NCBI GenBank assembly: GCA_016787645.1
Contig: JAEUUF010000026.1
Span: 62,001-126,000, forward strand
From: Cyclobacteriaceae bacterium
GTDB taxonomy: Bacteria > Bacteroidota > Bacteroidia > Cytophagales > Cyclobacteriaceae
Reading direction: 5' to 3'
Length of the DNA stretch: 64,000 bases
Position 1 is the stretch's first letter; the number at the start of each line of letters is the position of its first letter. Shown here piece by piece: positions 1-64,000 of the stretch. The position numbers were made by a program, and so were the translations under genes. The notes below the pieces were generated by a model, which was not told where the DNA came from, did not search any database, and saw only the letters and a list, made by a program, of their open reading frames with translations.

Positions 1-5
1 TTGTC

Positions 6-1757
6 CTATCCGTGCTTCCTGAAAGCCAAATTCCTCACCCTCCCATTGGATGCCCTGAATCCGGTAACCTTCCCTGCTTTGTCTCGCTCAAAGACTACCG
101 TGCCGAGGTAGTTCATGGTGAAGGCGTCCTTGGTGTCAGGTTTTAGCTTCTGGTCGTCGTGCCGCTGGTGGTGGGAACGCAAGGTGTCATTCTCCACCTT
201 GAACGTGTAGGTCGTTTCCAGTTCCTCGCTGTAAAACGTTCCTTCAAAATCCGTGAGCTTCGTCTTCGGGTCGAAGGGCACCTTCGCTGGCCCGGGAGGT
301 GGTGGCGGAACATTGGAGGGCTTGTCCGGTGTCAGCTTATCGGCCAACACGGCGTCGGCGAGTAGGTATGCCAACGACCCGGGATCAAACTGGCCGAGGT
401 TGCTGAAGACAGATATTGACAGGTGCTGCTCCGGGAACCGCAACAGGTAGGTGCGATAGCCGGCGTCTCCCCCGCCATGACTCCACGAGGGAAGTCCTTT
501 GTATTTCTGGTAGGCCTGCCCCAAAGCATACCGGATGGTGTCCCCTTTGTTCAACACAAACCGCTGGGCCATCATCTTCATGACGTTGGCATTGCCCACC
601 TTCATGGTCTCAAAATTGTCAGCCCACTTAGTCAGGTCCTCTACGGTGGTGAACAAACTCGTCGCACCAGCATTGGCATAACTCAGCACGCTCTTCTTAT
701 AGGGATCATGGTCGTTGATGCCTCCCGCCCGGTAATAGGAATACGCCCGGTTCTTCACCACTTTTTCGTGGTCGTCATAAAAGAGTGTGTTCTTCATTTC
801 CAGGGGATCGAAGATGTTCTTCCGGGTCCAATCGGCAAAACTCTCGCCGGTCACACGCTTCACAATCTCCGCCATCAGGGTGAAGCCGGTATTGCAATAG
901 AGATATTCATCGCCTGGTTTGAAATTCAATTCACGCTGCTTGCTGATGAGCCGCAGGATCTGCTCGCGGGTAATCACATCATCAAGCCTCCAGCCCGCCA
1001 TCATCAGCAGGTTCCACTGGTCGCGCAAACCACTGGTGTGGTGAGCGAGGTGATTGATGGTAATCACCGTGCCGAAATCATGCAGCTCCGGCAAGTACTT
1101 GCGGATGTCATCATCCAACGACAATTTGCCCTGGTCGGCAAGCATCGCTATGGCAAAGGCCGTGAACTGCTTGGATACAGAGGCAATGTGGAAAATGGTA
1201 GTGGGTGTATTCTTCCGGTCGCTCTCCAGGTCAGCGTAACCGTATCCTTTGCTCAGGATCATTTTGCCGTCTTTTTCTACAGCCACAGTAGCGCCCGGTG
1301 TGTTCGGATCAGGACCTAGCATGGCGCGCATGTATTGGTCCGCTGTGCCTTCCGCATCTTTCGCCGTAGGTTCCGCACCATTAAGCATCATGCTGTACTC
1401 TCCGGTATTTTCTTCAAACGGAGCAACCACCATCCGGTGAATACCTTTTTTGACCGTCCTGAACATGAAGTATTCTTTTCCACGGGCAGGGCTGTCGAAA
1501 TTGGCTACCCGCACTTTGTCCGGGCCATATATCTCCAGGGCTACATCGACGGTACGCTGGTCGGCATAACCATAAACAAACGCCCCGCTGTCCAGATCCA
1601 GTCGGAAGGTATCGGCCACATGTTGCTTGAGGGTTCTGACCGGGGTAGCCTCCCCTACTTTTAGATCTGAATTTTCGGCGCGAAAAACGCCCTGGGGTTG
1701 CTTTTCGGCGCAGGCCCACAACAGGAATAGAAATGCCAGGATGGGGAGATGTTTCAT
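6..1757 (-). CDS. Beta-lactamase-fold serine hydrolase, lipoprotein
   Basis: This is a penicillin-binding-protein-like serine hydrolase (class C beta-lactamase family) of about 583 residues. The N-terminus MKHLPILAFLFLLWAC is a lipoprotein signal with Cys16, so the protein should be membrane-anchored in the cell envelope. A region of about 130 residues without a recognised fold precedes the hydrolase domain. Catalytic signatures are visible: SVSK (Ser193, Lys196), YCN at 287-289, and a late HGGGDAG block standing in for the KTG/HxG motif. The start was placed at the ATG of the signal peptide; the frame stays open 286 codons further upstream, but only as the antisense of the permease gene. The substrate is unknown (peptide, ester or D-amino acid amide are all seen in the family). 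The stop lies six bases from the window edge. Confidence 0.85.
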   Translation of the reverse strand: MKHLPILAFLFLLWACAEKQPQGVFRAENSDLKVGEATPVRTLKQHVADTFRLDLDSGAFVYGYADQRTVDVALEIYGPDKVRVANFDSPARGKEYFMFRTVKKGIHRMVVAPFEENTGEYSMMLNGAEPTAKDAEGTADQYMRAMLGPDPNTPGATVAVEKDGKMILSKGYGYADLESDRKNTPTTIFHIASVSKQFTAFAIAMLADQGKLSLDDDIRKYLPELHDFGTVITINHLAHHTSGLRDQWNLLMMAGWRLDDVITREQILRLISKQRELNFKPGDEYLYCNTGFTLMAEIVKRVTGESFADWTRKNIFDPLEMKNTLFYDDHEKVVKNRAYSYYRAGGINDHDPYKKSVLSYANAGATSLFTTVEDLTKWADNFETMKVGNANVMKMMAQRFVLNKGDTIRYALGQAYQKYKGLPSWSHGGGDAGYRTYLLRFPEQHLSISVFSNLGQFDPGSLAYLLADAVLADKLTPDKPSNVPPPPPGPAKVPFDPKTKLTDFEGTFYSEELETTYTFKVENDTLRSHHQRHDDQKLKPDTKDAFTMNYLGTVVFERDKAGKVTGFRASNGRVRNLAFRKHG

Positions 1758-1910
1758 TTGATTTTGTTGAAGTTCTGAAAGTACACTTTTTAGCCCGAAT
1801 TGGATCGACAACTGACCTTCCTCATATCCGGATTGCAGTATCCCTGTTAACTTCAACCCTCGCAACCCAGCACTTTTATTTACGTTGGTTATTGGTAATC
1901 CCCTTGACCT

Positions 1911-4286
1911 ATGCTTCCCAACTACTTCCTGGTCACGTTGCGCAGCATGATGAAAAACAAGGTTTTTATCATCCTGAACGTGGTAGGTATGGGCCTTGCC
2001 ATCGGCAATTGCCTCATCGCCTACTACATCTACGATTACAACATCACTTTCAACAGCAACCACCGGCAGGCGCCTACGATCTACCGGGTGAGCTCCATGC
2101 GTGAGTTTCAAAATGAAGTGACCCGCTATGGCTACGCGCCACTTGCACTGGGCAATGCCATTCGTGAGAATGTGCCTTCGGTCGACAGGGTTGTGCGCTA
2201 CAATCCCTATGGTGTTGATTTCAGGCTGGGCACCGAGGTGTTTAACACCGAAATGGCCTACGTGGACGCTGATTTTTTCAAGGTATTCACCATCGATATG
2301 ATGGAAGGGACGCCCCCGGCAAATATCAACCAACTGGTCCTGAACGAAGAGGTCGCTGCAAAGTACTTCAAGAACGAGAGCGCCGTTGGCAAGATGCTGA
2401 CACAGGTGCTCGACAGCGGAAAGACCCGTGAATTCATGGTGAGCGGTGTATTCCGGAGACAACCCAACAACTCGAGTTTCGATAAGGAGGCATTCCTGCC
2501 TTTTGAAAGCCAGTATGCCGGCCTGGCAACCCGTGAGGAGAACAATTGGAAGCTGCGCACCACGCTCTATGTTCAGGTCACTGATGCCTCCCGAATACCG
2601 GCAATCGAACAGCAACTCAAGTCGTATGCGGCGAACAACAACAAGGTGCGTGAAGACTTTATTATTCGTGAGTTTGACGTCGAACCGTTTGAAGGCATCG
2701 GCATCCGGGATTCCTTTAACTCGGTGCCGGGTGTTTGGACTGCCCGCGCCGCTCCGGCCAGCATGACCTACGGAACGGCCGTCATGGGATTCCTCGTGGT
2801 ACTGATCGCCTGCTTCAACCTAACCAATACAGCCATTGCGGTTTCTTCCCGCCGATTGAAAGAGATTGGTATACGAAAAGTGATGGGTAGCTCCCGCTTC
2901 CACCTGATCGGACAGTTCATGAGCGAGACATTGTTCATCTGTTTACTTGCGATGGTTTTCGGAATAGCGGTTGGAGAATTCGCGCTTGTGCCCGGGTTCA
3001 ACGCCTTGTGGACGGGTATGAAACTCGACCCCGACTACTTTGGCCGACCAGCGTTCCTGATCTTCACCAGCGTGGGACTGCTGTTTGTCGCGCTGATGGC
3101 CGGAAGCTATCCGTCGCTTTACATCAGCCAGTTCCAACCTACCACCATCCTCAAAGGGAAATTAAAGTTTGGCGGGACGACCATGTTCTCGAGGGTCCTT
3201 CTGGCGATGCAGTTCACGATCTCCATCATCGCCATTGTCTGCAGCATCGCCTTTGTCGATAACGCCCGGTTCCAGCGCGATTACGACCTCGGGTTCAACC
3301 AATATGGAATCGCCTACTCCTATGTGCGAAACCATGCCGAATTTGAGCAACTCCGCAATCGCCTTTTACAAAATCCGGACGTCACTTCCATTGCCGCTTC
3401 CACCCATCATGTGGGCACCTCATTCATCAACGACCCCATCAAGTTCGAAGACAAGGAAATCGAGGTGGATATCTTTGACGTGGGCGATGATTATTTGAAG
3501 ACGGCTGGCCTCACGCTCATTAGTGGCCGGGATTTTATCAAAGATTCTGAAACGGATAAACGTGAATCGATCATCGTTACCGAGACGCTCGCTGAACAAT
3601 TGGGATGGAAAGAACCTCTCGGGAAAGAGATTCGCTGGATGGATACCACCCGGTACATTGTCGTGGGTGTGATCAAGACCGTTTTCAACCAGGGATTGTG
3701 GAGAAAGGTGGAGCCGATGATGCTGCGCTATTCAGGGGGAAAGAACACCCAGTTCATCGTGGTGAGCGCTCCGTTGACAAAAATCAAGTCCGTCAGGGAG
3801 AACCTGGAAGCCATTCACCGTGAACTCTTCCCGGATCGCATTGCCCGTATTCGGCTGATGGAAGAGGTAGTGGTCCAGGCCACGGAAGTGAACAATAATA
3901 TTCTCACCATGTTCCTCTTTACGGGTTTGGTGGCTCTCCTGCTTTCCACCTCAGGTTTGTTTACGCTCGTATCGCTGAGCATCATCAAAAAGATGAAAGA
4001 GATCGGCGTGCGCAAAGTGTTTGGCGCTTCGGCGGCCAACCTTGTCCGGGTGATCAACGCAGAGTTTTTTCTAGTGCTGGGCTTGTCAGTCATTGCCGGC
4101 GCCGCTGCCGGTGGCTGGACAGCCGGCATGCTTATGGGCAGCATCTGGGAATATTATCAAAAGACCACGGGGCTTACGATTGTGATTTCCGTTGCCGTAA
4201 TGGTGGGCATCGCCATTATCACGGTAGCACACAAAATCCTCACGACCGTCAAAGTGAATCCCGCCACGGTTTTGAGGGACGAATAG
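1911..4286 (+). CDS. FtsX/MacB-type ABC transporter permease
   Basis: A 791-residue permease with two FtsX-like halves. Each half has an N-terminal membrane helix, a periplasmic MacB-like domain and three C-terminal helices. The cytoplasmic coupling motif appears twice, as KEIGIRKVMGSS in the middle and KEIGVRKVFGAS near the C-terminus. No ATP-binding subunit is encoded next to it, which is usual for the expanded family of such permeases in Cytophagales. By family it would work with a MacB-like ATPase in mechanotransmission or export of a protein or lipid substrate; the substrate cannot be inferred. It is divergent from the serine hydrolase, with a 153-base gap as the likely promoter region. 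Confidence 0.88.
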   Translation: MLPNYFLVTLRSMMKNKVFIILNVVGMGLAIGNCLIAYYIYDYNITFNSNHRQAPTIYRVSSMREFQNEVTRYGYAPLALGNAIRENVPSVDRVVRYNPYGVDFRLGTEVFNTEMAYVDADFFKVFTIDMMEGTPPANINQLVLNEEVAAKYFKNESAVGKMLTQVLDSGKTREFMVSGVFRRQPNNSSFDKEAFLPFESQYAGLATREENNWKLRTTLYVQVTDASRIPAIEQQLKSYAANNNKVREDFIIREFDVEPFEGIGIRDSFNSVPGVWTARAAPASMTYGTAVMGFLVVLIACFNLTNTAIAVSSRRLKEIGIRKVMGSSRFHLIGQFMSETLFICLLAMVFGIAVGEFALVPGFNALWTGMKLDPDYFGRPAFLIFTSVGLLFVALMAGSYPSLYISQFQPTTILKGKLKFGGTTMFSRVLLAMQFTISIIAIVCSIAFVDNARFQRDYDLGFNQYGIAYSYVRNHAEFEQLRNRLLQNPDVTSIAASTHHVGTSFINDPIKFEDKEIEVDIFDVGDDYLKTAGLTLISGRDFIKDSETDKRESIIVTETLAEQLGWKEPLGKEIRWMDTTRYIVVGVIKTVFNQGLWRKVEPMMLRYSGGKNTQFIVVSAPLTKIKSVRENLEAIHRELFPDRIARIRLMEEVVVQATEVNNNILTMFLFTGLVALLLSTSGLFTLVSLSIIKKMKEIGVRKVFGASAANLVRVINAEFFLVLGLSVIAGAAAGGWTAGMLMGSIWEYYQKTTGLTIVISVAVMVGIAIITVAHKILTTVKVNPATVLRDE

Positions 4287-4313
4287 GAAAAGTACGAATC
4301 CCTGCGTCCGCAA

Positions 4314-6335
4314 TTAGTGGGCGGATGTTTGCGACAAGATGACCAGCGTAAGTGGCTCAATCTTCACACGTCCTGAAGCAACAGCCTTTACCTTATTCTG
4401 CGCATTGGGCCAGCTGCCCCGATACTGAACAGTCCACTCGCCTTGAGGTAACTCCAGCTCTTTGGCCACCGTATTTCCATTCGCGATCACAAGTGCTTTT
4501 CCCCAGCTATCCCCCACTGTGGTTCCATTTACTGTGTAGGCAACCATGTTCGGTGGGGTGCTGATAAACTCAAGTATTTCGGCAATATCCTTGGCGGATG
4601 GCAATCGGAACAAAGGATGCGACTTGCGCAGCGCAATAAGAGCCTTGTAGTGTGCCAATACGTCTGGGTATTTGTCTTTCCATGACCAGTCAATGGCGTT
4701 GATGCTGTCGGGTTTATTGAATGAGTTCTCGACACCATCCTTGGTACGCATCATTTCCTCGCCGGCATGCAAGAAAGAAATCCCCTGTGAGGTGAGTACG
4801 ATGCCGTTGGCCAGCTTGTCCATTTGCTGGAGTTGGCCTGAAGTGAATTTCCCTTCACCGGATATTTTCAGTTTGTCAGCGAGGGTGTGGTTATCATGAC
4901 AACTGACGTAATTGATGCACTGCCACGGTTCGCGGGCCCAGGGCGCCTTGGAATAGTTCACCTGGCTGTAATCAACCCCAGGATGCTGGGTAGCGGCCAC
5001 AATGCCAAAACGAATGCTCTGCTCCGCTCCTGTTCCACCATTTACCAATCCCTTGGCATGTTCATCGAAGACAGATCCTTTTAGACCATCACGCAAATCG
5101 TCACTGAAAGCGGCAAAGCGATTGAGCTTGGCCGTGTTTGCTTTGAGTGCACGAAGGCTATCGGGCAGCGGGCTTTTGCCGGCCGTCCAGCCCTCTCCGT
5201 AAAACACTAGGGAAGGTTCGATCTTGAGCAGCCGGTCGGTGAGATGGTTCATGGTTTCTATATCGTGTATCCCCATCAGGTCGAACCGGAAGCCGTCGAT
5301 GTGATATTCTTTTACCCAATGCTCGCAGGACTCTATGATGTACTTCCGCATCATGGCTCGTTCTGAGGCCGTCTCATTGCCACAGGCTGCGGCATCCGAC
5401 CACTTGCCGTCTTCGTTGTGACGATAGTAATAGCCCGGTACTTCAAGGTTGAAGTTGGAGTTTTCCGTCTCGCCGGTATGATTGTAAACTACATCCATGA
5501 CTACTCGAATCCCTGCATCATGCAAAGCTTTTACCATTTGTTTGAACTCGCGAATCCTAACAGCCGGATCAAATGGATCCGAAGCAAATGATCCGTCGGG
5601 TGCATTGTAGTTTTTTGGATGGTAACCCCAGTTGAACTGCGGAGAATCCAAATTTGCCTCGTCGACCGAACGGTAGTCAAACACGGGCAACAGGTGTACG
5701 TGCGTAATCCCCACTTCACGCAGGTGATCAATTCCGGTGGATTGGCCACTCGGGCTCCTGGTGCCCCTTTCGGTGAGTCCCAAATATTTCCCGGGATACT
5801 TGCTGCCTGAACTAGGGTGAATGGTGAAGTCACGAACATGCATTTCATAGATTATCGCATCTCCCACCGCGGCCAACGGAGGTCGTTGGTCTAGTTCCCA
5901 TCCTTCGGGGTTGGTCTCGCTCAAATCCAGGATGGCCGCTCTTTTTCCGTTCACGCCGACTGCCTTGGCATAGATGCCGGGTGTTTCATGCAGTTCGAGA
6001 CTGTCAACAGTTACCTGGAAGGTGTAGAACATTCCCTTCAGATCACGCTTGATCGTGAGTTGCCACAAGCCATTTTTTTCAGGAGACATATCCAGGGATT
6101 CCGTACGGTCATCGCCGTCGCCGGTGCGATAGAGGTTCACCGTTACCCGTTTGGCCACCGGTGACCAAAGCCGGAAAGTGGATTGCTGAGGAGAATAACT
6201 TAATCCAAGGTCTTCACCACTGTAAGCCGGATATTCATCATACGAGGCGAATGTTGTTTTTCGCTGCTCACATCCGGGAAGTACAAGGATAGAGGACAGC
6301 AGTACATGAAGACCTAGCCGCTTGGTAATACTCAT
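4314..6335 (-). CDS. pulA: Type I pullulanase, predicted lipoprotein
   Basis: A 673-residue GH13 debranching enzyme expected to hydrolyse alpha-1,6 links in pullulan, amylopectin or glycogen. The signal ending LVLPGC (Cys22) predicts a lipoprotein facing the periplasm or cell surface. A CBM48-like segment lies at about 45-140. The pullulanase marker FNWGYHP is at 234-240, where YNWGYDP is usual. The four GH13 regions are present: DVVYNH 281-286, GFRFDLMGI with nucleophile Asp352, YGEGW with acid/base Glu381, and SCHDNHTL with Asp481. There is no SusC/SusD pair nearby, so this is not part of a typical polysaccharide utilisation locus. It is distinct from the cytosolic GlgX at 37.5 kb. It converges on the permease gene with a 27-base gap. 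Confidence 0.92.
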   Translation of the reverse strand: MSITKRLGLHVLLSSILVLPGCEQRKTTFASYDEYPAYSGEDLGLSYSPQQSTFRLWSPVAKRVTVNLYRTGDGDDRTESLDMSPEKNGLWQLTIKRDLKGMFYTFQVTVDSLELHETPGIYAKAVGVNGKRAAILDLSETNPEGWELDQRPPLAAVGDAIIYEMHVRDFTIHPSSGSKYPGKYLGLTERGTRSPSGQSTGIDHLREVGITHVHLLPVFDYRSVDEANLDSPQFNWGYHPKNYNAPDGSFASDPFDPAVRIREFKQMVKALHDAGIRVVMDVVYNHTGETENSNFNLEVPGYYYRHNEDGKWSDAAACGNETASERAMMRKYIIESCEHWVKEYHIDGFRFDLMGIHDIETMNHLTDRLLKIEPSLVFYGEGWTAGKSPLPDSLRALKANTAKLNRFAAFSDDLRDGLKGSVFDEHAKGLVNGGTGAEQSIRFGIVAATQHPGVDYSQVNYSKAPWAREPWQCINYVSCHDNHTLADKLKISGEGKFTSGQLQQMDKLANGIVLTSQGISFLHAGEEMMRTKDGVENSFNKPDSINAIDWSWKDKYPDVLAHYKALIALRKSHPLFRLPSAKDIAEILEFISTPPNMVAYTVNGTTVGDSWGKALVIANGNTVAKELELPQGEWTVQYRGSWPNAQNKVKAVASGRVKIEPLTLVILSQTSAH

Positions 6336-6418
6336 GATGTTGTTTAGAAATAATTAATTCTCTCAAAGTAAGTAATCGGGAACCACTAATCCCGTGTCCT
6401 GATGCACTAAATTGTGCC

Positions 6419-7228
6419 ATGCGCGTATGGCGATACATTAACATCCTGAGCCTGGACATCGCGGTTGGCGCCATGACCGGTTGCGCCTTCTTTGCCCACT
6501 TGTTCGGCATTGTCCTGTTGTCGCACGGACTCCTCTCCCTGGGGTTGATCGTTTGGATTATTTACACCGTAGATCACCTGGCCGACGCCAACCGAAGTGA
6601 GGGCGAGCCCTCGACGGAACGCCACCGGTTCCACAAACGCTGGCGTATTCCTTTGAAAGCCGGAGTGGTGCTGGCCTCCATTCTCGTCGGTATTGAAGCC
6701 TTCTATGTGAGAAAACCTGTGCTCGTTGCGGGGCTTGGACTGGGCATCGTGGTCATCGTCTACCTCTTCTTCCAGGCCAGGCTAAAGATGTTCAAGGAGT
6801 TGACGGGCGCCCTGTTATATACCGCTGGTGTTCTGGTGGCACCCTTGTCGCTGCTGACGCGACCATTGATCGAAGCTGAATGGAGTCTCATCGCATTGTT
6901 TATGCTCACCGCGTTCGCCAATCTTCTGCTCTATTCCTGGTTTGACCAGTCTAACGATGAGCAGGATGGTCACGTCTCCATGGCTACCGTATTGGGACAA
7001 AAAACAACGGGAAAAATACTCATGATCACCTTCCTGGTCATTACCGTGATCGGCACGCTCACCATTTTCCTGGATCCAACTTTCATTTGGCCGATAATCT
7101 TTTTGCTGTCTATGAATGCGTTACTGTTCATTCCGTTTCAATTCCGAGGCTATTTCAGTCAAAAGGACCGGTATCGTGTTGTCGGTGACTTGGCCTTTCT
7201 GCTTCCGGCATTGTACCTGCTGCTTTGA
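6419..7228 (+). CDS. UbiA-superfamily-like membrane protein
   Basis: A 269-residue integral membrane protein with about eight hydrophobic segments. Two acidic stretches sit where UbiA prenyltransferases carry their Asp-rich motifs: TVDHLADAN near residue 50, and DQSNDEQDGHVSMATVLG near residue 180, which matches the second UbiA pattern DxxxG..TLAVxLG well. The first motif is reduced compared with the canonical NDxxDxxxD. Known UbiA enzymes transfer prenyl chains to aromatic acceptors in quinone, heme or lipid synthesis. Whether this one is an active prenyltransferase is open. It overlaps the following methyltransferase gene, so the two are probably translated together. It is divergent from pulA, with an 83-base gap. 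Confidence 0.6.
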   Translation: MRVWRYINILSLDIAVGAMTGCAFFAHLFGIVLLSHGLLSLGLIVWIIYTVDHLADANRSEGEPSTERHRFHKRWRIPLKAGVVLASILVGIEAFYVRKPVLVAGLGLGIVVIVYLFFQARLKMFKELTGALLYTAGVLVAPLSLLTRPLIEAEWSLIALFMLTAFANLLLYSWFDQSNDEQDGHVSMATVLGQKTTGKILMITFLVITVIGTLTIFLDPTFIWPIIFLLSMNALLFIPFQFRGYFSQKDRYRVVGDLAFLLPALYLLL

Positions 7229-7890
7229 TGATGGTACTGAATCAATTTGACAGGATTGCAGCGGTTTATGACGGGCTTGCCCGGCTTGTTTTCGGTCAAC
7301 GGCTGACCCGTGCCCAGGAGATTTACCTTTCTCAAATACTTCCACGCTCCAGGGTATTAATTCTAGGGGGCGGTACAGGAAAGATAATCGGTGCACTAAA
7401 GCGTGTGCAGCCGGACTGTCGGGTAATTTTCATCGAAGCATCTCAGGCCATGCTCCAACGGGCCAAGGATAGAAATAAAGCGTTGGCGGGCATTGAATTC
7501 ATACACGGCACAGAACAATCCATCCCACCTGGAGCTTTGTATGATGTTGTAATCACGCCATTCTACCTGGACATGTTCCCGGAAGATCAATTGCGGGAAG
7601 TGATTAAGCATGTAGGTCTGACTTTGGACATTCACGGGAAATGGCTGGTCACCGATTTCTATTCACCCACTACGATCGGGCAACGTTGGCTGGAGAGAAT
7701 CATGTACCTGTTCTTTCGGGTGACCACCGGAATTTCCGCCAAGTCGCTGCCAGACTGGAAGGCCTCATTGAGGGACAACGGGTGGATCGAAAAGAACCAT
7801 GCCCGCGATGGTTTCATTGAAAGCGCGGTATTTGTCAGGGGGCAACTCAGCGCAGCTGAAATGACTCGCCGGGCAAGTAGATCGACGTGA
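7228..7890 (+). CDS. Class I SAM-dependent methyltransferase
   Basis: A Rossmann-fold methyltransferase of about 220 residues. Motif I VLILGGGTGKI is followed by an acidic residue in VIFIEAS that should bind the SAM ribose. The start is ambiguous: TTG at 7225, ATG at 7228 and ATG at 7231 are consecutive in frame. The ATG at 7228 shares one base with the TGA of the UbiA-like gene, and I chose it. The coupling suggests methylation of a prenylated or membrane product, which is inference only. The 3' end overlaps the convergent cyanophycinase-like gene by 44 bases, so the C-terminal 14 codons of both genes are encoded on opposite strands of the same DNA. Confidence 0.78.
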   Translation: MMVLNQFDRIAAVYDGLARLVFGQRLTRAQEIYLSQILPRSRVLILGGGTGKIIGALKRVQPDCRVIFIEASQAMLQRAKDRNKALAGIEFIHGTEQSIPPGALYDVVITPFYLDMFPEDQLREVIKHVGLTLDIHGKWLVTDFYSPTTIGQRWLERIMYLFFRVTTGISAKSLPDWKASLRDNGWIEKNHARDGFIESAVFVRGQLSAAEMTRRASRST

Positions 7891-8677
7891 CAAGGCCTTT
7901 GGCGCCCAGTTTCCCTTCACGTTCTTGCCTTGCCTGTTTTGGATTTTCGATGAGTATAACCTGTGAGTTGCCGATCACTTCTACCTGCTTTCCCTTGACA
8001 ACCACGGCTGTCGATTCGTCGATGCCGATCCCCAGGTGGTCCGGAAAATCAATGACGCCGGTCAATAGCCGGTTATGGCGACTTCGGATAAGAAAGTGCT
8101 GATCGATCAGGACACCCTTCACGAGGGCGAGGCCGGGGGTGATTTCCAGGTTTCCTGACTCAATGGTCTTGAAGGTGGACGTGTAAGTTGTATCCCTCAG
8201 CTGATTGCCCGTGATCATCTTTTCACACATGACTGCCGCGCCTGCACTCGTGCCTGCAATCACGCTTCCAGCCTGGAAGGCATCACGGATGGCTGCTTCA
8301 ATGGGTGTACCACGCACGACATCCATGAACCGGCTTTGATCTCCGCCGGCGATGTAGACGAGGCTAGCGTTTCGAATGGAATCAAGGCGTTCCGGAGTCG
8401 GCGACTCACCTTTCTTGAACATCAAACCCTTGAGCGTAGACACGCCCGCTTTAACAAAAGGTTCTGTGGCGTAGAATACCGACGAGTCCGGCGTAGCGCT
8501 GGACATGGGCAACACCACGCCGTAACCACCGTTGCGCAGCCCGGATTCGTCGATGATCCTGTTGATGATGGTCTCCGGCCTTGACCCTCCGCCAATGATG
8601 ATTAATGTACCCTTCGGGCCTTGCGAGACCGAGGTACAAGAGAACAAGAATGATAAAAGCAGAACGAATCGATACAT
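7847..8677 (-). CDS. Cyanophycinase-like peptidase, family S51
   Basis: A 276-residue protein of the S51 family, which includes cyanophycinase and dipeptidase E. The nucleophile elbow GTSAG (Ser144) is clear, preceded by YIAGGDQ at about 108-114 and followed by DQHFLIRSRHNRL, the basic block typical of cyanophycinases. The N-terminus MYRFVLLLSFLFSC resembles a lipoprotein signal (Cys14), so it is probably exported and may cut beta-aspartyl or cyanophycin-like peptides outside the cytoplasm. A GTG at 8686 also opens the frame, but the ATG at 8677 gives the signal peptide directly. No cyanophycin synthetase is present in the window. Confidence 0.85.
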   Translation of the reverse strand: MYRFVLLLSFLFSCTSVSQGPKGTLIIIGGGSRPETIINRIIDESGLRNGGYGVVLPMSSATPDSSVFYATEPFVKAGVSTLKGLMFKKGESPTPERLDSIRNASLVYIAGGDQSRFMDVVRGTPIEAAIRDAFQAGSVIAGTSAGAAVMCEKMITGNQLRDTTYTSTFKTIESGNLEITPGLALVKGVLIDQHFLIRSRHNRLLTGVIDFPDHLGIGIDESTAVVVKGKQVEVIGNSQVILIENPKQARQEREGKLGAKGLVTSIYLPGESFQLR

Positions 8678-8695
8678 AGTATCCACTTAAGACAA

Positions 8696-8754
8696 TTTAC
8701 TTCTTACAGTTTACCGTTCACTGGTCACCGGTCACCGGTTACTAATTAACCGGT
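8696..8754. repeat. NTYACYG heptad repeats over a stop codon
   Basis: About eight consecutive 7-base units run from 8696: tttactt, cttacag, tttaccg, ttcactg, gtcaccg, gtcaccg, gttacta, attaacc. They fill the gap between the S51 and M28 genes and enter the 3' end of the M28 coding region. The M28 stop codon (TAG on the minus strand, 8742-8744) and its last residues lie inside the units. ACCGGTT at 8734-8740 and AACCGGT at 8748-8754 form a perfect 7-bp inverted repeat with a 7-base loop around that stop. Confidence 0.8.
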
Positions 8755-10283
8755 CCCTTCCTCGTCGCCTTCCGCTGTTCAGGCCATTTGATACGTTCAC
8801 CTGTCTTTGAATCAATCGGAAGAATGCTCTTGTCTCGGGAAACGCGAACCGGGTCTTCACACGCCTGGTAAACCAGGATAGCTGCAAGGATTACATTGCT
8901 GCGGACATCATCAAAGACCACTTTGTCATACGTATCACGGTTGGTATGCCACGTATAATCGCCGTATGACCAACTGGTTGCGCTCAGTGAAAAACCAGGT
9001 GCGCCCATCGCAATGAAGGAAGCATTGTCAGAACCGCCGCCGGAGGGTGTGCCCGGGAATCGTGTTTCGATGCCGGTGCGGATATTCTCCGGAACTTTGG
9101 TGAGGTATCGTTGAATCACTTCGTATGCATTCAGGAATCCCTGGCCCTGGATCTCGCGGATTCTGCCTGTGCCGTTGTCCTGGTTGAACAGGGCCTGGAG
9201 GTTATTGACAATTTCAGGGTGATCTTCAACAAAGGCCCGTGAACCATTCAGGCCTTGCTCCTCGCTTCCCCAGTGACCCACGAGGATCGTGCGCTTCGGG
9301 TTCGGGTAAACCTGTTTTAGAATCCGCAGCGCCTCCATCATCATGATCGTGCCCGTGCCATTGTCGGTCGCGCCCGTTCCGCCATCCCATGAGTCGAAGT
9401 GTGCGGACAGCATCACGTACTCATCGGGCTTCTCGGTCCCTTTGATTTCTGCAATGGTGTTGAAGGCCGGAACGATGCCCAGGTCCTTGGAGTCAGTCCG
9501 CACGCTGATCTTCGGTTTCACGCCAGATTCGTTGAGGCGGTAAAGCGTCCCATAGTCTTCCAGGGCTACATCAATGGTTGGGATCTTCACGGTACGTGCC
9601 TGGAATATCTTGTTAACGCCAAAGCCCCTGGACCAATTCGAAGTGACAATACCCAATGCTCCTGCCTTTTCCAGGGCCGCTGGCAAGGTCCGGTTGGTCT
9701 TTCCCGTCTTCTCTATTCGCTTCGCCCAGGCATCAGTTTGCGCCGTACGGTCCGCCTTCATCTTTTCAAAAGATTCCGGTGTTCCAAACTCCTTCCAGTT
9801 GTAATCTGGCCGCCCGGTCGGCTGCGGCATTGAAACCATTACGAACTTGCCCTTAACCGCCGGAAGCCATTGCTGGAAAGCGATTGAATCAGCCAAATCA
9901 GGCAGGATAACCAACTCACCAACAATGCCTTTTCCATTAGTAGAAGGGCACCAAGCTAATTGAGTGGCTTCCAACGTCTTAACTCTTGGGTAAATCATAT
10001 CGATATGAGAGACTCCACGCTCCCACCCTTTCCATTCTCCCCACTTCTCATTGCGGGCTGTTATGCTCCATCCTGAATACTTGGAGACGGCCCAGTCATG
10101 GGCCTTTTGCATCTGGGGTGTACCCACCAGGCGGGGTCCGATCCCGTCAAACAACTCGTGAGCCAGCTTCTCCAATTGTGAGTTTTCGTTGGCTTCTTTT
10201 ACAATAGCGCTCACGATAGGATCCTGGCCAAGGGCACCAATTGTCAGGCCCAGGATGAATATCAGGGAAAGGCAAATTCTCAT
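8742..10283 (-). CDS. M28 family metallopeptidase, exported
   Basis: A 513-residue zinc aminopeptidase or carboxypeptidase of family M28. A cleavable signal peptide ends near LGLTIGALGQ at residue 20. A PA-type insert domain is likely at about 115-270. The di-zinc ligands are visible: His295 and Asp297 in SAHFDSWD, bridging Asp307 in ATDNGTG, Glu341/342 in GSEEQG, Asp369 in NQDNG, and a late His in YTWHTNRDTYD. The upstream in-frame start at 10316 would add 11 residues before the signal peptide, so the ATG at 10283 was chosen. The C-terminus GPVN is encoded by heptad repeat sequence. The role is probably breakdown of peptides taken from outside the cell. Confidence 0.9.
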   Translation of the reverse strand: MRICLSLIFILGLTIGALGQDPIVSAIVKEANENSQLEKLAHELFDGIGPRLVGTPQMQKAHDWAVSKYSGWSITARNEKWGEWKGWERGVSHIDMIYPRVKTLEATQLAWCPSTNGKGIVGELVILPDLADSIAFQQWLPAVKGKFVMVSMPQPTGRPDYNWKEFGTPESFEKMKADRTAQTDAWAKRIEKTGKTNRTLPAALEKAGALGIVTSNWSRGFGVNKIFQARTVKIPTIDVALEDYGTLYRLNESGVKPKISVRTDSKDLGIVPAFNTIAEIKGTEKPDEYVMLSAHFDSWDGGTGATDNGTGTIMMMEALRILKQVYPNPKRTILVGHWGSEEQGLNGSRAFVEDHPEIVNNLQALFNQDNGTGRIREIQGQGFLNAYEVIQRYLTKVPENIRTGIETRFPGTPSGGGSDNASFIAMGAPGFSLSATSWSYGDYTWHTNRDTYDKVVFDDVRSNVILAAILVYQACEDPVRVSRDKSILPIDSKTGERIKWPEQRKATRKGPVN

Positions 10284-10369
10284 ATTGTATGTTAGTTTGG
10301 TTTGGCGTACGGCCAAGGTAAGATCACGCCCATAGCACGCATAGCATTTTTTGAGGAGCGGCGAAGGGA

Positions 10370-11812
10370 TCAGCGCGTTAACCTCTTCACTTCCCGTTGC
10401 AGCACGGACAAAAGGGTATCGACTGTCTCCCGGTGTGTTCTGAAACTAAGGCACGCAAATCGCAGAATAAATTGACCATTGAGCAAAGTGCTGGAAATGA
10501 ACACACGGCCATCTTCTTGTACTGCCTTTAGCAACTTCTTGTTGAATAGATCTGCACTTCCCTTTGAGGGAACATACCGATAAGTCACCACTGACAACTC
10601 AGGCGGAGGACCTGTTTCAAAGCCAAGCTTCTGAACCTCCGCATGGAAGTACTTCGCCAGGAGCATTTTCTCTTCGAGGCAGGCGCGGAACGGCCGCACC
10701 CCAAGCAGTTTAAGTGGCAGCCACATACGAAGTCCCCTGAAGTGCTTGGTCAACTCGGGTGACAAGTCTGCAGGGGAAGGTTCTTCCATCGCCTCAAGCG
10801 CGTCTTGCATGTAGTTGGCCTGGTAGTAGTGTGTGGCATTCATCGCCTTTTGGTTGCGAACCAATACAACACCCACCCCGTAGGGCAGGAAGAGCCCTTT
10901 GTGAGGGTCGATCACCAATGAATCGCTTAACTCCATCCCTTTCAATTTGGATTTCCCTTCACGTGTAAGTACAAAGAAGCCACCATACGCTGCGTCCACA
11001 TGAAACCACAGTCCGTGCTTCCTGGCCAAGGCACCAATTTCGAGCAAAGGGTCAACAGATCCTGTATCGGTAGTTCCTGCTGATCCAACTAAAAGAAATG
11101 GAGTCAGCTGGTTACGCATATCTGCCTCAATCAGATTCTTCAATTCACCGGCATCCATTCGGTAGGATTCATCCATGGGCACATAGCGATGAATGCATTC
11201 CTTAAGTCCTGCAATTCGTATGGCTTTTTCAACACTGTGATGAGCTTGGCGGGTGAGGTAGATGACCGATCGCTTTACTCGATCAGCAGTAACCCCCTTT
11301 GCATCGCGGGCGGTACATATGCCAATGAGGTTGGCAATACTCCCACCCGAAGTAAGGTTGCCACCCGCGGAGATTGGATACCCTACCAGGCCTGCTACCC
11401 AGCGTATCAGCATGTTTTCCATGCGTACCGCCCCAGGTCCGGCATAAAAGACGCCGGCATACCGGTTAGTCACATCGGCCATGTAGTCGCCCAAAGCGGC
11501 ATAGTACACACCTCCGCCGGGGATATACCCGAGGTGCCCGCCCGAGGCCGGGTTCAGCGCCGGGAAATCGACACTTTTCTTGAGCAATTTCAAGACCTTG
11601 GAAATCGGGGTCGGTTTATCGCTTATCGGCGACTTCAATAGGCCAAGGCCCCGATCACTGTGCGCCTCGTAGGCTTTTCCTTTCGCCAGCTTTTCCAGGA
11701 AGTCTTCTGAGTAATCCACGACCTCCTGTCGAACCTTTTTCCGTGTTGCCGCAGAAGGTTCAAGCTGCCTGGCCAACCTTTCGACTTGCGCAATTTTTCT
11801 ACCCAATGACAT
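10370..11812 (-). CDS. PLP-dependent group II amino acid decarboxylase
   Basis: A 480-residue cytosolic fold-type I PLP enzyme of the aromatic amino acid/glutamate decarboxylase group. The cofactor lysine is Lys305 in IDPHKG, the ring-stacking His lies in the QAHHS block at 189-193, and Asp273 in HVDAAYGG contacts the pyridine nitrogen. The frame also opens at a TTG two codons upstream, but the ATG at 11812 is preferred. Substrate (aromatic amino acid, glutamate, cysteate or other) cannot be fixed from sequence alone. A second, clearly different member of the family is encoded at 50.8-52.3 kb. Confidence 0.87.
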   Translation of the reverse strand: MSLGRKIAQVERLARQLEPSAATRKKVRQEVVDYSEDFLEKLAKGKAYEAHSDRGLGLLKSPISDKPTPISKVLKLLKKSVDFPALNPASGGHLGYIPGGGVYYAALGDYMADVTNRYAGVFYAGPGAVRMENMLIRWVAGLVGYPISAGGNLTSGGSIANLIGICTARDAKGVTADRVKRSVIYLTRQAHHSVEKAIRIAGLKECIHRYVPMDESYRMDAGELKNLIEADMRNQLTPFLLVGSAGTTDTGSVDPLLEIGALARKHGLWFHVDAAYGGFFVLTREGKSKLKGMELSDSLVIDPHKGLFLPYGVGVVLVRNQKAMNATHYYQANYMQDALEAMEEPSPADLSPELTKHFRGLRMWLPLKLLGVRPFRACLEEKMLLAKYFHAEVQKLGFETGPPPELSVVTYRYVPSKGSADLFNKKLLKAVQEDGRVFISSTLLNGQFILRFACLSFRTHRETVDTLLSVLQREVKRLTR

Positions 11813-11866
11813 GCCCAATATTACGTAATAAGATCAAAGCACAGCCTCAATTGTTACCATTGGCCG

Positions 11867-11879
11867 TGACGATTATCAT
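11867..11879. promoter_or_regulatory. TGACRATTATCAT motif, copy 1
   Basis: A 13-base motif TGACGATTATCAT lies 52 bases before the coiled-coil gene start. The same motif with one purine change occurs at 13818-13830 before the cardiolipin synthase-like gene. Its presence upstream of two units of the same stress block suggests a shared control site; this is inference from two copies only. Confidence 0.3.
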
Positions 11880-11930
11880 GGGAAATTTCGCCTTCCGAAG
11901 GGAGATTTAGATAGGCAAACCAACCATGGT

Positions 11931-12554
11931 ATGAACACCGAAATAATGCCCAAAATCAAGCCCAACGTCGTGGACTTGTTGGAATCCGCAAAAACTGACC
12001 TGGACCAATTCCGGGAAGAGCTCGGCAAAGAGAGCGTCAACGTGCGGGATCGCTACGAAGCCCTGAAGAAAGAAATGCAGCGTGCTGTCGCCCAGATGAA
12101 AGAGATGGTGCATGACAACAAGATCCTGGCAAAAGACATTGCCGAAACCTTAAGGCAAAAACTCGCGCTCCTCGAAGAACAGTTGGTGATCCAGTCTGAT
12201 CGACTTACCGAAAGCGACATGGTACACCAGCTTACCCGTATGAAGGCAATCATGGAGGACATCGTGGCGTACCTGGGATCATTGAGTTTCTATGATCTCT
12301 CCCTCGGTCGGATTCATGACCGCATCTACCGGTACAAGATCAAACTGGCCATCCTTAAACTCAAGGTGCAGTTGGGCACGATGAAAATGAAGGAAGTGGT
12401 GATGGACGCCCGCTTCGATCTCAAAGGGAAAGTCCATGAATTGCGTCAGTTGGTCGGGCAATCGGAAGAAGGCTTGGAGAAGCGCTGGAACCATGTGCGC
12501 CACGAACTGTCCGAGGCCTATGAACATTTACACAAGGCATTCACTTCTAAATAA
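11931..12554 (+). CDS. Coiled-coil protein next to hpf
   Basis: A 207-residue soluble protein without signal or membrane segment. It is rich in Glu, Lys, Leu and Met and strongly helical; residues from about 15 to 100 and about 140 to 205 look like coiled coils. I do not recognise the family. Seven bases separate it from the following hibernation factor gene, so the two likely form one transcript. A role in stationary phase or ribosome protection is possible from context but not shown. The start is the ATG at 11931; an ATG five bases earlier is out of frame. Confidence 0.75.
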   Translation: MNTEIMPKIKPNVVDLLESAKTDLDQFREELGKESVNVRDRYEALKKEMQRAVAQMKEMVHDNKILAKDIAETLRQKLALLEEQLVIQSDRLTESDMVHQLTRMKAIMEDIVAYLGSLSFYDLSLGRIHDRIYRYKIKLAILKLKVQLGTMKMKEVVMDARFDLKGKVHELRQLVGQSEEGLEKRWNHVRHELSEAYEHLHKAFTSK

Positions 12555-12561
12555 ATCAATT

Positions 12562-12915
12562 GTGGATATACTAATTAAATCTCCTCGTCTCAGCATTAGC
12601 AGCCGCATTGAACGCATCCTGTTCGAGAAATTTGAGCGACTGGAAAAGATAACAGACCGCATCATCCGGTGCGAAGTGGTACTTAAAAAGGAAAAAAGCG
12701 CCACCGCAGAAGACTGCACAGTAGAGGCAAGACTCGTAATCCCGGGCAATGACCTCTTCGCTAAAGAGACAGCGGCCAAGTTTGAAGTAGCGGCTGAAAA
12801 TAGTTGCCTCGATCTCGAACGGCAGCTCCGCAAGCGCAAAACCAGGCTATCCCCCAAAGCGAAGGCTAAGAATGGGAAAGTCCGCCTGTCGGTCAATGAT
12901 GAAGAGCTGGAATAA
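12562..12915 (+). CDS. hpf: Ribosome hibernation promoting factor (HPF/RaiA family)
   Basis: A 117-residue protein starting at a GTG. It begins MDILIKSPRLSIS and has the alternating strand-helix layout of short HPF: a helix IERILFEKFERLEKI, then a strand IIRCEVVLKKEK, then RLVIPGNDLFAKETAAKFEVA, and a basic tail KRKTRLSPKAKAK. Short HPF and RaiA bind the 30S decoding centre and silence ribosomes in slow growth or stress. No long-form C-terminal dimerisation domain is present. The frame is open upstream to 12436, but that part overlaps the coiled-coil gene and has no HPF similarity. Confidence 0.82.
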   Translation: MDILIKSPRLSISSRIERILFEKFERLEKITDRIIRCEVVLKKEKSATAEDCTVEARLVIPGNDLFAKETAAKFEVAAENSCLDLERQLRKRKTRLSPKAKAKNGKVRLSVNDEELE

Positions 12916-12917
12916 CC

Positions 12918-13736
12918 CTACCTCCAAAACGTAAACACCGGAAACTGGGCCGTCATGCTGATCCGTTTGATTACATTCTGACGGAACAACATGTCCATAA
13001 GTGTACGGTGGTGATAGGACAAGGCCAATGCGTCTATTTTATGTGACACGGTGAAGTGTTCCAGCGTCCACGCCACATCGTCGCCATAAAGGCCTTCAAA
13101 ACTCCACGGGATGTCCTTGTAGGTACGGGCCATGACCACCTGGCTGAGGTGCTCCATCTTCTTGTCGTTTGCTTCCGACTTCTCTCCTTCCAGCACATGC
13201 AGGACTTTCACCGAGGCACCAAGTGACGCCGCGAACGTACGGAGTTGTTCCACCAGGAAGATCGGATTGGTATGCGGGTCGAAGGCATAAGCGATCTCCT
13301 TGATCGGCTTGTAGGAGCAGTTGTCAGGGATAAGTAATACCGGGCACATGGCATGCAGGATCACATTATAACTGTGGCTCCCAAATACCAGCTGGAAGAA
13401 GTCATCTGCTCCATTGGTACCGGTGACAATCAGGTCAAAATCGGCCCCGATTCTTGAAATGGAGGTTTCAATGGTATCGGTGGTCGGAACTGCCTGGACC
13501 CCGCACGTAATGCCAAACTCCTTCTCCAACTGATCGCTGAGCAATTTGAGGTCTTCTGTAATTTCTTCCGTGCTTTGAGCAGCTTCCTCAGCCAATTGCA
13601 CTGCTTCGGGCCAAATGGTAGGTCGAACATAAACGAGCGTGAGGTGGGCCATGAGTTGAGCGGCGAGATTTCCCGCGAAGTCCACCCCGTTCTTCGAGGC
13701 GTTTGAAAAGTCGACCGGACAAAGTATCTTTTTCAT
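12918..13736 (-). CDS. Universal stress protein, tandem UspA domains
   Basis: A 272-residue protein of two UspA folds. The first starts MKKILCPVDFSNAS and contains an ATP-loop-like GTNGADDFFQLVFGSHS near residue 110-125. The second half (from about 150) is more diverged and lacks a clear ATP loop. Such proteins are cytosolic stress proteins; in Bacteroidota two-domain forms are common. It converges on hpf with a 2-base gap and is divergent from the phospholipase D gene, sharing a repeat-bearing intergenic region. Confidence 0.86.
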   Translation of the reverse strand: MKKILCPVDFSNASKNGVDFAGNLAAQLMAHLTLVYVRPTIWPEAVQLAEEAAQSTEEITEDLKLLSDQLEKEFGITCGVQAVPTTDTIETSISRIGADFDLIVTGTNGADDFFQLVFGSHSYNVILHAMCPVLLIPDNCSYKPIKEIAYAFDPHTNPIFLVEQLRTFAASLGASVKVLHVLEGEKSEANDKKMEHLSQVVMARTYKDIPWSFEGLYGDDVAWTLEHFTVSHKIDALALSYHHRTLMDMLFRQNVIKRISMTAQFPVFTFWR

Positions 13737-13752
13737 CGGTTTGTAAAACTTT

Positions 13753-13844
13753 TCGAATGACTACCCAAAGTGCAGAATTATCCGTGTATCCTTGCGGACG
13801 TGGGTCACTTGATCGAATGACAATTATCATCCTTATTGGGTAGT
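13753..13844. promoter_or_regulatory. Divergent regulatory region with paired repeats
   Basis: Between the divergent Usp and phospholipase D genes, ACTACCCAA (13760-13768) and TTGGGTAGT (13836-13844) form a perfect 9-bp inverted repeat 67 bases apart. TCGAATGAC occurs twice in direct orientation, at 13753-13761 and 13813-13821, exactly 60 bases apart. The TGACAATTATCAT motif is at 13818-13830. The arrangement suggests co-regulation from shared operators. Confidence 0.4.
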
Positions 13845-15047
13845 ATGGCGGCAGTTCATCACACCCCGGACCTGGACTCCATATCATCGGGATACACCAG
13901 TCATAACCGGGTTACCCTGATCCGGGGCGGTGCCCAGTATTTCGACCTGTTGGAGGAGCTAATTGACCACGCAGTACACTCTGTTCATTTCCAGATGTAC
14001 ATCATGGACCATGATGAAACCGGGCAACGGGTGACAGCCGCTTTGCGGCGCGCGGCCTTCCGGAATGTCAGGGTCTACCTCCTCCTCGACGGCTATGCAT
14101 CCGCCGATCTGGATCCCCGGCTCGTTGAATCGCTTCATGAGGCTGGCATCCACTTTCGATGGTTTCAACCCATTCTGAAGGGACGCCATTTTTATGTGGG
14201 GAGGCGCATGCATCACAAGATCCTTGTGGTTGATGGCCTTCATAGCCTCGTGGGCGGCGTAAACGTCAGCAACCGCTACAACGATCTGCCGGGGCAACCG
14301 GCGTGGCTGGACTGGGCCATTCGCATCGATGGCGAAGCGTCCGTTGAGCTTTTCAATCGTTGCGTTGAAATGTGGACGAAGTCCTTGTGGAGCAAGATCG
14401 GCCTCCATGGGCTCTTCAACTGGCGGTCCGTGGTAGCGCCCGAGGAAGAGGCCTTTACGCGAATCCGTATCAACGATTGGGTAAGAAACAAAAACCAGAT
14501 TTCAAGAAGTTACCTGGAGATGTTTCATCGCGCCCAGGAGCAGATCACGATCATGTCCAGTTACTTTCTCCCCGGTCGGATCCTGCGTAAACACATGAAC
14601 CATGCGGCTCGACGGGGTGTGGTGATCCGGATCATCCTTACGGGACGGTCAGATGTCAAGCTGTCCAAATCGGCCGAACGCTACCTCTATCCCTGGTTCT
14701 TTGATCGCAACATAGAGATCTATGAGTACCGGCACACCGTGCTGCACGGAAAGATAGCGGCCTATGACCGCCAGTGGGCTACCATTGGTTCGTACAATGT
14801 GAATAACATCAGCGCCTATGCGAGCATAGAACTTAACGTAGACGTGTATAACCGGCCATTTGCTTCCTCCGTAGAAGATGCGCTTGACCAGATTATTTAC
14901 GACGACTGTACGCGAATCACCCGGTCCCGCTTTTCGCGCGGCACCAGTATCTTTTCACGCGCGTGGCACCGGATCGCCTTTGAACTTATCCGGCTGATTT
15001 TTTATCTGTTCACTTTCTATTTCCGGCAGGAAGCAAGAGGACGATGA
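13845..15047 (+). CDS. Cardiolipin synthase-like phospholipase D
   Basis: A 400-residue PLD-superfamily protein with two HKD motifs: HHKILVVDGLHSLVGGVN in the first half and HGKIAAYDRQWATIGSYN in the second. There is no N-terminal membrane hairpin, so it resembles the ClsB type more than ClsA; the C-terminus has one hydrophobic stretch (LIRLIFYLFTFYF). It probably makes cardiolipin or transfers phosphatidyl groups at the inner membrane. A TTG three codons upstream (13836) also opens the frame, but it would fall within the inverted repeat, so the ATG at 13845 was chosen. Its stop is one base from the convergent gene's stop. Confidence 0.85.
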   Translation: MAAVHHTPDLDSISSGYTSHNRVTLIRGGAQYFDLLEELIDHAVHSVHFQMYIMDHDETGQRVTAALRRAAFRNVRVYLLLDGYASADLDPRLVESLHEAGIHFRWFQPILKGRHFYVGRRMHHKILVVDGLHSLVGGVNVSNRYNDLPGQPAWLDWAIRIDGEASVELFNRCVEMWTKSLWSKIGLHGLFNWRSVVAPEEEAFTRIRINDWVRNKNQISRSYLEMFHRAQEQITIMSSYFLPGRILRKHMNHAARRGVVIRIILTGRSDVKLSKSAERYLYPWFFDRNIEIYEYRHTVLHGKIAAYDRQWATIGSYNVNNISAYASIELNVDVYNRPFASSVEDALDQIIYDDCTRITRSRFSRGTSIFSRAWHRIAFELIRLIFYLFTFYFRQEARGR

Positions 15048-15048
15048 C

Positions 15049-16059
15049 CTAATTGCCGCGAATCCTGTGGATCAAGGAGCGCGTTGTCTCTATGTCCCAC
15101 CCGGCAAACCGCCCGCGCTGCACCACCATCTCATTGTCATCGGGATGGCTGAGGTAATAATGGAAAACAAAATGCCCTCGCCGGTTTCTCCACCCCATCA
15201 TTTGGCCGAAGCGAAGGTCGTTGAAGACCAGTGTGTCCCCCCATTGCTCGGCTGTGTAAAAACCCTGGGAGAACCGGATTAGGTGCTGGAGGTCTTCATG
15301 ATCGGCCACTGGTTTCAACAGTTCTTCGGAACGGGGGAAGAATTCAAAGCCGATAGAATCCGATGAATCGAAAACCGAGCGATAGCCCACATAGCTTCCC
15401 TCAGCCGTATTGGCCACCACATACCAAAGCCAGTTATTCAAAGGAGTTGGTGTAGAGAAATACCGGGTAACCGGCATCTTTTGCAGGGCAAAATTTTCTT
15501 TCACGCTGCGATCAACCGACAACTTGTTCACCACGCCATAGGTCAGGTAGACCACACACCAGGCAATTCCTAGCAAAGCCGCCATCCTGCGCCGCGGGTT
15601 ATCCATGCTGGAAAAAACAAGATACAGGAAGGCGAAGGCCAAGGGCAGTGATAAGAACGGGTCGGCGACAAACAACGTGTTAAATGAAATGCGTACGTGT
15701 GCAAATGGCTCAAACCATGCTACGCCATAGGCATTGAAGGCATCCAGGAAGATATGGACGAAGACTTCGACTGAATAGAAGAGCATCCATTTGCGCAGGG
15801 TCATTGCGCTGGGCGCGAGGAATCGGTCAGACGTCAATGCCAGCGCCGGGGCCATCAACGCCATAAACAGAAACGAATGTGTAAACCCTCGGTGTGCGAG
15901 CAGATCATTGGCTGGATTCAGCCAAAACGATGCGACGAAATCAATATCGGGCAAGCTTTGCGCAACCGCTCCAAGGATCATCGCCTTCTTGCCGACTTGC
16001 TTACCGGCAATGGCCTCACCGATGCAGGCACCAAGGACGATATGGGTCAGGGAATCCAC
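15049..16059 (-). CDS. YdjM-type membrane-bound metal-dependent hydrolase
   Basis: A protein of about 336 residues of the YdjM (LexA-regulated, DUF457-like) family. It begins with SLTHIVLGACIGEA, followed by GAVAQSLPDIDF and LLAHRGFTHSF, the His/Asp pattern conserved in this family, and then four to five membrane helices and a soluble C-terminal half. The GTG at 16059 (MDSLTHIV) was chosen because the family starts there and because the ATG at 16140 would overlap the upstream Usp gene. The gap to that gene is then 22 bases, suggesting one operon. The biochemical activity of the family is not established. Confidence 0.8.
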   Translation of the reverse strand: MDSLTHIVLGACIGEAIAGKQVGKKAMILGAVAQSLPDIDFVASFWLNPANDLLAHRGFTHSFLFMALMAPALALTSDRFLAPSAMTLRKWMLFYSVEVFVHIFLDAFNAYGVAWFEPFAHVRISFNTLFVADPFLSLPLAFAFLYLVFSSMDNPRRRMAALLGIAWCVVYLTYGVVNKLSVDRSVKENFALQKMPVTRYFSTPTPLNNWLWYVVANTAEGSYVGYRSVFDSSDSIGFEFFPRSEELLKPVADHEDLQHLIRFSQGFYTAEQWGDTLVFNDLRFGQMMGWRNRRGHFVFHYYLSHPDDNEMVVQRGRFAGWDIETTRSLIHRIRGN

Positions 16060-16081
16060 GTATGAAGCCGGGAAGGGAAAG

Positions 16082-16924
16082 CTAACCTTGCGGTGATGTT
16101 TTCTTAAACACCAGCAGAGGCACCTGGTTGCGGAACGCAAGCGAGCGGGTCACGCTCTTCCCCATAGCTCGATCGATAAAATCCAGCTTGTGGGTGTACA
16201 TGACCAGCATATCGGCGCGCTGTTCCTGGATGAAGTCCGCAATGGCTGTGTCGACGGCATCTCCTTCCACCTGGTGAAACGAGATGGCACCATAGCGGCA
16301 TTTCTCGATCAGTTCTGGTTCGAGGTTACGGTCAATCCTGGCCGGCTCCTTTTTGGCCACAACATGGAGTACCATGATATGCGCATTGAACAAGGAAGCG
16401 ATCTTCGCCAGTGTTTTGGTCTCCGCGTGCACATTCTTCAGGTCGCTCGCATATACAATCTTCGCCAGTTGCGAAAACGTGATTTTGGCCGGAATGGCCA
16501 CCACTGGAATATGGCTCAATTGGATGATCCTCGCCGTGTTGCTGCCGCTAAATATCTTCTTTAACCCGGAAGCACCTTTCGTACCCATAACGATCAAGTC
16601 GGCGCCGATCTCTTTGGCACGCTGCACAATCATATCTTCCTTCGGCATACCTACGACGAGGTCAGTGCTTATCTGGGGTGGGGTTTTAAACGAAGCCTGT
16701 ATCTCCTTGACTTGTTTCTCCAGGTTCCGCAATGCGGAGGCCTTGTTCTGATTCTCGAGGACTTTCCAGCTATGCAGAACCGTTTCGGAAGTGTCCATTT
16801 CCACCACGGACAACAAAACTACTTTAGCCTTCACGGGGACAGCGAGGCTGGCTGCAAATCGTCCAGCCGCCTTTGCTGCTGCAGAGAAATCGGTGGGTAC
16901 CAGGATGGTGACTAATTTTTCCAT
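16082..16924 (-). CDS. Universal stress protein, tandem UspA domains
   Basis: A 280-residue two-domain UspA protein. The ATP-binding loop GTKGASGLKKIFSGSNT is intact in the first domain, at about 117-133. The second domain begins near KIVYASDLKNVHAET and has no such loop. The ATG at 16924 (MEKLVTILVPTDFS) was preferred over an in-frame ATG at 16951. A CATCTTTG box at 16960-16953 and a perfect inverted repeat at 16985-16999 lie upstream. It appears to lead an operon with the YdjM-type gene. It is a better preserved paralogue of the Usp gene at 12.9 kb. Confidence 0.88.
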   Translation of the reverse strand: MEKLVTILVPTDFSAAAKAAGRFAASLAVPVKAKVVLLSVVEMDTSETVLHSWKVLENQNKASALRNLEKQVKEIQASFKTPPQISTDLVVGMPKEDMIVQRAKEIGADLIVMGTKGASGLKKIFSGSNTARIIQLSHIPVVAIPAKITFSQLAKIVYASDLKNVHAETKTLAKIASLFNAHIMVLHVVAKKEPARIDRNLEPELIEKCRYGAISFHQVEGDAVDTAIADFIQEQRADMLVMYTHKLDFIDRAMGKSVTRSLAFRNQVPLLVFKKTSPQG

Positions 16925-16984
16925 GAAACGCCAGCTCGCTTTTGCAGGCATTCAAAGATGGGCAATCCCAAGAACATAAACCAT

Positions 16985-16999
16985 GACCTGCATCAGGTC
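16985..16999. promoter_or_regulatory. Palindrome GACCTG-cat-CAGGTC upstream of usp
   Basis: A perfect 6-bp inverted repeat with a 3-base centre lies 61 bases upstream of the Usp start. It is about 25 bases before a near-consensus -7 box (CATCTTTG on the minus strand), a position usual for a dimeric activator. The regulator is unknown. Confidence 0.35.
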
Positions 17000-17011
17000 T
17001 GGCGCCGTCTT

Positions 17012-19408
17012 TTACTCATACCGGAGCGCCTTGACCGGGTTGGATCGTGCTGACCGTATGGTATGGTATGCAATCGTCAGCAAGCCGATCGACATAGCCA
17101 GCATGCCACCGGCCAGGAAGATTACCGGGTTCAGGTTGACCCGATAGGCAAACGTGTTCAGCCAACCGCTTAGCAAAAAATAAACGATGGGCGTGATGAG
17201 GATAAACGCGATACCAATGAGCCGGGCAAACTGTCCCGAAATGAGTACGGTGATCTGGTATTCAGTAGCTCCTAGCGCTTTGCGGATGCCCACTTCCTTG
17301 GTACGGCGTTCGGTGGTGATCATGGCCAGGCCAAAAAGTCCCATGCCAGAGATCAAAATCGCGAGGACTGCCATGATGGATACCACGGCGCTCATTTGCT
17401 TTTCCGTTCGATACAATTCGTCGAGGTGCTGATCAAGGAAAGTGTAGGTAAACGGATAACTCGTAACATGGCGGTCCCACACCGCCTGGAGGGATGCCAG
17501 TGTTTCGGCGGTAGCAGATCCATCGATTTTGATCGTCATTTCCTCAAAACCCCAATTGACATGGCTGACGATGGAAAGTGTGTTGACCTGGTGGTGCAGC
17601 GAATTGAAATTGAAATCCCGAACCACCCCAATGATCGTCCCCAGTGAATCATCCGCATCCCAACCGTGGCCAACCTGGGTCCCCACCGGGTTCTTCAACC
17701 GCAGGTGCTTCACCATCGCTTCATTAACGATGAAAGACTTTGCATTGTCTTTGGGATTGTTTTGGCCAAAGCCTCTACCCTCCTTCAGCGTAATTCCATA
17801 AACCGAGAGATAGTCAGGATCGACATTGACATTGGAAGGAGCCATGTTGATGATACCTGTATCTGATTTCACCTTGAACCCCCATTGGTGAAAATTGTTA
17901 CCCAGTCGTTGTCCGGAGGCGGTGACGCCCAGCACATGGGCTTGCTGCAGCATTTCATTCTTCAAGACATTGTATTGGGCGTTGGCTCCCCGATCCAATG
18001 ATACCAACACCATACGTTCGGTGGTGAACCCAACATCTTTATGCTTCATGTAGTACAATTGTTGTATAACAACTCCGGTACTGACGATCATGCCCATCGC
18101 CAGGCCGAACTGCACCACCACCAATGAACTCTGGAAGACCGACTTCCCTCCACCCTTGCCCCCTTTCAGGATTTGGGTTGCATTGACCGAAGTCATGTAA
18201 AGGGAAGGATAAATACCCGTGAGGAAGCCCAACAGTGCGGTGATCACCAACAGAACCCCGAGGTTCCAAGGGTTGGTCAGCAAGGTTTGAAGCGTCAGGT
18301 GTCTTCCGATTGCCTGGTTGAGGAGGGGAAGTAACAGGAAGTCAAGCATCAACGCCACTACAAGTGCCCCTCCGGCCAACATCAAGGATTCAATAATGAA
18401 TTGATAGAACAATTGAAATTTGCGTGCACCCACCGAAGTGCGAACACCGATCTCCTTCCATCGGTGCGATGCCCTGGCCGTGGTCAGGTTCATGAAATTC
18501 ACCGAAGCAATCAAGAGGATAAATAGCCCCGAGATCAGGAAAATACCCAGGTACTTGCCATTAAATTTCCGGTAGTTCTGGTAGTCATGCTCCACATCCG
18601 ATGAGCCGAGGTGCACCTCAGTGAAAGGCTGCAAGTACAGCGATGTCTCATTGTTGACATCGGGTTGGCCCGTCCACCGGATGAACCACTCGGGAAATTT
18701 TGCCTCCAGTGTCTTATAATCGGCCTTGGGCACCAATTGGAGGTAGGTCACCAGGTAGTTTCCATTCCAATCTGTATTGATTGTCGTATCAACGCTGAAG
18801 TAGGTCGCGAATGATTCCAGGGCATCAAATTGCAGGTGAGAATTCTCAGGGACATCTTTGAGAATCCCGGTGATTTTGAACTCGCGATCCCGCTTCGTCA
18901 CCGTCTGGCCGAGTGCGTCTTCAGCCCGGTCAAAAAATTTCAGGGCAGTCTCCTCGGTCATCAACATGCTATTCGGCTCATCCAACGCGGTGGCGCGATC
19001 ACCATGCAGCAAAGGGAAGTCAAACATGGAAAGAAAGGAACTGTCAACCGTCGCCACTTTTTCGACAAGGAATTGCTTTTCACCCTGCTTGATAACCCTG
19101 CGGGCGCCTCCCCAGAACCGCGTGTAATTGGCGATTTCCGGAAATTCCTCTTTCATCACGGGCCCGAAGGGACCACCCGTCAATGCCACTAATTGCCTTT
19201 TTGTCCCCGTAAAATTCTGAACCTCGTTAACGCGATAGATTGATTCGCGCTTGGAATGCCAGGCATCAAAACTCCGTTCATCGTTGATGAAAAGGTAGAT
19301 GGCCATGCATGCCGCCAGACCTAGCGTGAGGCTAAGGATGTTAATCAATGCATAAACCGGGTTTTGACGGATGTGCCGAATAGCAATCCGGAGGTAATTG
19401 GCAATCAT
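17012..19408 (-). CDS. FtsX/MacB-type ABC transporter permease
   Basis: A 798-residue permease with the same two-half layout as the one at 1.9 kb: N-terminal helix after MIANYLRIAIRHIRQN, periplasmic MacB-like domain, three helices, then a second periplasmic domain and three helices. The coupling motifs are KEIGVRTSVGAR in the middle and RRTKEVGIRKALGAT near the C-terminus. No ATPase gene is adjacent. The two permeases in this window differ enough to be old paralogues. The function (export or mechanotransmission) is inferred only from family membership. Confidence 0.88.
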   Translation of the reverse strand: MIANYLRIAIRHIRQNPVYALINILSLTLGLAACMAIYLFINDERSFDAWHSKRESIYRVNEVQNFTGTKRQLVALTGGPFGPVMKEEFPEIANYTRFWGGARRVIKQGEKQFLVEKVATVDSSFLSMFDFPLLHGDRATALDEPNSMLMTEETALKFFDRAEDALGQTVTKRDREFKITGILKDVPENSHLQFDALESFATYFSVDTTINTDWNGNYLVTYLQLVPKADYKTLEAKFPEWFIRWTGQPDVNNETSLYLQPFTEVHLGSSDVEHDYQNYRKFNGKYLGIFLISGLFILLIASVNFMNLTTARASHRWKEIGVRTSVGARKFQLFYQFIIESLMLAGGALVVALMLDFLLLPLLNQAIGRHLTLQTLLTNPWNLGVLLVITALLGFLTGIYPSLYMTSVNATQILKGGKGGGKSVFQSSLVVVQFGLAMGMIVSTGVVIQQLYYMKHKDVGFTTERMVLVSLDRGANAQYNVLKNEMLQQAHVLGVTASGQRLGNNFHQWGFKVKSDTGIINMAPSNVNVDPDYLSVYGITLKEGRGFGQNNPKDNAKSFIVNEAMVKHLRLKNPVGTQVGHGWDADDSLGTIIGVVRDFNFNSLHHQVNTLSIVSHVNWGFEEMTIKIDGSATAETLASLQAVWDRHVTSYPFTYTFLDQHLDELYRTEKQMSAVVSIMAVLAILISGMGLFGLAMITTERRTKEVGIRKALGATEYQITVLISGQFARLIGIAFILITPIVYFLLSGWLNTFAYRVNLNPVIFLAGGMLAMSIGLLTIAYHTIRSARSNPVKALRYE

Positions 19409-19465
19409 GGGGCGGTGTTAGGTGGGCTTATCTTTCCATTAACTCACAACCGCAAAAAAGGTTAC

Positions 19466-21103
19466 TCATTCAGCCCACATCCGGGTGAACGAGAACGAAT
19501 TTCCATTAAACAAACCCTTGTCACTGAGTTTTAGTGAAGGAATTACGAGTAGTGCCATGAATGAAAGGGTCATGTAGGGAGCACCGAGGCGCGATCCCAT
19601 CTGCTTGGCCATAGCATCCAGCTCCCGGTATCGCCTGGACACCTTGAAGCCATCGGCATTGGACATGATGCCCGCCACGGGCAGCGGCAAGATCTCCACC
19701 TTTCCATCCTGAACTGCGGCGATCCCCCCTTTTTCTGAAATTATGGCATTGACTGCGAGAGCCATAGCCTCGTCGCTGGTGCCCACTACTATGATGTTGT
19801 GTGAGTCGTGAGCTACGGATGAGGCCAGGGCACCTGACTTCAAACCAAATCCCTTGATGAATGCAAGGGCTGGCAAGTCCTCATTGTACCGGTTTACAAC
19901 CGCCAATTTGAGAATGTCGTTTCCCAAATCAGTCACGGCAAATCCGCTTTGAATGAGTGGTCTAACCCGCTCAGAAGAAGTGATCAATTGGCCGTCATGC
20001 GCCACCATGACTTCAAGTTCTCCCCGTCCGGCCTTCACGGCAAAGTCGCTCGGCTGAAGTGGCTTTGCCTCAAAATAGTTGGGCGTAGAAACGGGTACGG
20101 AGGGAATCAAAGATCTGCCGTTCTTGGCTACCATCACGCCATCAATGAAGCAATGTTTGACACGGAAGTTTACAAGGTCTTCCACGACGATAAAATCGGC
20201 AGGGTCTCCGGCACGGAGTTGCCCAACGTTCAAGCCATAATGGTGAATGGGATTCAGGCATGCAGCCTTAAGGACACTGAAGACATCAATTCCTTTTGCC
20301 ACTGCACGCTTGACCAATACGTTAATGTGCCCTTCTTCCAGGCTGTCGGGATGTTTGTCGTCTGAGCAGAACATCACCGCATCCTCGTGACGAGGAAGCA
20401 GATCAATCAGTGCATCGAAATTTCTGGCGGCGCTACCTTCGCGGATAATCACCTTCATCCCATGCGCGAGTTTGTGGAGCGCTTCATCCAGCGATACACA
20501 TTCATGGTCGGTGTGAATTCCTGCCCGGATATACGCTTCGGCTTGTTCCCGATTCAGTCCCGGTGCATGCCCGTCCACGGTTTTACCATATTTTGAAGTA
20601 ATAGCAATCTTCGCCAACACTTCAGGGTCGCCGTGAATAACTCCGGGCCAATTCATCATTTCGGCGAGGTATCGAATTTCGGGACGGCTAAGGAGACTAT
20701 CCACTTCCGAGGGGCCAAGGTGAGCTCCGGCCGTTTCAAAGGTGGTGGCCGGAACACAACTGGGTGCTCCGAAATAGAATTTGAAAGGAACCTCTTTCCC
20801 ATTCTTGATCATGAAGTCCACCCCGGGTATCCCGAGCACGTTGGCGATTTCATGCGGATCGGAAACAGTTGCAACCGTGCCATGGACAACGGCAAGTCGC
20901 GCAAACTCGCTGGGAACCAGCATGGAACTTTCTATATGGACATGGGCATCGATGAAACCGGGAAGGATGAACCGGTTCTCAGCAGTTGGCGTTGGTTGAA
21001 TTGCGGCAATCTTACCCTCCTTGATGGTGAGCTCACTGGCCACTATCCGGCGATTCAAAATATCAACCACCTGGCCAGTGATTTTGGTTTCGGTTGCCTG
21101 CAT
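19466..21103 (-). CDS. ade: Adenine deaminase
   Basis: A 545-residue amidohydrolase of the microbial adenine deaminase (Ade) family, which converts adenine to hypoxanthine and ammonia in purine salvage. The metal motif HVHIE follows LPGFIDA near residue 55. Other family blocks are DGHAPGLN, the DHECVS block, FCSDDKHPD, and a C-terminal domain with SSVAHDSHNIIVVG and GGIAAVQDG. Length and domain order are as expected for the family. Expected cofactors are two Mn or Fe ions. It is divergent from the esterase-like gene. Confidence 0.93.
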   Translation of the reverse strand: MQATETKITGQVVDILNRRIVASELTIKEGKIAAIQPTPTAENRFILPGFIDAHVHIESSMLVPSEFARLAVVHGTVATVSDPHEIANVLGIPGVDFMIKNGKEVPFKFYFGAPSCVPATTFETAGAHLGPSEVDSLLSRPEIRYLAEMMNWPGVIHGDPEVLAKIAITSKYGKTVDGHAPGLNREQAEAYIRAGIHTDHECVSLDEALHKLAHGMKVIIREGSAARNFDALIDLLPRHEDAVMFCSDDKHPDSLEEGHINVLVKRAVAKGIDVFSVLKAACLNPIHHYGLNVGQLRAGDPADFIVVEDLVNFRVKHCFIDGVMVAKNGRSLIPSVPVSTPNYFEAKPLQPSDFAVKAGRGELEVMVAHDGQLITSSERVRPLIQSGFAVTDLGNDILKLAVVNRYNEDLPALAFIKGFGLKSGALASSVAHDSHNIIVVGTSDEAMALAVNAIISEKGGIAAVQDGKVEILPLPVAGIMSNADGFKVSRRYRELDAMAKQMGSRLGAPYMTLSFMALLVIPSLKLSDKGLFNGNSFSFTRMWAE

Positions 21104-21198
21104 GTGCTAAAAAGTCCTGGGGGTTGCTTACGGGTGTCGTTTCAAAGGTCGTAATTTATGGAATACTTCTTGCGATGATTTGGACCCCTAACCACTCT

Positions 21199-22341
21199 AT
21201 GCGCCGTTTCATTAACTCCATCCCTTCCGGGCATTTGACCGTGATGGCTTTGTTATTACTTCCGTTGATTTCCACCGGGCAGCTAGCTCCCGGAAAACTT
21301 GAATTCCGTGGGGTATACACTGTGCCCAATGAATTTCGTTTCCAGGAAACACAAGTGGGAGGTTTATCGGGCATCGACTACGACCCTATTGCGGATACCT
21401 TCTATCTGATTTGTGATGATCGCTCAGCCTTGCAGTCGGCCAGGTACTATACCGCCAGCATTAGGTTTTCCAAAAAGGGCATCGACACCGTCATCTTCAA
21501 GGAGAAAGTGGATCTGATCGCAGAAGATGGAAAGCCCTACCCTTCTTTCCGCGCCGATGCTCACCACACCATTGATCCCGAAGGGTTGCGATACAATTCA
21601 CGAACCGGAGAGTTGGTGTGGCTGAGTGAAGGTGAGCGCATCGTCACCTCAAAAGATACTGTCCTGGTAGATCCCGCCATTATTATCACCCGTAAAGGAA
21701 AATATGCCGGAAACTTCCTTATCCCTGACGGAGTGGCCATGCGCCTGCGCGAGCTCGGGGCGCGTCAGAACGGATCGTTTGAGGCACTCACGTTTGCAAA
21801 TGACTTCAAGACACTCTGGGTAGCCCTCGAGGAACCACTTTACCAGGATGGTCCGCGGGCGGACGTCGAGGATGGTCCGGCACTGTGCCGATTCATTCAA
21901 TATGATGCCATCAGCCGCGACCGGGTGGCCGAATATGCTTACGACCTTGACCCCGTCGCCTATGCCCCGATCCTATCCTCTGCATTTCGTGTGAATGGAA
22001 TCACCGATATCCTTGACGCCGGTGACAACAAACTGATCGTCATCGAACGATCTTTCTCTACTGGCCGTCTCCCCTGTACGGTCAAGATATTTCTGGCCGA
22101 TATGAGCAGCGGTACAGAAGTCAGCAAGATTGGCGGGCTCAAGGGCAATACAGCGATCAAACCGGTTTCCAAAAAGCTGTTGTTGAATATGGACACGCTG
22201 GGTATTCATGTTGACAACGTTGAAGGAGTCACCTGGGGGCCTCGCCTGGCCAATGGCCATCAAAGTCTTGTCCTCGTCACGGACAACAACTTCCAATCCT
22301 TTCAAAAGACACAGTTCTTTCTCTTTGAAGTGATTCCTTAG
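21199..22341 (+). CDS. Exported esterase-like (phytase-type propeller) protein
   Basis: A 380-residue protein with a signal peptide (hydrophobic LTVMALLLLPLISTGQ). Its body resembles the esterase-like activity of phytase domain: GLSGIDYDPIADTFYLICDDRS, HTIDPEGLRYNSRTGELVWLSEGE, NGSFEALTFANDFKTLWVALEE and VEGVTWGPRL near the end. The fold is probably a beta-propeller acting outside the cytoplasm. Upstream in-frame starts at 21094 and 21175 exist; 21094 would overlap the ade start, and the ATG at 21199 gives a normal signal peptide. The substrate is unknown. Confidence 0.8.
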   Translation: MRRFINSIPSGHLTVMALLLLPLISTGQLAPGKLEFRGVYTVPNEFRFQETQVGGLSGIDYDPIADTFYLICDDRSALQSARYYTASIRFSKKGIDTVIFKEKVDLIAEDGKPYPSFRADAHHTIDPEGLRYNSRTGELVWLSEGERIVTSKDTVLVDPAIIITRKGKYAGNFLIPDGVAMRLRELGARQNGSFEALTFANDFKTLWVALEEPLYQDGPRADVEDGPALCRFIQYDAISRDRVAEYAYDLDPVAYAPILSSAFRVNGITDILDAGDNKLIVIERSFSTGRLPCTVKIFLADMSSGTEVSKIGGLKGNTAIKPVSKKLLLNMDTLGIHVDNVEGVTWGPRLANGHQSLVLVTDNNFQSFQKTQFFLFEVIP

Positions 22342-22356
22342 AATCGGCAGCCCTTC

Positions 22357-23097
22357 TTAGTGAATGGTGTATACTACACCTGCACAGGCCGTAGTGGGCG
22401 TGATCCGGAAGCGATCATTCGATTCTGGAAATTGCTGCACTTTGGTGGTGGTTGTGAACTCCATGAAAATGTGCTGCACTCCGGCTTTGACAGACCAGCG
22501 TTCGTTGATCCGGTATCCCACGAAGAACTCCGAATTCAGGCTACCCAGGTCATTGTCGGCAATCAGGAGGAGGTTGAAGCCGGTGGGGGCACCAGCGGTG
22601 GGTTGCGACGTATTTCCACTTGGATCATTACCATTGATGTAGGTACCCGACTGCTGCTTGCCAAAAGAAACACCGATCAAGTCAATATTAAAACCAGCGC
22701 TGAACCGGTCGGTAAAGGAATACCGGATATTCAGCATGAAGTTGAGTGCGTAGGTGTTGGCGGTATTGAAGTGAACCGAGTCCATGTTTTCTTCAATCGG
22801 CTTCTTGAATAGCGCGCCCGGGCCACCTTCTCCCTTTACGATCTTTGCCGGAGCCGTCACAAAATACTTGTCGCTGGCGAAGAACCCGCTCAGCCTCATT
22901 CCTACTCCCATCAATAACCTCTTCCTGGCACCAAACTTCCAGGCGTGCTGGTAGGAGGTGGAAACATTGGTTTGCCCATTCCCAACTCCAATCATCAGGT
23001 CGACCCAGTTGGAATGCGGTCGAGGTTCTTCGTCTTGTGCCCATACTGACCCTTGAGCCATCAGGGTGACAAGGAGACAAATGAACAGCCGCTTCAT
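22357..23097 (-). CDS. Outer-membrane beta-barrel protein
   Basis: A 246-residue protein with a signal peptide ending at GSVWAQ and alternating hydrophobic/aromatic strands such as LMIGVGNGQTNV, RLLMGVGMRLSGFF, LNFMLNIRYSF and FFVGYRINERWSVKAGVQHIF. This pattern is typical of 8- to 10-stranded outer-membrane barrels. No specific family is recognised, so the function is unknown. A near-consensus -7 box TATCTTGC lies a few bases upstream of the start on the minus strand. Confidence 0.75.
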   Translation of the reverse strand: MKRLFICLLVTLMAQGSVWAQDEEPRPHSNWVDLMIGVGNGQTNVSTSYQHAWKFGARKRLLMGVGMRLSGFFASDKYFVTAPAKIVKGEGGPGALFKKPIEENMDSVHFNTANTYALNFMLNIRYSFTDRFSAGFNIDLIGVSFGKQQSGTYINGNDPSGNTSQPTAGAPTGFNLLLIADNDLGSLNSEFFVGYRINERWSVKAGVQHIFMEFTTTTKVQQFPESNDRFRITPTTACAGVVYTIH

Positions 23098-23125
23098 ACC
23101 GAAATTGACTACTGCAAGATACAGC

Positions 23126-23602
23126 TTACTTTTCTAAGCCCTTTAGCGCCGCCTCAAAATCAAGTTGCAAATCTTCCGGCAAGGCCGAGCAAAGCTTGTC
23201 CACCTTGTCCACTTGCTGACGAAACAGGTTAAGAATCACAGGACTCTTCTCAAAGGTCACTCCCGACTCCCTGAGCGCACGACAAAAGTGAAGGCGAAGT
23301 TCCAGTTCGGTTTGTGGAATTCCGGAGTACTTGGCATGCTTGTTTACCAGGCGCAGGATTTTACGCACGCTCTTTTTGAAGTAGTAGAGGTTGGTGTTGG
23401 GAATGGCCTGAAAGGCTTCAGTAATGTCGCGTTTTACACCCGTGACGAAGGCGGCCTCATCGCTGGCTTCATACAGCAGGTAAGTGATCAGTTCTTTGTT
23501 CTCTGTTTTGTATTTCGCCAACCGGAGGTTCAGCTCGATAAGCTTTTCCTCGCCGACCGTGCCTAGTTCACGTTTGATTTCGTTCAGGGAGGCTGGCTTC
23601 AT
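23126..23602 (-). CDS. Small helical protein, DUF6155-like
   Basis: A 158-residue soluble, helical protein without signal peptide. It begins MKPASLNEIKRELGTV and contains ELNLRLAKYKTENKELITYLL, which I associate from memory with the DUF6155 family found in Bacteroidota; this assignment is tentative. The function is unknown. The gene stands alone between an outer-membrane protein gene and an MBL-fold gene. A perfect TATCTTTG box ends 8 bases from the ATG, which would give an almost leaderless message. Confidence 0.7.
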   Translation of the reverse strand: MKPASLNEIKRELGTVGEEKLIELNLRLAKYKTENKELITYLLYEASDEAAFVTGVKRDITEAFQAIPNTNLYYFKKSVRKILRLVNKHAKYSGIPQTELELRLHFCRALRESGVTFEKSPVILNLFRQQVDKVDKLCSALPEDLQLDFEAALKGLEK

Positions 23603-23609
23603 TTCAAAA

Positions 23610-23617
23610 CAAAGATA
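23610..23617 (-). promoter_or_regulatory. TATCTTTG -7 box
   Basis: On the minus strand this reads TATCTTTG, a full match to the Bacteroidota -7 consensus TAnnTTTG, ending 8 bases before the DUF6155-like start. No TTTG -33 element is visible at the usual spacing. If used, the leader would be only one or two bases long. Confidence 0.3.
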
Positions 23618-23640
23618 TGGCTTTGAGGACCATGTGCACT

Positions 23641-23690
23641 CTCACAGGTCACAACGTCTCCCACCATCGGTTGCCGGTGACCGGTTGATC
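23641..23690. repeat. Degenerate NTYACYG heptads over the MBL gene stop
   Basis: Units ctcacag and gtcacaa (23641-23654) and gttgccg, gtgaccg (23670-23683) match the heptad family seen at 8.7 and 33.8 kb; the two pairs are one base out of phase. The MBL-fold stop codon (TGA on the minus strand, 23649-23651) lies inside a unit, and units encode the C-terminal PVTGN of that protein. Confidence 0.45.
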
Positions 23691-24689
23691 CATTCTCATC
23701 CGTTCTCCGATCCTGGGCGTGGCCAGTGGAACCCCTAGGTTCGCTGCTGCGGAATGAGCGCGTTCGATCGGATCCGTCCAGGTGTGATTGGCTAACTTGA
23801 ACTTACCCCAGTGCACCGCCATCATAAATTTTGCACGCAAATCCATTCCTGCCTGGATCGTCTGCTCCGGCATCATATGGATGTTCGGCCACCAGGCGTC
23901 GTATTGACCACATTCCAGGATAGCAAAATCAACTCCGCCTGTTTGTTCGCCGATCTTCAGAAATGTAGCGTCGTAACCTGAGTCGCCACCGACAAACACT
24001 TTCAATCCGCCTGACTTCAGGAGAAACGAAGACCATAGGGATTGGTAGCGGGTAAACACGCGCCCCGAGAAATGCCTCGCGGGCATCGCGGTCAACTCAA
24101 GCCCTGGTATTACTTCAGCACTCTCCCACCAGTCAAACTCCCGTATTTTCGATGGCTCAACACCCCAATGTTCGAGGTGTGCGCCAACACCCAGCGAAGT
24201 GCAAAAAAGTGGTGTGCGTGCCCGAAGTTTCAGGATGGCCAGGTAATCCAGGTGATCGTAGTGGTCATGTGTCAGGATGACAAGGTCAGGAACCGGCAAA
24301 TCCTCAAGGGTATAAGGTTGCGAAGTCTCAAATGCTTTGCTGCCCATCCACTGAAAAGGGGATGCGCGCTCACTGAAGACCGGGTCAACCAAAATCACCT
24401 TGCCGTTAAGCGTGAGCAAATAGGAAGAGTGACCAAACCAGGTGATCGTTGGTTCTTCACGGGACACTTTGCCGAGGTCTACGCGAACAGACGGGAGCAC
24501 GACTTCGGGTTCCTGGTTGGGAAGTTTCTCAAAGAAGAACCGCTGCAGCAATTTGGGATACGAAGCCTCCGGAGCCATCATCGGCGTCTCATAAACATTC
24601 TGAAAGGCCTTGTCCCTGTAGTTGGGCGACGACTGGATACGTGAAAGTCTTTTGCCACTGGGCAATTGACCGAAACTCTTCGGCGTCAT
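23649..24689 (-). CDS. MBL-fold metal-dependent hydrolase
   Basis: A 346-residue metallo-beta-lactamase-fold protein of the UlaG/RomA/NAPE-PLD-like group. The metal motif THDHYDHLDY lies near residue 138. Further ligands are likely in MPARHFSGR, VGGDSGYD and the late AVHWGKF. The N-terminal 90 residues include RDKAFQNVYETP, which resembles the family's lead segment. There is no signal peptide. Related proteins cleave phosphodiester or lactone bonds, often on lipids; the substrate here is unknown. The C-terminal tail is encoded by heptad-like repeat DNA. Confidence 0.82.
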   Translation of the reverse strand: MTPKSFGQLPSGKRLSRIQSSPNYRDKAFQNVYETPMMAPEASYPKLLQRFFFEKLPNQEPEVVLPSVRVDLGKVSREEPTITWFGHSSYLLTLNGKVILVDPVFSERASPFQWMGSKAFETSQPYTLEDLPVPDLVILTHDHYDHLDYLAILKLRARTPLFCTSLGVGAHLEHWGVEPSKIREFDWWESAEVIPGLELTAMPARHFSGRVFTRYQSLWSSFLLKSGGLKVFVGGDSGYDATFLKIGEQTGGVDFAILECGQYDAWWPNIHMMPEQTIQAGMDLRAKFMMAVHWGKFKLANHTWTDPIERAHSAAANLGVPLATPRIGERMRMDQPVTGNRWWETL

Positions 24690-24739
24690 TGGGATTTCAT
24701 TTGACTCAAAGACGAGAATGAAGCTGCTTTATTGCAAGT

Positions 24740-26602
24740 TCAGGCAATCAACTCGGCCAATTCCAGCCAGCGAGCGCTTTTCTCTTCGATCTGATCAGTC
24801 AGTGCCTTGATGGCTTTTGACCATTCCGTCAATTGCTCATGACTCGTCGAGCCCTGGTTCAGTTTGTCGACCAGTGCAGTTTTTTCCGATTCCAGTCTGG
24901 CAATCTCCCGTTCAAGCTCTTCGTATTCGCGCTTCACTTTACCCGATACCTTCTTTTGCTCGACACGCGGGACCTCTGTTTTCACCTGTGGTGCCGGTTC
25001 AGACTTCTCCTCAGCTTCTGCGTCGGCTAACGAGTCACGATAGTCGGTGTAGTTGCCATTGAACACACGGATCTCGCCGTCACCCTCAAACACAAACAAC
25101 TGGTCCACCAGGTGATCCATGAAGTAACGATCATGAGAAACCAGCAACAGGCATCCTGTGAATTTGTCAAGAAAATCTTCCAGTACGTTGAGGGTATCAA
25201 TGTCAAAATCGTTGGTTGGCTCATCCAGCACGAGGAAGTTGGGACTGGTCACCAGCAGCTTCAACAATTGCAGCCGCTTCTTTTCCCCTCCGGATAATTT
25301 CTCGATATACGTGTACTGCTTCTCCGGAGGAAAAAGGAAATTGTCGAGGAACTTGGAGGCGGACACCTGGCTGCCGTCGGAAAGGGTAATGAACTCGGCA
25401 ATCTCCTTCACCTCTTCAATGATTCGGTGATTGGGATTCAGGTTCATGCTGTCCTGCGTGAAATATCCAAACTTGGTGGTCACCCCGGGAATTACTTCAC
25501 CTGCGTCTGGCTTCATTTTCCGGGTAAGGATATCAAGGAAAGTAGATTTGCCAATCCCGTTCTTCCCGACAATGCCAATCCGGTCAAACTTCTTGAAGAC
25601 GTAAGAGAAATTCCGGATGATAACCTGGTCACCATACTTCTTTGCGATCTTCTCTACTTCGAGAATCTTCCCTCCTTGACGGGACTCGCGGATATCCAGT
25701 TCCAGCCGATCCTTGCGAAGCTCCTGCGAAGCCTTCTCTTTCAGTTCATAAAAGGCATCCACCCGGTATTTGGCCTTCGTACCCCGTGCCTTGGGCTGAC
25801 GTCGCATCCATTCGAGTTCTTTCTTCAGCAGGTTGCGTGCCTTGGCGACTTCCGATTTGAGCATTTCTTCCCGCTCGGATTTCTTCTCCAGGAAATAGGC
25901 ATAGTTGCCTTTGTAACGAAACAGTTGCCCGCGGTCCAGTTCTATGATCTCGTTGGCTACGTTGTCCAGGAAATAGCGATCGTGGGTGACCATGATCAAT
26001 GTGATCGTGGGGCCCGCGAGGTAATTTTCCAGCCATTCGATTGCCGACAGGTCGAGGTGGTTGGTCGGCTCGTCCATGATAATGAGATCCGGGTTGGCGA
26101 GGAGCAGCTGCGCCAGGAAGATTCGCTTCTTCTGCCCGCCGGAAAGCTGATTGAACGTCTTGTCCAGATCGGGCACATCGAGCTTGGTGGTTACCTCGTG
26201 CACCTTGGCATCGTAGTCCCAGGCGTTGAATTCTTCCATTTTCTCCAGTGCTGCCTGCATGCGCTCAGCCGGGACTTCGGGATGATGAAGGCAATCTTCG
26301 TACTCTTTCACTGCCGCTGCCACCTTATTGGAGGTGTCAAACAAAATGTCTTTTACCGGGGTTTGGCCGCTCACCTCGCGCTGCTGGGTAAGCACACCGA
26401 CCCGGATACCATCGCGTACCACGACTTTGCCAGTGTCGGAAGAGAGTTCACCGGTAAGGATCTTCAAAAGCGTCGATTTGCCTACACCGTTGTTGCCCAC
26501 TAGGGCAAACTTCTCCCCTTGCGAGATACCCAGGGATATGTCTTTAAAGAGCCATTTATCATTAAAGGCCTTAGAAATGAGTTCAGCGGATAGGTAGTTC
26601 AT
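24740..26602 (-). CDS. uup: ABC-F ATPase, Uup type
   Basis: A 620-residue soluble ABC-F protein with two ATPase domains. The Walker A sequences are GNNGVGKST and GKNGIGKST, the signatures LSGGQKKR and LSGGEKKR, and the Walker B sequences MDEPTNHLD and LDEPTNDFD. A linker rich in Lys/Glu joins the domains. A C-terminal coiled coil (from about 555, REYEELEREIARLESEK) marks the Uup subgroup. ABC-F proteins act on the ribosomal E site rather than in transport. A perfect TATCTTTG box stands 24 bases before the start. Confidence 0.92.
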   Translation of the reverse strand: MNYLSAELISKAFNDKWLFKDISLGISQGEKFALVGNNGVGKSTLLKILTGELSSDTGKVVVRDGIRVGVLTQQREVSGQTPVKDILFDTSNKVAAAVKEYEDCLHHPEVPAERMQAALEKMEEFNAWDYDAKVHEVTTKLDVPDLDKTFNQLSGGQKKRIFLAQLLLANPDLIIMDEPTNHLDLSAIEWLENYLAGPTITLIMVTHDRYFLDNVANEIIELDRGQLFRYKGNYAYFLEKKSEREEMLKSEVAKARNLLKKELEWMRRQPKARGTKAKYRVDAFYELKEKASQELRKDRLELDIRESRQGGKILEVEKIAKKYGDQVIIRNFSYVFKKFDRIGIVGKNGIGKSTFLDILTRKMKPDAGEVIPGVTTKFGYFTQDSMNLNPNHRIIEEVKEIAEFITLSDGSQVSASKFLDNFLFPPEKQYTYIEKLSGGEKKRLQLLKLLVTSPNFLVLDEPTNDFDIDTLNVLEDFLDKFTGCLLLVSHDRYFMDHLVDQLFVFEGDGEIRVFNGNYTDYRDSLADAEAEEKSEPAPQVKTEVPRVEQKKVSGKVKREYEELEREIARLESEKTALVDKLNQGSTSHEQLTEWSKAIKALTDQIEEKSARWLELAELIA

Positions 26603-26625
26603 GTGAAATGGGCTGCAAAGATAGC

Positions 26626-26633
26626 AGCCTGAA
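26626..26633 (-). promoter_or_regulatory. TATCTTTG -7 box of uup
   Basis: On the minus strand this reads TATCTTTG, a full match to TAnnTTTG, with a predicted leader of about 17 bases before the uup ATG. No clear -33 TTTG was found. Confidence 0.5.
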
Positions 26634-26644
26634 CCATATTCAGC

Positions 26645-27865
26645 CTATTCCTTCGATGCAGTTGCGGGTTCTGGCGAACTGAAGAGTTTGGAGAACGGCA
26701 CTGCCGTCATACCATGCAGGAAGATACTGAGCAGAACGGTCAGGGCGATCACGGCAAACAATCGTTCATGGCCGGCGAGCTTGAGTTGGATGACGGCCAT
26801 GAGCAGATAAAGAACAGAAGCTATTCCCCGCGGCCCAAACCATCCGATAAACGTAACCGTTTTCCGGTCGAGCCCTGTCCCGATGAGCGAAAGGGCAACG
26901 GGTATCATTCGGATTACAGTAAGACTCAGGAGCGCGTAGATCCAGGTGTTGAGATCCCAATAGAGGTATGCAATCGGAACGATGATAAGTCCGGTTACTA
27001 GGAAGATTAGCAGGACCATTACCTGGCTGAGGGACTCACCAAACCCATGGATCCTTTCTCTGAAGATATGCGTTTTGGTGCCCAGCATCATCCCGGAAAA
27101 GTAGGCCGCGATGAAGCCATTGCCCTGGAGCGCCTCAGCACCCGCGTAGGCAAGTACGGCAATCGAGAGTGAAGCCAGTCGCTGGAAAGTCTCATTCATC
27201 CATCCTTTTTGCGATGTACGTTCCACCAGTGCTCCGCCGATCCAGCCCACCGCACCGCCAATCAACGGACCGAAGACAAATTGCTTTACCGTAAACAAGG
27301 CCCAGTACGAAAACCCATCGGTTGAATGCTCAGTCCCCGACAGGACAGCCAGGCATACGAGAATAGGCGGCAGTGCAAAACCATCGTTAAGACCACTTTC
27401 GACGTTAATGGTCTGCCTGATTTTCATGGGCACCCGTTCACTGGTCACTACGGCCAGGCCAAGCGCTGCATCCGTGGGCGAAAGGATAAGTGCCATCAAT
27501 GCGATCAGCCAAATGTTTTCTCCGGGAAATAGTGGAACAGCCAGTAAGATGCCCGCTATCATTGTAAGCGGAAGCCCAATCAGCAGCAGGCGTACAGGCA
27601 ATTGACGATGTTTGGCCAGTTCGCGGAGATCGAGGGTGGACGAATCAACAAAAAGGACCAGGATCAGCGTGAGTTCCGCCACCAGTTTCACCCAGGGTGC
27701 TTCGATGTTGGTGCGCACCTCTGAGGGTAGGAAGAAATACAAGGCTACTCCCGCTGTAACAAACACCATGGGAGCCGTTAACATAGAAGCCTCGAGCCTT
27801 TTTGAAAGGAAGCCGTAGAGCAGAATCAGCCCAAGTGTAATCAGGAAAACGGGGTGTTCGAGCAT
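26645..27865 (-). CDS. CPA1-family Na+/H+ antiporter
   Basis: A 406-residue integral membrane protein with about 12 helices. Family blocks are SPTDAALGLAVV and NVESGLNDGFALP, the latter carrying the Asn-Asp ion-binding pair of the CPA1/NhaP group, and WFGPRGIASVLYLL near the C-terminus. It should exchange Na+ or K+ for protons across the inner membrane. There is no cytoplasmic regulatory domain; the tail is short. A perfect -7 box lies upstream and overlaps the stop codon of the preceding gene. Confidence 0.9.
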   Translation of the reverse strand: MLEHPVFLITLGLILLYGFLSKRLEASMLTAPMVFVTAGVALYFFLPSEVRTNIEAPWVKLVAELTLILVLFVDSSTLDLRELAKHRQLPVRLLLIGLPLTMIAGILLAVPLFPGENIWLIALMALILSPTDAALGLAVVTSERVPMKIRQTINVESGLNDGFALPPILVCLAVLSGTEHSTDGFSYWALFTVKQFVFGPLIGGAVGWIGGALVERTSQKGWMNETFQRLASLSIAVLAYAGAEALQGNGFIAAYFSGMMLGTKTHIFRERIHGFGESLSQVMVLLIFLVTGLIIVPIAYLYWDLNTWIYALLSLTVIRMIPVALSLIGTGLDRKTVTFIGWFGPRGIASVLYLLMAVIQLKLAGHERLFAVIALTVLLSIFLHGMTAVPFSKLFSSPEPATASKE

Positions 27866-27889
27866 GGCTTAGTGGTTCTGGGCTTCAGT

Positions 27890-27897
27890 CAAAGTTA
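27890..27897 (-). promoter_or_regulatory. TAACTTTG -7 box reusing a stop codon
   Basis: On the minus strand the TAA stop codon of the upstream gene (27897-27895) is the first three bases of TAACTTTG, a full match to TAnnTTTG. It lies 25 bases before the antiporter ATG. A CTTG with one mismatch to the -33 TTTG lies about 21 bases upstream. Confidence 0.45.
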
Positions 27898-28518
27898 AAA
27901 CTCCACACCAATCGTAAACAAGAAGAAAGGTTCACCATAACCGAGGTTGTATAAGTACCCGGTAAAAGCCCATTGCTTCAGGGACGCCCCAATTAAGAAA
28001 CCCCGCTGATACGCCAAGTCGGTTGTGAACAAGCGTGTTCGTTGCCCGCTAAAGCCTATCCACCACCAATCCTGCGGCGAGTAAGTAATGTCCGACCAGT
28101 TGTAGAAAAAGTTGTATTCCGGGTTTGCCGCATCCCAGACATATTCACCTTCACTGTAGAATTCAAATTTTCCAAAGGCTAGTGAAAACTCCAGGCCTGC
28201 AGCAACGCCTTTGGTCTGGCCGGTTAATACACCCACCATGGGAGTAATTACATAGGCTGTCTTTTCTCCACCACTGAAGTTGTAACCTGCCCAGCCAGAG
28301 ACAGTCTTGAGATCTTCGTAATTGTACCTGACCTCTGTATGAAGCCAATCTTTGTCTGCTTTGACTACTGGAAGAAAGATGTAGTCACCACCCTTGAAAA
28401 AATAGGAGTTTGCTTCGATATCAAAAGCCCAACTCTTGGTTTCTTGCTCCTGGGCAATGACCGGCACCTCGTATAATGCGGTGAATGCCATGGCCAGCAA
28501 TATCCACCGTTTCTTCAT
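27895..28518 (-). CDS. Exported beta-rich protein of a cation operon
   Basis: A 207-residue protein with a signal peptide (MKKRWILLAMAFTALYEVPVIAQ) and strand-rich sequence with many Trp and Tyr residues (SYFFKGGDYIFLPVV, WWWIGFSGQRTR, GYGEPFFLFTIGVEF). It looks like a small outer-membrane barrel, but I do not recognise the family. Its ATG is one base beyond the stop of the VIT-like gene, so it is probably the last gene of the CAX-VIT operon. A role in metal or envelope function is inference from context. Confidence 0.72.
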   Translation of the reverse strand: MKKRWILLAMAFTALYEVPVIAQEQETKSWAFDIEANSYFFKGGDYIFLPVVKADKDWLHTEVRYNYEDLKTVSGWAGYNFSGGEKTAYVITPMVGVLTGQTKGVAAGLEFSLAFGKFEFYSEGEYVWDAANPEYNFFYNWSDITYSPQDWWWIGFSGQRTRLFTTDLAYQRGFLIGASLKQWAFTGYLYNLGYGEPFFLFTIGVEF

Positions 28519-28519
28519 A

Positions 28520-29191
28520 TCATCCACCCAAAGCCATCGTAAGTCCGACCAAAACGACACCAATAATAGCATACGCCACAGCGGTGAGCCATGGCCGAAA
28601 TCCCGCGTACCAGGCAAGTTTATATCCCCCCACAAAGAGCATCAGCAGCGCGATGCCGTTGGACACCCTCATGGCCCGGGGCAATTCGGAGATGAAGGCA
28701 AAAGGCAATGCAACAGGGAGCGTGCAGAGAAATACCAGCAGAAATATCTGAACCCCCGAAAGAATATCCCTTGCCGTCAGTATATGCTTTGGCTCAGGTT
28801 CAGGAAGTTTTGTGATCCGCTCAGTCAGTTGATCAACTTCCTGGTCGGTGAGCAGCGAAGCCATGACCGGCTGTATTTCTGCCCGCAAGAGGTCACGGGC
28901 CATTTGTGGATCTCTGGAGCTGCGGATTTGCTGAATCGACTTCAGGCCATGACCACGCTCCAACAGTACATTCATCCAATACATGACCGCGTCGACAATT
29001 CCCCACGCCAGGTTGCAGCCCAGTGCTGCCCATAGCACACTTCGGACTTCTTCCCGGCCATCGCTGGTGACGCTGATCGCGCCCGTGAAGGTCAGTACCA
29101 TGATCAAGCCAAACAGCACTTCGGAAATGCGGTCTACAGGACTCAGTACCGCTCCTTCGCTTATGCGGGCTTTCCAATAATCAGTGCGCAT
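28520..29191 (-). CDS. VIT1/CCC1-like membrane protein
   Basis: A 223-residue protein with about five membrane helices. The segment DRISEVLFGLIMVLTFTGAISV followed by EVRSVLWAALGCNLAWGIVDA resembles the first helices of VIT1/CCC1 iron/manganese transporters. A cytosolic loop (about 95-145) carries many Glu and Asp residues (TDQEVDQLTERI), as in the metal-binding loop of that family. The start is the ATG whose A/T overlaps the stop of the CAX gene (TGATG). The frame is open for 156 more codons upstream, but only as a shadow of the CAX gene. Vacuolar-type iron transporters sequester metals; here it probably exports a divalent cation. Confidence 0.65.
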   Translation of the reverse strand: MRTDYWKARISEGAVLSPVDRISEVLFGLIMVLTFTGAISVTSDGREEVRSVLWAALGCNLAWGIVDAVMYWMNVLLERGHGLKSIQQIRSSRDPQMARDLLRAEIQPVMASLLTDQEVDQLTERITKLPEPEPKHILTARDILSGVQIFLLVFLCTLPVALPFAFISELPRAMRVSNGIALLMLFVGGYKLAWYAGFRPWLTAVAYAIIGVVLVGLTMALGG

Positions 29192-30267
29192 CAGTGAACA
29201 GGGATAAAGTAAAACATGATGGCCAAAATAAGGTAGAACAGGATCAGTTGTACACCCTTGTACCAGTTTGATTTTCCATCGCCGGCCACCATAATACCTA
29301 GCAGTACAGCAAAGAACATGGAGCCCAGCAACGAGGGGACGAAGGAAAGGGTTAGCTGAGCTGGCCCTATAAACAAACTGCAGAGGACTAAAATGGGTCC
29401 TACAAACAGGGCAATCTGTATCGAACTCCCCATCACAATACCAATATAAAGATCCATCTTGTTCTTGGAGGCCATGCTGAACGCCGTGATGAGATCTGCG
29501 GCGCCGCCCGCAACAGCCAGGAAGACCACTCCGATAAACAAGCCCGTCATTCCCATTGCCTTTCCGGTGGCTTCTGCCGCACCGACGAGCACTTCGCTCA
29601 TGAAGGCCGCTCCCACTGCGGAAACAATCAAGGTGCCCAGCGCCCGGTAGAGTGTCCACTTTTCTTCTTTCTCATCATCGCCATCACCTTGACTTTTAAA
29701 AGCTTCCGCATGCGTCTTCAGCATGAAGATCAAGTACAGAATGTAGCTGACCAGCAGCGTAACGGAAAGGACGATGTTGAGGGTATTTTCACTGGCGGCA
29801 AAACTGGTTCCAAAGAAGGAGTGAAATGCGCTGGGTATGAACATACTGCTTGTGGCAATGAGCATCATCGAACCATAAACCCGGATACTGTTGGCGTTGT
29901 AATCCTGGCTGTGAAACTTGAGTCCGCCTACCAGGAAGGCCACTCCCATCTTCAACAACAGATTGGCGAGGATGGCGCCGGCCAACGAGGCGAGAACCAT
30001 CTCGTGAAGGCCAGCATTTAACACTACCAGCGCAATGATTAACTCAGGCAAATTTCCGAAAGTGGCATTTAGCAAGCCTCCCGCCGCGTCTCCGGTGTAA
30101 GCGGCCAATTGCTCTGTAGAAAGGCCAATCAACCGGGCGATGGGGATGATCGAAAGACCCGCTGAAAAAAAGACAAGAGGTGCACGTGCCCCGCTGTAAT
30201 CCAGGAAAAGCGCAACGGGTACAAACACCAGCAGCCAGTATATGGAAGGTTTGAACAAGGATTTCAT
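29191..30267 (-). CDS. CAX-type Ca2+/H+ antiporter
   Basis: A 358-residue membrane protein with about 11 helices in two homologous halves. The first cation-binding repeat is canonical (NATFGNLPELIIAL). The second reads GGAADLITAFSMASKNKMDL, where CAX proteins normally have GNAAEH: Asn is Gly, Glu is Asp and His is Leu. An acidic cytosolic stretch (GDGDDEKEEK) separates the halves. The ATG at 30267 (MKSLFKPSIYW) was preferred over an in-frame ATG at 30330. It heads an operon with the VIT-like and exported beta-rich genes. The predicted role is divalent cation efflux. Confidence 0.85.
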   Translation of the reverse strand: MKSLFKPSIYWLLVFVPVALFLDYSGARAPLVFFSAGLSIIPIARLIGLSTEQLAAYTGDAAGGLLNATFGNLPELIIALVVLNAGLHEMVLASLAGAILANLLLKMGVAFLVGGLKFHSQDYNANSIRVYGSMMLIATSSMFIPSAFHSFFGTSFAASENTLNIVLSVTLLVSYILYLIFMLKTHAEAFKSQGDGDDEKEEKWTLYRALGTLIVSAVGAAFMSEVLVGAAEATGKAMGMTGLFIGVVFLAVAGGAADLITAFSMASKNKMDLYIGIVMGSSIQIALFVGPILVLCSLFIGPAQLTLSFVPSLLGSMFFAVLLGIMVAGDGKSNWYKGVQLILFYLILAIMFYFIPVH

Positions 30268-30409
30268 TTCAAGGAGACTGGAACAATTTAAGCTGCCGCG
30301 TGTGAAGCGCCGCTGATTTTGATCACTCAAGATACATTAAGTCATCCATGGAATCTGATTTTACCACAGCCAACTTTTCTGTTACTTTACCCGCTTCAAA
30401 CCTAAATCC

Positions 30410-33400
30410 ATGAGAAAGATCTCTTTCCTTTGCGTGTGCTTATTGCTGTTGAACTTCTGCGCGTTGGGCCAGAAAAAGAAAGCAGCTCCGGCTCCACTTC
30501 CAACTCCCGTCCTCGATACCGCCTTCTTTAAGTCATTGACTTACCGAAACATAGGACCTACGCAAGGTGGCCGCGTTACGGCTGTGGTTGGCATCCAAAC
30601 ACTGCCCGGCACTTTCTATATGGGCGCCACCGGAGGCGGAGTTTGGAAAACGGAAGACTATGGAATCACATGGGCGAACGTCTCTGACGGGTTCTTTGCA
30701 ACACCCTCTATTGGAGACATCAACGTATTTCAACCGAATCCAAAAATTGTCTACGTCGGCACCGGCTCCGATGGCATCCGTTCCAACGTGATTGTTGGCA
30801 AAGGAGTCTACAAATCAACTGACGCCGGAAAGACATGGAAACATGTCGGCCTGGAAAAGGTAGGCCAAATTGGTGCCGTTGAAATCCACCCCACACACGC
30901 CGATACCGTGTTCGTGGCCGCCATCGGTCAACCGTTCAACCCCAACAAAGAGCGTGGTGTCTACCGCACCCGCAACGGTGGAAAGACATGGGAACAAGTG
31001 CTCTATCTCTCTGATACCATTGGCGCTGCCGACCTGGAGTTTGCTCCCGGCAACCCGGACATAGTGTATGCCACCATGTGGCGCGCAGAAAGGAAACCCT
31101 GGACGATCATCAGTGGCGGCAAGCAAGCCGGCGGTATCTACAAATCCGTTGATGGTGGTACCACCTGGAAGAAACTCACTCAGGGGCTGCCCAACGGGTT
31201 GATTGGAAAAATCGACCTGGCCGTTTCCGATGCAGATCCCAAACGACTCTATGCGTTGATCGAAGCCCCGAAAGGTGAACGGGGCATCTATCGCTCCGAT
31301 GACCAGGGTGAAAACTTTAAACAGGTTGTGGACAAGAAAGAATTGATCGACCGGCCCTTTTATTATTGCAACATTGAAGCTAACCCGAAGAATGCGGATA
31401 TTCTTTTTGCGATGACAACCAGCTTCTGGAAATCAACCGATGGAGGAAAAACATGGAAGTCGGTCTCCACTCCCCACGGCGACAACCATGACCTGTGGAT
31501 CAACAAGCGCGATACCTCGATCTGGATTCAATCGAATGACGGCGGGGCCAACGTGACCACCAACAGCGGCAAGTCCTGGTCGTCCCAAAACAACCAGCCC
31601 ACTTCAGAACTCTACCAGGTAGATGTGGATGACCAGTATCCCTACTGGCTCTACGCCGGTCAGCAAGACAACAATACCACCGTGGCCGTGCCCACGCTCC
31701 CGCCTTACGACCCGGCCTGGGGACCCGCCAGTTTCCTGATGGCCACTGGCGGCTGCGAAACCGGGCCGGCCGTACCGAAGCCCGGAAACCACAATATTAT
31801 TTACGCGAATTGCAAAGGCCGGTTCAGCGTGTACGACAAGAGCACCGGGCAGGAACAAATTTTTGTCGTCGGTGGAGCAAACATGTATGGCCATGATCCC
31901 GATCAACTGAAGTTCCGCTTTCAGCGCGTATCTCCCATTCATGTGTCACCACACAATCCCAACGTGGTATACCATACGTCACAGTACGTTCATAAGACGA
32001 TGAATGATGGGATGACGTGGGAAATTATCTCTCCGGACCTTACGGCCAATGAGCCCTCCAGGCAAATCATTTCGGGAAGCCCGATCACCCGCGACATCAC
32101 CGGCGAGGAATTTTACAGCACCATTTATGACATCAAGGAATCATCTCTCAAAGCAGGGCTGATCTGGGTTGGCGCCAACGACGGCCCAGTTCATGTCACC
32201 CAGGACGGCGGCAAAACATGGACCAACGTAACCCCCAAAGAACTTCCACCGGGTGGACGCATCGACTGTGTTGAACCATCACCGCACACCGAAGGCAAGG
32301 CTTATTTCGTTTCGTTGCGTTACCAATTGGGCGGCTGGAAACCATATATCTACAAGACGCTGGACTTCGGGAAAACCTGGAACTTGATTACCAATGGTAT
32401 ACCCTCCGATTTTCCCGTGCGCGTTGTCCGGGAAGATCCAGGTGCTCCAGGTGTCCTTTATGCGGGCACCGAATATGGCATGTTCATTTCACTCGACGAT
32501 GGCGCCAGCTGGCAGCGGTTCCAGCAGAACCTGCCCGTGACTCCCATCACGGATATCAAAGTCTATCGCAACGATCTGGTGTTGTCCACGATGGGTCGTT
32601 CATTTTGGGTCATCGACAACATTACTCCGCTCCATCAGTTGGCAAAAGCCAAGCAGCAAACAGCTTACCTGTTTAAGCCTGCAGACACGTATGCGTACCG
32701 GTACCGGGGTAATGGCCGCGGTGAAGTCCCCTATTTCCCGGCTCCTTCCGCAATCATTGACTATTACCTGAAAGCAAAGCCCGCAACTGATATCAAACTG
32801 GAGATTTTGTCCGGTACGAAAGTCATCCGATCATTTACGAGCGCGGTTCCGCCACGTGATACAACTAATGCCGCGACGCGCAACATGGCCACCAACTTTA
32901 CCAGTCGTAATACCCGTGCCGATCTTACCAAGAACAGCGGGGCCAATCGCTTCCGTTGGGACATGACCCATGAAGGACCGTGGGACAGCGACCCGGCCCG
33001 GAACAAGCGTGGCGGCCACCGTGTGAGCCCAGGTACGTATGAAGTGCGTTTGACGGTTGATCAGCAAGTTTTTTCTCAGCCGTTGGTTATTCTCGCCGAT
33101 CCGCGTGTAAAGGGAAAAGTTTCAACAGAAGACATGAAGGCCCAGGAGCAACTGGTCTTTGAAGTCAACGTTGTCCTCGACAGCACGAAACGTGTGGCTG
33201 ACAAGATCAAGAAGCAGCGCAAGGAAATCGCCAGCCTGGTTAAGGCTGGAAAAGCTTCGGACAGCCAGGTTGCGCTGGATCGCAGCCTCTTAAGAATTGA
33301 GGATTTGCTGGTTACGAAGGAAGGTGCCTACGAGACACCACGTCTCATCGACCAGTTAAACTACCTCCGTCAGCAACTCGACCAGGCTGACCAACGGCCA

Positions 33401-33487
33401 GGCAGGGATCTGTACCAACGGTACGATGAACTAAAAGCTGAAGCGTGGAAAGTGCTTGGGGAATATAGGGCTGCCGTGAAGCAGTGA
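30410..33487 (+). CDS. VPS10/BNR-repeat exported protein
   Basis: A 1,025-residue exported protein with a signal peptide ending FCALGQ. It is built from BNR/Asp-box repeats in a VPS10/sortilin-like propeller: TDAGKTW, NGGKTW, DGGTTW, DGGKTW, NSGKSW, NDGMTW, DGGKTW, DFGKTW and DDGASW are spread over residues 60-700. The C-terminal 250 residues carry an immunoglobulin-like segment and a helical tail. Such proteins are often annotated as glycosyl hydrolases, but I see no catalytic site that supports this; a binding or scaffold role is as likely. A near-consensus box TACTTTAC lies at 30383. The stop codon is within a heptad-repeat palindrome. Confidence 0.85.
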   Translation: MRKISFLCVCLLLLNFCALGQKKKAAPAPLPTPVLDTAFFKSLTYRNIGPTQGGRVTAVVGIQTLPGTFYMGATGGGVWKTEDYGITWANVSDGFFATPSIGDINVFQPNPKIVYVGTGSDGIRSNVIVGKGVYKSTDAGKTWKHVGLEKVGQIGAVEIHPTHADTVFVAAIGQPFNPNKERGVYRTRNGGKTWEQVLYLSDTIGAADLEFAPGNPDIVYATMWRAERKPWTIISGGKQAGGIYKSVDGGTTWKKLTQGLPNGLIGKIDLAVSDADPKRLYALIEAPKGERGIYRSDDQGENFKQVVDKKELIDRPFYYCNIEANPKNADILFAMTTSFWKSTDGGKTWKSVSTPHGDNHDLWINKRDTSIWIQSNDGGANVTTNSGKSWSSQNNQPTSELYQVDVDDQYPYWLYAGQQDNNTTVAVPTLPPYDPAWGPASFLMATGGCETGPAVPKPGNHNIIYANCKGRFSVYDKSTGQEQIFVVGGANMYGHDPDQLKFRFQRVSPIHVSPHNPNVVYHTSQYVHKTMNDGMTWEIISPDLTANEPSRQIISGSPITRDITGEEFYSTIYDIKESSLKAGLIWVGANDGPVHVTQDGGKTWTNVTPKELPPGGRIDCVEPSPHTEGKAYFVSLRYQLGGWKPYIYKTLDFGKTWNLITNGIPSDFPVRVVREDPGAPGVLYAGTEYGMFISLDDGASWQRFQQNLPVTPITDIKVYRNDLVLSTMGRSFWVIDNITPLHQLAKAKQQTAYLFKPADTYAYRYRGNGRGEVPYFPAPSAIIDYYLKAKPATDIKLEILSGTKVIRSFTSAVPPRDTTNAATRNMATNFTSRNTRADLTKNSGANRFRWDMTHEGPWDSDPARNKRGGHRVSPGTYEVRLTVDQQVFSQPLVILADPRVKGKVSTEDMKAQEQLVFEVNVVLDSTKRVADKIKKQRKEIASLVKAGKASDSQVALDRSLLRIEDLLVTKEGAYETPRLIDQLNYLRQQLDQADQRPGRDLYQRYDELKAEAWKVLGEYRAAVKQ

Positions 33488-33504
33488 CCGGTTACCGGTT
33501 ACTG
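33482..33504. repeat. Near-palindrome supplying two convergent stop codons
   Basis: Three units (cagtgac, cggttac, cggttac) plus tg give a 23-base sequence that matches its own reverse complement at 20 positions. It holds the TGA of the VPS10/BNR gene (33485-33487) and, on the other strand, the TAA of the rhodanese gene (33494-33492). The units belong to the same heptad family as the array at 33.84 kb. Confidence 0.7.
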
Positions 33505-33806
33505 ATCTTTCGCTCCAGCGACATCCAGCCGCCTCCGTTGTGGACTTCGGCGTACCCCTGGCTTTTCAGGAAAGACTTCGCCTGTCCACTCCTCATGCCG
33601 GAAGCACAGCAGGTAATTACCGGTTTGTCCTTGCGCAAGCGCTGATATTGGCTGGGCAGGTTGCCCAACGGGATATTGATGGCGCCCTTCACATGCCCTT
33701 GCTGGTACTCGCCCTTTGTCCTTACATCGACAATCACCGCACCATCGGCTACTAATTGGTTTAGATCCACCTTGGGACCAAAGAGATTTGAAATGAAACT
33801 GAACAT
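33492..33806 (-). CDS. Rhodanese-like protein
   Basis: A 104-residue single-domain rhodanese. The active loop is CCASGMRSGQA, with Cys67 as the likely persulfide carrier, preceded by VIVDVRTKGEYQQGHVKGAINIPL, the standard rhodanese core. The first 12 residues (MFSFISNLFGPK) form a short amphipathic lead rather than a cleaved signal. It transfers sulfane sulfur in the cytosol. The last residues ISNR and the stop are encoded by heptad repeat units. It is downstream of the second rhodanese gene, from which the 17-unit array separates it. Confidence 0.87.
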   Translation of the reverse strand: MFSFISNLFGPKVDLNQLVADGAVIVDVRTKGEYQQGHVKGAINIPLGNLPSQYQRLRKDKPVITCCASGMRSGQAKSFLKSQGYAEVHNGGGWMSLERKISNR

Positions 33807-33843
33807 TATTATGACTTTACTACTGGTTAATGCAACTACTCTG

Positions 33844-33962
33844 ATTACTGATTACCGATCACCGTTCACTGATCACCGGTTACTGTTTACTGTTTACCGT
33901 TCACTGTTTACCCTCTGCCGGTCACCGTTTACTTGTCACCGGTCACTGTTTACCGTTCACCG
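33844..33962. repeat. 17-unit NTYACYG heptanucleotide array
   Basis: Seventeen 7-base units run without interruption or phase shift: attactg, attaccg, atcaccg, ttcactg, atcaccg, gttactg, tttactg, tttaccg, ttcactg, tttaccc, tctgccg, gtcaccg, tttactt, gtcaccg, gtcactg, tttaccg, ttcaccg. Positions 4-7 (ACYG) are almost fixed, while positions 1-3 vary. On the minus strand each unit reads CRGTRAN and so holds TAA or TGA; because 7 is not a multiple of 3, stops fall in all three frames. The array fills the gap between two rhodanese genes and contains the stop of the upstream one (33959-33957). Confidence 0.9.
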
Positions 33963-34190
33963 AACTGCCGTCCAGCTCCCGCCATTTTCACACTCCACAC
34001 CTTGCGCGCGGAGAAAATGAGTAGCCTGGCCACTGCGATTACCGCTGGCACAGCATAGGATGATCGGCTGTTGGAGTTGTTTGATCTCGTCGAGGCGTTC
34101 CACGACCTGATGGAGTGGAATGTTGATACTTCCGGGAACATGTCCACCGGCAAATTCACCCGGTGTGCGTACGTCTACAATTGTTTTCAT
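33957..34190 (-). CDS. Small rhodanese-like protein
   Basis: A 77-residue minimal rhodanese domain. It starts MKTIVDVRTPGEFAGGHVPG and has the active loop CCASGNRSGQA. This is shorter than usual rhodanese domains (about 100 residues) because the first helix is missing. It probably carries sulfane sulfur. Five bases separate it from the DUF6132 gene upstream, so it belongs to the MBL-rhodanese operon. Its stop codon lies in the first unit of the heptad array. Confidence 0.85.
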   Translation of the reverse strand: MKTIVDVRTPGEFAGGHVPGSINIPLHQVVERLDEIKQLQQPIILCCASGNRSGQATHFLRAQGVECENGGSWTAVR

Positions 34191-34195
34191 TTTGC

Positions 34196-34411
34196 TTATT
34201 CAGTTGTATGGTTTCTGTTTGGTTTTTCCTTGTTGAATGAGGTGAAGAGCAGCCAGCCCATCATGGCCCCATAGAGTGTGCTGTTTACCGGTCTTGAAGT
34301 AATCGGGCAGGTTCCCGTGGTGCAACCGATGAAGTGATAATACAGGTATCCACCTGCTGCCCCTGCCAGGATTCCCAGCAAGGTCAGTTTATGTTTAATT
34401 AAAAAACTCAT
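34196..34411 (-). CDS. DUF6132-like small membrane protein
   Basis: A 71-residue protein with two hydrophobic segments around GCTTGTCPITSRPVNSTLYG. This Cys-rich turn is typical of a small family (DUF6132, from memory) found with rhodaneses and sulfur carriers in Bacteroidota. The two Cys may bind or pass sulfur, which is inference. Its ATG overlaps the TGA of the MBL-rhodanese gene by four bases (ATGA), so translation is coupled. Confidence 0.75.
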   Translation of the reverse strand: MSFLIKHKLTLLGILAGAAGGYLYYHFIGCTTGTCPITSRPVNSTLYGAMMGWLLFTSFNKEKPNRNHTTE

Positions 34412-35739
34412 TCCTGGAACGTCTTTACCGCTTCACTCAGGTCGAATACCGGCACGCTCCCGTGTAACGCCGATCGCACAATGGTGCTTCCCGCCGCGCT
34501 GCGGTATCCGCCTGCACAATGGACTACGACAGGTTTATTCGTCGGAATTTCTTTGACCCGTTCACGAAGCTCGTAGAGCGGGATGTGTATCGCCTTCTCA
34601 AAAATCTTCGAAGCCTTTACTTCCGAGGGATTCCGGATGTCGATGATCGTGAAGGCATCTTCGGTCTTACGAAGCAATTCCGGGTCAAAAATGTTCATTT
34701 CATGCGAGCCTGCGTCTTCGACAGACACCCCTTGAATTTGTGATTCGTATCCCACCCGCGCAATGCGCTCGATAAGTTCATTGAGCACCTCTTCGCTTTC
34801 TGCAATCAGGTAGAAAGGTTCGCCGGGATTGACGATGCTCCCCAGCCAGGTTTCAAACTTGGTATCCCGCATGAGGTTGATCGCCCCTTTGTGGTGGGCT
34901 TTCTTGAATAGTCGTTCGGGGCGCGCATCGATGATGGTGACGTTGGTAGATTCGGGCAACGGTGCACGTTTGACCTTACGGATCGAGTCGCGGAAATGAT
35001 CTGCGCCTCGCTTGTTGATGCCCACAGCAAATGGAAAATACTTTGGAACGAAAGGTTGGTCAGCCAGCAGATTTTTGATGAAATCAGTTTCTGACATCTT
35101 CTGCAGGCTCCAGTTGGTCAGCTTTTCTGCCCCGATTGTGCTTACATTTTGCTTGCTCAGCCCTTTGCCACACAAACTGCCCGCTCCGTGTGCCGGATAA
35201 ACGAGGACCTGGTCAGTCAACGGTAATAATTTGTCACGCAAAGAATGATACATCTGTCGGGCTAGTTCTTCGCGTGCGGCAGTGATGGCTCCGGCAGATT
35301 CGCGCAGGTCAGGGCGACCGCAATCGCCAATAAAGAGCGTATCACCTGTAAACACTGCATGCTCCTTCCCATCCTCGTTCAGCGCCACGACGCTGATGCT
35401 GTCGGGCGAGTGACCCGGTGTGTTCAATGCTTTCAGGGTGATTCCACCCAGCACAATGGCCTCGCCCTCATCAAAGGTCTGGTGCGGGTATTCCGCCCCA
35501 AGCAATTTACTCACATAGATGGTTGCACCGGAAGATTGGTGGATTTCCAGGTGACTGCTGACAAAATCAGCATGCGGATGGGTTTCAATCACCGCGGTGA
35601 TCCTGGCCTTCTGGCTAATCGCAAAGTCATAGTACGGCTGCGGATTTCGCGCCGGGTCGATAACGGCCATTTCGCCATTACTGACAATCGCATAGGAATA
35701 ATGGGCCAGGTTCTTGTCTTCAAATTGATGAATGACCAT
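34408..35739 (-). CDS. MBL-fold/rhodanese fusion, persulfide dioxygenase-like
   Basis: A 443-residue protein. The N-terminal 250 residues are a metallo-beta-lactamase domain of the persulfide dioxygenase/glyoxalase II group, with ETHPHADFVSSHLEI as metal motif and FTGDTLFIGDCGRPDL as a second ligand block. Two rhodanese domains follow. The first (about 265-345) lacks the active Cys. The second (about 355-443) has HCAGGYRSA. Related enzymes oxidise glutathione or other persulfides to sulfite and pass sulfur to rhodanese. The ATG at 35739 (MVIHQFEDKNLAH) was chosen over an upstream in-frame ATG that adds 17 residues without domain similarity. Confidence 0.87.
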   Translation of the reverse strand: MVIHQFEDKNLAHYSYAIVSNGEMAVIDPARNPQPYYDFAISQKARITAVIETHPHADFVSSHLEIHQSSGATIYVSKLLGAEYPHQTFDEGEAIVLGGITLKALNTPGHSPDSISVVALNEDGKEHAVFTGDTLFIGDCGRPDLRESAGAITAAREELARQMYHSLRDKLLPLTDQVLVYPAHGAGSLCGKGLSKQNVSTIGAEKLTNWSLQKMSETDFIKNLLADQPFVPKYFPFAVGINKRGADHFRDSIRKVKRAPLPESTNVTIIDARPERLFKKAHHKGAINLMRDTKFETWLGSIVNPGEPFYLIAESEEVLNELIERIARVGYESQIQGVSVEDAGSHEMNIFDPELLRKTEDAFTIIDIRNPSEVKASKIFEKAIHIPLYELRERVKEIPTNKPVVVHCAGGYRSAAGSTIVRSALHGSVPVFDLSEAVKTFQE

Positions 35740-35761
35740 GGGTTCTGGGTTAATACGGGTG

Positions 35762-35769
35762 CAAAAATA
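35762..35769 (-). promoter_or_regulatory. TATTTTTG -7 box of the sulfur operon
   Basis: On the minus strand this reads TATTTTTG, a full match to TAnnTTTG, 23 bases before the MBL-rhodanese ATG at 35739. This supports that start. No -33 TTTG is seen at usual spacing. Confidence 0.45.
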
Positions 35770-35821
35770 ATAGCGGCGCCTCATGGACACCGCTACCTAA
35801 GTTACAAACGATGAATGTTCT

Positions 35822-36055
35822 TTATTTTGGCTGTGCCGGTGAATTGGGTTGGTCCTCTTTCGGCCGGGTTGATAACCCGATGAGGGTATACAACGGGCAG
35901 AAACTCACGAGGCTGGTGGCGATGAAGATACCGGCTACGACAAGCAGGATAATGGCTAGCGTTCCGGAAATGACACCCTGAAAATAAAGGACGGCTACAA
36001 CAATGGCTGCTGCAATCCTCACAATCCGGTCAATCGTACCCATGTTTGGTTTCAT
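35822..36055 (-). CDS. DUF2892 (YgaP-like) membrane protein
   Basis: A 77-residue protein with two membrane helices, matching the inner membrane domain of YgaP (DUF2892): NMGTIDRIVRIAAAIVVAVLY followed by LVSFCPLYTLIGLST. In YgaP this domain is fused to a rhodanese; here it is a separate gene next to rhodaneses, which supports a role in sulfur handling at the membrane. Confidence 0.85.
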   Translation of the reverse strand: MKPNMGTIDRIVRIAAAIVVAVLYFQGVISGTLAIILLVVAGIFIATSLVSFCPLYTLIGLSTRPKEDQPNSPAQPK

Positions 36056-36128
36056 AGTTCAGTTGGTTTTTGGTTAGCGATATATGAACAAACCTAACAC
36101 ATAAGTCGTTCCCGCACCGCTACTAAAG

Positions 36129-36764
36129 TTACACAAGGGTAATCTTGTTTCGCCCGAGGTTGACAATCCCTTCTTCTTCCATTCGCTTCAGCAACCGGGA
36201 AACCACTACCCGGGCGGTGCCCAGTTCATGAGCCAATTGGTCGTGGGTAACCAATAAAGTGCGGCTGTTTGTCATCGCGCACTTCTTTTTGATGAAATCG
36301 AGCAAGCGCTCATCTACCTTCTTAAAAGCCACAGCATTGACCACTTCAAGGAGCTCTTCAAAACGCTTATGATAAAGCCGGAAAATATAGTTGAGCCATT
36401 CGGGGTTTTCCCGGATCAGGGCGCTCACCTGGTCGATGGGGATAAACAAAACGTCGGTGTCTTCTTCGGCCACCGCCACCACCTTGCTGGTATCATTGTG
36501 GAGGCCGCCTAACAGAGACATGATGCAACTTTCACCTGAGCGAATATTGTAAAGGAGCAGCTCACGGCCGTCTTCATCTCGTCGGATCACCCGCACGCTG
36601 CCCTTGGTTACCACCGGGATGGCTCGTATCCTCATGTTCTCGTCCAGGATTACGTCACCTTCGGAAAATTTTCGTGCAGTGCCCATCTGGACAAGGCGAT
36701 TGCTCAGGCCAGGAATCGGGCTTACCAGTTGATCCTCAGAAGGTGGGTTTATTTCTTCAGCCAT
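36129..36764 (-). CDS. Crp/Fnr-family transcription regulator
   Basis: A 211-residue regulator. Residues about 20-130 form a cyclic-nucleotide-binding-like domain (SGESCIMSLLGGL), and residues about 150-211 a winged helix with LLVTHDQLAHELGTARVVVSRLLKRM as the recognition part. No Cys cluster for an iron-sulfur centre is present, so it is not an Fnr-type oxygen sensor. The position upstream of, and facing the same way as, the sulfur genes suggests that it controls them, which is inference. A perfect -7 box lies upstream. Confidence 0.88.
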   Translation of the reverse strand: MAEEINPPSEDQLVSPIPGLSNRLVQMGTARKFSEGDVILDENMRIRAIPVVTKGSVRVIRRDEDGRELLLYNIRSGESCIMSLLGGLHNDTSKVVAVAEEDTDVLFIPIDQVSALIRENPEWLNYIFRLYHKRFEELLEVVNAVAFKKVDERLLDFIKKKCAMTNSRTLLVTHDQLAHELGTARVVVSRLLKRMEEEGIVNLGRNKITLV

Positions 36765-36791
36765 TTCGGTTCATTTCAGTTTCAAAAGCTA

Positions 36792-36799
36792 CAAAATTA
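36792..36799 (-). promoter_or_regulatory. TAATTTTG -7 box reusing a stop codon
   Basis: On the minus strand the TAA stop of the outer-membrane protein gene (36799-36797) begins TAATTTTG, a full match to TAnnTTTG, 28 bases before the Crp/Fnr gene start. No -33 element is evident. Confidence 0.45.
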
Positions 36800-37426
36800 C
36801 AGATCGAATTCTCGCCCCCTGAAGATATAGCCCAGGTTTATGCCATACTGGACAATGGCTGGCGTTCCTGGTTCGTAAAGTTTACCGCCTTCGGCAGAGA
36901 TGTTCAGAAACACGGTGCGACGCACGATGAAGGACAATCTCAATCCCCCAGACCAGAATCCGGCGATTTCTGCGTCGTAATCCTTTGACTGATAAAGTCC
37001 TTTGAGTACGCTCACGTAAGGGACAAGTTCAATACCCCGGGCCAGGGGGATATGGTAATTAGTGTGCTCAAGTGCGCTGAGTAACGCCATCGAAAAAATA
37101 AATAGCGTTCCGCTCCGGACAATATTTTTGTTATGAAACCAGATAGCAATTGGGGTAAAGAACGATCCTCCTCCGAATTGAATATACTGCTCAGACACCA
37201 CAAATGACCACTCGATTCCCCAGCGGTTTCCTATATAGTATTCCGCATTGAACCCGAATGCATCCTGCGGGGCAATTCGGTCAATATTCATCCGATAATA
37301 GCTGAAGGAGAGATCGTTGGGCCATGGCAGCTTGGTTGACGTGTCGATAGTTGCCTGGCCTCTAACAGGATGATGAATAGAAAGCAGAATCAGAAGGAGT
37401 ATCAAGATTGCTGAGACCCTTTTCAC
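36797..37426 (-). CDS. Outer-membrane beta-barrel protein
   Basis: A protein of about 209 residues with signal peptide MKRVSAILILLLILLSIHHPVRGQ and strands such as AFGFNAEYYIGNRWGIEWSFVVSEQ and GINLGYIFRGREFDL, ending in an aromatic-type C-terminal strand. It is likely an outer-membrane barrel of unknown role. The start was set at the GTG at 37426 because it gives a normal signal and has AGGAG five bases before it. An ATG at 37477 would add 17 non-hydrophobic residues. Confidence 0.68.
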   Translation of the reverse strand: MKRVSAILILLLILLSIHHPVRGQATIDTSTKLPWPNDLSFSYYRMNIDRIAPQDAFGFNAEYYIGNRWGIEWSFVVSEQYIQFGGGSFFTPIAIWFHNKNIVRSGTLFIFSMALLSALEHTNYHIPLARGIELVPYVSVLKGLYQSKDYDAEIAGFWSGGLRLSFIVRRTVFLNISAEGGKLYEPGTPAIVQYGINLGYIFRGREFDL

Positions 37427-37526
37427 TGCCACTCCTGGCCCGTGAAAATTGACTGAACTATGATCAGCGCTTTTCATATACCAGTCTGGTTATCGTTCAA
37501 ACAAGTAGGACCACACGTCGAGGAGA

Positions 37527-39575
37527 CTACCGCAAAGCAATCAACACGACAATGCTGTAGGGTTTCAGACGGCACGAGCTGGTCGTCACCAGTGGCGCAT
37601 CTTCCCAAGACACAATATCCTTGGGTGATGGAAGAGCCGTATCGATCCATCTCTTCCAGGGCATCGTGGGATGTTCTTCCAACTCAAAATCCAGTGGTTC
37701 CATCCAGGCATTCACCATGTAGTGCACCCGGGTATGCCCCGTCAGGCTGGTCACGGTGAAGGCGATGGCGTGTGAGTTGCCTGACCAGTCCGGTTCATTA
37801 AGCCGAACTCCATGCCAGGCGATCAGCCGTTGTTGGAGCAGTTCCCTCAGGCTGAGGGAATACTTCATCTGCGCGGTGTCACGCATGAGTCGCAGGCGAA
37901 TGAGCTGCTGCACAAAGCGGAAGAGGTCCTGGTTCTTCTTCACGAGGTCCCAGTCAAACCAGCTTATCTCATTGTCTTGGCAATACGCATTATTGTTCCC
38001 CCGTTGCGTGCGGCGCACTTCGTCACCCATCAGCAACATCGGCGTGCCTACGGCGAGCAGGGTTGCAGCAAAGAAGTTCCGGATCTGCCTCTTGCGAAGC
38101 GCCTCGATACCCGGATTGTCAGAAGGCCCTTCCACGCCGCAGTTCCAGCTGAAATTATAGTTGCTGCCATCCTGGTTCTCCTCTCCGTTGGCATCGTTGT
38201 GCTTGTTGTTGAACGTCACCAGGTCATTGAGGGTAAATCCATCATGGCAGGTGACAAAGTTGACGCTTTGCTCAGGTTCCCGTTCATCATTTTCATAGAG
38301 GTCAGGGCTACCCACCATCCGGGTGACAAAGCTCCGCACCATGTCGTTGTCACCGCGCAGGAAACAGCGGACATCATCCCTGAATTTACCGTTCCACTCC
38401 TTCCAGCTGTCGCCAACAAAGGTGCCTACCTGGTAAAGTCCGGCGGCATCCCAGGCTTCAGCGATAAGTTTGGTGCCGGCCAGGACAGGATCTGATTCGA
38501 TTTCCCACAACACCGGCGGGTTTTCGATGGGATTTCCATTTTCATCCCGTGAAAGAATCGCGGCAAGGTCGAAACGAAAACCATCCACGTGCATCTCCTG
38601 GACCCAATAATGGAGGCTGTCGACGATCATCCTTCTGACAATGGCATGATTGGCGTTTAACGTATTGCCGGTGCCCGAAAAGTTGGCATACTTGGTTTTG
38701 TCTTTCTGCAGGGTGTAGTAAATGCTGTTGTCAATGCCGCGGAACGAGTAGGTAGGTCCGTGCTCGCCCCCTTCCCCGGTATGATTGTAGACTACATCCA
38801 GAATGACCTCAATCCCTGCCTTGTGCAAGGCCTTGACCATCGTACGGAATTCATCGATGGCGCCTTGCGGATCACTGTTACTGCTGTATTGCTGGTGCAG
38901 TGCAAAAAAGGAAATGGGATCATAGCCCCAGTAATTCCTTCTTCCATCCTCACGTGGTGCATCATCAAACTGGAATACCGGCAGCAATTCCAATGTCGTG
39001 ATGCCGAGGTCGACGAGGTACGGAATTTTTTCGATCAATCCGGCATAAGTACCTCGCCGGGGAGGCGCAACACCGGAATTGGGATGCTTCGTGAAGCCAC
39101 TGACATGCATCTCATAAATGACGGTTTGCCCAAATGATCTTCTCGGATTTTGATCATCCTCCCAATTGAACCTGGACAGGTCGCAAACCACACTCTTGAG
39201 CGGTATCGTACCTTTCTTGCGGTCCTTGGGAAAAGAAATTGCCTTGGCATAAGGATCCAACAGGATCGACTCCGGGTTGAACCGGTGCCCTTTGGCGGGG
39301 TCGTGCAAGCCATCAACCCGGTAGGCATACAATTGGCCCGGTTGGATTCCGGGGACAAAGACATGCCAATAATGATAAGTTCGGTTGGTAAACGGATCCA
39401 GTGATATCGTCCGAGAAGGTCCTGTATCGTTCGGGCACTGAAAGAACAGCAATTCAACCTTCCTGGCGTTCCGAGAGAAAATGCTGAAGTTAACTCCACC
39501 GTCTATGCAGGTGGGGCCAATCGGAAATGGCTGGCCTGCTTGCGTTGGAGACTGACGATCGGTCTTGAAGAACAT
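37527..39575 (-). CDS. glgX: Glycogen debranching enzyme GlgX
   Basis: A 682-residue cytosolic GH13 enzyme with N-terminal CBM48 (about 15-110). It contains YWGYDP at 215-220, DVVYNH at 260-265, GFRFDLAAI with nucleophile Asp336, IAEAWD with Glu373, and TCHDGFTL with Asp445, plus the GlgX/TreX block GDEVRRTQRGNNNAYCQDNEISWFDW. It should remove alpha-1,6 branches from glycogen limit dextrins. No other glycogen gene is in the window. It differs from the exported pullulanase at 4.3 kb. A TACCTTGC box on the minus strand just upstream is close to the -7 consensus. Confidence 0.93.
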   Translation of the reverse strand: MFFKTDRQSPTQAGQPFPIGPTCIDGGVNFSIFSRNARKVELLFFQCPNDTGPSRTISLDPFTNRTYHYWHVFVPGIQPGQLYAYRVDGLHDPAKGHRFNPESILLDPYAKAISFPKDRKKGTIPLKSVVCDLSRFNWEDDQNPRRSFGQTVIYEMHVSGFTKHPNSGVAPPRRGTYAGLIEKIPYLVDLGITTLELLPVFQFDDAPREDGRRNYWGYDPISFFALHQQYSSNSDPQGAIDEFRTMVKALHKAGIEVILDVVYNHTGEGGEHGPTYSFRGIDNSIYYTLQKDKTKYANFSGTGNTLNANHAIVRRMIVDSLHYWVQEMHVDGFRFDLAAILSRDENGNPIENPPVLWEIESDPVLAGTKLIAEAWDAAGLYQVGTFVGDSWKEWNGKFRDDVRCFLRGDNDMVRSFVTRMVGSPDLYENDEREPEQSVNFVTCHDGFTLNDLVTFNNKHNDANGEENQDGSNYNFSWNCGVEGPSDNPGIEALRKRQIRNFFAATLLAVGTPMLLMGDEVRRTQRGNNNAYCQDNEISWFDWDLVKKNQDLFRFVQQLIRLRLMRDTAQMKYSLSLRELLQQRLIAWHGVRLNEPDWSGNSHAIAFTVTSLTGHTRVHYMVNAWMEPLDFELEEHPTMPWKRWIDTALPSPKDIVSWEDAPLVTTSSCRLKPYSIVVLIALR

Positions 39576-39654
39576 GCCGGGTCATTTGCGGCAAGGTAAA
39601 CATCCCTCCTGCCCTTTCCCCATGACAAAAGTCACGGGTCATAATGACCGGCCT

Positions 39655-40554
39655 CTACATCCACCCTTTCCTTCTGAACCACAGATAGATGCTCAGGGTC
39701 ACACTCGTCATCAGCACAATCGACCAGACATAGCCATACTGCCAACGCAACTCCGGCATTACATCAAAGTTCATTCCGTAGATACCGGCGATGAACGTCA
39801 GAGGCATGAAGAATACGGAAAATACGGTAAGGACGCGCATCACCTCACCGGTACGCTGGGATGATAGCGAGATATAGATGTTGAGCAAGTTGGTGACATT
39901 GTCGACGACTTGCCGGGTGGACGTTTGCAGGCGCAGAAAATCATCCTTGAGGTGATTGTACTGCTGGGCAGAAATCTTTCCCTTCAGGCTTTCATGAATG
40001 GTCTTGGACATTTCAATGATGGTATCCATCACCGAGGCCCTGCGCTTGATGTAATAAAGATCCTTCAGCAAACCCGGTGTCTTTTTCTCCAGGAATATTT
40101 TGGGCTCATATTGATCAATATCCGCCACCAGCTTGGTAAGCGGGGCATCAAATGAAAGCACGGAATGGGCAAAGATGTGGAACAGGAGATGAAATGGCGT
40201 GCCGCACTTTCCGGGATCCACCAGATCCTTTTTGATTTGGGTCAGAAAGGCAAAGGGAGGACGGTGAACCGTGACGATAAAATTTTCCCCAAAGAACACC
40301 GCGATCTTATCGGTCACTTCCTGGATCGTATCGGCTTCGTCACTGGCATTGATGCTGAAGGTCCTTAAGATTACGAAGAGGCTGTCGCCAATTACTTCAT
40401 GCTTTGGCAAATGCTCAGGCTGCAGACAATCCTCTACCTGCGAGGCAGGAAGCCCATACCGGCTAGCCATCAAGTTCAGTTCTTCCTTGGTGGGTGCCGT
40501 AATATCAATCCATTCATAACTCCCCTCTGCCTTCTCCTTGAGTACCTCCGTCAT
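39655..40554 (-). CDS. corA: CorA-family magnesium/cobalt transporter
   Basis: A 299-residue CorA protein. It has a long cytosolic N-terminal domain, then two C-terminal helices, with the pore motif YGMNFDVMPEL after the first helix. MTEVLKEKAEGSYEW at 40554 was chosen as start; an in-frame start at 40668 adds 38 residues without similarity. It forms pentameric Mg2+ channels in the inner membrane. The long coiled helix (VDNVTNLLNIYISLSSQR) before the first membrane segment is the usual gate helix. Confidence 0.92.
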   Translation of the reverse strand: MTEVLKEKAEGSYEWIDITAPTKEELNLMASRYGLPASQVEDCLQPEHLPKHEVIGDSLFVILRTFSINASDEADTIQEVTDKIAVFFGENFIVTVHRPPFAFLTQIKKDLVDPGKCGTPFHLLFHIFAHSVLSFDAPLTKLVADIDQYEPKIFLEKKTPGLLKDLYYIKRRASVMDTIIEMSKTIHESLKGKISAQQYNHLKDDFLRLQTSTRQVVDNVTNLLNIYISLSSQRTGEVMRVLTVFSVFFMPLTFIAGIYGMNFDVMPELRWQYGYVWSIVLMTSVTLSIYLWFRRKGWM

Positions 40555-40719
40555 GGAATGTTGGTTGTTGATGTATGCGGGGCGAATATAGGAGGATTTT
40601 GTTTTAATACCCTTGAAATGCCGACAAGGCTTCCCGATTGTCGCCACAAGGTCAACCTCAACACACAAAATTGATTGCGAACCTTCCTACCCTTCTCCTT
40701 TTTCCAGAACTTGCCCGTC

Positions 40720-42219
40720 ATGGCAAGTACGACAACCAACTCACCACCCACCAAAACAGGGCTTGCCCGGCAAATCAGTTTGCTTGGACTTACCGCGACC
40801 GGTATATGTTCTATGATCGGCGCTTCGGTATACGTTGTTCCCTTCATGATCCAACGCAACGTTCCGGGCATTGGACCTTATGTGTTGCCTGCGTTTCTTT
40901 TTGCTGCCGTGCCTGCACTGTTGGCGGCTTTTGCCTATGCAATACTCGCGTCTGCCATGCCACGAGCCGGTGGAAGCTATGTATATGCCAGCCGGGGTCT
41001 TCATCCCTACCTGGGGTTTGTCGCCAGCTTTTCCCAATGGTTCGGGCTTTCCATCGCGATCGGTGTGGTTTCGTATGTGATCATCCCCTTCCTGCGCGAT
41101 ATCGCGATGGCCCTGGAATTCAACACCCTGGCTGCGACGCTGGAAGACCGCATGGTAAGACTGTTCGCTTCCTTGGTAATCCTCTGGACTTTTGTTGGGG
41201 TTAACATACGCGGTATAAAGCTCTATGAACTGACGCTCATACCCCTCATGATCCTGATGTTTGCACTGGGCGCCGTCGTTATCGTATTTGGTTATAGCAC
41301 AGGTCCCGGCGCTTTTGCCGAGGCCCTCTCCACGAAAGGAATGACGCTTCCAAGAGGATCTTCCGAATTTAATCCTTACATCTTTCTGTCTGCTTCAGCA
41401 GTTCTTTTCTCCAGCTTCATTGGTTTCGACAGCATTGCACAGGCAGGCGGTGAAGCCAAAAACCCAGGACGCAACCTGCCGCTCGCCATTGCCCTGGCAG
41501 TGGTTATCGTCGGCGCTTTCTACTTCTTGTTTGCCGGTGCGGTGTACCATGCAGTGCCATGGGCCTACATAGCACAGGAAGCGATGAAATCTGATGTCAC
41601 CGCTTCCGGGCTAATGAGCGTACTGCTTAGCCCCGGTTGGAGTGTGGCCATCGTCGCCGGCGCTGCGGTTGCACTTACCAACGACCTTCCCGCCATGTTG
41701 CTGTCCGTGTCCCGGCTCATGTTTGCCTGGGCAGAAGATGGGATATTCCCAAGACAGGTTACCCGGGTCCATCCCTCCTTTCATACTCCCCATGTCGCGT
41801 TGATACTCAGCGGCATCATGGCCAGCCTGGGTATACTGGGCAGCCACTTTGCGGGTGATTTTTTCCTCGGGATCGACATTCTCGTTACCAGCATGTTGGT
41901 AAACTTCCTGTTCATGTGCCTTGCCGTGATTACGCTTCCAAAGCGCAACCCGTCCCTTGCGGCTCAGGTAACTGTGCTCCGGAACCGAACGCACCAGCGC
42001 ATCCTGTCGGGGTTAGGAATTGTTATGCTGAGTGGGTTCCTGGTAATTCACATCAGCAAGGATCTTTCAGCTGATATCGACGACTGGTACTACCATTCCA
42101 CGCCAATATGGATCATCGTTATGCTTATTGGATCTGCACTCTACCAGCGCGAGCGGAAGAAGCTGGCGGCCGCCGGCGTAGATCAAAAGAAATTGTTTTC
42201 CACCCTTCCCCCCGAGTAA
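40720..42219 (+). CDS. APC-superfamily amino acid permease
   Basis: A 499-residue protein with 12 to 13 membrane helices. The first helix carries GLTATGICSMIGASVYVVP, the substrate-site GxG segment of the APC family, and SSFIGFDSIAQAGGEAKNPGRNLP is the helix 6-7 block. It should be an amino acid/proton symporter or exchanger. The ATG at 40720 was preferred to a TTG at 40675. Its stop is 12 bases before the AKR-Rid fusion gene, so the two are probably co-transcribed. Confidence 0.9.
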   Translation: MASTTTNSPPTKTGLARQISLLGLTATGICSMIGASVYVVPFMIQRNVPGIGPYVLPAFLFAAVPALLAAFAYAILASAMPRAGGSYVYASRGLHPYLGFVASFSQWFGLSIAIGVVSYVIIPFLRDIAMALEFNTLAATLEDRMVRLFASLVILWTFVGVNIRGIKLYELTLIPLMILMFALGAVVIVFGYSTGPGAFAEALSTKGMTLPRGSSEFNPYIFLSASAVLFSSFIGFDSIAQAGGEAKNPGRNLPLAIALAVVIVGAFYFLFAGAVYHAVPWAYIAQEAMKSDVTASGLMSVLLSPGWSVAIVAGAAVALTNDLPAMLLSVSRLMFAWAEDGIFPRQVTRVHPSFHTPHVALILSGIMASLGILGSHFAGDFFLGIDILVTSMLVNFLFMCLAVITLPKRNPSLAAQVTVLRNRTHQRILSGLGIVMLSGFLVIHISKDLSADIDDWYYHSTPIWIIVMLIGSALYQRERKKLAAAGVDQKKLFSTLPPE

Positions 42220-42231
42220 CTTCGTCCTGAC

Positions 42232-43683
42232 ATGACTACCGAACGCATTGATCTTGCCCCCGGCCTCAATATCTCCCGTGTGGTTACAGGCCTCTGGCAA
42301 ATAGCCGACCTGGAGCGCGACGGCAAGACGCTGGATGCAAGAACAACCGCTGCCGCGATGAGCGCGTATGCCGAGGCAGGCCTTACTTCCTTTGACATGG
42401 CCGACCACTATGGATCTGCGGAAGTCATTGCGGGAACGTTTCGTAAAGAGTTTGCAAAAACACCCGCACAGTTTTTTACCAAGTGGGTACCCACGCCGGG
42501 GCCAATCAGTCGGAATGATGTGCGGCATGCCGTTCAGCTTGCCCTGACCCGGCTGCAAACCGAGCAGATCGACCTCATGCAGTTTCATGCCTGGAACTAC
42601 GCCGATTCTAGATGGCTCGACTGCCTATTCTTCCTTACCGAGCTGAAGAAGGAAGGACTTATCGGGCATCTCGGACTTACCAACTTTGATACCGCGCATC
42701 TTCGTATCGTACTTGCCTCAGGCATACCGGTAGTCGCTAACCAGGTATGCTATTCCCTTCTGGATCAGCGCGCTTCAGGAGCCATGAAAGATCTCTGCCT
42801 GGAGAACGAGGTACAACTGCTGGCTTTTGGCACCCTCGCCGGAGGATTTCTTTCCAACCGTTGGTTGAACAAACCCGAACCCATGGGCAATGCCCTGAAG
42901 ACATGGTCAGAAATGAAATACAAGCGGTTCATCGATACTTCGGGAGGCTGGTCACAACTGCAGGGAGTTCTTGCAGTGCTAAATGAAATTGCCGTAAGCC
43001 ATAAAACGTCGATCGCGAATGTGGCTTCCCGCTTCATTCTCGATCAACCTGCCGTAGCAGCCGTTATTATAGGGGCCCGTCTCGGTACAAGCCAGCATAT
43101 TGAGGATACGACGTCGTTGTTCAGGTTGTCGCTCCATCCTCATGACCACGCTAAAATCAGAGAAGCTCTTTCGACATTAACGCCCATTCCGGGCGATTGC
43201 GGTGATGAATACCGACGGCCTCCGTTCCTGACCGCATCTGGCGATTTGAGTCATCACCTTGAATCAATGCCGGCACCCTATCCCACCCTCGAAGGGAGTG
43301 ACGGACAGACCAAGGCACTCAGTGGCACGGTGTGGGAAGACCTGGCAGGTTTCAGTCGCGCGGTCCGAAAAGGAAACCGGATTCTCGTCTCCGGTACAAC
43401 CGCAACACATGGTATGATCGACATCGGTGGCCAGGACCCCGCGGCGCAAACCCACTTCATCATCGACAAGATCGAAGGAGCGATACAGTCATTGGGAGGA
43501 ACATTGGACAATGTCGTGAGAACACGGATCTACATCCGCAACATTAACGACTGGGAGCCCATTGCCCGGGCCCATGGCGAACGGTTCAAGGGAATTCAGC
43601 CGGCCAATACCATGGTGAAGGCCGAACTTATTGGATCCAACTATCTCTTGGAGATGGAAGCGGAAGCCGAAGTGAATCGGTAA
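42232..43683 (+). CDS. Aldo/keto reductase fused to a Rid (YjgF) domain
   Basis: A 483-residue two-domain protein. Residues 1-320 are an aldo/keto reductase with the full tetrad in place: Asp55 and Tyr60 in FDMADHYG, Lys84 in FTKWV and His119 in MQFHAW. Residues about 360-483 are a Rid/YjgF domain (RILVSGTTATHG, DKIEGAIQSLGGTLDNVVRT, NTMVKAELIGSNYLLEMEAEA). The Arg that RidA uses to catalyse imine hydrolysis (PARS in the E. coli protein) is replaced by Asn (PANT), so deaminase activity is doubtful. A permease gene precedes it, so it may act on an imported amino acid or aldehyde. Confidence 0.87.
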   Translation: MTTERIDLAPGLNISRVVTGLWQIADLERDGKTLDARTTAAAMSAYAEAGLTSFDMADHYGSAEVIAGTFRKEFAKTPAQFFTKWVPTPGPISRNDVRHAVQLALTRLQTEQIDLMQFHAWNYADSRWLDCLFFLTELKKEGLIGHLGLTNFDTAHLRIVLASGIPVVANQVCYSLLDQRASGAMKDLCLENEVQLLAFGTLAGGFLSNRWLNKPEPMGNALKTWSEMKYKRFIDTSGGWSQLQGVLAVLNEIAVSHKTSIANVASRFILDQPAVAAVIIGARLGTSQHIEDTTSLFRLSLHPHDHAKIREALSTLTPIPGDCGDEYRRPPFLTASGDLSHHLESMPAPYPTLEGSDGQTKALSGTVWEDLAGFSRAVRKGNRILVSGTTATHGMIDIGGQDPAAQTHFIIDKIEGAIQSLGGTLDNVVRTRIYIRNINDWEPIARAHGERFKGIQPANTMVKAELIGSNYLLEMEAEAEVNR

Positions 43684-43751
43684 GGCCTTTGAATGATTTC
43701 TCTTCAAAATAGGTAATTACAAAATCATGTGGTTGATTCCTGGCAGGATGA

Positions 43752-44231
43752 TCACTTCAGTGGTCCCTTCTCACAAAATGGTCCGCCCGTGCAAGCGAGC
43801 GGGGTGAATATCTCTGCACGGATCAGCCACTGACCGTCCCTGCGGTGCCACTTGGCGTAATAGGTACCCGACAATTCGATCAGGTCACCTTTATCCGACC
43901 ATCTCCCAACCCAGGTTCCAGTCTCGCTCGCCATATTCCATTCAGGAAACACCTGTATTACATCAGGAGTCCGGACATACACCACATCGGGGGCATCGGC
44001 GGCAAAGCGTTTTAGCATGGCCGAACGGCCCACGGATTCAGCATTTCGTGAGGTAATAACGTGGTAATCCTCGGTAAGCGTTGCTCCAATCGAAGCAGTG
44101 TCATGGGCCACGATAGCCGCGTTGCTCGCTGCACGTACACTACGAATTTCTGCTTCCTCCGGGCTTGTGGCGGTACATGCAACGGCCACCAGGCTTATGC
44201 ACCCGGTCGCTACAAGCAACCAGTTATGCAT
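43752..44231 (-). CDS. NTF2-like (DUF4440) lipoprotein
   Basis: A 159-residue protein with a lipoprotein signal (MHNWLLVATGCISLVAVAC) and an NTF2-like fold of the DUF4440/SnoaL type (AIVAHDTASIGATLTEDYHVITS, WRR-like WHRRDGQWLIRAEIF). Such domains bind or convert small molecules; no function can be assigned. Its ATG overlaps the TGA of the upstream hydrolase gene by one base (TGATG), so it is the third gene of a coupled operon with S9 and alpha/beta hydrolase. Confidence 0.78.
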   Translation of the reverse strand: MHNWLLVATGCISLVAVACTATSPEEAEIRSVRAASNAAIVAHDTASIGATLTEDYHVITSRNAESVGRSAMLKRFAADAPDVVYVRTPDVIQVFPEWNMASETGTWVGRWSDKGDLIELSGTYYAKWHRRDGQWLIRAEIFTPLACTGGPFCEKGPLK

Positions 44232-44878
44232 CAGCCGTCGATCCATTTGCGGGTGGCTTCGGCCAGTTTGGGTATCAGGTTCTCCTTGCCCGCCTTAAAG
44301 CTGTGATCAGCTCCCTCAAAGGTGATGAGCGTAGATGACTTTAACTTCTTGCACACTTTCTTCAGCGAGGTCAGGTCAGCCAAAGCATCTCTTGTGCCCT
44401 GGAGGAAAAGCATCGGCGCATTGATCGCGTACAAATGTTCAGCGCGATCGATCGAAGGTGTCCCCGGCTTGTGCAGGGGGAATCCGAAATACACCAACCC
44501 CCTCACTGCTTCGGGTTGCGCCGCCGAAACCCAGTGAGAAGACATTCTTCCGCCAAAGGATTTACCTCCCGCAAGGATGGGAAGTTTGGGAAACAACTCC
44601 CCTGCCTTGGCCACCGCGGCTTCCACGGCCTTGATCGCTACCAACGGTGTATCCGGACGACCGCGCTTTTGCTCCATGTATGGGAATTGGTACCGAAGTG
44701 TCGATATCCCTTGCTCGGCCAGCGCTTCAGCCAATTGTTTCATGAATGGATGATCCATCCCTGCTCCAGCGCCGTGTGCGAGGACCAACACGGCTTTCGG
44801 CTTCGTCGCTTCAATGACTTTCCCGGAAACTTTCCCGATGGTCTTTGAAACGGTAATCGTGATTTTTTTCTCCGCCAT
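44231..44878 (-). CDS. Alpha/beta hydrolase, dienelactone hydrolase/Tex30-like
   Basis: A 215-residue alpha/beta hydrolase. LVLAHGAGAGMDHPFM gives the oxyanion loop, GGKSFGG the nucleophile elbow with Ser, LQGTRDALAD the acid and GADHSF the His. It starts MAEKKITITVSKTIGK; its ATG overlaps the TAA of the S9 gene by one base (TAATG), so it is translationally coupled. The KANL3/Tex30-like group is poorly characterised. Confidence 0.85.
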   Translation of the reverse strand: MAEKKITITVSKTIGKVSGKVIEATKPKAVLVLAHGAGAGMDHPFMKQLAEALAEQGISTLRYQFPYMEQKRGRPDTPLVAIKAVEAAVAKAGELFPKLPILAGGKSFGGRMSSHWVSAAQPEAVRGLVYFGFPLHKPGTPSIDRAEHLYAINAPMLFLQGTRDALADLTSLKKVCKKLKSSTLITFEGADHSFKAGKENLIPKLAEATRKWIDG

Positions 44879-46986
44879 TATTTCTTCATGAATTTCTTTA
44901 CAAAATAATCGGCCGTCGCCTGGTAAACCGTCAGGGCATTCGCGTGCTTCATCCAATGATGGGTGTCATCCACGATCACCAACGTCTCGACTTCTACGCC
45001 TTTGCGGTCCAATCGACGGACGAGGTCAGTGCTTTGATTAAATCGAACATTTCGGTCGTCATCGCCATGAATCATGAGCACGGGTGATGTCCAGGTATCA
45101 ACATACGCCGTAGGTGAAGACTCCCAACCAACCTCCAGGGCCTTGACGGCGTCGGGAGCGCGCTCATACTTATCTGGTGCAATCATGTTTCGTGTACGCT
45201 CAACCGTTCGATCGTGCACGCCGTGAATATCCACACCGGCCGCAAAGAGCTTTGAATCTTTTCCCAGCGCCATCGCCACCAGGTATCCACCGTACGAACC
45301 ACCATAGACACCGATCTTCGAAGCGTCAACATTGGCTTGCCTGGCCAACCACTCACCCGCTGCCTTGATGTCCAGGTACTCTGCCGCACCGCTGGTTCCA
45401 GCGTTCGCGGGTTGGTGAAAATCAAAGCCATAGCCAATACCCAATCGATAGTTGACAGAAAGTACAATGAAACCAAGGCTCGCGAGGTATTGATTCGAAG
45501 CATACGCATTCGAATAGTAATCCGAATAATGCCAGCCGAGCAACATCTGACGTGGCGGCCCTCCATGAATGTAAATGATGGCAGGCTTCTTCGCCGCCCC
45601 ACCGGTCGGCTCAAACAAGTCAGCATGAATAAACAGGCCATCAGACGAATTGAAGGTCACTTTCTTCGGAGTGACCAGGCTCCTCTCCGGGAAGGTGGCG
45701 GGCACCAGATCCTGGGCCAGCACTTTCACCTGCTTACTGGACAATGTCATCACCGTTGGAAGTGGCGGGCGCTGTGCCGTGGCGCTGATGTAGGCCATGG
45801 TGTTGCCGTCGCCAGTCACAGCTGGTGTCCATTCATTGCCCGATCCGGGTGTCAGCACTTCCATGGCCGCCTTTTCCACCGGGACGCGCACCACGTGTCG
45901 ACGATCAAGATCCAATTTGTCAGGACCCGCGTTGGCGCAGAACACCAGCCATTTGCCATCCGGGCTGAGTTTGATATACTCAGCCATGAAATTTCCCGGC
46001 GTCAGCAAGAGCGGAGCTCCGCCTTGAGAGGGGATCGAATACAGGTGAGGCCATCCATCGTGATAGGAAAGAAAAGTAATTCGTTCGCCTGCTGCCCAAT
46101 GGAGGTTGGTGGTGCCCTGCGTGGTCGGGTATGAACCTCTAATCGTTGTGGGTGCCTTCCAGAGTTGACTCGCCTTGCCTGTCTTCACATCAGCCGTCCA
46201 GATGGACCACGGGCGATGACGACGGGTGAGTACGGAATCAGGTGCTCCGCCATTCCCGGGTGTGCGAATAAAGGTGACACGGGTCCCGTCGGGCGACCAC
46301 TGGGGTGAAGTGTCATGATTGAAATTGGGCGCGATCCATTGAATGGGCGAGTCTGCGTTGGTGTAGACGCCCACAAAAGAGTGATCGCCACGGCCCACCG
46401 AAAAAACAAGCTTGGAACCATCCGGTGACCATTCAAATGAGTTGATAGAACCCCTCGTGGTAAATAAATTCTTCGCCAACGAGCTGCCATCGATCGGTAC
46501 CGTCCAGAGTTGGTTGCCTTTAATGAACGTTACTTCCGTTCCTTTGGGATGAATCGCCGGTGCATCACCTTCTGAAAGTGACTTGGCTTCGCCCCCGGCA
46601 AAGGGGATGCTTAGTACCTGCACTTTATACGGCACGGCAGAAAAAGCCGGGTTCACCGGAAGGCCATCTTCCCAATTGGAGCCATGGTCGCCACCGCGGA
46701 CAAACACTACCCACTTTCCATCATTGGAAATACTCAGGCTCGTGATTTCCTGGCCGTCGTCGGAAGTATAGTTCGTCAGTTTTCGTGGCTTGAAATCTGG
46801 GCCTTCGGCAACATAGACGTTCCGCTTACCCTCTTCGTTGAATGCCCACGCGATCTTTGAGCCCTGGGCTGACGCCGTCAATTCGTTGGGAAAAGGTGCG
46901 CTCTTGATGGAACTGTATGTGACTCCCTGTGCCATCCCCTCCCATACCAGGGCGAGGGCACACAACAAAAACAAGGGTCGTTTCAT
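44878..46986 (-). CDS. S9 family prolyl oligopeptidase-like peptidase
   Basis: A 702-residue exported peptidase. After a signal peptide ending VWEGMAQG come WD40-like/TolB-type propeller repeats (about 40-420: FEWSPDGSKLVFSVGRG, PQWSPDGTRVTFI, IKLSPDGKWLVFC), then the alpha/beta hydrolase domain with Ser564 in GGSYGG, acid Asp in HGDDDRN (about 642-644) and His676/677 in DDTHHW. It should cleave short peptides after Pro or Ala in the periplasm. It heads a three-gene coupled operon. Confidence 0.9.
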   Translation of the reverse strand: MKRPLFLLCALALVWEGMAQGVTYSSIKSAPFPNELTASAQGSKIAWAFNEEGKRNVYVAEGPDFKPRKLTNYTSDDGQEITSLSISNDGKWVVFVRGGDHGSNWEDGLPVNPAFSAVPYKVQVLSIPFAGGEAKSLSEGDAPAIHPKGTEVTFIKGNQLWTVPIDGSSLAKNLFTTRGSINSFEWSPDGSKLVFSVGRGDHSFVGVYTNADSPIQWIAPNFNHDTSPQWSPDGTRVTFIRTPGNGGAPDSVLTRRHRPWSIWTADVKTGKASQLWKAPTTIRGSYPTTQGTTNLHWAAGERITFLSYHDGWPHLYSIPSQGGAPLLLTPGNFMAEYIKLSPDGKWLVFCANAGPDKLDLDRRHVVRVPVEKAAMEVLTPGSGNEWTPAVTGDGNTMAYISATAQRPPLPTVMTLSSKQVKVLAQDLVPATFPERSLVTPKKVTFNSSDGLFIHADLFEPTGGAAKKPAIIYIHGGPPRQMLLGWHYSDYYSNAYASNQYLASLGFIVLSVNYRLGIGYGFDFHQPANAGTSGAAEYLDIKAAGEWLARQANVDASKIGVYGGSYGGYLVAMALGKDSKLFAAGVDIHGVHDRTVERTRNMIAPDKYERAPDAVKALEVGWESSPTAYVDTWTSPVLMIHGDDDRNVRFNQSTDLVRRLDRKGVEVETLVIVDDTHHWMKHANALTVYQATADYFVKKFMKK

Positions 46987-47123
46987 GGGTTAGGTTTGTT
47001 TTGACTTCTTAATGTAATGGAAAATCCTGACGTCAGGCACTGAAAATGTATTGTCGGCAAGCGATCGACGGAATTGATGTTCGCCATCCATATAAATGAT
47101 GAGTCTTCCTTTTCGTAATACCC

Positions 47124-47131
47124 TAGTTTTG
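47124..47131 (+). promoter_or_regulatory. TAGTTTTG -7 box of the M24 gene
   Basis: A full TAnnTTTG match 15 bases before the ATG at 47147. This supports the later start against the in-frame codon at 47096. A -33 TTTG is not seen. Confidence 0.4.
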
Positions 47132-47146
47132 TCCAAACCCTTATCC

Positions 47147-48421
47147 ATGAAAAGACGCGACTTCATCCGGGCTTCCGCTGTAACGGCAGGGTCCGCCACT
47201 GTACTTTCCTCATTGTCGGGCTGCGAAAGCCCCGCTTCCAAGGAAGCTGAAAAATCCCCGCTCGACAGCCTTCAGTCGATGATGGAAGGAGTTCAACCCA
47301 TCACGGTAGAGGAACGAAAAGGCCGCATCGAAAAGGCCCAGCGGCTCATGGTTGAGAACAAGATTGACGCCATCTACCTCGACGGGGGTACCAGCATGGA
47401 ATACTTTACCGGCGTTCGCTGGGGCAACAGTGAACGGATGATGGCGGCCATTATTCCCGCCAAGGGCGAAGTGAAATACGTCAGCCCTCATTTTGAAGAA
47501 GAACGTGCCCGCGAACTGATTACTATCGGAAATGATGTCCGGGTATGGGAAGAGCATGAAAGTCCCTACAAACTGGTTGCCGGCATCTTCACTGACCTGG
47601 GCATCCGCACGGGGCGCATCGGGATGGAAGAACGCGTCCGCTTTTTCCTTTATGACGGCATTCGCCAGGAGGCTTCCCATCTCCAATACCTCAGTGCCGA
47701 CCCCGTGACCATCAACTGCCGGATGTTCAAGAGCCCTACCGAGCTTGCTCTCATGCAGAAAGCCAATGATATCACCATCGCCTCCTATCGTGCAGCTATT
47801 CCGTTCCTGAAAGAAGGCATGTCGCCCGGTGATTTTTCCGGGATCATCGCCGAAGCCCACCGTAAATTGGGCGCCCGCGGCGGCGCGTTTGCCTCATTCG
47901 GTGCTGCGTCGGCATTCCCCCACGGCAGCAGCACGCCGCAAAAGTTGCAGCCGGGTGATGTAGTGCTCATGGACGGAGGTTGCAGCGTGCACGGCTATGC
48001 TTCTGATATCACCCGTACCATTGTTTTTGGTGAACCCACCAAACGTCAACGTGAAATCTGGGACTTGGAAAAGGCATCCCAGGCAGCTGGATTTGCCGCT
48101 GCTAAACTCGGTGACCCTTGTGAGAATGTCGACATCGCTGCCCGAAAAGTCATCACCGATGCAGGCTTTGGACCGGGTTATAAAGTTCCGGGACTTCCGC
48201 ACCGTACCGGTCACGGCATTGGCATGGATGGCCACGAGTGGGGCAACATGGTGCTCGGCAACAAGACACCGCTTCAACCCGGGATGTGCTTCAGCATTGA
48301 ACCCACCATCTCCATTTACGGCGAATTCGGCATCCGGCTTGAAGACTGCGCCTATATGACCGAAGAAGGCGTGAAGTGGTTCTCGCAACCGAGTCCGGCC
48401 GTTGACCAACCTTTTGCCTAG
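47147..48421 (+). CDS. M24 family Xaa-Pro peptidase, Tat-type signal
   Basis: A 424-residue pita-bread metallopeptidase. The N-terminus MKRRDFIRASAVTAG has the twin-arginine motif and is followed by a lipobox-like LSGC, so it is probably folded before export and lipid-anchored. The metal ligands are in MDGGCSVHGYASDITRT (two Asp), HRTGHGIG (His), SIEPTIS (Glu) and GIRLEDCAYMT (Glu). This matches Xaa-Pro aminopeptidase/dipeptidase (creatinase-type N-domain at 60-190). The start at 47147 was chosen because of the Tat motif. It is probably a proline-peptide degrader with the S9 and S10 enzymes nearby. Confidence 0.9.
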   Translation: MKRRDFIRASAVTAGSATVLSSLSGCESPASKEAEKSPLDSLQSMMEGVQPITVEERKGRIEKAQRLMVENKIDAIYLDGGTSMEYFTGVRWGNSERMMAAIIPAKGEVKYVSPHFEEERARELITIGNDVRVWEEHESPYKLVAGIFTDLGIRTGRIGMEERVRFFLYDGIRQEASHLQYLSADPVTINCRMFKSPTELALMQKANDITIASYRAAIPFLKEGMSPGDFSGIIAEAHRKLGARGGAFASFGAASAFPHGSSTPQKLQPGDVVLMDGGCSVHGYASDITRTIVFGEPTKRQREIWDLEKASQAAGFAAAKLGDPCENVDIAARKVITDAGFGPGYKVPGLPHRTGHGIGMDGHEWGNMVLGNKTPLQPGMCFSIEPTISIYGEFGIRLEDCAYMTEEGVKWFSQPSPAVDQPFA

Positions 48422-48462
48422 GCTAAGGTAATGCCGACCTCTCCTCCTATCTTCGGCGCATT

Positions 48463-49182
48463 ATGAGCAGGCAAGATCATCTAACCAGGCTGAGTGACTG
48501 GCATATCCGAACCAAGGACCCCAGTTACATTCATTACTATTTCCTGATCCGCGATATCAAAGAGGCGATTGAAAAATATGCCCGCGGTTCCTTCCTGGAC
48601 CTCGGCTGTGGAAACAAACCCTATGAGAGCCTGTATAATCCAAAGACCGAACGCCAAACGGGTTGTGATGTTCAGCAAAGCGACGGCAACCGGGTGGATG
48701 TGATCTGCCCCGCTACCGAACTGAAATTCGAGAGCAACCAATTCGACAGCATCCTCTGCACCCAGGTGCTCGAACACGTCTACGATCATCATACCATGAT
48801 GAAAGAAATCTTTCGTGTGCTCAAACCCGGTGGACATATCCTGCTCACCGTACCTTTTGTGTGGGAACTGCATGAAGAGCCTTACGATTTCTTCCGGTTT
48901 ACGCCGCATTCCCTGCGTGAACTGTTTACGGAAGCAGGCCTGGCGATCGACTACATTAAGCCCAATGGTGGTAAATGGGCGGCAATCTACCAGCTGCGTA
49001 ATAACGCGTTGTACGATTCCTTCCGAAGAAACAAGAGCCTGTTGTCCAAACTGAAGAAGATGCTGTTCATCGACTTGCGCTTAACCCAGTTACGAAATCA
49101 CTATGCCATCTGGTTGGACAAAACCTATCCCAGTGAAGTGCTCACGCTTAATTACATCGTTGTAGCACACAAACCCTCATAA
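48463..49182 (+). CDS. Class I SAM-dependent methyltransferase
   Basis: A 239-residue methyltransferase with motif I FLDLGCGNKPYESLY, an acidic TGCDVQ and motif post-I DSILCTQVLEHVYDHHTMMKE, typical of the Methyltransf_11/23 group. DFFRFTPHSLRELFTEAG is common in methyltransferases near polysaccharide genes. The substrate is unknown. There is no signal or membrane segment. The genes before and after are peptidases. Confidence 0.85.
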   Translation: MSRQDHLTRLSDWHIRTKDPSYIHYYFLIRDIKEAIEKYARGSFLDLGCGNKPYESLYNPKTERQTGCDVQQSDGNRVDVICPATELKFESNQFDSILCTQVLEHVYDHHTMMKEIFRVLKPGGHILLTVPFVWELHEEPYDFFRFTPHSLRELFTEAGLAIDYIKPNGGKWAAIYQLRNNALYDSFRRNKSLLSKLKKMLFIDLRLTQLRNHYAIWLDKTYPSEVLTLNYIVVAHKPS

Positions 49183-49212
49183 ATTCAAAAACCACTTATC
49201 CATTTTATTGCT

Positions 49213-50691
49213 ATGAAAAACGTTCTCGTCATCCTTGCGCTAATCATAGGCACACAGGGATTTGCTCAAAAAGTCCGTAAACTTCAGGCCGATTCAACCA
49301 TTGTCACCACCGGTGAAGTGACGGTGAAAGGCAAGCGTTTTCCGTACACCGTATCCACGGGTACGCAGCCCGTATGGGACGAGGATGGCAAAGCGATTGC
49401 TGCATTGGAGTACACTTACTATGAGCGAACCGATGTGACCAATCGGGCAACACGACCCTTGGTCATTTCATTCAACGGTGGCCCTGGTTCTGCTTCCGTA
49501 TGGATGCACATCGCCTACACCGGTCCCCGCATCCTGGAGATCGACAATGAAGGCTACCCGGTGCAGCCCTATGGAATTAGAGAGAATCCCAACTCTATTC
49601 TGGATGTAGCAGACATTGTTTATGTAAACCCAGTTAACACGGGTTATTCTCGCATCCTCATCAAGGACACACCAAAAGAAAAATTCTTTGGGGTCAACGC
49701 CGACATCAAATACCTCGGAGAGTGGCTCACCAATTTTGTCACGCGCAAGAACAAGTGGCAGGCGGCCAAGTACCTCATTGGCGAAAGCTATGGTACCACG
49801 CGGGTAGCCGGACTGGCGCTGGAGCTGCAAAATGCGCATTGGATGTACCTCAACGGGGTTATCCTGGTTTCGCCGACCGAACTCGGGATTGAGCGCGGTG
49901 GACCTGTTGAGGCGGCCTTGAACCTCCCTTATTTCGCAGCAGCGGCATGGTATCACAAAATGTTGCCTCCCGACCTGCAAGCCAAAGACCTCACCGACAT
50001 GCTTCCGGAGGTGGAAGAATTTACGCTTAACGAGCTCATCCCCGGCATGGCCCGTGGTGGATTCATTACGGAGACCAAGCGGAGGGAACTTGCCGCCAAA
50101 ATGGCCCGCTACTCCGGCATGTCAGAAAAAATTATCCTGCAGCACAACCTGGATGTACCTGCCCAGTTCTTCTGGAAAGAATTGCTCCGTGAGAAAGGTG
50201 GTTACACCATCGGCCGGCTTGATTCACGCTACAAGGGTATCGATATGAAAGAAGCTGGTGTTGCGCCCGATTATAATTCTGAGCTGACTTCATGGCTCCA
50301 CTCCTTTACCCCGGCGATCAACTACTACCTGCGCGAGGTATTGAAATACAAGACCGACATCAAGTACAATATGTTTGGACCCGTGAATCCCTGGGACCGC
50401 AGCAACGACAATACCGGTCGCAACCTGCGCCTCGCCATGGCCGAGAACCCGTACCTGAACGTGATGTTCCAGAGCGGGTACTATGATGGAGCTACCCAAT
50501 ACTTCAATGCGAAATACACCATGTGGCAAATCGATCCCAGCGGAAAGATGAAAGACCGTTTCAGCTTCAAAGGCTACCGCAGCGGTCACATGATGTACCT
50601 GCGCGCCGAAGACCTGGTTACGGCCAATGATGATATCCGGGAGTTTATCCTGAAGTCAACCCCGAAGAAGGGCCAACCAGCTAAGTATTGA
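49213..50691 (+). CDS. S10 family serine carboxypeptidase-like protein
   Basis: A 492-residue exported protein with signal peptide ending GTQGFAQ. It has the S10 oxyanion segment NGGPGSASVW at 88-97, the nucleophile elbow GESYG (Ser192), and a C-terminal His in RSGHMMYL. Family members cut C-terminal residues of peptides or act as acyltransferases. It lies 30 bases after the methyltransferase gene. A long hairpin starts 27 bases after its stop. Confidence 0.88.
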   Translation: MKNVLVILALIIGTQGFAQKVRKLQADSTIVTTGEVTVKGKRFPYTVSTGTQPVWDEDGKAIAALEYTYYERTDVTNRATRPLVISFNGGPGSASVWMHIAYTGPRILEIDNEGYPVQPYGIRENPNSILDVADIVYVNPVNTGYSRILIKDTPKEKFFGVNADIKYLGEWLTNFVTRKNKWQAAKYLIGESYGTTRVAGLALELQNAHWMYLNGVILVSPTELGIERGGPVEAALNLPYFAAAAWYHKMLPPDLQAKDLTDMLPEVEEFTLNELIPGMARGGFITETKRRELAAKMARYSGMSEKIILQHNLDVPAQFFWKELLREKGGYTIGRLDSRYKGIDMKEAGVAPDYNSELTSWLHSFTPAINYYLREVLKYKTDIKYNMFGPVNPWDRSNDNTGRNLRLAMAENPYLNVMFQSGYYDGATQYFNAKYTMWQIDPSGKMKDRFSFKGYRSGHMMYLRAEDLVTANDDIREFILKSTPKKGQPAKY

Positions 50692-50717
50692 TACCCAAGT
50701 ACGCTCGGAGACTGGAC

Positions 50718-50841
50718 TAAATATCGAATATCGAATAACAAATGTCGAATGATGAAGTTTGGTTTCAACGTGCAGTCTTTAAAGCACAAATATTGAACCG
50801 ACTTCAACATTCAAAATTCGATATTCGATATTCGATATTTA
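50718..50841. terminator. 124-nt hairpin built of ATATCGA heptads
   Basis: Arms 50718-50758 and 50801-50841 are inverted copies: 41 bases with about five mismatches, beginning TAAATATCGAATATCGAATA. Within the arms, period 7 is clear (atatcga, atatcga, ataacaa, atgtcga on the left; aaattcg, atattcg, atattcg on the right). The 42-base loop folds again (GGTTTCAA with TTGAACC, GTGC with GCAC, CTTTAAAG). It spans the gap between two convergent genes and ends exactly on the decarboxylase stop codon. A two-way terminator or transcript-end structure is likely. Confidence 0.75.
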
Positions 50842-52263
50842 ACCCCCTCCACTTCTTTCAGCAAATTCCCTAACAAGCTCCCACCCTTTCTTCACCGTCT
50901 CCATCGTAGCATGGGTTTGTCCGGCTACAAACCGGATCACAAACTTGTTGTCCAGTTTCGTCTGCGTCAACAGGATCTTTCCACTGGCATTCAAGTCCTG
51001 GATCAGTTTGGCGTTGATCTCATCCAGCGCTGCTTCATCCTCCATCCCCTTGGGGTGTATGCGGAAACAAACCAAGTTCAGGGGTACTGGAGCCATCAAC
51101 TCAAATCCTGGTGTCGATAATACTTGTTGTTTCACCCATTGGCCGTAAGCGATGTGGTCCCGCAGCCGTTGTTGCATACCCTCGAGGCCGAAGCTGCGGA
51201 TGACAAACCAAAGTTTCAGTGCACGAAAGCGGCGACCCAGCGGAATACCCCAGTCACGGTAGTTGTTGACCAACTTGTCTTCCGGCGTTTTCAGGTACTC
51301 CGGCATGATGCTGAAGGTGTTGATCAGCGCCTGCTTGTCTTTGACAAAATACGCGGAGCAGTCAAAGTGCGTGAACATCCACTTATGCGGGTTGAACACG
51401 AAGCTGTCGCACTTCTCCACTCCTTTGCTCATCCACCGCAACTCCGGGCATAAAAGTGCGCTGCCCGCATAGGACGCATCAATATGATGCCAACATTCAT
51501 GTCGCGCACAGATATCACCGATAGCACTGATGGGATCAATCGCCGTCGAACTGGTGGTGCCGATCGTGGAGACCACGCACAAAGGAGTAAAACCCTGTGC
51601 TTTATCCCGGATGATCGCTGCTTCCAGTTCCTCCGGGCTCATAGCAAAGTCTTTTTCCGTGCCCACCTTCACGAGGTTGTCAATACCCAACCCGGCGATA
51701 CGCACATCCTTGTCTACCGACGAATGGGCCTGGGTAGAAGTGTATACTCGAAACCGCTCATCGCCATTGAAACCCGATTGGTTAATGGCATACTTTGATT
51801 TCCATTCTCTCGCGGTAAGCAAGGCCACCAACGTAGATGACGAACTGCTGTCCTGGATGACGCCGGTAAAGTGGGAAGGCAAACCGGTCGCGTCGCGAAG
51901 CCACTCCATCATGCGATGCTCCAGTTCTTCCGCCGCGGGCGAGGTCAGCCAGATCATGCACTGTGCTCCCAGGGTTGTGGCCAGCATTTCTCCGAGGATG
52001 GACGCTTCACTTGATCCTGAAGGGAAATAGGCAAAGAACTGCGGGTGTTGCCAGTGAGTCATCCCTGGCACAATGATGTCTTTGAAGTCCTTGAAGATTG
52101 CGTCGAACGATTCGGCAGTTACCGGGGGTTGAGCGGGCAATTGCTTGCGGATATCGCCAGGCTTTACATTGGGCTTCACGGGATATTCGCCAACCGAGCC
52201 AAGATAGTCGGCCATCCAGTCTACCAGCTGATGGGCGTGGGAGCGGAATTCTTCGGGAGACAT
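50839..52263 (-). CDS. PLP-dependent aromatic amino acid decarboxylase-like
   Basis: A 474-residue fold-type I PLP enzyme of group II, closer to animal and plant AADC than the one at 10.4 kb. Key residues are His180 in STQAHSSV, Asp262 in HIDASYAG and Lys294 in NPHKW. WQHPQFFAYFPSGSS near residue 71 is an AADC hallmark. There is no signal peptide. A likely activity is decarboxylation of Phe, Tyr, Trp or DOPA, but the substrate is not certain. The stop is the last base triplet of the 124-nt hairpin, and the start is directly preceded by C-rich heptads. Confidence 0.9.
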   Translation of the reverse strand: MSPEEFRSHAHQLVDWMADYLGSVGEYPVKPNVKPGDIRKQLPAQPPVTAESFDAIFKDFKDIIVPGMTHWQHPQFFAYFPSGSSEASILGEMLATTLGAQCMIWLTSPAAEELEHRMMEWLRDATGLPSHFTGVIQDSSSSSTLVALLTAREWKSKYAINQSGFNGDERFRVYTSTQAHSSVDKDVRIAGLGIDNLVKVGTEKDFAMSPEELEAAIIRDKAQGFTPLCVVSTIGTTSSTAIDPISAIGDICARHECWHHIDASYAGSALLCPELRWMSKGVEKCDSFVFNPHKWMFTHFDCSAYFVKDKQALINTFSIMPEYLKTPEDKLVNNYRDWGIPLGRRFRALKLWFVIRSFGLEGMQQRLRDHIAYGQWVKQQVLSTPGFELMAPVPLNLVCFRIHPKGMEDEAALDEINAKLIQDLNASGKILLTQTKLDNKFVIRFVAGQTHATMETVKKGWELVREFAERSGGG

Positions 52264-52298
52264 ATAGGGGCTGGGGGTCAGGGGCTAGTTAATGGGTT
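52264..52298. repeat. NTNGGGG heptads abutting a start codon
   Basis: Three units atagggg, ctggggg, tcagggg, then the degenerate ctagtta and atgggtt, run from the base after the decarboxylase ATG to the stop codon of the next gene upstream. On the coding (minus) strand the leader is CCCC-rich up to the ATG and has no Shine-Dalgarno sequence. The period of 7 is the same as in the other repeats in this window. Confidence 0.6.
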
Positions 52299-53525
52299 TC
52301 AATTTTTCGCGTTGAGAATCTTCCCAATGAATTCATTCATGGCTGCGCTATTGATCCAACGCGCAACTACAACGAGGTCATTCTCGCGATCCACATAAAC
52401 CATGTTGGTTCCGTTCCCGAGGTGATAGAACGCTGTTGCTGGCGCGGATGGTAGGAGTTTCTGGTCGGTGTTAAGGAAGAAATTCATGAAACCATAGGTT
52501 GGTTCAGCCGGTGTAGGCATAGTAGCCATCTTGAGCCATCCTTCGGAGATCAACTGCTGGTTCTTCCAGCGTCCTTTGTTCAAGGTCAGATACCCAAAGC
52601 GGGCCATGTCGCGCGCGCTGATGAACATGCCCCCACCCCAGTGACCCCCACCGCTCACCGATTGCACGATCTGCCCGTCCAGCACGATGTAAGAATTCTC
52701 ATAACCATACCATCGCCAGGTGTTCGATGCCTGGATCGGATCCATTATGTATTCTTTCAACACTTGTGGCAAGGGCTTACGCCAAACGGAAAGCCCCGCC
52801 AGTGCGAGTACGTTGACGCGCACATCATTATATTCATATACGGAACCCGGTAAATTTCTTGGCCTCGTTGTCCATTCGGCTGGTTTCGGGCCTGGGCGGT
52901 CAGCCCACTCTGGTTTTCCCCACAGGGTTCCCTCCCAGTCGCTCACTTGCCGGAGCAAATGATCCCAGGTGATCTTCCGGTTGTGGGGAGTTTCGAACGG
53001 GGTGAGCAATTGAGCCTCGCCGAGATGCGCAGCCTTGTCAGCCTCTGCGATCGGATGGTATGGAAGTATCGGAGGCACATAGCGGTACACCGTGTCATTC
53101 ACATTTCGGATCAAGCCTTTGTCAACCGCAAGTCCAATGACGGTGGACAGAAAACTCTTCGTGACGCTATGGGTCATGTCTACCCGGTAAGGATCTCCCC
53201 ATTCGGCGATGATGTATCCCTTATGAAGGATAACGCCACTAACATCTCCCCGATCTTTGAATGGCCCAATACCATTACCAAATGGCTCTCGGCCAAAGGT
53301 CTGGTAGTGGTTCTGCTCCATGCTCCGCGGATTTGGCGTCTCCTGGCTGATACAGTATGCGATCGCTTCTTTCAACTTGTCGGCATTCAGTCCTGCCTCG
53401 GCTGGCGGCTTCTTTTTCCATTCAGCATCCGGTCCTGGAAAATAGACTTCTATTGCAGGTACCCGCTGCTTCTGTGCCCCGACGAACGAGGGTACACAGA
53501 GAAGTATGACCAACAATATTCTCAT
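52299..53525 (-). CDS. Beta-lactamase-fold serine hydrolase, exported
   Basis: A 408-residue serine hydrolase with a signal peptide ending SFVGAQ. The active motifs are HSVTK (Ser120, Lys123) and YND at 232-234 in place of YxN, a variant seen in the 6-aminohexanoate hydrolase/EstB-like group. SGGGHWGGGMFIS follows near 295. It is likely an esterase or amidase. Nine bases separate it from the M29-like gene upstream, and it precedes the AADC-like gene, so the three may form an operon. Confidence 0.87.
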   Translation of the reverse strand: MRILLVILLCVPSFVGAQKQRVPAIEVYFPGPDAEWKKKPPAEAGLNADKLKEAIAYCISQETPNPRSMEQNHYQTFGREPFGNGIGPFKDRGDVSGVILHKGYIIAEWGDPYRVDMTHSVTKSFLSTVIGLAVDKGLIRNVNDTVYRYVPPILPYHPIAEADKAAHLGEAQLLTPFETPHNRKITWDHLLRQVSDWEGTLWGKPEWADRPGPKPAEWTTRPRNLPGSVYEYNDVRVNVLALAGLSVWRKPLPQVLKEYIMDPIQASNTWRWYGYENSYIVLDGQIVQSVSGGGHWGGGMFISARDMARFGYLTLNKGRWKNQQLISEGWLKMATMPTPAEPTYGFMNFFLNTDQKLLPSAPATAFYHLGNGTNMVYVDRENDLVVVARWINSAAMNEFIGKILNAKN

Positions 53526-53533
53526 CCAGCTAA

Positions 53534-54718
53534 CTACTTGATTCGAACGCCGTCCTTGATCCAGGTGTCCTTTCCTACTATCACGGTCGCATCCGTAAAG
53601 AAATTCCAGCGCACGTACGGTCCCTTCACCTTACCACCCAACTCCGTGTTGTCGCCCAATGAAAGTCGGACGATACCGGCGCCATAACCATAATAGGGAA
53701 TAAAGGGTTTATCGGTCGGAATGGTCAACAGAGGATTAAATCCAACCGCGAGCTCACGAAACGAATAAGCCGCATCTCCAGCCTTGTCCAATTCAGCCTT
53801 TACAGCATCCTTCCCTGATTTTGCTGCAATGTCAATCACCTTTCCTTTCTTGAAGGTCAGCACCAGTCCTTGAACAGGCTGTCCGTTCCATAATCCGTCA
53901 GGAAAAGCCACCGTCCCTTCGACGGTTTCTTCGAGCGGGGCAACGCGGATCGCACCTGCGGGTAACTCCACCTCACGATCGATCAGATTTTGTGCCTCTT
54001 GCGTGCGGCCGAGCGACGCGTCGCCATCCTGCTTGGTGACAGGTCGGTCTCCTATTTTGAACGTGAGGTTCGTCCCCGCCTGGGTCGTTACATGCACATC
54101 GGAAAGACGCATGGCTGCCTCGAACGAACGCTGTGCGGACGACAGTGAATCATAATCGGTCTCCAATAACACACGCTGGTAAAGCAAGTCAATGGCCGAG
54201 TCAATTTCAATGGGCTGACCAGACAAGTCATAGGCACCACTCCAATGGAAGTGGATCGTGCGACCATGTCCCATGTTCAGCATCTCTTGCAGCGCCGCGT
54301 ACGGTTGGTGGGTCGGACTCGCCCCAGGCAACATGATGCCGAGGTCAACTTCGCCAAACTGGGCGGTCATATCGGTGACTGACTTTCCTTTGACCTTGGC
54401 AACAAATGCGGTAGTCCATGCGGCAGGCTGGTTTGCACTATCTACGCTCACAGCGCCAAGGTAAGTTGCACCCGTTTTTGCTATGGCTTGTTCCAACACG
54501 GCCACCAGGGAATCAAACCGCCCCGGCGAGGCGACAATCAGCACATTCTCATTTGGCTGGAGCTTACTCTGGGTTACAATCTTGTCTGCGATCGCTTGCC
54601 AGTTCAACAGCGAAGGAGGTTTGGTAGCAGTAGTTTCTTTCTTTTGACAACCCAACAGAGCGGTTGCCATCACAAAGACAGCCAGCGTCAGGACTTTAGT
54701 AATTCGTTGCATCTTCAT
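53534..54718 (-). CDS. M29 aminopeptidase-like lipoprotein, metal site lost
   Basis: A 394-residue protein with lipoprotein signal (ALLGC, Cys24). The remainder follows the fold of M29 aminopeptidases: ADKIVTQSKLQPNENVLIV at the start, then LPAGAIRVAPLEETVEGTVAF, then RELAVGFNP, GAGIVRLSLGDN and VRWNFFTDATVIV. Compared with the family, GEV is GAI (Glu lost), the His of HLALG is Arg, and the HxD near the end is RxN. Only the RELAVG glutamate is kept. I predict no aminopeptidase activity; a binding role is possible. It precedes the serine hydrolase. Confidence 0.72.
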   Translation of the reverse strand: MKMQRITKVLTLAVFVMATALLGCQKKETTATKPPSLLNWQAIADKIVTQSKLQPNENVLIVASPGRFDSLVAVLEQAIAKTGATYLGAVSVDSANQPAAWTTAFVAKVKGKSVTDMTAQFGEVDLGIMLPGASPTHQPYAALQEMLNMGHGRTIHFHWSGAYDLSGQPIEIDSAIDLLYQRVLLETDYDSLSSAQRSFEAAMRLSDVHVTTQAGTNLTFKIGDRPVTKQDGDASLGRTQEAQNLIDREVELPAGAIRVAPLEETVEGTVAFPDGLWNGQPVQGLVLTFKKGKVIDIAAKSGKDAVKAELDKAGDAAYSFRELAVGFNPLLTIPTDKPFIPYYGYGAGIVRLSLGDNTELGGKVKGPYVRWNFFTDATVIVGKDTWIKDGVRIK

Positions 54719-54844
54719 ATCCCGGGCAAGGTACGATCATTCCTAAAAAATGTATAGCAATTCTTACCGCTTTGGGATACTTTTAACATCATCCGATCAG
54801 CAAGAGAATTTATCCTCGGTTGGTCGTGAAAAAAGAAAGACTCC

Positions 54845-55597
54845 ATGAAAGACCTGAAGAACAAAGTCGCGTTAATCACCGGTGCCAGCAAGGGGATCGG
54901 TGAAGCAATTGCCCTCACCCTTGCCGCTCACGGCGCAAAAGTCGTGGTGAACTCCCGCAAGCAAGACGAAATTGACAAAGTGGCCAATATGATTCGTGAA
55001 GCAGGTGGTGAGTGCCTCGCTCTAGCTGGCAACGCCGGAGATGTAGCCACTTGTAAGTCACTCATCGACCAGACGGTAGCCCATTACGGAGGCCTGGATA
55101 TCCTCGTTAACAACGCTGCAGCCAACCCGGCCTTTGGTCCTGCGGTGGATACTCCGGAATGGGCCTACGACAAAATCATGACGGTTAATGTCAAGGCACC
55201 GTTCGAACTGGCGAAGTACGCCTACCCTTTCCTCAAACAGCGGGGCGGCGGATCGGTAATCAACATGAGTTCCATTGCCGGGGATACGCCGGACCCAGGC
55301 TTGGGTATGTATTCGGTGTCAAAGGCGGCACTCAATATGTTAACCAAGGTCCTGGCCAAAGAATGGGGTCCCGACAACATCCGGGTGAACGCCATCTGCC
55401 CGGGTTTGATCAAGACCAAATTCTCCCAGGCCATCTGGCAGGATGAGACTATGCTCAAGAGGTTCATGAAGCAAGTTCCCCTTGGACGCATGGGCACAGT
55501 CGAAGAAATTGCCGCATTGGCACTCTTCCTCTCCTCCGATGTCTCTGGCTATTGCACCGGCACCCTATTCTATGCGGATGGCGGCACCGTCATTTAG
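54845..55597 (+). CDS. SDR-family oxidoreductase
   Basis: A 250-residue classical short-chain dehydrogenase/reductase. TGASKGIGEA at about 13-22 binds the nucleotide, NNAAANPAF is the NNAG variant, and Ser in SSIAG with YSVSK forms the catalytic triad. The basic residue after the second strand (NSRK) suggests NADP(H). It leads an operon with an acyl-CoA dehydrogenase and an APH-fold kinase and may act on hydroxyacyl or ketoacyl compounds. Confidence 0.9.
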   Translation: MKDLKNKVALITGASKGIGEAIALTLAAHGAKVVVNSRKQDEIDKVANMIREAGGECLALAGNAGDVATCKSLIDQTVAHYGGLDILVNNAAANPAFGPAVDTPEWAYDKIMTVNVKAPFELAKYAYPFLKQRGGGSVINMSSIAGDTPDPGLGMYSVSKAALNMLTKVLAKEWGPDNIRVNAICPGLIKTKFSQAIWQDETMLKRFMKQVPLGRMGTVEEIAALALFLSSDVSGYCTGTLFYADGGTVI

Positions 55598-55617
55598 TAC
55601 TGTTGGCCAGCATTACC

Positions 55618-55638
55618 TTGAACTTTCAACTTTGAACT
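55618..55638. repeat. TTGAACT heptads before a start codon
   Basis: Three units ttgaact, ttcaact, ttgaact end two bases before the acyl-CoA dehydrogenase ATG at 55641. They match a heptad common, to my memory, in Bacteroidota intergenic DNA. No Shine-Dalgarno sequence is visible. Confidence 0.55.
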
Positions 55639-55640
55639 GA

Positions 55641-56858
55641 ATGGAACCCATTTTCGCCACCGAACGATTGCAAGAACTCCTACCCAAAGTCATCTCGTTT
55701 GTGGAGACCGAACTGATCCCTATGGAGAAGGATCACTTTGTCCGGTCGCCCAAAGAGACCTATGCCCTGCTCGACACCAAGCGCGAATTGGTCAGAAAAG
55801 CGGGGCTTTGGGGCATTCATCTGCCCAAAGAAGAGGGCGGTTTGGGTCTGACACTCTGCGAGTTTGGCCAGTTGAGCGAACAACTGGCCAGAGCCCCACT
55901 CTATGGACATTACACTTTTAATTGCCAGGCTCCTGATATCGGCAACATGGAGTTGTTATCGAAGTTCGGATCGCCCGAACAAAAGGAGAAGTACCTCCAT
56001 CCTCTTACCAAAGGTCAGATTCGCAGTTGCTTCGCCATGACGGAACCTGAATTTGCAGGCTCGGACCCTACCCGCCTGGCTACGACGGCGGTGCGTCAAG
56101 GCAACGACTACGTCATCAATGGCCACAAGTGGTTCACCTCCAGCGAAGAAGGTGCTTCGTTCTCGATTGTGATGGCAGTGACCAATCCAGATGCGCCAGT
56201 TCACTTGCGCGCCAGCATGATCATTGTGCCTGCCGGTACCAAAGGATTTAACCATGTCCGGAAAATACCGGTTATGGGAGAAGCCGGGGGCGGGTGGGCA
56301 AGTCATTCAGAAGTCGTGTACGAAGACTGCCGGGTTCCCATTACCAACAGGATCAGCGATGAGGGTGCCGGCTTCAAGCTGGCCCAGGAACGCCTTGGAC
56401 CTGGACGTATCCACCACTGCATGAGATGGATTGGCATTGCCGAAAAGGCATTCGACCTCATGTGCAAACGCGCTGTAACCCGTGAAATCGAACAAGGTGT
56501 GATGCTTGGGCAAAAACAGTTCATCCAGGGTTTCATTGCAGAAAGCAGGGTCGAGATCGATGCGGCGAGGATGCTGGTGCTCCGTACAGCGGCAATGATT
56601 GACCGAGAGGGAGCCGCTGCAGCCCGACATCAAATCTCCGGCATCAAGTTCTTCACGGCCAATGTGATGTTAAAGGTACTTGACCGCGCCATTCAGGTAC
56701 ACGGGGCCATGGGCCTTACGGATGGAACCATGCTGGCGACTCTTTACCAGCATGAACGAGGTGCCCGTATCTACGATGGTGCCGATGAAGTCCACAAGCA
56801 GAGCATGGCAAGGAATATCCTCAAAGGTTACGGCCTCGATGTCAAGAAGAAGAAATAG
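55641..56858 (+). CDS. Acyl-CoA dehydrogenase
   Basis: A 405-residue FAD enzyme with the usual three domains: an N-terminal helical part, a beta domain with CFAMTEPEFAGSDP and WFTSSEEGA, and a C-terminal helical domain with QVHGAMGLTDGT and RIYDGADEVHKQSMAR. It resembles the ACAD10/ACAD11 group, in which the dehydrogenase is joined to an APH-type kinase; here the kinase is the next gene, five bases downstream. Expected role: oxidation of acyl-CoA, perhaps of unusual acyl chains. Confidence 0.92.
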   Translation: MEPIFATERLQELLPKVISFVETELIPMEKDHFVRSPKETYALLDTKRELVRKAGLWGIHLPKEEGGLGLTLCEFGQLSEQLARAPLYGHYTFNCQAPDIGNMELLSKFGSPEQKEKYLHPLTKGQIRSCFAMTEPEFAGSDPTRLATTAVRQGNDYVINGHKWFTSSEEGASFSIVMAVTNPDAPVHLRASMIIVPAGTKGFNHVRKIPVMGEAGGGWASHSEVVYEDCRVPITNRISDEGAGFKLAQERLGPGRIHHCMRWIGIAEKAFDLMCKRAVTREIEQGVMLGQKQFIQGFIAESRVEIDAARMLVLRTAAMIDREGAAAARHQISGIKFFTANVMLKVLDRAIQVHGAMGLTDGTMLATLYQHERGARIYDGADEVHKQSMARNILKGYGLDVKKKK

Positions 56859-56863
56859 GATAC

Positions 56864-57916
56864 ATGGAAATTGACCAGCCCAGGGAAACGCGCAAGGGCG
56901 AAGAGCTTGACCTGGACAAACTTAACCGCTACCTCACTGGATTTCCGGAGGTAGGCCACGTCATTGCACAACGGCAATTCCCGGGCGGCTATTCTAACCT
57001 TACGTACTTACTCGAGACAACTCGTGGTGAAGTAATCCTGCGGCGACCTCCCTTTGGCGCAGCAATCAAATCAGCTCATGACATGGGCCGCGAGTTCCGC
57101 GTACTCACCTTGCTGCGACCGCATTATAGTCGGGTGCCAAAGCCCATCCTCTACTGTGAAGATGCCGAAGTCCTGGGTGCGCCATTTTACCTAATGGAGA
57201 GAATCAAAGGGATTATCCTCCGCCCATCGCTATTGAAGCAGATGCAGTTTAGTTTGAATGACATGAGGCAACTCTCTGAATCACTGGTTGATAACCTGGT
57301 TCAACTCCATTCAATTGACATCCAGTCTTCGGGGCTAGTGCAGCTTGGGAAACCTGAGGGGTACATCTCCCGACAAGTTGAGGGATGGACAAAACGGTAT
57401 GTGGCTGCACAAACAGACACCATTACCGAAATGGAGGACCTTAGCAGATGGCTGATCGCAAGCCAGCCACCTGACGGGCCTCCTGCGTTTCTTCACAATG
57501 ACTACAAGTACGATAACATCGTCTTTCGGGAAGGGCACCTCCCTGAGATTGCAGGCGTCCTTGACTGGGAGATGTCGACAGTCGGCGACCCCTGGATGGA
57601 CCTGGGGGCTACACTGGCCTACTGGTGTGAAGCTGGTGATGGAGAATTAGCCAAGGTGTTCAACATATCCTGGGTCCCGGGTAATCTCACTCGCCAGGAG
57701 GTTGTAGAGCGCTATACGGCTCAGGGTGGCAGGCCGGTAGAAAGCCCCGTCTTCTACTATGTGTTTGGCTTGTTCAAGAATGCGGTTATTGCCCAGCAGA
57801 TCTATGCTCGCTGGAAACAAGGTCATTCGAAGGATCCACGTTTTGGGCAGTTGATCCACGTGATCCGGGACCTCGGGCATCGCGGCGCTAACGCGCTGGA
57901 GCGCGGTACCGTTTAG
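56864..57916 (+). CDS. APH-fold phosphotransferase (ACAD10/11 kinase-like)
   Basis: A 350-residue kinase of the aminoglycoside phosphotransferase fold. The catalytic loop HNDYKYDN has His211, Asp213 and Asn218; Asp234 in LDWEMSTVGDPWMDLG binds metal. FPGGYSNLTYLL near 40-50 is the nucleotide loop. Its position next to an acyl-CoA dehydrogenase matches the domain pair of vertebrate ACAD10/11, so it probably phosphorylates a hydroxyacyl-CoA and is unlikely to confer antibiotic resistance. Confidence 0.88.
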   Translation: MEIDQPRETRKGEELDLDKLNRYLTGFPEVGHVIAQRQFPGGYSNLTYLLETTRGEVILRRPPFGAAIKSAHDMGREFRVLTLLRPHYSRVPKPILYCEDAEVLGAPFYLMERIKGIILRPSLLKQMQFSLNDMRQLSESLVDNLVQLHSIDIQSSGLVQLGKPEGYISRQVEGWTKRYVAAQTDTITEMEDLSRWLIASQPPDGPPAFLHNDYKYDNIVFREGHLPEIAGVLDWEMSTVGDPWMDLGATLAYWCEAGDGELAKVFNISWVPGNLTRQEVVERYTAQGGRPVESPVFYYVFGLFKNAVIAQQIYARWKQGHSKDPRFGQLIHVIRDLGHRGANALERGTV

Positions 57917-57931
57917 ATGATTGCAGCGCGC

Positions 57932-58900
57932 TTATGGCGTATAGTTCCTGGACCGCAGTGAATGAAGGTTCATGTTTCGGGCATCAAGGATCACCAGTCC
58001 TGCGCCCTTGGTTGCCACGGCAAGTTTCAGAAACTTGCTGGACGAGGGAACAAATCGAACCTGGCTTATCAGGCTATGCTGCCTGCTCTGATAGGTGCCC
58101 ACGGAGGTATTGATGATGACTTTCCCTGAAAGGGTGGCGTAAGCCACACAATTGCCGGCAAAGTGGTCAATGGATGTTACCGGATCAGCACCAACGTGCA
58201 AGTAACTGGGGGTAATTGCTTTTGAGGATCCAGGCATTGGTATAAAGGAAATTCTCGACTGATCCGAGGCAATGGCTACTTCGGCTGAATCACTTCGCTC
58301 CGATAAACCCCATACCCAACCGCCGCTTTGCGCGATGACGGAAGGTGCGAAACCATTGATCAAATAGTAGTTTATCTTTCCGTCCCCACTGGCGCTAAGG
58401 AGACCCTTGCCGTCTCTCGAAAATCGGGATACTGTCACATCCGATGAATAGCTACTGTCCAGGTACGCCAAACGAAAGCTTTCAAGATCATAAATGCACA
58501 AGCGACGATTGGAATATCCGACAGCCAAAAGCCTCCTTGCCGGATTTGAATCCATTGTGGTTGTCGCTGAATTACCGCCCTCAGAAATGACTGAACGTTC
58601 CTTTCGATTCAATTTCCACAGGGTGATTGCTCCACGGCGGGTGCCGGTAATCAGTTCATCCGGGTTGATGCCAAAACAGATGGCGGAAAACTTGTCGTTG
58701 CCGTCATAGTCCATTGCACTGATCAATCGCATGGTATTGAGATTCCATAACTCGACGCGGGTATCCGTCGCCGCTCCAAGCAAGGTATCCCGAACGGCAA
58801 TGTCATGAACAATCGTATGCCGGTCACCGAGCACAGTTTGCGCGTGGGTCGCGACGAACCCGCAGAGCAGCAGAAGGAATGGCATCAATCGATTAATCAT
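57932..58900 (-). CDS. WD40-repeat exported protein
   Basis: A 322-residue protein with a signal peptide (MINRLMPFLLLLCGFVATHAQ) and about six WD40-type blades (RVELWNLNTMRLIS, AITLWKLNRKERS, RLCIYDLESFRLA, VTVSRFSRDGKGLLSASGDGKINYY). A periplasmic or surface propeller is likely. The GDGK blade is the best conserved. It is the third gene of an operon with a beta-barrel and an IPT/kelch lipoprotein; its ATG overlaps the previous stop by four bases. Confidence 0.8.
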   Translation of the reverse strand: MINRLMPFLLLLCGFVATHAQTVLGDRHTIVHDIAVRDTLLGAATDTRVELWNLNTMRLISAMDYDGNDKFSAICFGINPDELITGTRRGAITLWKLNRKERSVISEGGNSATTTMDSNPARRLLAVGYSNRRLCIYDLESFRLAYLDSSYSSDVTVSRFSRDGKGLLSASGDGKINYYLINGFAPSVIAQSGGWVWGLSERSDSAEVAIASDQSRISFIPMPGSSKAITPSYLHVGADPVTSIDHFAGNCVAYATLSGKVIINTSVGTYQSRQHSLISQVRFVPSSSKFLKLAVATKGAGLVILDARNMNLHSLRSRNYTP

Positions 58901-59583
58901 GGAGCGTATTTGAATCGGCGGTTATGGCCTAATTTGTAACCAATCTGGGCGGCCAATGTGCTGAAGGCAACGGATGAATCATCGAACAGAACCGATGAAA
59001 CCCAGAAGTGACTAATTCCAACTGAAGTACCTATCTGAATGCGCTGACTAACGCTCAGGCGCGCGCCAAGACAAAGTGTAACTCCCGGGGCAAGAAAGGT
59101 GCTGTTCTTAAAGTCATATTCACCAGAGGGTGCCCCATAGGGTGGTTTTTCGAGGTGAACCGAATGGACCCCAATGGCCGGTCCGAGGTTCGCGTAACCC
59201 TGCACAAGATTCCACAAACCGTCTTCCCGAAAGGGAGTATTGATTTGGAATTTTGGCGTCACCGAAAACAGGAAATACGAGGCGCCATCATACCTTCCTG
59301 ATCGGTTGTTTGCCCAGGATTGAAACGAGACCGCCGCAATTTCAAGGCCCAGGCTCCATGGCCTTCGAATCTTGTAAGTCACTTCGAGACCCATGGAGAA
59401 TGATTGCCGAAAGTTGTTGATCAAGGAAGGGGATTCATAGCTACCCTCCTTCACCTGCGTGCTCCCAAGTGCGTAGGTAAGCCCTCCTGTCAATTGAACG
59501 CTCATTTTATTGTCAACAATCTGCTGAGCTACGGCGCAGTAGCAGTAGCCAGTTAACATTATAAGGATGATGTGACGCATCAT
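58897..59583 (-). CDS. Outer-membrane beta-barrel protein
   Basis: A 228-residue protein with signal (ILIMLTGYCYCAVAQQ) and strand pattern of an outer-membrane barrel (MSVQLTGGLTYALGSTQV, FSMGLEVTYKI, SLGLEIAAVSF, GVTLCLGARLSVSQRIQIGTSVGI, LAAQIGYKLG). It lies between the IPT/kelch lipoprotein gene (12-base gap) and the WD40 gene (four-base overlap). I do not recognise a named family. Confidence 0.78.
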   Translation of the reverse strand: MMRHIILIMLTGYCYCAVAQQIVDNKMSVQLTGGLTYALGSTQVKEGSYESPSLINNFRQSFSMGLEVTYKIRRPWSLGLEIAAVSFQSWANNRSGRYDGASYFLFSVTPKFQINTPFREDGLWNLVQGYANLGPAIGVHSVHLEKPPYGAPSGEYDFKNSTFLAPGVTLCLGARLSVSQRIQIGTSVGISHFWVSSVLFDDSSVAFSTLAAQIGYKLGHNRRFKYAP

Positions 59584-59595
59584 GGGTTGCCGTGG

Positions 59596-61353
59596 TCAAC
59601 GATGTGGATCATACACCAGCAAATCGATCATGTAGAAACCATTGCCTTGGTTGTTGTATACGCCACCATAGAGATAGGCAAGATTGCCGACGGAAAAGGA
59701 CTTTGAGCCGCTGAGTCCCAGGGCTACATCGATGTCAGGCCTTCTGATCCAGGAGTCGGTGGTCGGGAAATATTCCCAGTACTCTTTTATCAGCTCCGGG
59801 TAGCCATTCACCAATGTAAGGCCTCCAAACACATACACATGATCGGCTGTGACTGCCGATGAAGGATCACTCATTAGCCCGGGCAAGTCCGCCATCCTTG
59901 TCCATGAGTCAGCCAAGGGGTCATATCTCCAAAACTCCTTCCCCCTGCAGAAATAGCCTTTACCATTCGCGGCAAATGTCGTTGTTACACCACCTCCTGT
60001 TCCGGGGAAGTTATTCAGTTGTGTCCAGGTGTCGTTCGCATGGTCGTATTTCCAAAAGTCCCTGTACGCGGTGGATCCAGTTCCCAGGCCCATGTAGCCG
60101 ATGCCATTGATCACAAAGCAGGCAGGAGTTGCACGACCATTTCCCGGAAAATCTGATTTCTGAGTCCATAGTCCGGTAGCCGGATCAAATACCCTGACCA
60201 CACGCCAGGCCGGGTCCGCCTGTCCGGAGAAATTGCTTCTGCCCAACCCGACATATCCCTTGCCGCCAATGCTAAAACCAAAACAACCTACGGTCGCAAC
60301 TTCCGGATAGTTCGCCAATTGTGTCCAAAGCTTTGTACCCGGGTTATATCTCCAGAAGTCTCGGTAGTTATTCCCGCCCAGCCCATAATAGAAATTCCCG
60401 TCGATGGTCAATGCGGTCGCTGCACCGCGGCCAACCGGCACCTGCGCTGTCGGCATCATCGTGGTCCAAGGATCAAGGAAAGTAAACGGCGTTTGTGAGA
60501 AGGTGCTGATCTGGTTGCTTGTTACTTTGACCAAATGTGAACCGCTTACAACATAATAGGGAAGTCGGGCCGTCACCTGCGTGGGAGATGCGCTCAGTAC
60601 GGTCAATTCATGTGGCCCGATCATTACCGTATTGCCGGAAACAGATGAACTGAAATCCTGGCCGAAAATACGGATCGTATCTCCCCCAACGGCCTGATGC
60701 GGTGTGAACGACTCAATCATGGAACCGTCTACAGTAAACAATTGGGCAGATGAAGCCAATCGGTTGGCAACCTTGACGGTCAATTCAAGTGACCCTGAAA
60801 AACGGAAATTCGCCGGTATCCTCACCTGGAGAACTGTGGGTGTTGCGTCCAGCACCTCAAGGGGAAGTCCTCCAAGCCTGGCATCCACGTGCGAAGGGAG
60901 ACCTGAAAAATTGCTACCGCTCAGGATAATGGTGGTGCCGCTGGATCCGAACGTAGGGCTGATGGATGTAATCACGGAGGGCAGACTTCCCTGGGATTGA
61001 GCGAGAACCTCATCTCCATATACTACCTGACCACCGCTTTTACCAAAAGCCCGCACATAATACACTTCATTGGGGAGCAAATCGTAAGTAATTTCGGCGT
61101 GAATGCTGCCTTCATCGAATGGACTGATCACAACCGAGGGAGAATGTTCAAGGGTAGGACTGCTTTTCAGGTCATACACGAAGCCTACCTTCGTGTCGCC
61201 TTTTCCAACATACGTCACGAGCCCGTTCAACTGCATTCCCTGCTCGCTGATGTTCTTGACAAAACCTGTCTGAACGAGCGGTGCCGACAATGTCGGTTCA
61301 TCCTTACATCGGATAACCAGCAGCATCAGGAAAAGGACAGCTAACCCTCGCAT
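59596..61353 (-). CDS. IPT/TIG and kelch lipoprotein
   Basis: A 585-residue lipoprotein (MRGLAVLFLMLLVIRC, Cys16). A fibronectin-like segment at about 25-120 is followed by two IPT/TIG domains (about 128-205 and 207-290: ITSISPTFGSSGTTIILSG, IESFTPHQAVGGDTIRIFG), and then six kelch-type repeats (FYYGLGGNNYRDFWRYNP, GYMGLGTGSTAYRDFWKYD, WRYDPLADSWTRMADLPG, and so on), enough for a six-bladed propeller. It should sit on the outer membrane surface and bind a polymer or protein. It is the first gene of the surface operon. Confidence 0.85.
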   Translation of the reverse strand: MRGLAVLFLMLLVIRCKDEPTLSAPLVQTGFVKNISEQGMQLNGLVTYVGKGDTKVGFVYDLKSSPTLEHSPSVVISPFDEGSIHAEITYDLLPNEVYYVRAFGKSGGQVVYGDEVLAQSQGSLPSVITSISPTFGSSGTTIILSGSNFSGLPSHVDARLGGLPLEVLDATPTVLQVRIPANFRFSGSLELTVKVANRLASSAQLFTVDGSMIESFTPHQAVGGDTIRIFGQDFSSSVSGNTVMIGPHELTVLSASPTQVTARLPYYVVSGSHLVKVTSNQISTFSQTPFTFLDPWTTMMPTAQVPVGRGAATALTIDGNFYYGLGGNNYRDFWRYNPGTKLWTQLANYPEVATVGCFGFSIGGKGYVGLGRSNFSGQADPAWRVVRVFDPATGLWTQKSDFPGNGRATPACFVINGIGYMGLGTGSTAYRDFWKYDHANDTWTQLNNFPGTGGGVTTTFAANGKGYFCRGKEFWRYDPLADSWTRMADLPGLMSDPSSAVTADHVYVFGGLTLVNGYPELIKEYWEYFPTTDSWIRRPDIDVALGLSGSKSFSVGNLAYLYGGVYNNQGNGFYMIDLLVYDPHR

Positions 61354-61486
61354 GGCTTACAAGTTGAAATCATGCCAAACTGAAAGGTAGGCAGGCACCC
61401 GTACTTCCACAACACGCACCAAACGTACCATGCATGGATCGACATAATCTCCCATCTTTGCTGACTAACTCAAGCATACAAAGGCC

Positions 61487-62317
61487 ATGATCTATTCCCT
61501 GTCCACCCAATATCCCTCCCGTCGTGCTTTCGTCACCGGCGCCGCCTCCGGCCTCGGCAAAGCCCTTTGCACTGAACTGGCCAAAGACAGCTGGACGCTG
61601 GGAATCGCCGATATCAACGCTGATAAGCTCGCGGTGGCAGCCGCCGAATTTGAGTCGTTGGGAGCCAAGACTATCCGCTTTCAGCTCGATGTGGCTGACC
61701 GTGATCAGTACCGTCAAGTGGCTCAAGATTTCTTGAAGGCTACCAGTGGTATCGACCTGTTATTCAATAACGCAGGCGTTGGTGATGGAGGAATGTTTGA
61801 AGAGTACTCGCTCGATAACTGGGAGTGGATGACGCGCGTGAACCAATTCAGCGTCATCTATGGCTGCTACTTCTTCATCCCGGCATTCAAGAAGCAACGG
61901 TCAGGTCATATTTTGAACACGGCCAGCCTGGCCGCCATCAGCTGCGCACCTACCATGGGTGCGTACAACATGACAAAGGCAGCGGTCGTCGCCATCAGTG
62001 AGACGCTGTATGGTGAGCTGATGGATTTCAACGTCAAAGTCTCCTGCATCCAGCCCTCCTATTTCAAGACGAATATTGCCGAAAGCTGCCGTGGCGGAGA
62101 AACAGTGAAGAAGACCACACAATTCTTTATTGACCGGTCAGGTATTGAGGCCAAAGAGGTGGCTGTCGAAATTCTTGTCCGTGCGGGCAAAGGAGAACTA
62201 TACATCATCCTGCCTAAAGTTGCACGGAAAGCCTGGCTATGGAAACGGTTGGCTCCCACTCGATTCCGCAAGATGGTAAAAGAAGGTTTTCAAGCGGCTG
62301 CCCGTAAGGTCAGATAG
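61487..62317 (+). CDS. SDR-family oxidoreductase
   Basis: A 276-residue classical SDR. TGAASGLGKA binds the nucleotide, NNAGVG is the NNAG motif, and Ser in TASLAA with YNMTK completes the catalytic set. ADIN after the second strand has Asp, so NAD(H) is preferred. The basic C-terminus (KAWLWKRLAPTRFRKM) may contact the membrane. The thioesterase gene starts five bases after its stop. The box CATCTTTG at 61453 is one base off the -7 consensus. Confidence 0.9.
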   Translation: MIYSLSTQYPSRRAFVTGAASGLGKALCTELAKDSWTLGIADINADKLAVAAAEFESLGAKTIRFQLDVADRDQYRQVAQDFLKATSGIDLLFNNAGVGDGGMFEEYSLDNWEWMTRVNQFSVIYGCYFFIPAFKKQRSGHILNTASLAAISCAPTMGAYNMTKAAVVAISETLYGELMDFNVKVSCIQPSYFKTNIAESCRGGETVKKTTQFFIDRSGIEAKEVAVEILVRAGKGELYIILPKVARKAWLWKRLAPTRFRKMVKEGFQAAARKVR

Positions 62318-62322
62318 GTCCC

Positions 62323-62742
62323 ATGAGTTCCATTCCTGTCGACCGACAAGTATACAGACTGCCGATAAAGGTAAATCGGACAGATATCGATGACCTCAAC
62401 CATGTCAATAACGTGGTGTATGTAAGCTGGATTCAGGATGCCGCGGCCGCGCATTGGAATTCGGCCGCCTCTGAAGCGCTGCGCCGTCAATGCCGGTGGG
62501 TAGTGCTGCGACATGAAATCAACTACTTGTCTTCTGCGGTAGAGGGGGAAGAACTCGAGGCGTTTACCTGGGTGGACCCGGCTACAGGAGTTCGTCAAAA
62601 CCGGCATGTATTGATTCAGCGGGTATCCGACCAAAAGGTAATGGCCACTGCACAAACCACTTGGTGCCTTCTTGATCCTGTCAGCGAAAAGCCAAAACGG
62701 ATCGGGCCGGAAATTGAAGAAGTTATCCGGTTAAAAAGCTGA
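62323..62742 (+). CDS. 4HBT-type acyl-CoA thioesterase
   Basis: A 139-residue hotdog-fold thioesterase. NRTDIDDLNHVNNVVYVSWIQDA carries the conserved Asp and HVNN of the 4-hydroxybenzoyl-CoA thioesterase group; LRHEINYLSSAVEGEEL is the second strand block. It should hydrolyse acyl-CoA or acyl-ACP. It is co-transcribed with the SDR before it. The 3' end overlaps a possible small gene on the other strand by 12 bases. Confidence 0.9.
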   Translation: MSSIPVDRQVYRLPIKVNRTDIDDLNHVNNVVYVSWIQDAAAAHWNSAASEALRRQCRWVVLRHEINYLSSAVEGEELEAFTWVDPATGVRQNRHVLIQRVSDQKVMATAQTTWCLLDPVSEKPKRIGPEIEEVIRLKS

Positions 62743-62862
62743 GAAGAGGCCGCCACGCTGCAGCATCTTCTTATGACGCCGGGTGCCAGACAGGTAAATG
62801 CACAACGAGCATACTCCAACCTGAAACACCAGGAAAGCCACGATAGCAAAAAATGTAATCAT
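62731..62862 (-). CDS. Possible 43-residue single-span membrane protein
   Basis: ATG at 62862 opens a 43-codon frame: an N-terminal hydrophobic span MITFFAIVAFLVFQVGVCSL with two Cys at the exit, then a short basic tail (SGTRRHKKMLQRGG). The charge pattern fits a one-pass membrane peptide with the tail in the cytosol. It occupies most of the gap between the thioesterase and HEAT-like genes. No family was recognised, so it may be chance. Confidence 0.4.
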   Translation of the reverse strand: MITFFAIVAFLVFQVGVCSLCIYLSGTRRHKKMLQRGGLFSAF

Positions 62863-62962
62863 ACACGTATCGTTTAATGTGGGATGCTAAACTATAATAG
62901 AATTCAATATTATCCTAATGGTCAGCTAATTAAGTTGAATTATATCAAGTAAATTATTGATA

Positions 62963-63505
62963 ATGAACTTGCTGAAGGCCGTTGAAAACTGTCATTCCCG
63001 GGCCGGCGTTGAAGTAATAGTGAAGTGGGTGGGCCACAGCCCTTCCCGATTCGGACAACTGACCAAGTTGCTCCTAAAGGGGACACGGAATGTCCAAATC
63101 CGGGCTTCCTGGCCTCTTAGCTATTGCTGCGAACGGTTTCCTGAGTTGGCGGGACCCCATCTTAAACAGCTGGTTAGACATCTCCGAAACCCCGACGTCC
63201 ACGGTTCTGTCCGGAGGTCAGTTGTGCGATCGATGCAATTCCTGGATATCCCCAAAAGCCTTCAAGGTGAAGTTGCCGATTTGTGCTTCGGATACCTTGC
63301 CAATCCGTCTGAGGAACCGGCCATCCGTATCTTCTCTATGTCGGTCCTGCTAAACCTGGTGGAAGTCGTCCCTGATCTGGCAGGCGAGCTGAAACTCATT
63401 ATCGAAGATCAGCTACCCTATGCCTCACCCGGGTTCCGAAGCCGTGCAAAGAAGGTGTTGAAGCAATTGAATACAATCAAGCGGCCCATGGATAGAAAGC
63501 CTTAG
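62963..63505 (+). CDS. HEAT-repeat-like helical protein
   Basis: A 180-residue soluble protein of paired helices (GHSPSRFGQLTKLLLKGTRNVQIRAS, HLKQLVRHLRNPDVHGSVRRSVVRSM, LCFGYLANPSEEPAIRIFSMSVL), a HEAT-like solenoid. Close relatives in Bacteroidota are, from memory, sometimes labelled adenylosuccinate lyase, but no lyase site is present. The ATG at 62963 was preferred to a TTG at 62957. Its TAG stop begins the promoter-like box of the next gene. The role is probably in protein binding. Confidence 0.75.
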   Translation: MNLLKAVENCHSRAGVEVIVKWVGHSPSRFGQLTKLLLKGTRNVQIRASWPLSYCCERFPELAGPHLKQLVRHLRNPDVHGSVRRSVVRSMQFLDIPKSLQGEVADLCFGYLANPSEEPAIRIFSMSVLLNLVEVVPDLAGELKLIIEDQLPYASPGFRSRAKKVLKQLNTIKRPMDRKP

Positions 63506-63510
63506 TTTTG
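63503..63510 (+). promoter_or_regulatory. TAGTTTTG -7 box reusing a stop codon
   Basis: The TAG stop codon of the HEAT-like gene (63503-63505) is the beginning of TAGTTTTG, a full match to TAnnTTTG, 13 bases before the DUF3667 start. No -33 TTTG is seen. Confidence 0.4.
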
Positions 63511-63523
63511 TGCGGCTTGATCA

Positions 63524-64000
63524 ATGACCGGTACGGAAGAGCACATTTGTAAGAGTTGCGGCAATCGATTTGCCGGTCTTTACTGCAATCAATGCGGTGA
63601 GCGGGTCATCCTTCCCCAGGACCGCTCCTTCCGAACCTTCCTCAGCAGTATCCTGGTTGCGCTGACATTTGCTGACAGCAAATTCTTCCGGTCAATCGGG
63701 TTGGTCGTAGTGAAACCTGGCTTTCTTTCCAGGGAATTTGCGGAAGGTCGACGGGTAAGATACCTGCGACCTATGTCTTTGTTCTTCCTGCTGAACCTTA
63801 TTTATTTCATCTTTCCGATCATCCAGCTCTTTAGCGCCACCCTCCGCACCCAACTCAATTCCTTCCATGGGCAGTACGCTGTTCCTGCCATCGCTTCCAA
63901 GATGACGGCGCTGGGCATCCGGGATATCAACTCATTTGCCCTCGTCTACGATCAAAAGACCGGTGGCCTGGCCAAAATGCTGGTGATCGTATTTGCCATA
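63524..64000 (+). CDS. DUF3667 membrane protein, 3' end outside window
   Basis: The first 159 codons of a protein that runs off the window edge. It starts with a zinc-ribbon-like pair of CxxC motifs (HICKSCGNRFAGLYCNQCGER), then LPQDRSFRTFLSSILVALTFADSKFFRSI, GFLSREFAEGRRVRYLRP, and a membrane helix (MSLFFLLNLIYFIFPIIQLF). This is the DUF3667 layout common in Bacteroidota. Function unknown. The frame was read directly from the ATG at 63524. Confidence 0.82.
   Translation, partial: MTGTEEHICKSCGNRFAGLYCNQCGERVILPQDRSFRTFLSSILVALTFADSKFFRSIGLVVVKPGFLSREFAEGRRVRYLRPMSLFFLLNLIYFIFPIIQLFSATLRTQLNSFHGQYAVPAIASKMTALGIRDINSFALVYDQKTGGLAKMLVIVFAI

Follow-up and report, generated by a model that had tools for sequence, protein, structure and literature searches.

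What is a run of seventeen heptanucleotides doing between two rhodanese genes whose counterparts in related bacteria overlap or are all but adjacent, and how might it have come to be there? The array lies in a 64,000-nucleotide stretch of DNA, the window, which belongs to the genome of a Cyclobacteriaceae bacterium (4,016,998 bases, or 4.0 Mb, in 28 contigs; hereafter this genome). The features needed to follow the argument are given below.

33844..33962, plus strand: NTYACYG heptamer array of 17 units (repeat detection, unit reading)
33957..33959, minus strand: TGA stop of rhodanese 1, within the array unit 33956-33962 (ORF reading)
33957..34190, minus strand: rhodanese 1, 77 aa (PF00581)
33492..33806, minus strand: rhodanese 2 (PF00581), a 104-aa protein whose gene follows the array downstream
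33484..33504, plus strand: three-unit heptamer mini-array between convergent genes (sequence reading)
30410..33487, plus strand: gene for a sortilin/VPS10-like protein, its 3' end in the mini-array (PF15902)
34196..34411, minus strand: gene for a DUF6132 protein, in the same minus-strand series as the rhodaneses (domain match)
34408..35790, minus strand: gene for a metallo-beta-lactamase/rhodanese (MBL-rhodanese) protein, in the same series (domain match)
8696..8744, plus strand: another NTYACYG array, the second in the window, where the M28-peptidase gene 8742-10316 (minus strand) has its 3' end
50720-50751, no strand assigned: further heptamer array, AATATCG type
50803-50839, no strand assigned: further heptamer array, TTCGATA type

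Structure and setting of the array

The array spans 119 bp (33844-33962, plus strand) and, as the earlier note had claimed, its 17 heptamers follow each other in a single phase, head to tail with the 7-nt period of the heptamer class of repeats. Fourteen of the units fit NTYACYG exactly (CRGTRAN on the minus strand), the misfits being TTTACCC, TCTGCCG and TTTACTT, and TRF detects the array at periods 7, 14 and 21. Column 2 is T and column 4 is A in 16 of the 17 units each, column 5 is C in all 17 and column 7 is G in 15; columns 1, 3 and 6 are free, the latter two as C or T. The earlier description of positions 4-7 as almost fixed and 1-3 as drifting therefore holds for columns 1 and 3 and for columns 4, 5 and 7, but not for column 2, which is nearly fixed, or column 6, which is free. 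TYACYG has a chance of 0.001 at one given place and nine perfect units in a row a chance of about 1e-27 per given place; the array is far beyond chance. Sixteen stop codons lie on the minus strand, 5, 6 and 5 by frame, which confirms the claimed interruption of all three frames, and the plus strand has 0, 0 and 2.

The minus-strand series runs MBL-rhodanese, DUF6132, rhodanese 1, array, rhodanese 2, in agreement with the placement of the array in a co-directional gap, and from gene direction alone it follows that the array is presumably transcribed. Beyond rhodanese 2, the mini-array 33484-33504 carries both the TGA (33485-33487) of the plus-strand gene 30410-33487 and the TAA (33492-33494) of the minus-strand gene 33492-33806.

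A gene junction that is closed in relatives

Rhodanese-2 loci were compared from 29 relatives (of 58 matching genomes, this genome included), the best of them 67% identical in rhodanese 2 and none of them close enough to count as a strain. A rhodanese-1 match upstream of rhodanese 2 was absent in 12 of the 29 and lay just upstream in 17, where the inter-ORF distance of -4 to +17 nt leaves no room for an array; none of these 17 relatives has one between the two genes, which stand 150 nt apart in the window. Rhodanese 1 terminates on a TGA inside the array, and past a shared tryptophan its C-terminus lacks 4-11 of the residues that each of the 17 relatives has (hand count). Because the adjoining-gene state is common to all 17, we infer that it is probably ancestral, and the simplest reading would be that the array arrived after the lineages parted, took over the gene end and gave it a new stop.

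Two further array-bearing gene ends were each compared with their best 29 relatives, the identity of the next gene forming no part of the comparison, and an NTYACYG array was found in 0 of 29 at either end. At the second, 6 of the 29 relatives have a different spacer with lag-7 periodicity (two of the six are alike and not independent), and in three of the six the segment starts in the native stop codon, as it does in this genome.

By-eye inspection of orthologues of the gene end at L041 1239-2981 found heptad-periodic spacers that differ by species (L289, L290, L292, L293, L298), of the types TAGTCNT, AAGTAAG and TGATTTA. The spacer starts in the native stop in L289, L290 and L298, and an inverted array seems to lie further on in L290, L292 and L293.

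Position and strand relative to gene ends

Gene ends were surveyed with a home-made gene caller over 86 array rows, 30 from this genome (including a few arrays of other heptamers) and 56 from relatives. Where an array overlaps a gene 3' end, the coding strand reads CRGTRAN in 15 cases (8 in this genome, 7 in relatives) and NTYACYG in 2, a count that excludes the 77-aa rhodanese, which the caller missed and which was placed by hand; three more arrays lie inside genes. The CRGTRAN overlaps measure 6, 13 or 20 nt in 14 of the 15 cases, placing the stop in unit 1, 2 or 3, as expected when every unit carries a stop and the period is 7, so that any incoming frame is caught within three units. This bias is partly definitional, because a stop-free array would lengthen the open reading frame and then be scored as lying inside the gene. 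In co-directional gaps the coding strand is the stop-bearing one in 12 arrays to 4 in this genome but in 19 to 20 in relatives (hand counts), which implies that there is no general rule of orientation.

Arrays of any sequence were counted as well; 104 were found, 52 of them adjoining a single gene 3' end. Among the 25 that overlap it, the coding strand has more stops in 17, fewer in 4 and equally many in 4, the gene's own stop being discounted; the 27 that do not overlap divide 8 to 8 with 11 ties. Within 10 nt of the stop codon these non-overlapping arrays favor a stop-bearing coding strand by 7 to 2, and farther away the count is 1 to 6. A 'stop-codon safety net' as the general function of the arrays was rejected on the absence of any net preference off the gene ends. 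The orientation bias of the overlaps appears to be the work of selection and not of an insertion mechanism.

Occurrence in the genome, its relatives and the wider class

The earlier note had called for a genome-wide search for runs of NTYACYG, holding that an array unique in the genome and freely variable between strains would be a simple local repeat; unique it is not. Three-unit matches number 146 in this genome against 5 for the reversed pattern, and the arrays are scattered over at least about 25 loci. With the unit fit and the improbability given above, these matches led us to reject both a chance origin and a purely local repeat. Under a slightly stricter pattern, motif matches occur in 11 of 35 same-genus relatives against 3 of 35 for the reversed control; 42 array sites were counted among these matches, of which 40 were taken for analysis.

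Across the class, the motif occurs in 33 of 247 genomes and the reversed control in 25 (hand counts, this genome being in both), and among named genomes in 2 of 38 and 7 of 38, respectively (hand counts). With the control nearly as widespread, the idea that NTYACYG is special to the class at large was rejected. This genome stands out in the class-wide scan with 133 matches to 5 in the control. Heptamer arrays are common, and the dominant heptamer depends on the lineage. The constraint on ACYG that the earlier note had proposed is, as a functional one, not supported by these comparisons: this genome and its relatives hold heptamer arrays with quite different letters, the control is nearly as widespread in the class as the motif, and in all 17 relatives that have the gene pair the site is too short for an array. 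The named-genome loci (80 of 142 used) come from relatives at 70% identity or less, and we take these named relatives to be Bacteroidota, as they are wherever a title gives the group.

One convergent gap of this genome (C5:277178-277598; L038 2779-3199) holds three heptamer arrays in the order GGCRCTR, TTCACYG, CTAACCC. At several Pontibacter loci (L073, L088, L093, L103 and L107, at about 7100-7430), degenerate AGTTNRNG octamer arrays lie at a gene end and face an inverted copy downstream.

Tandem arrays were also sampled by period, through clustered self-match segments, in 464 kb of this genome (the window, itself chosen for its array, and 20 stretches taken at steps; about 450 kb after one masked stretch), in a single relative (400 kb) and at 80 named-genome loci. 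A period of 7 or 8 or multiples of these was found in 21 of 22 clusters in this genome, 13 of 16 in the relative and 31 of 45 at the named loci; the rule is strict in this genome and looser at the named loci, where coding repeats also occur. After one first-order shuffle (at most the first 21 sequences per sample), no segments were found at lags 5, 6, 7, 8, 14 or 21. Lag-7 segments occur in 15 of 211 intergenic regions of this genome and lag-8 segments in 5, and over lags 2 to 22 only 14, 16 and 21 are represented besides these. The unit sequences are diverse (CRGTRAN, GGYRCTR, GGGGTYA, AAATGTA, the octamers AGTTNRNG and others).

Variation within and between arrays

Deviations from the commonest letter number 8 in each of columns 1, 3 and 6 of the window array and 0, 1, 1 and 2 in the remaining columns, and 0 of 300 shuffles were as clustered. 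Column-clustered variation was likewise found in 19 of 28 arrays of this genome (the 30 rows less two made up of masked letters only) and in 13 of 33 arrays of relatives. The units of the window array follow one another in an order that cannot be told from a random one. Plain slippage predicts that neighboring units are alike, and both the missing order and the column clustering count against it in its simple form; with them the view in the earlier note that the array is unlike a young slippage repeat holds up. Duplication of 14- or 21-nt blocks as the cause of the column-limited variation was rejected for the window array on the same lack of order, and it holds for some others: among 25 arrays of eight or more units, order signals appear in 6, 5 and 5 at unit lags 1, 2 and 3. 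Column-limited variation could reflect site selection, a C/T mutational bias or a copying process. Column 1 is weakly associated with columns 3 and 6 in this genome (10 and 21 of 500 permutations, respectively), and the pooled column table, made with an array finder that rewards columns 2-7, cannot serve as independent evidence on them.

Among 25 arrays of this genome, single unit types are shared more often than under a column shuffle (1264 versus 1105) and two-unit words show a mild excess (83 versus 60; 6 of 300 shuffles). From three units upward, shared blocks are at chance level (three units, 4 versus 3.7; four units, 0), and a 27-nt string, the longest in common, lies within the shuffle range. 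Copying between loci was rejected for want of any excess at three units or more, with only that mild excess of two-unit words. The same degenerate motif at loci without shared long blocks is a pattern that plain local slippage does not predict.

How the arrays may arise

We favor, as probable, a reading in which heptamers grow in place between genes in a 7-nt register and translation filters the result at gene ends. Arrays would arise and expand where they stand, both here and elsewhere among the Bacteroidota. At the locus studied here the array would have grown, or been seeded and then grown, at the junction of the two rhodanese genes; it would have replaced the last codons of rhodanese 1, supplied its new stop and left rhodanese 2 150 nt away. 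The growth itself may be slippage-like, an idea taken from the literature on the polymerase footprint.

An unlikely alternative is that the units, NTYACYG in DNA or CRGURAN in RNA, are putative sites for a DNA- or RNA-binding protein, with selection holding T2, A4, C5 and G7 in place while columns 1, 3 and 6 stay free. Such a function would suit the column-limited, unordered variation of the window array, the recurrence of one motif at some 25 loci or more that have no long blocks in common and its presence in 11 of 35 same-genus relatives versus 3 for the control, but the motif was kept at none of the three loci tested in the relatives examined, heptamers differ between genomes, the genes concerned (rhodaneses, M28 peptidase, GMC oxidoreductase) have no evident common function, and orientation tracks the distance from the gene end rather than obeying one rule.

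More doubtful is a register set in trans, in which a lineage-specific agent maintains or writes its own heptamer arrays and admits free letters only at certain columns; the candidate agent would be either a protein that binds the arrays or some copying process that moves in 7-nt steps of its own. It would account for same-motif arrays that are not copies of one another, for the random unit order of the window array, for the column-limited variation and for the unlike heptamers of different species at one gene end.

We consider it quite improbable that the arrays are a mobile or copied element spread by transposition, phage or gene conversion. The lineage-specific presence of the arrays and the excess of shared two-unit words agree with such an element, as do at least 120 stretches of IMG/VR contigs with four-unit arrays, some with a density above 2 arrays per kb. 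Against this, neither the blocks of at least three units that arrays share nor the longest shared string goes beyond chance, and the reversed pattern, an imperfect control that admits some heptamers akin to the motif, also occurs in at least 120 IMG/VR stretches, so that the viral matches are not specific to the motif.

One contig filed as viral, IMGVR_UViG_3300025506_000008 (L345, 1-11465), holds 29 TYACYG-type arrays in 11.5 kb, including 12 inverted pairs (hand count) 11-42 nt apart that are potential hairpins. It encodes an AAA ATPase (PF13401) and reads, from its predicted ORFs, as a Mu-like phage; a Pfam search with its 567-aa transposase-like ORF gave no match.

That the array acts in the transcript between the rhodanese genes, as a terminator, processing site or 3' stem-loop, is very improbable: the plus-strand RNA of the mini-array (33470-33515) does form a 10-bp stem with one G-U pair (z -3.37; 1 of 200 shuffles as good), inverted array pairs occur in some relatives, in Pontibacter and in phage-like contigs, arrays are few in the divergent gaps of this genome (2 of 50, versus 4 of 20 convergent) and the strand lean flips with distance from the stop codon (7 to 2, then 1 to 6) as the arms of paired stems would, but the main array folds little better than shuffles (z -1.27 for the 126-nt minus-strand RNA, with 19 of 200 shuffles as good; z +0.60 for the plus strand), it has no palindromic stem of the REP/BIME, MITE or terminator-hairpin kind, no inverted partner array was found at the rhodanese locus, and Rfam gave no match over 30000-38000.

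Relation to known heptamer repeats

The window array belongs to a known kind, the intergenic heptamer repeats of prokaryotes, and this genome has the many dispersed intergenic loci of that class as well as its patchy distribution between related genomes (11 of 35 in the genus; 0 of 17 at the rhodanese pair). In the passages of Mori et al. (2018, PMC6344855) drawn on here, heptamers are the most abundant intergenic tandem repeats in many prokaryotes and offer no clear clue to their function; those passages contain neither a comparison of a single site across relatives nor column or unit-order statistics, both of which are given here. Long simple sequence repeats have been ascribed to slippage of a polymerase with a 7-nt footprint (Mrazek 2007, as cited in PMC4679880 and PMC4692102).

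Two described families come closest. The GGGANTN / GGGGA(T/C)T repeats of Xanthomonas and Nostoc, with 2-26 units per array in Xanthomonas campestris (Rehm et al. 2015, PMC4692102), resemble the present arrays, as far as the sections used go, in being mostly intergenic and dispersed, with a 7-nt period and both fixed and free columns, in lying near or over stop codons on the coding strand, in being few in divergent gaps and in forming inverted pairs. Unlike them, the NTYACYG unit has no regular G-tracts; a tract of three or more G in each unit, as in these G-quadruplex heptamers, is no feature of the window array, where a single GGG lies on the minus strand opposite 33911-33913. The window array also differs from what those sections describe in that it appears to have shortened a gene and separates genes that adjoin in relatives.

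The TAACTGA direct repeats of Beggiatoaceae, Cyanobacteria and five Bacteroidetes (MacGregor 2015, PMC4679880) are, in the parts of that paper drawn on, likewise mostly intergenic heptamers with stops in three frames and overlaps of gene ends, are patchy and can be missing between a given pair of genes when a close relative is examined; the window array shares the three-frame stops in one orientation and the gene-end overlap. It differs in its unit, TYACYGN, which is degenerate in three columns, and exact TAACTGA occurs on neither strand of 33844-33962. In the main TAACTGA genome described there, most sets lie just upstream of start codons, and S1, Csp or Csr proteins were proposed for them (PMC4679880).

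No paper with such NTYACYG arrays in its title or abstract opening was found in a mostly open-access literature, retrieved by queries other than the motif itself. STRR repeats are cyanobacterial.

The genus is a good test bed for the origin of such repeats, offering arrays at sites too tight for one in relatives, a stop codon derived from an array and a gene end at which the heptamer varies with the species. Fixed against free columns, with no unit order and no copied long blocks, form a pattern that plain slippage fails to predict. An agent acting in trans, if one is behind it, would mean a new system for writing or binding DNA; otherwise these loci would be a clear case of gene ends shaped by repeat growth.
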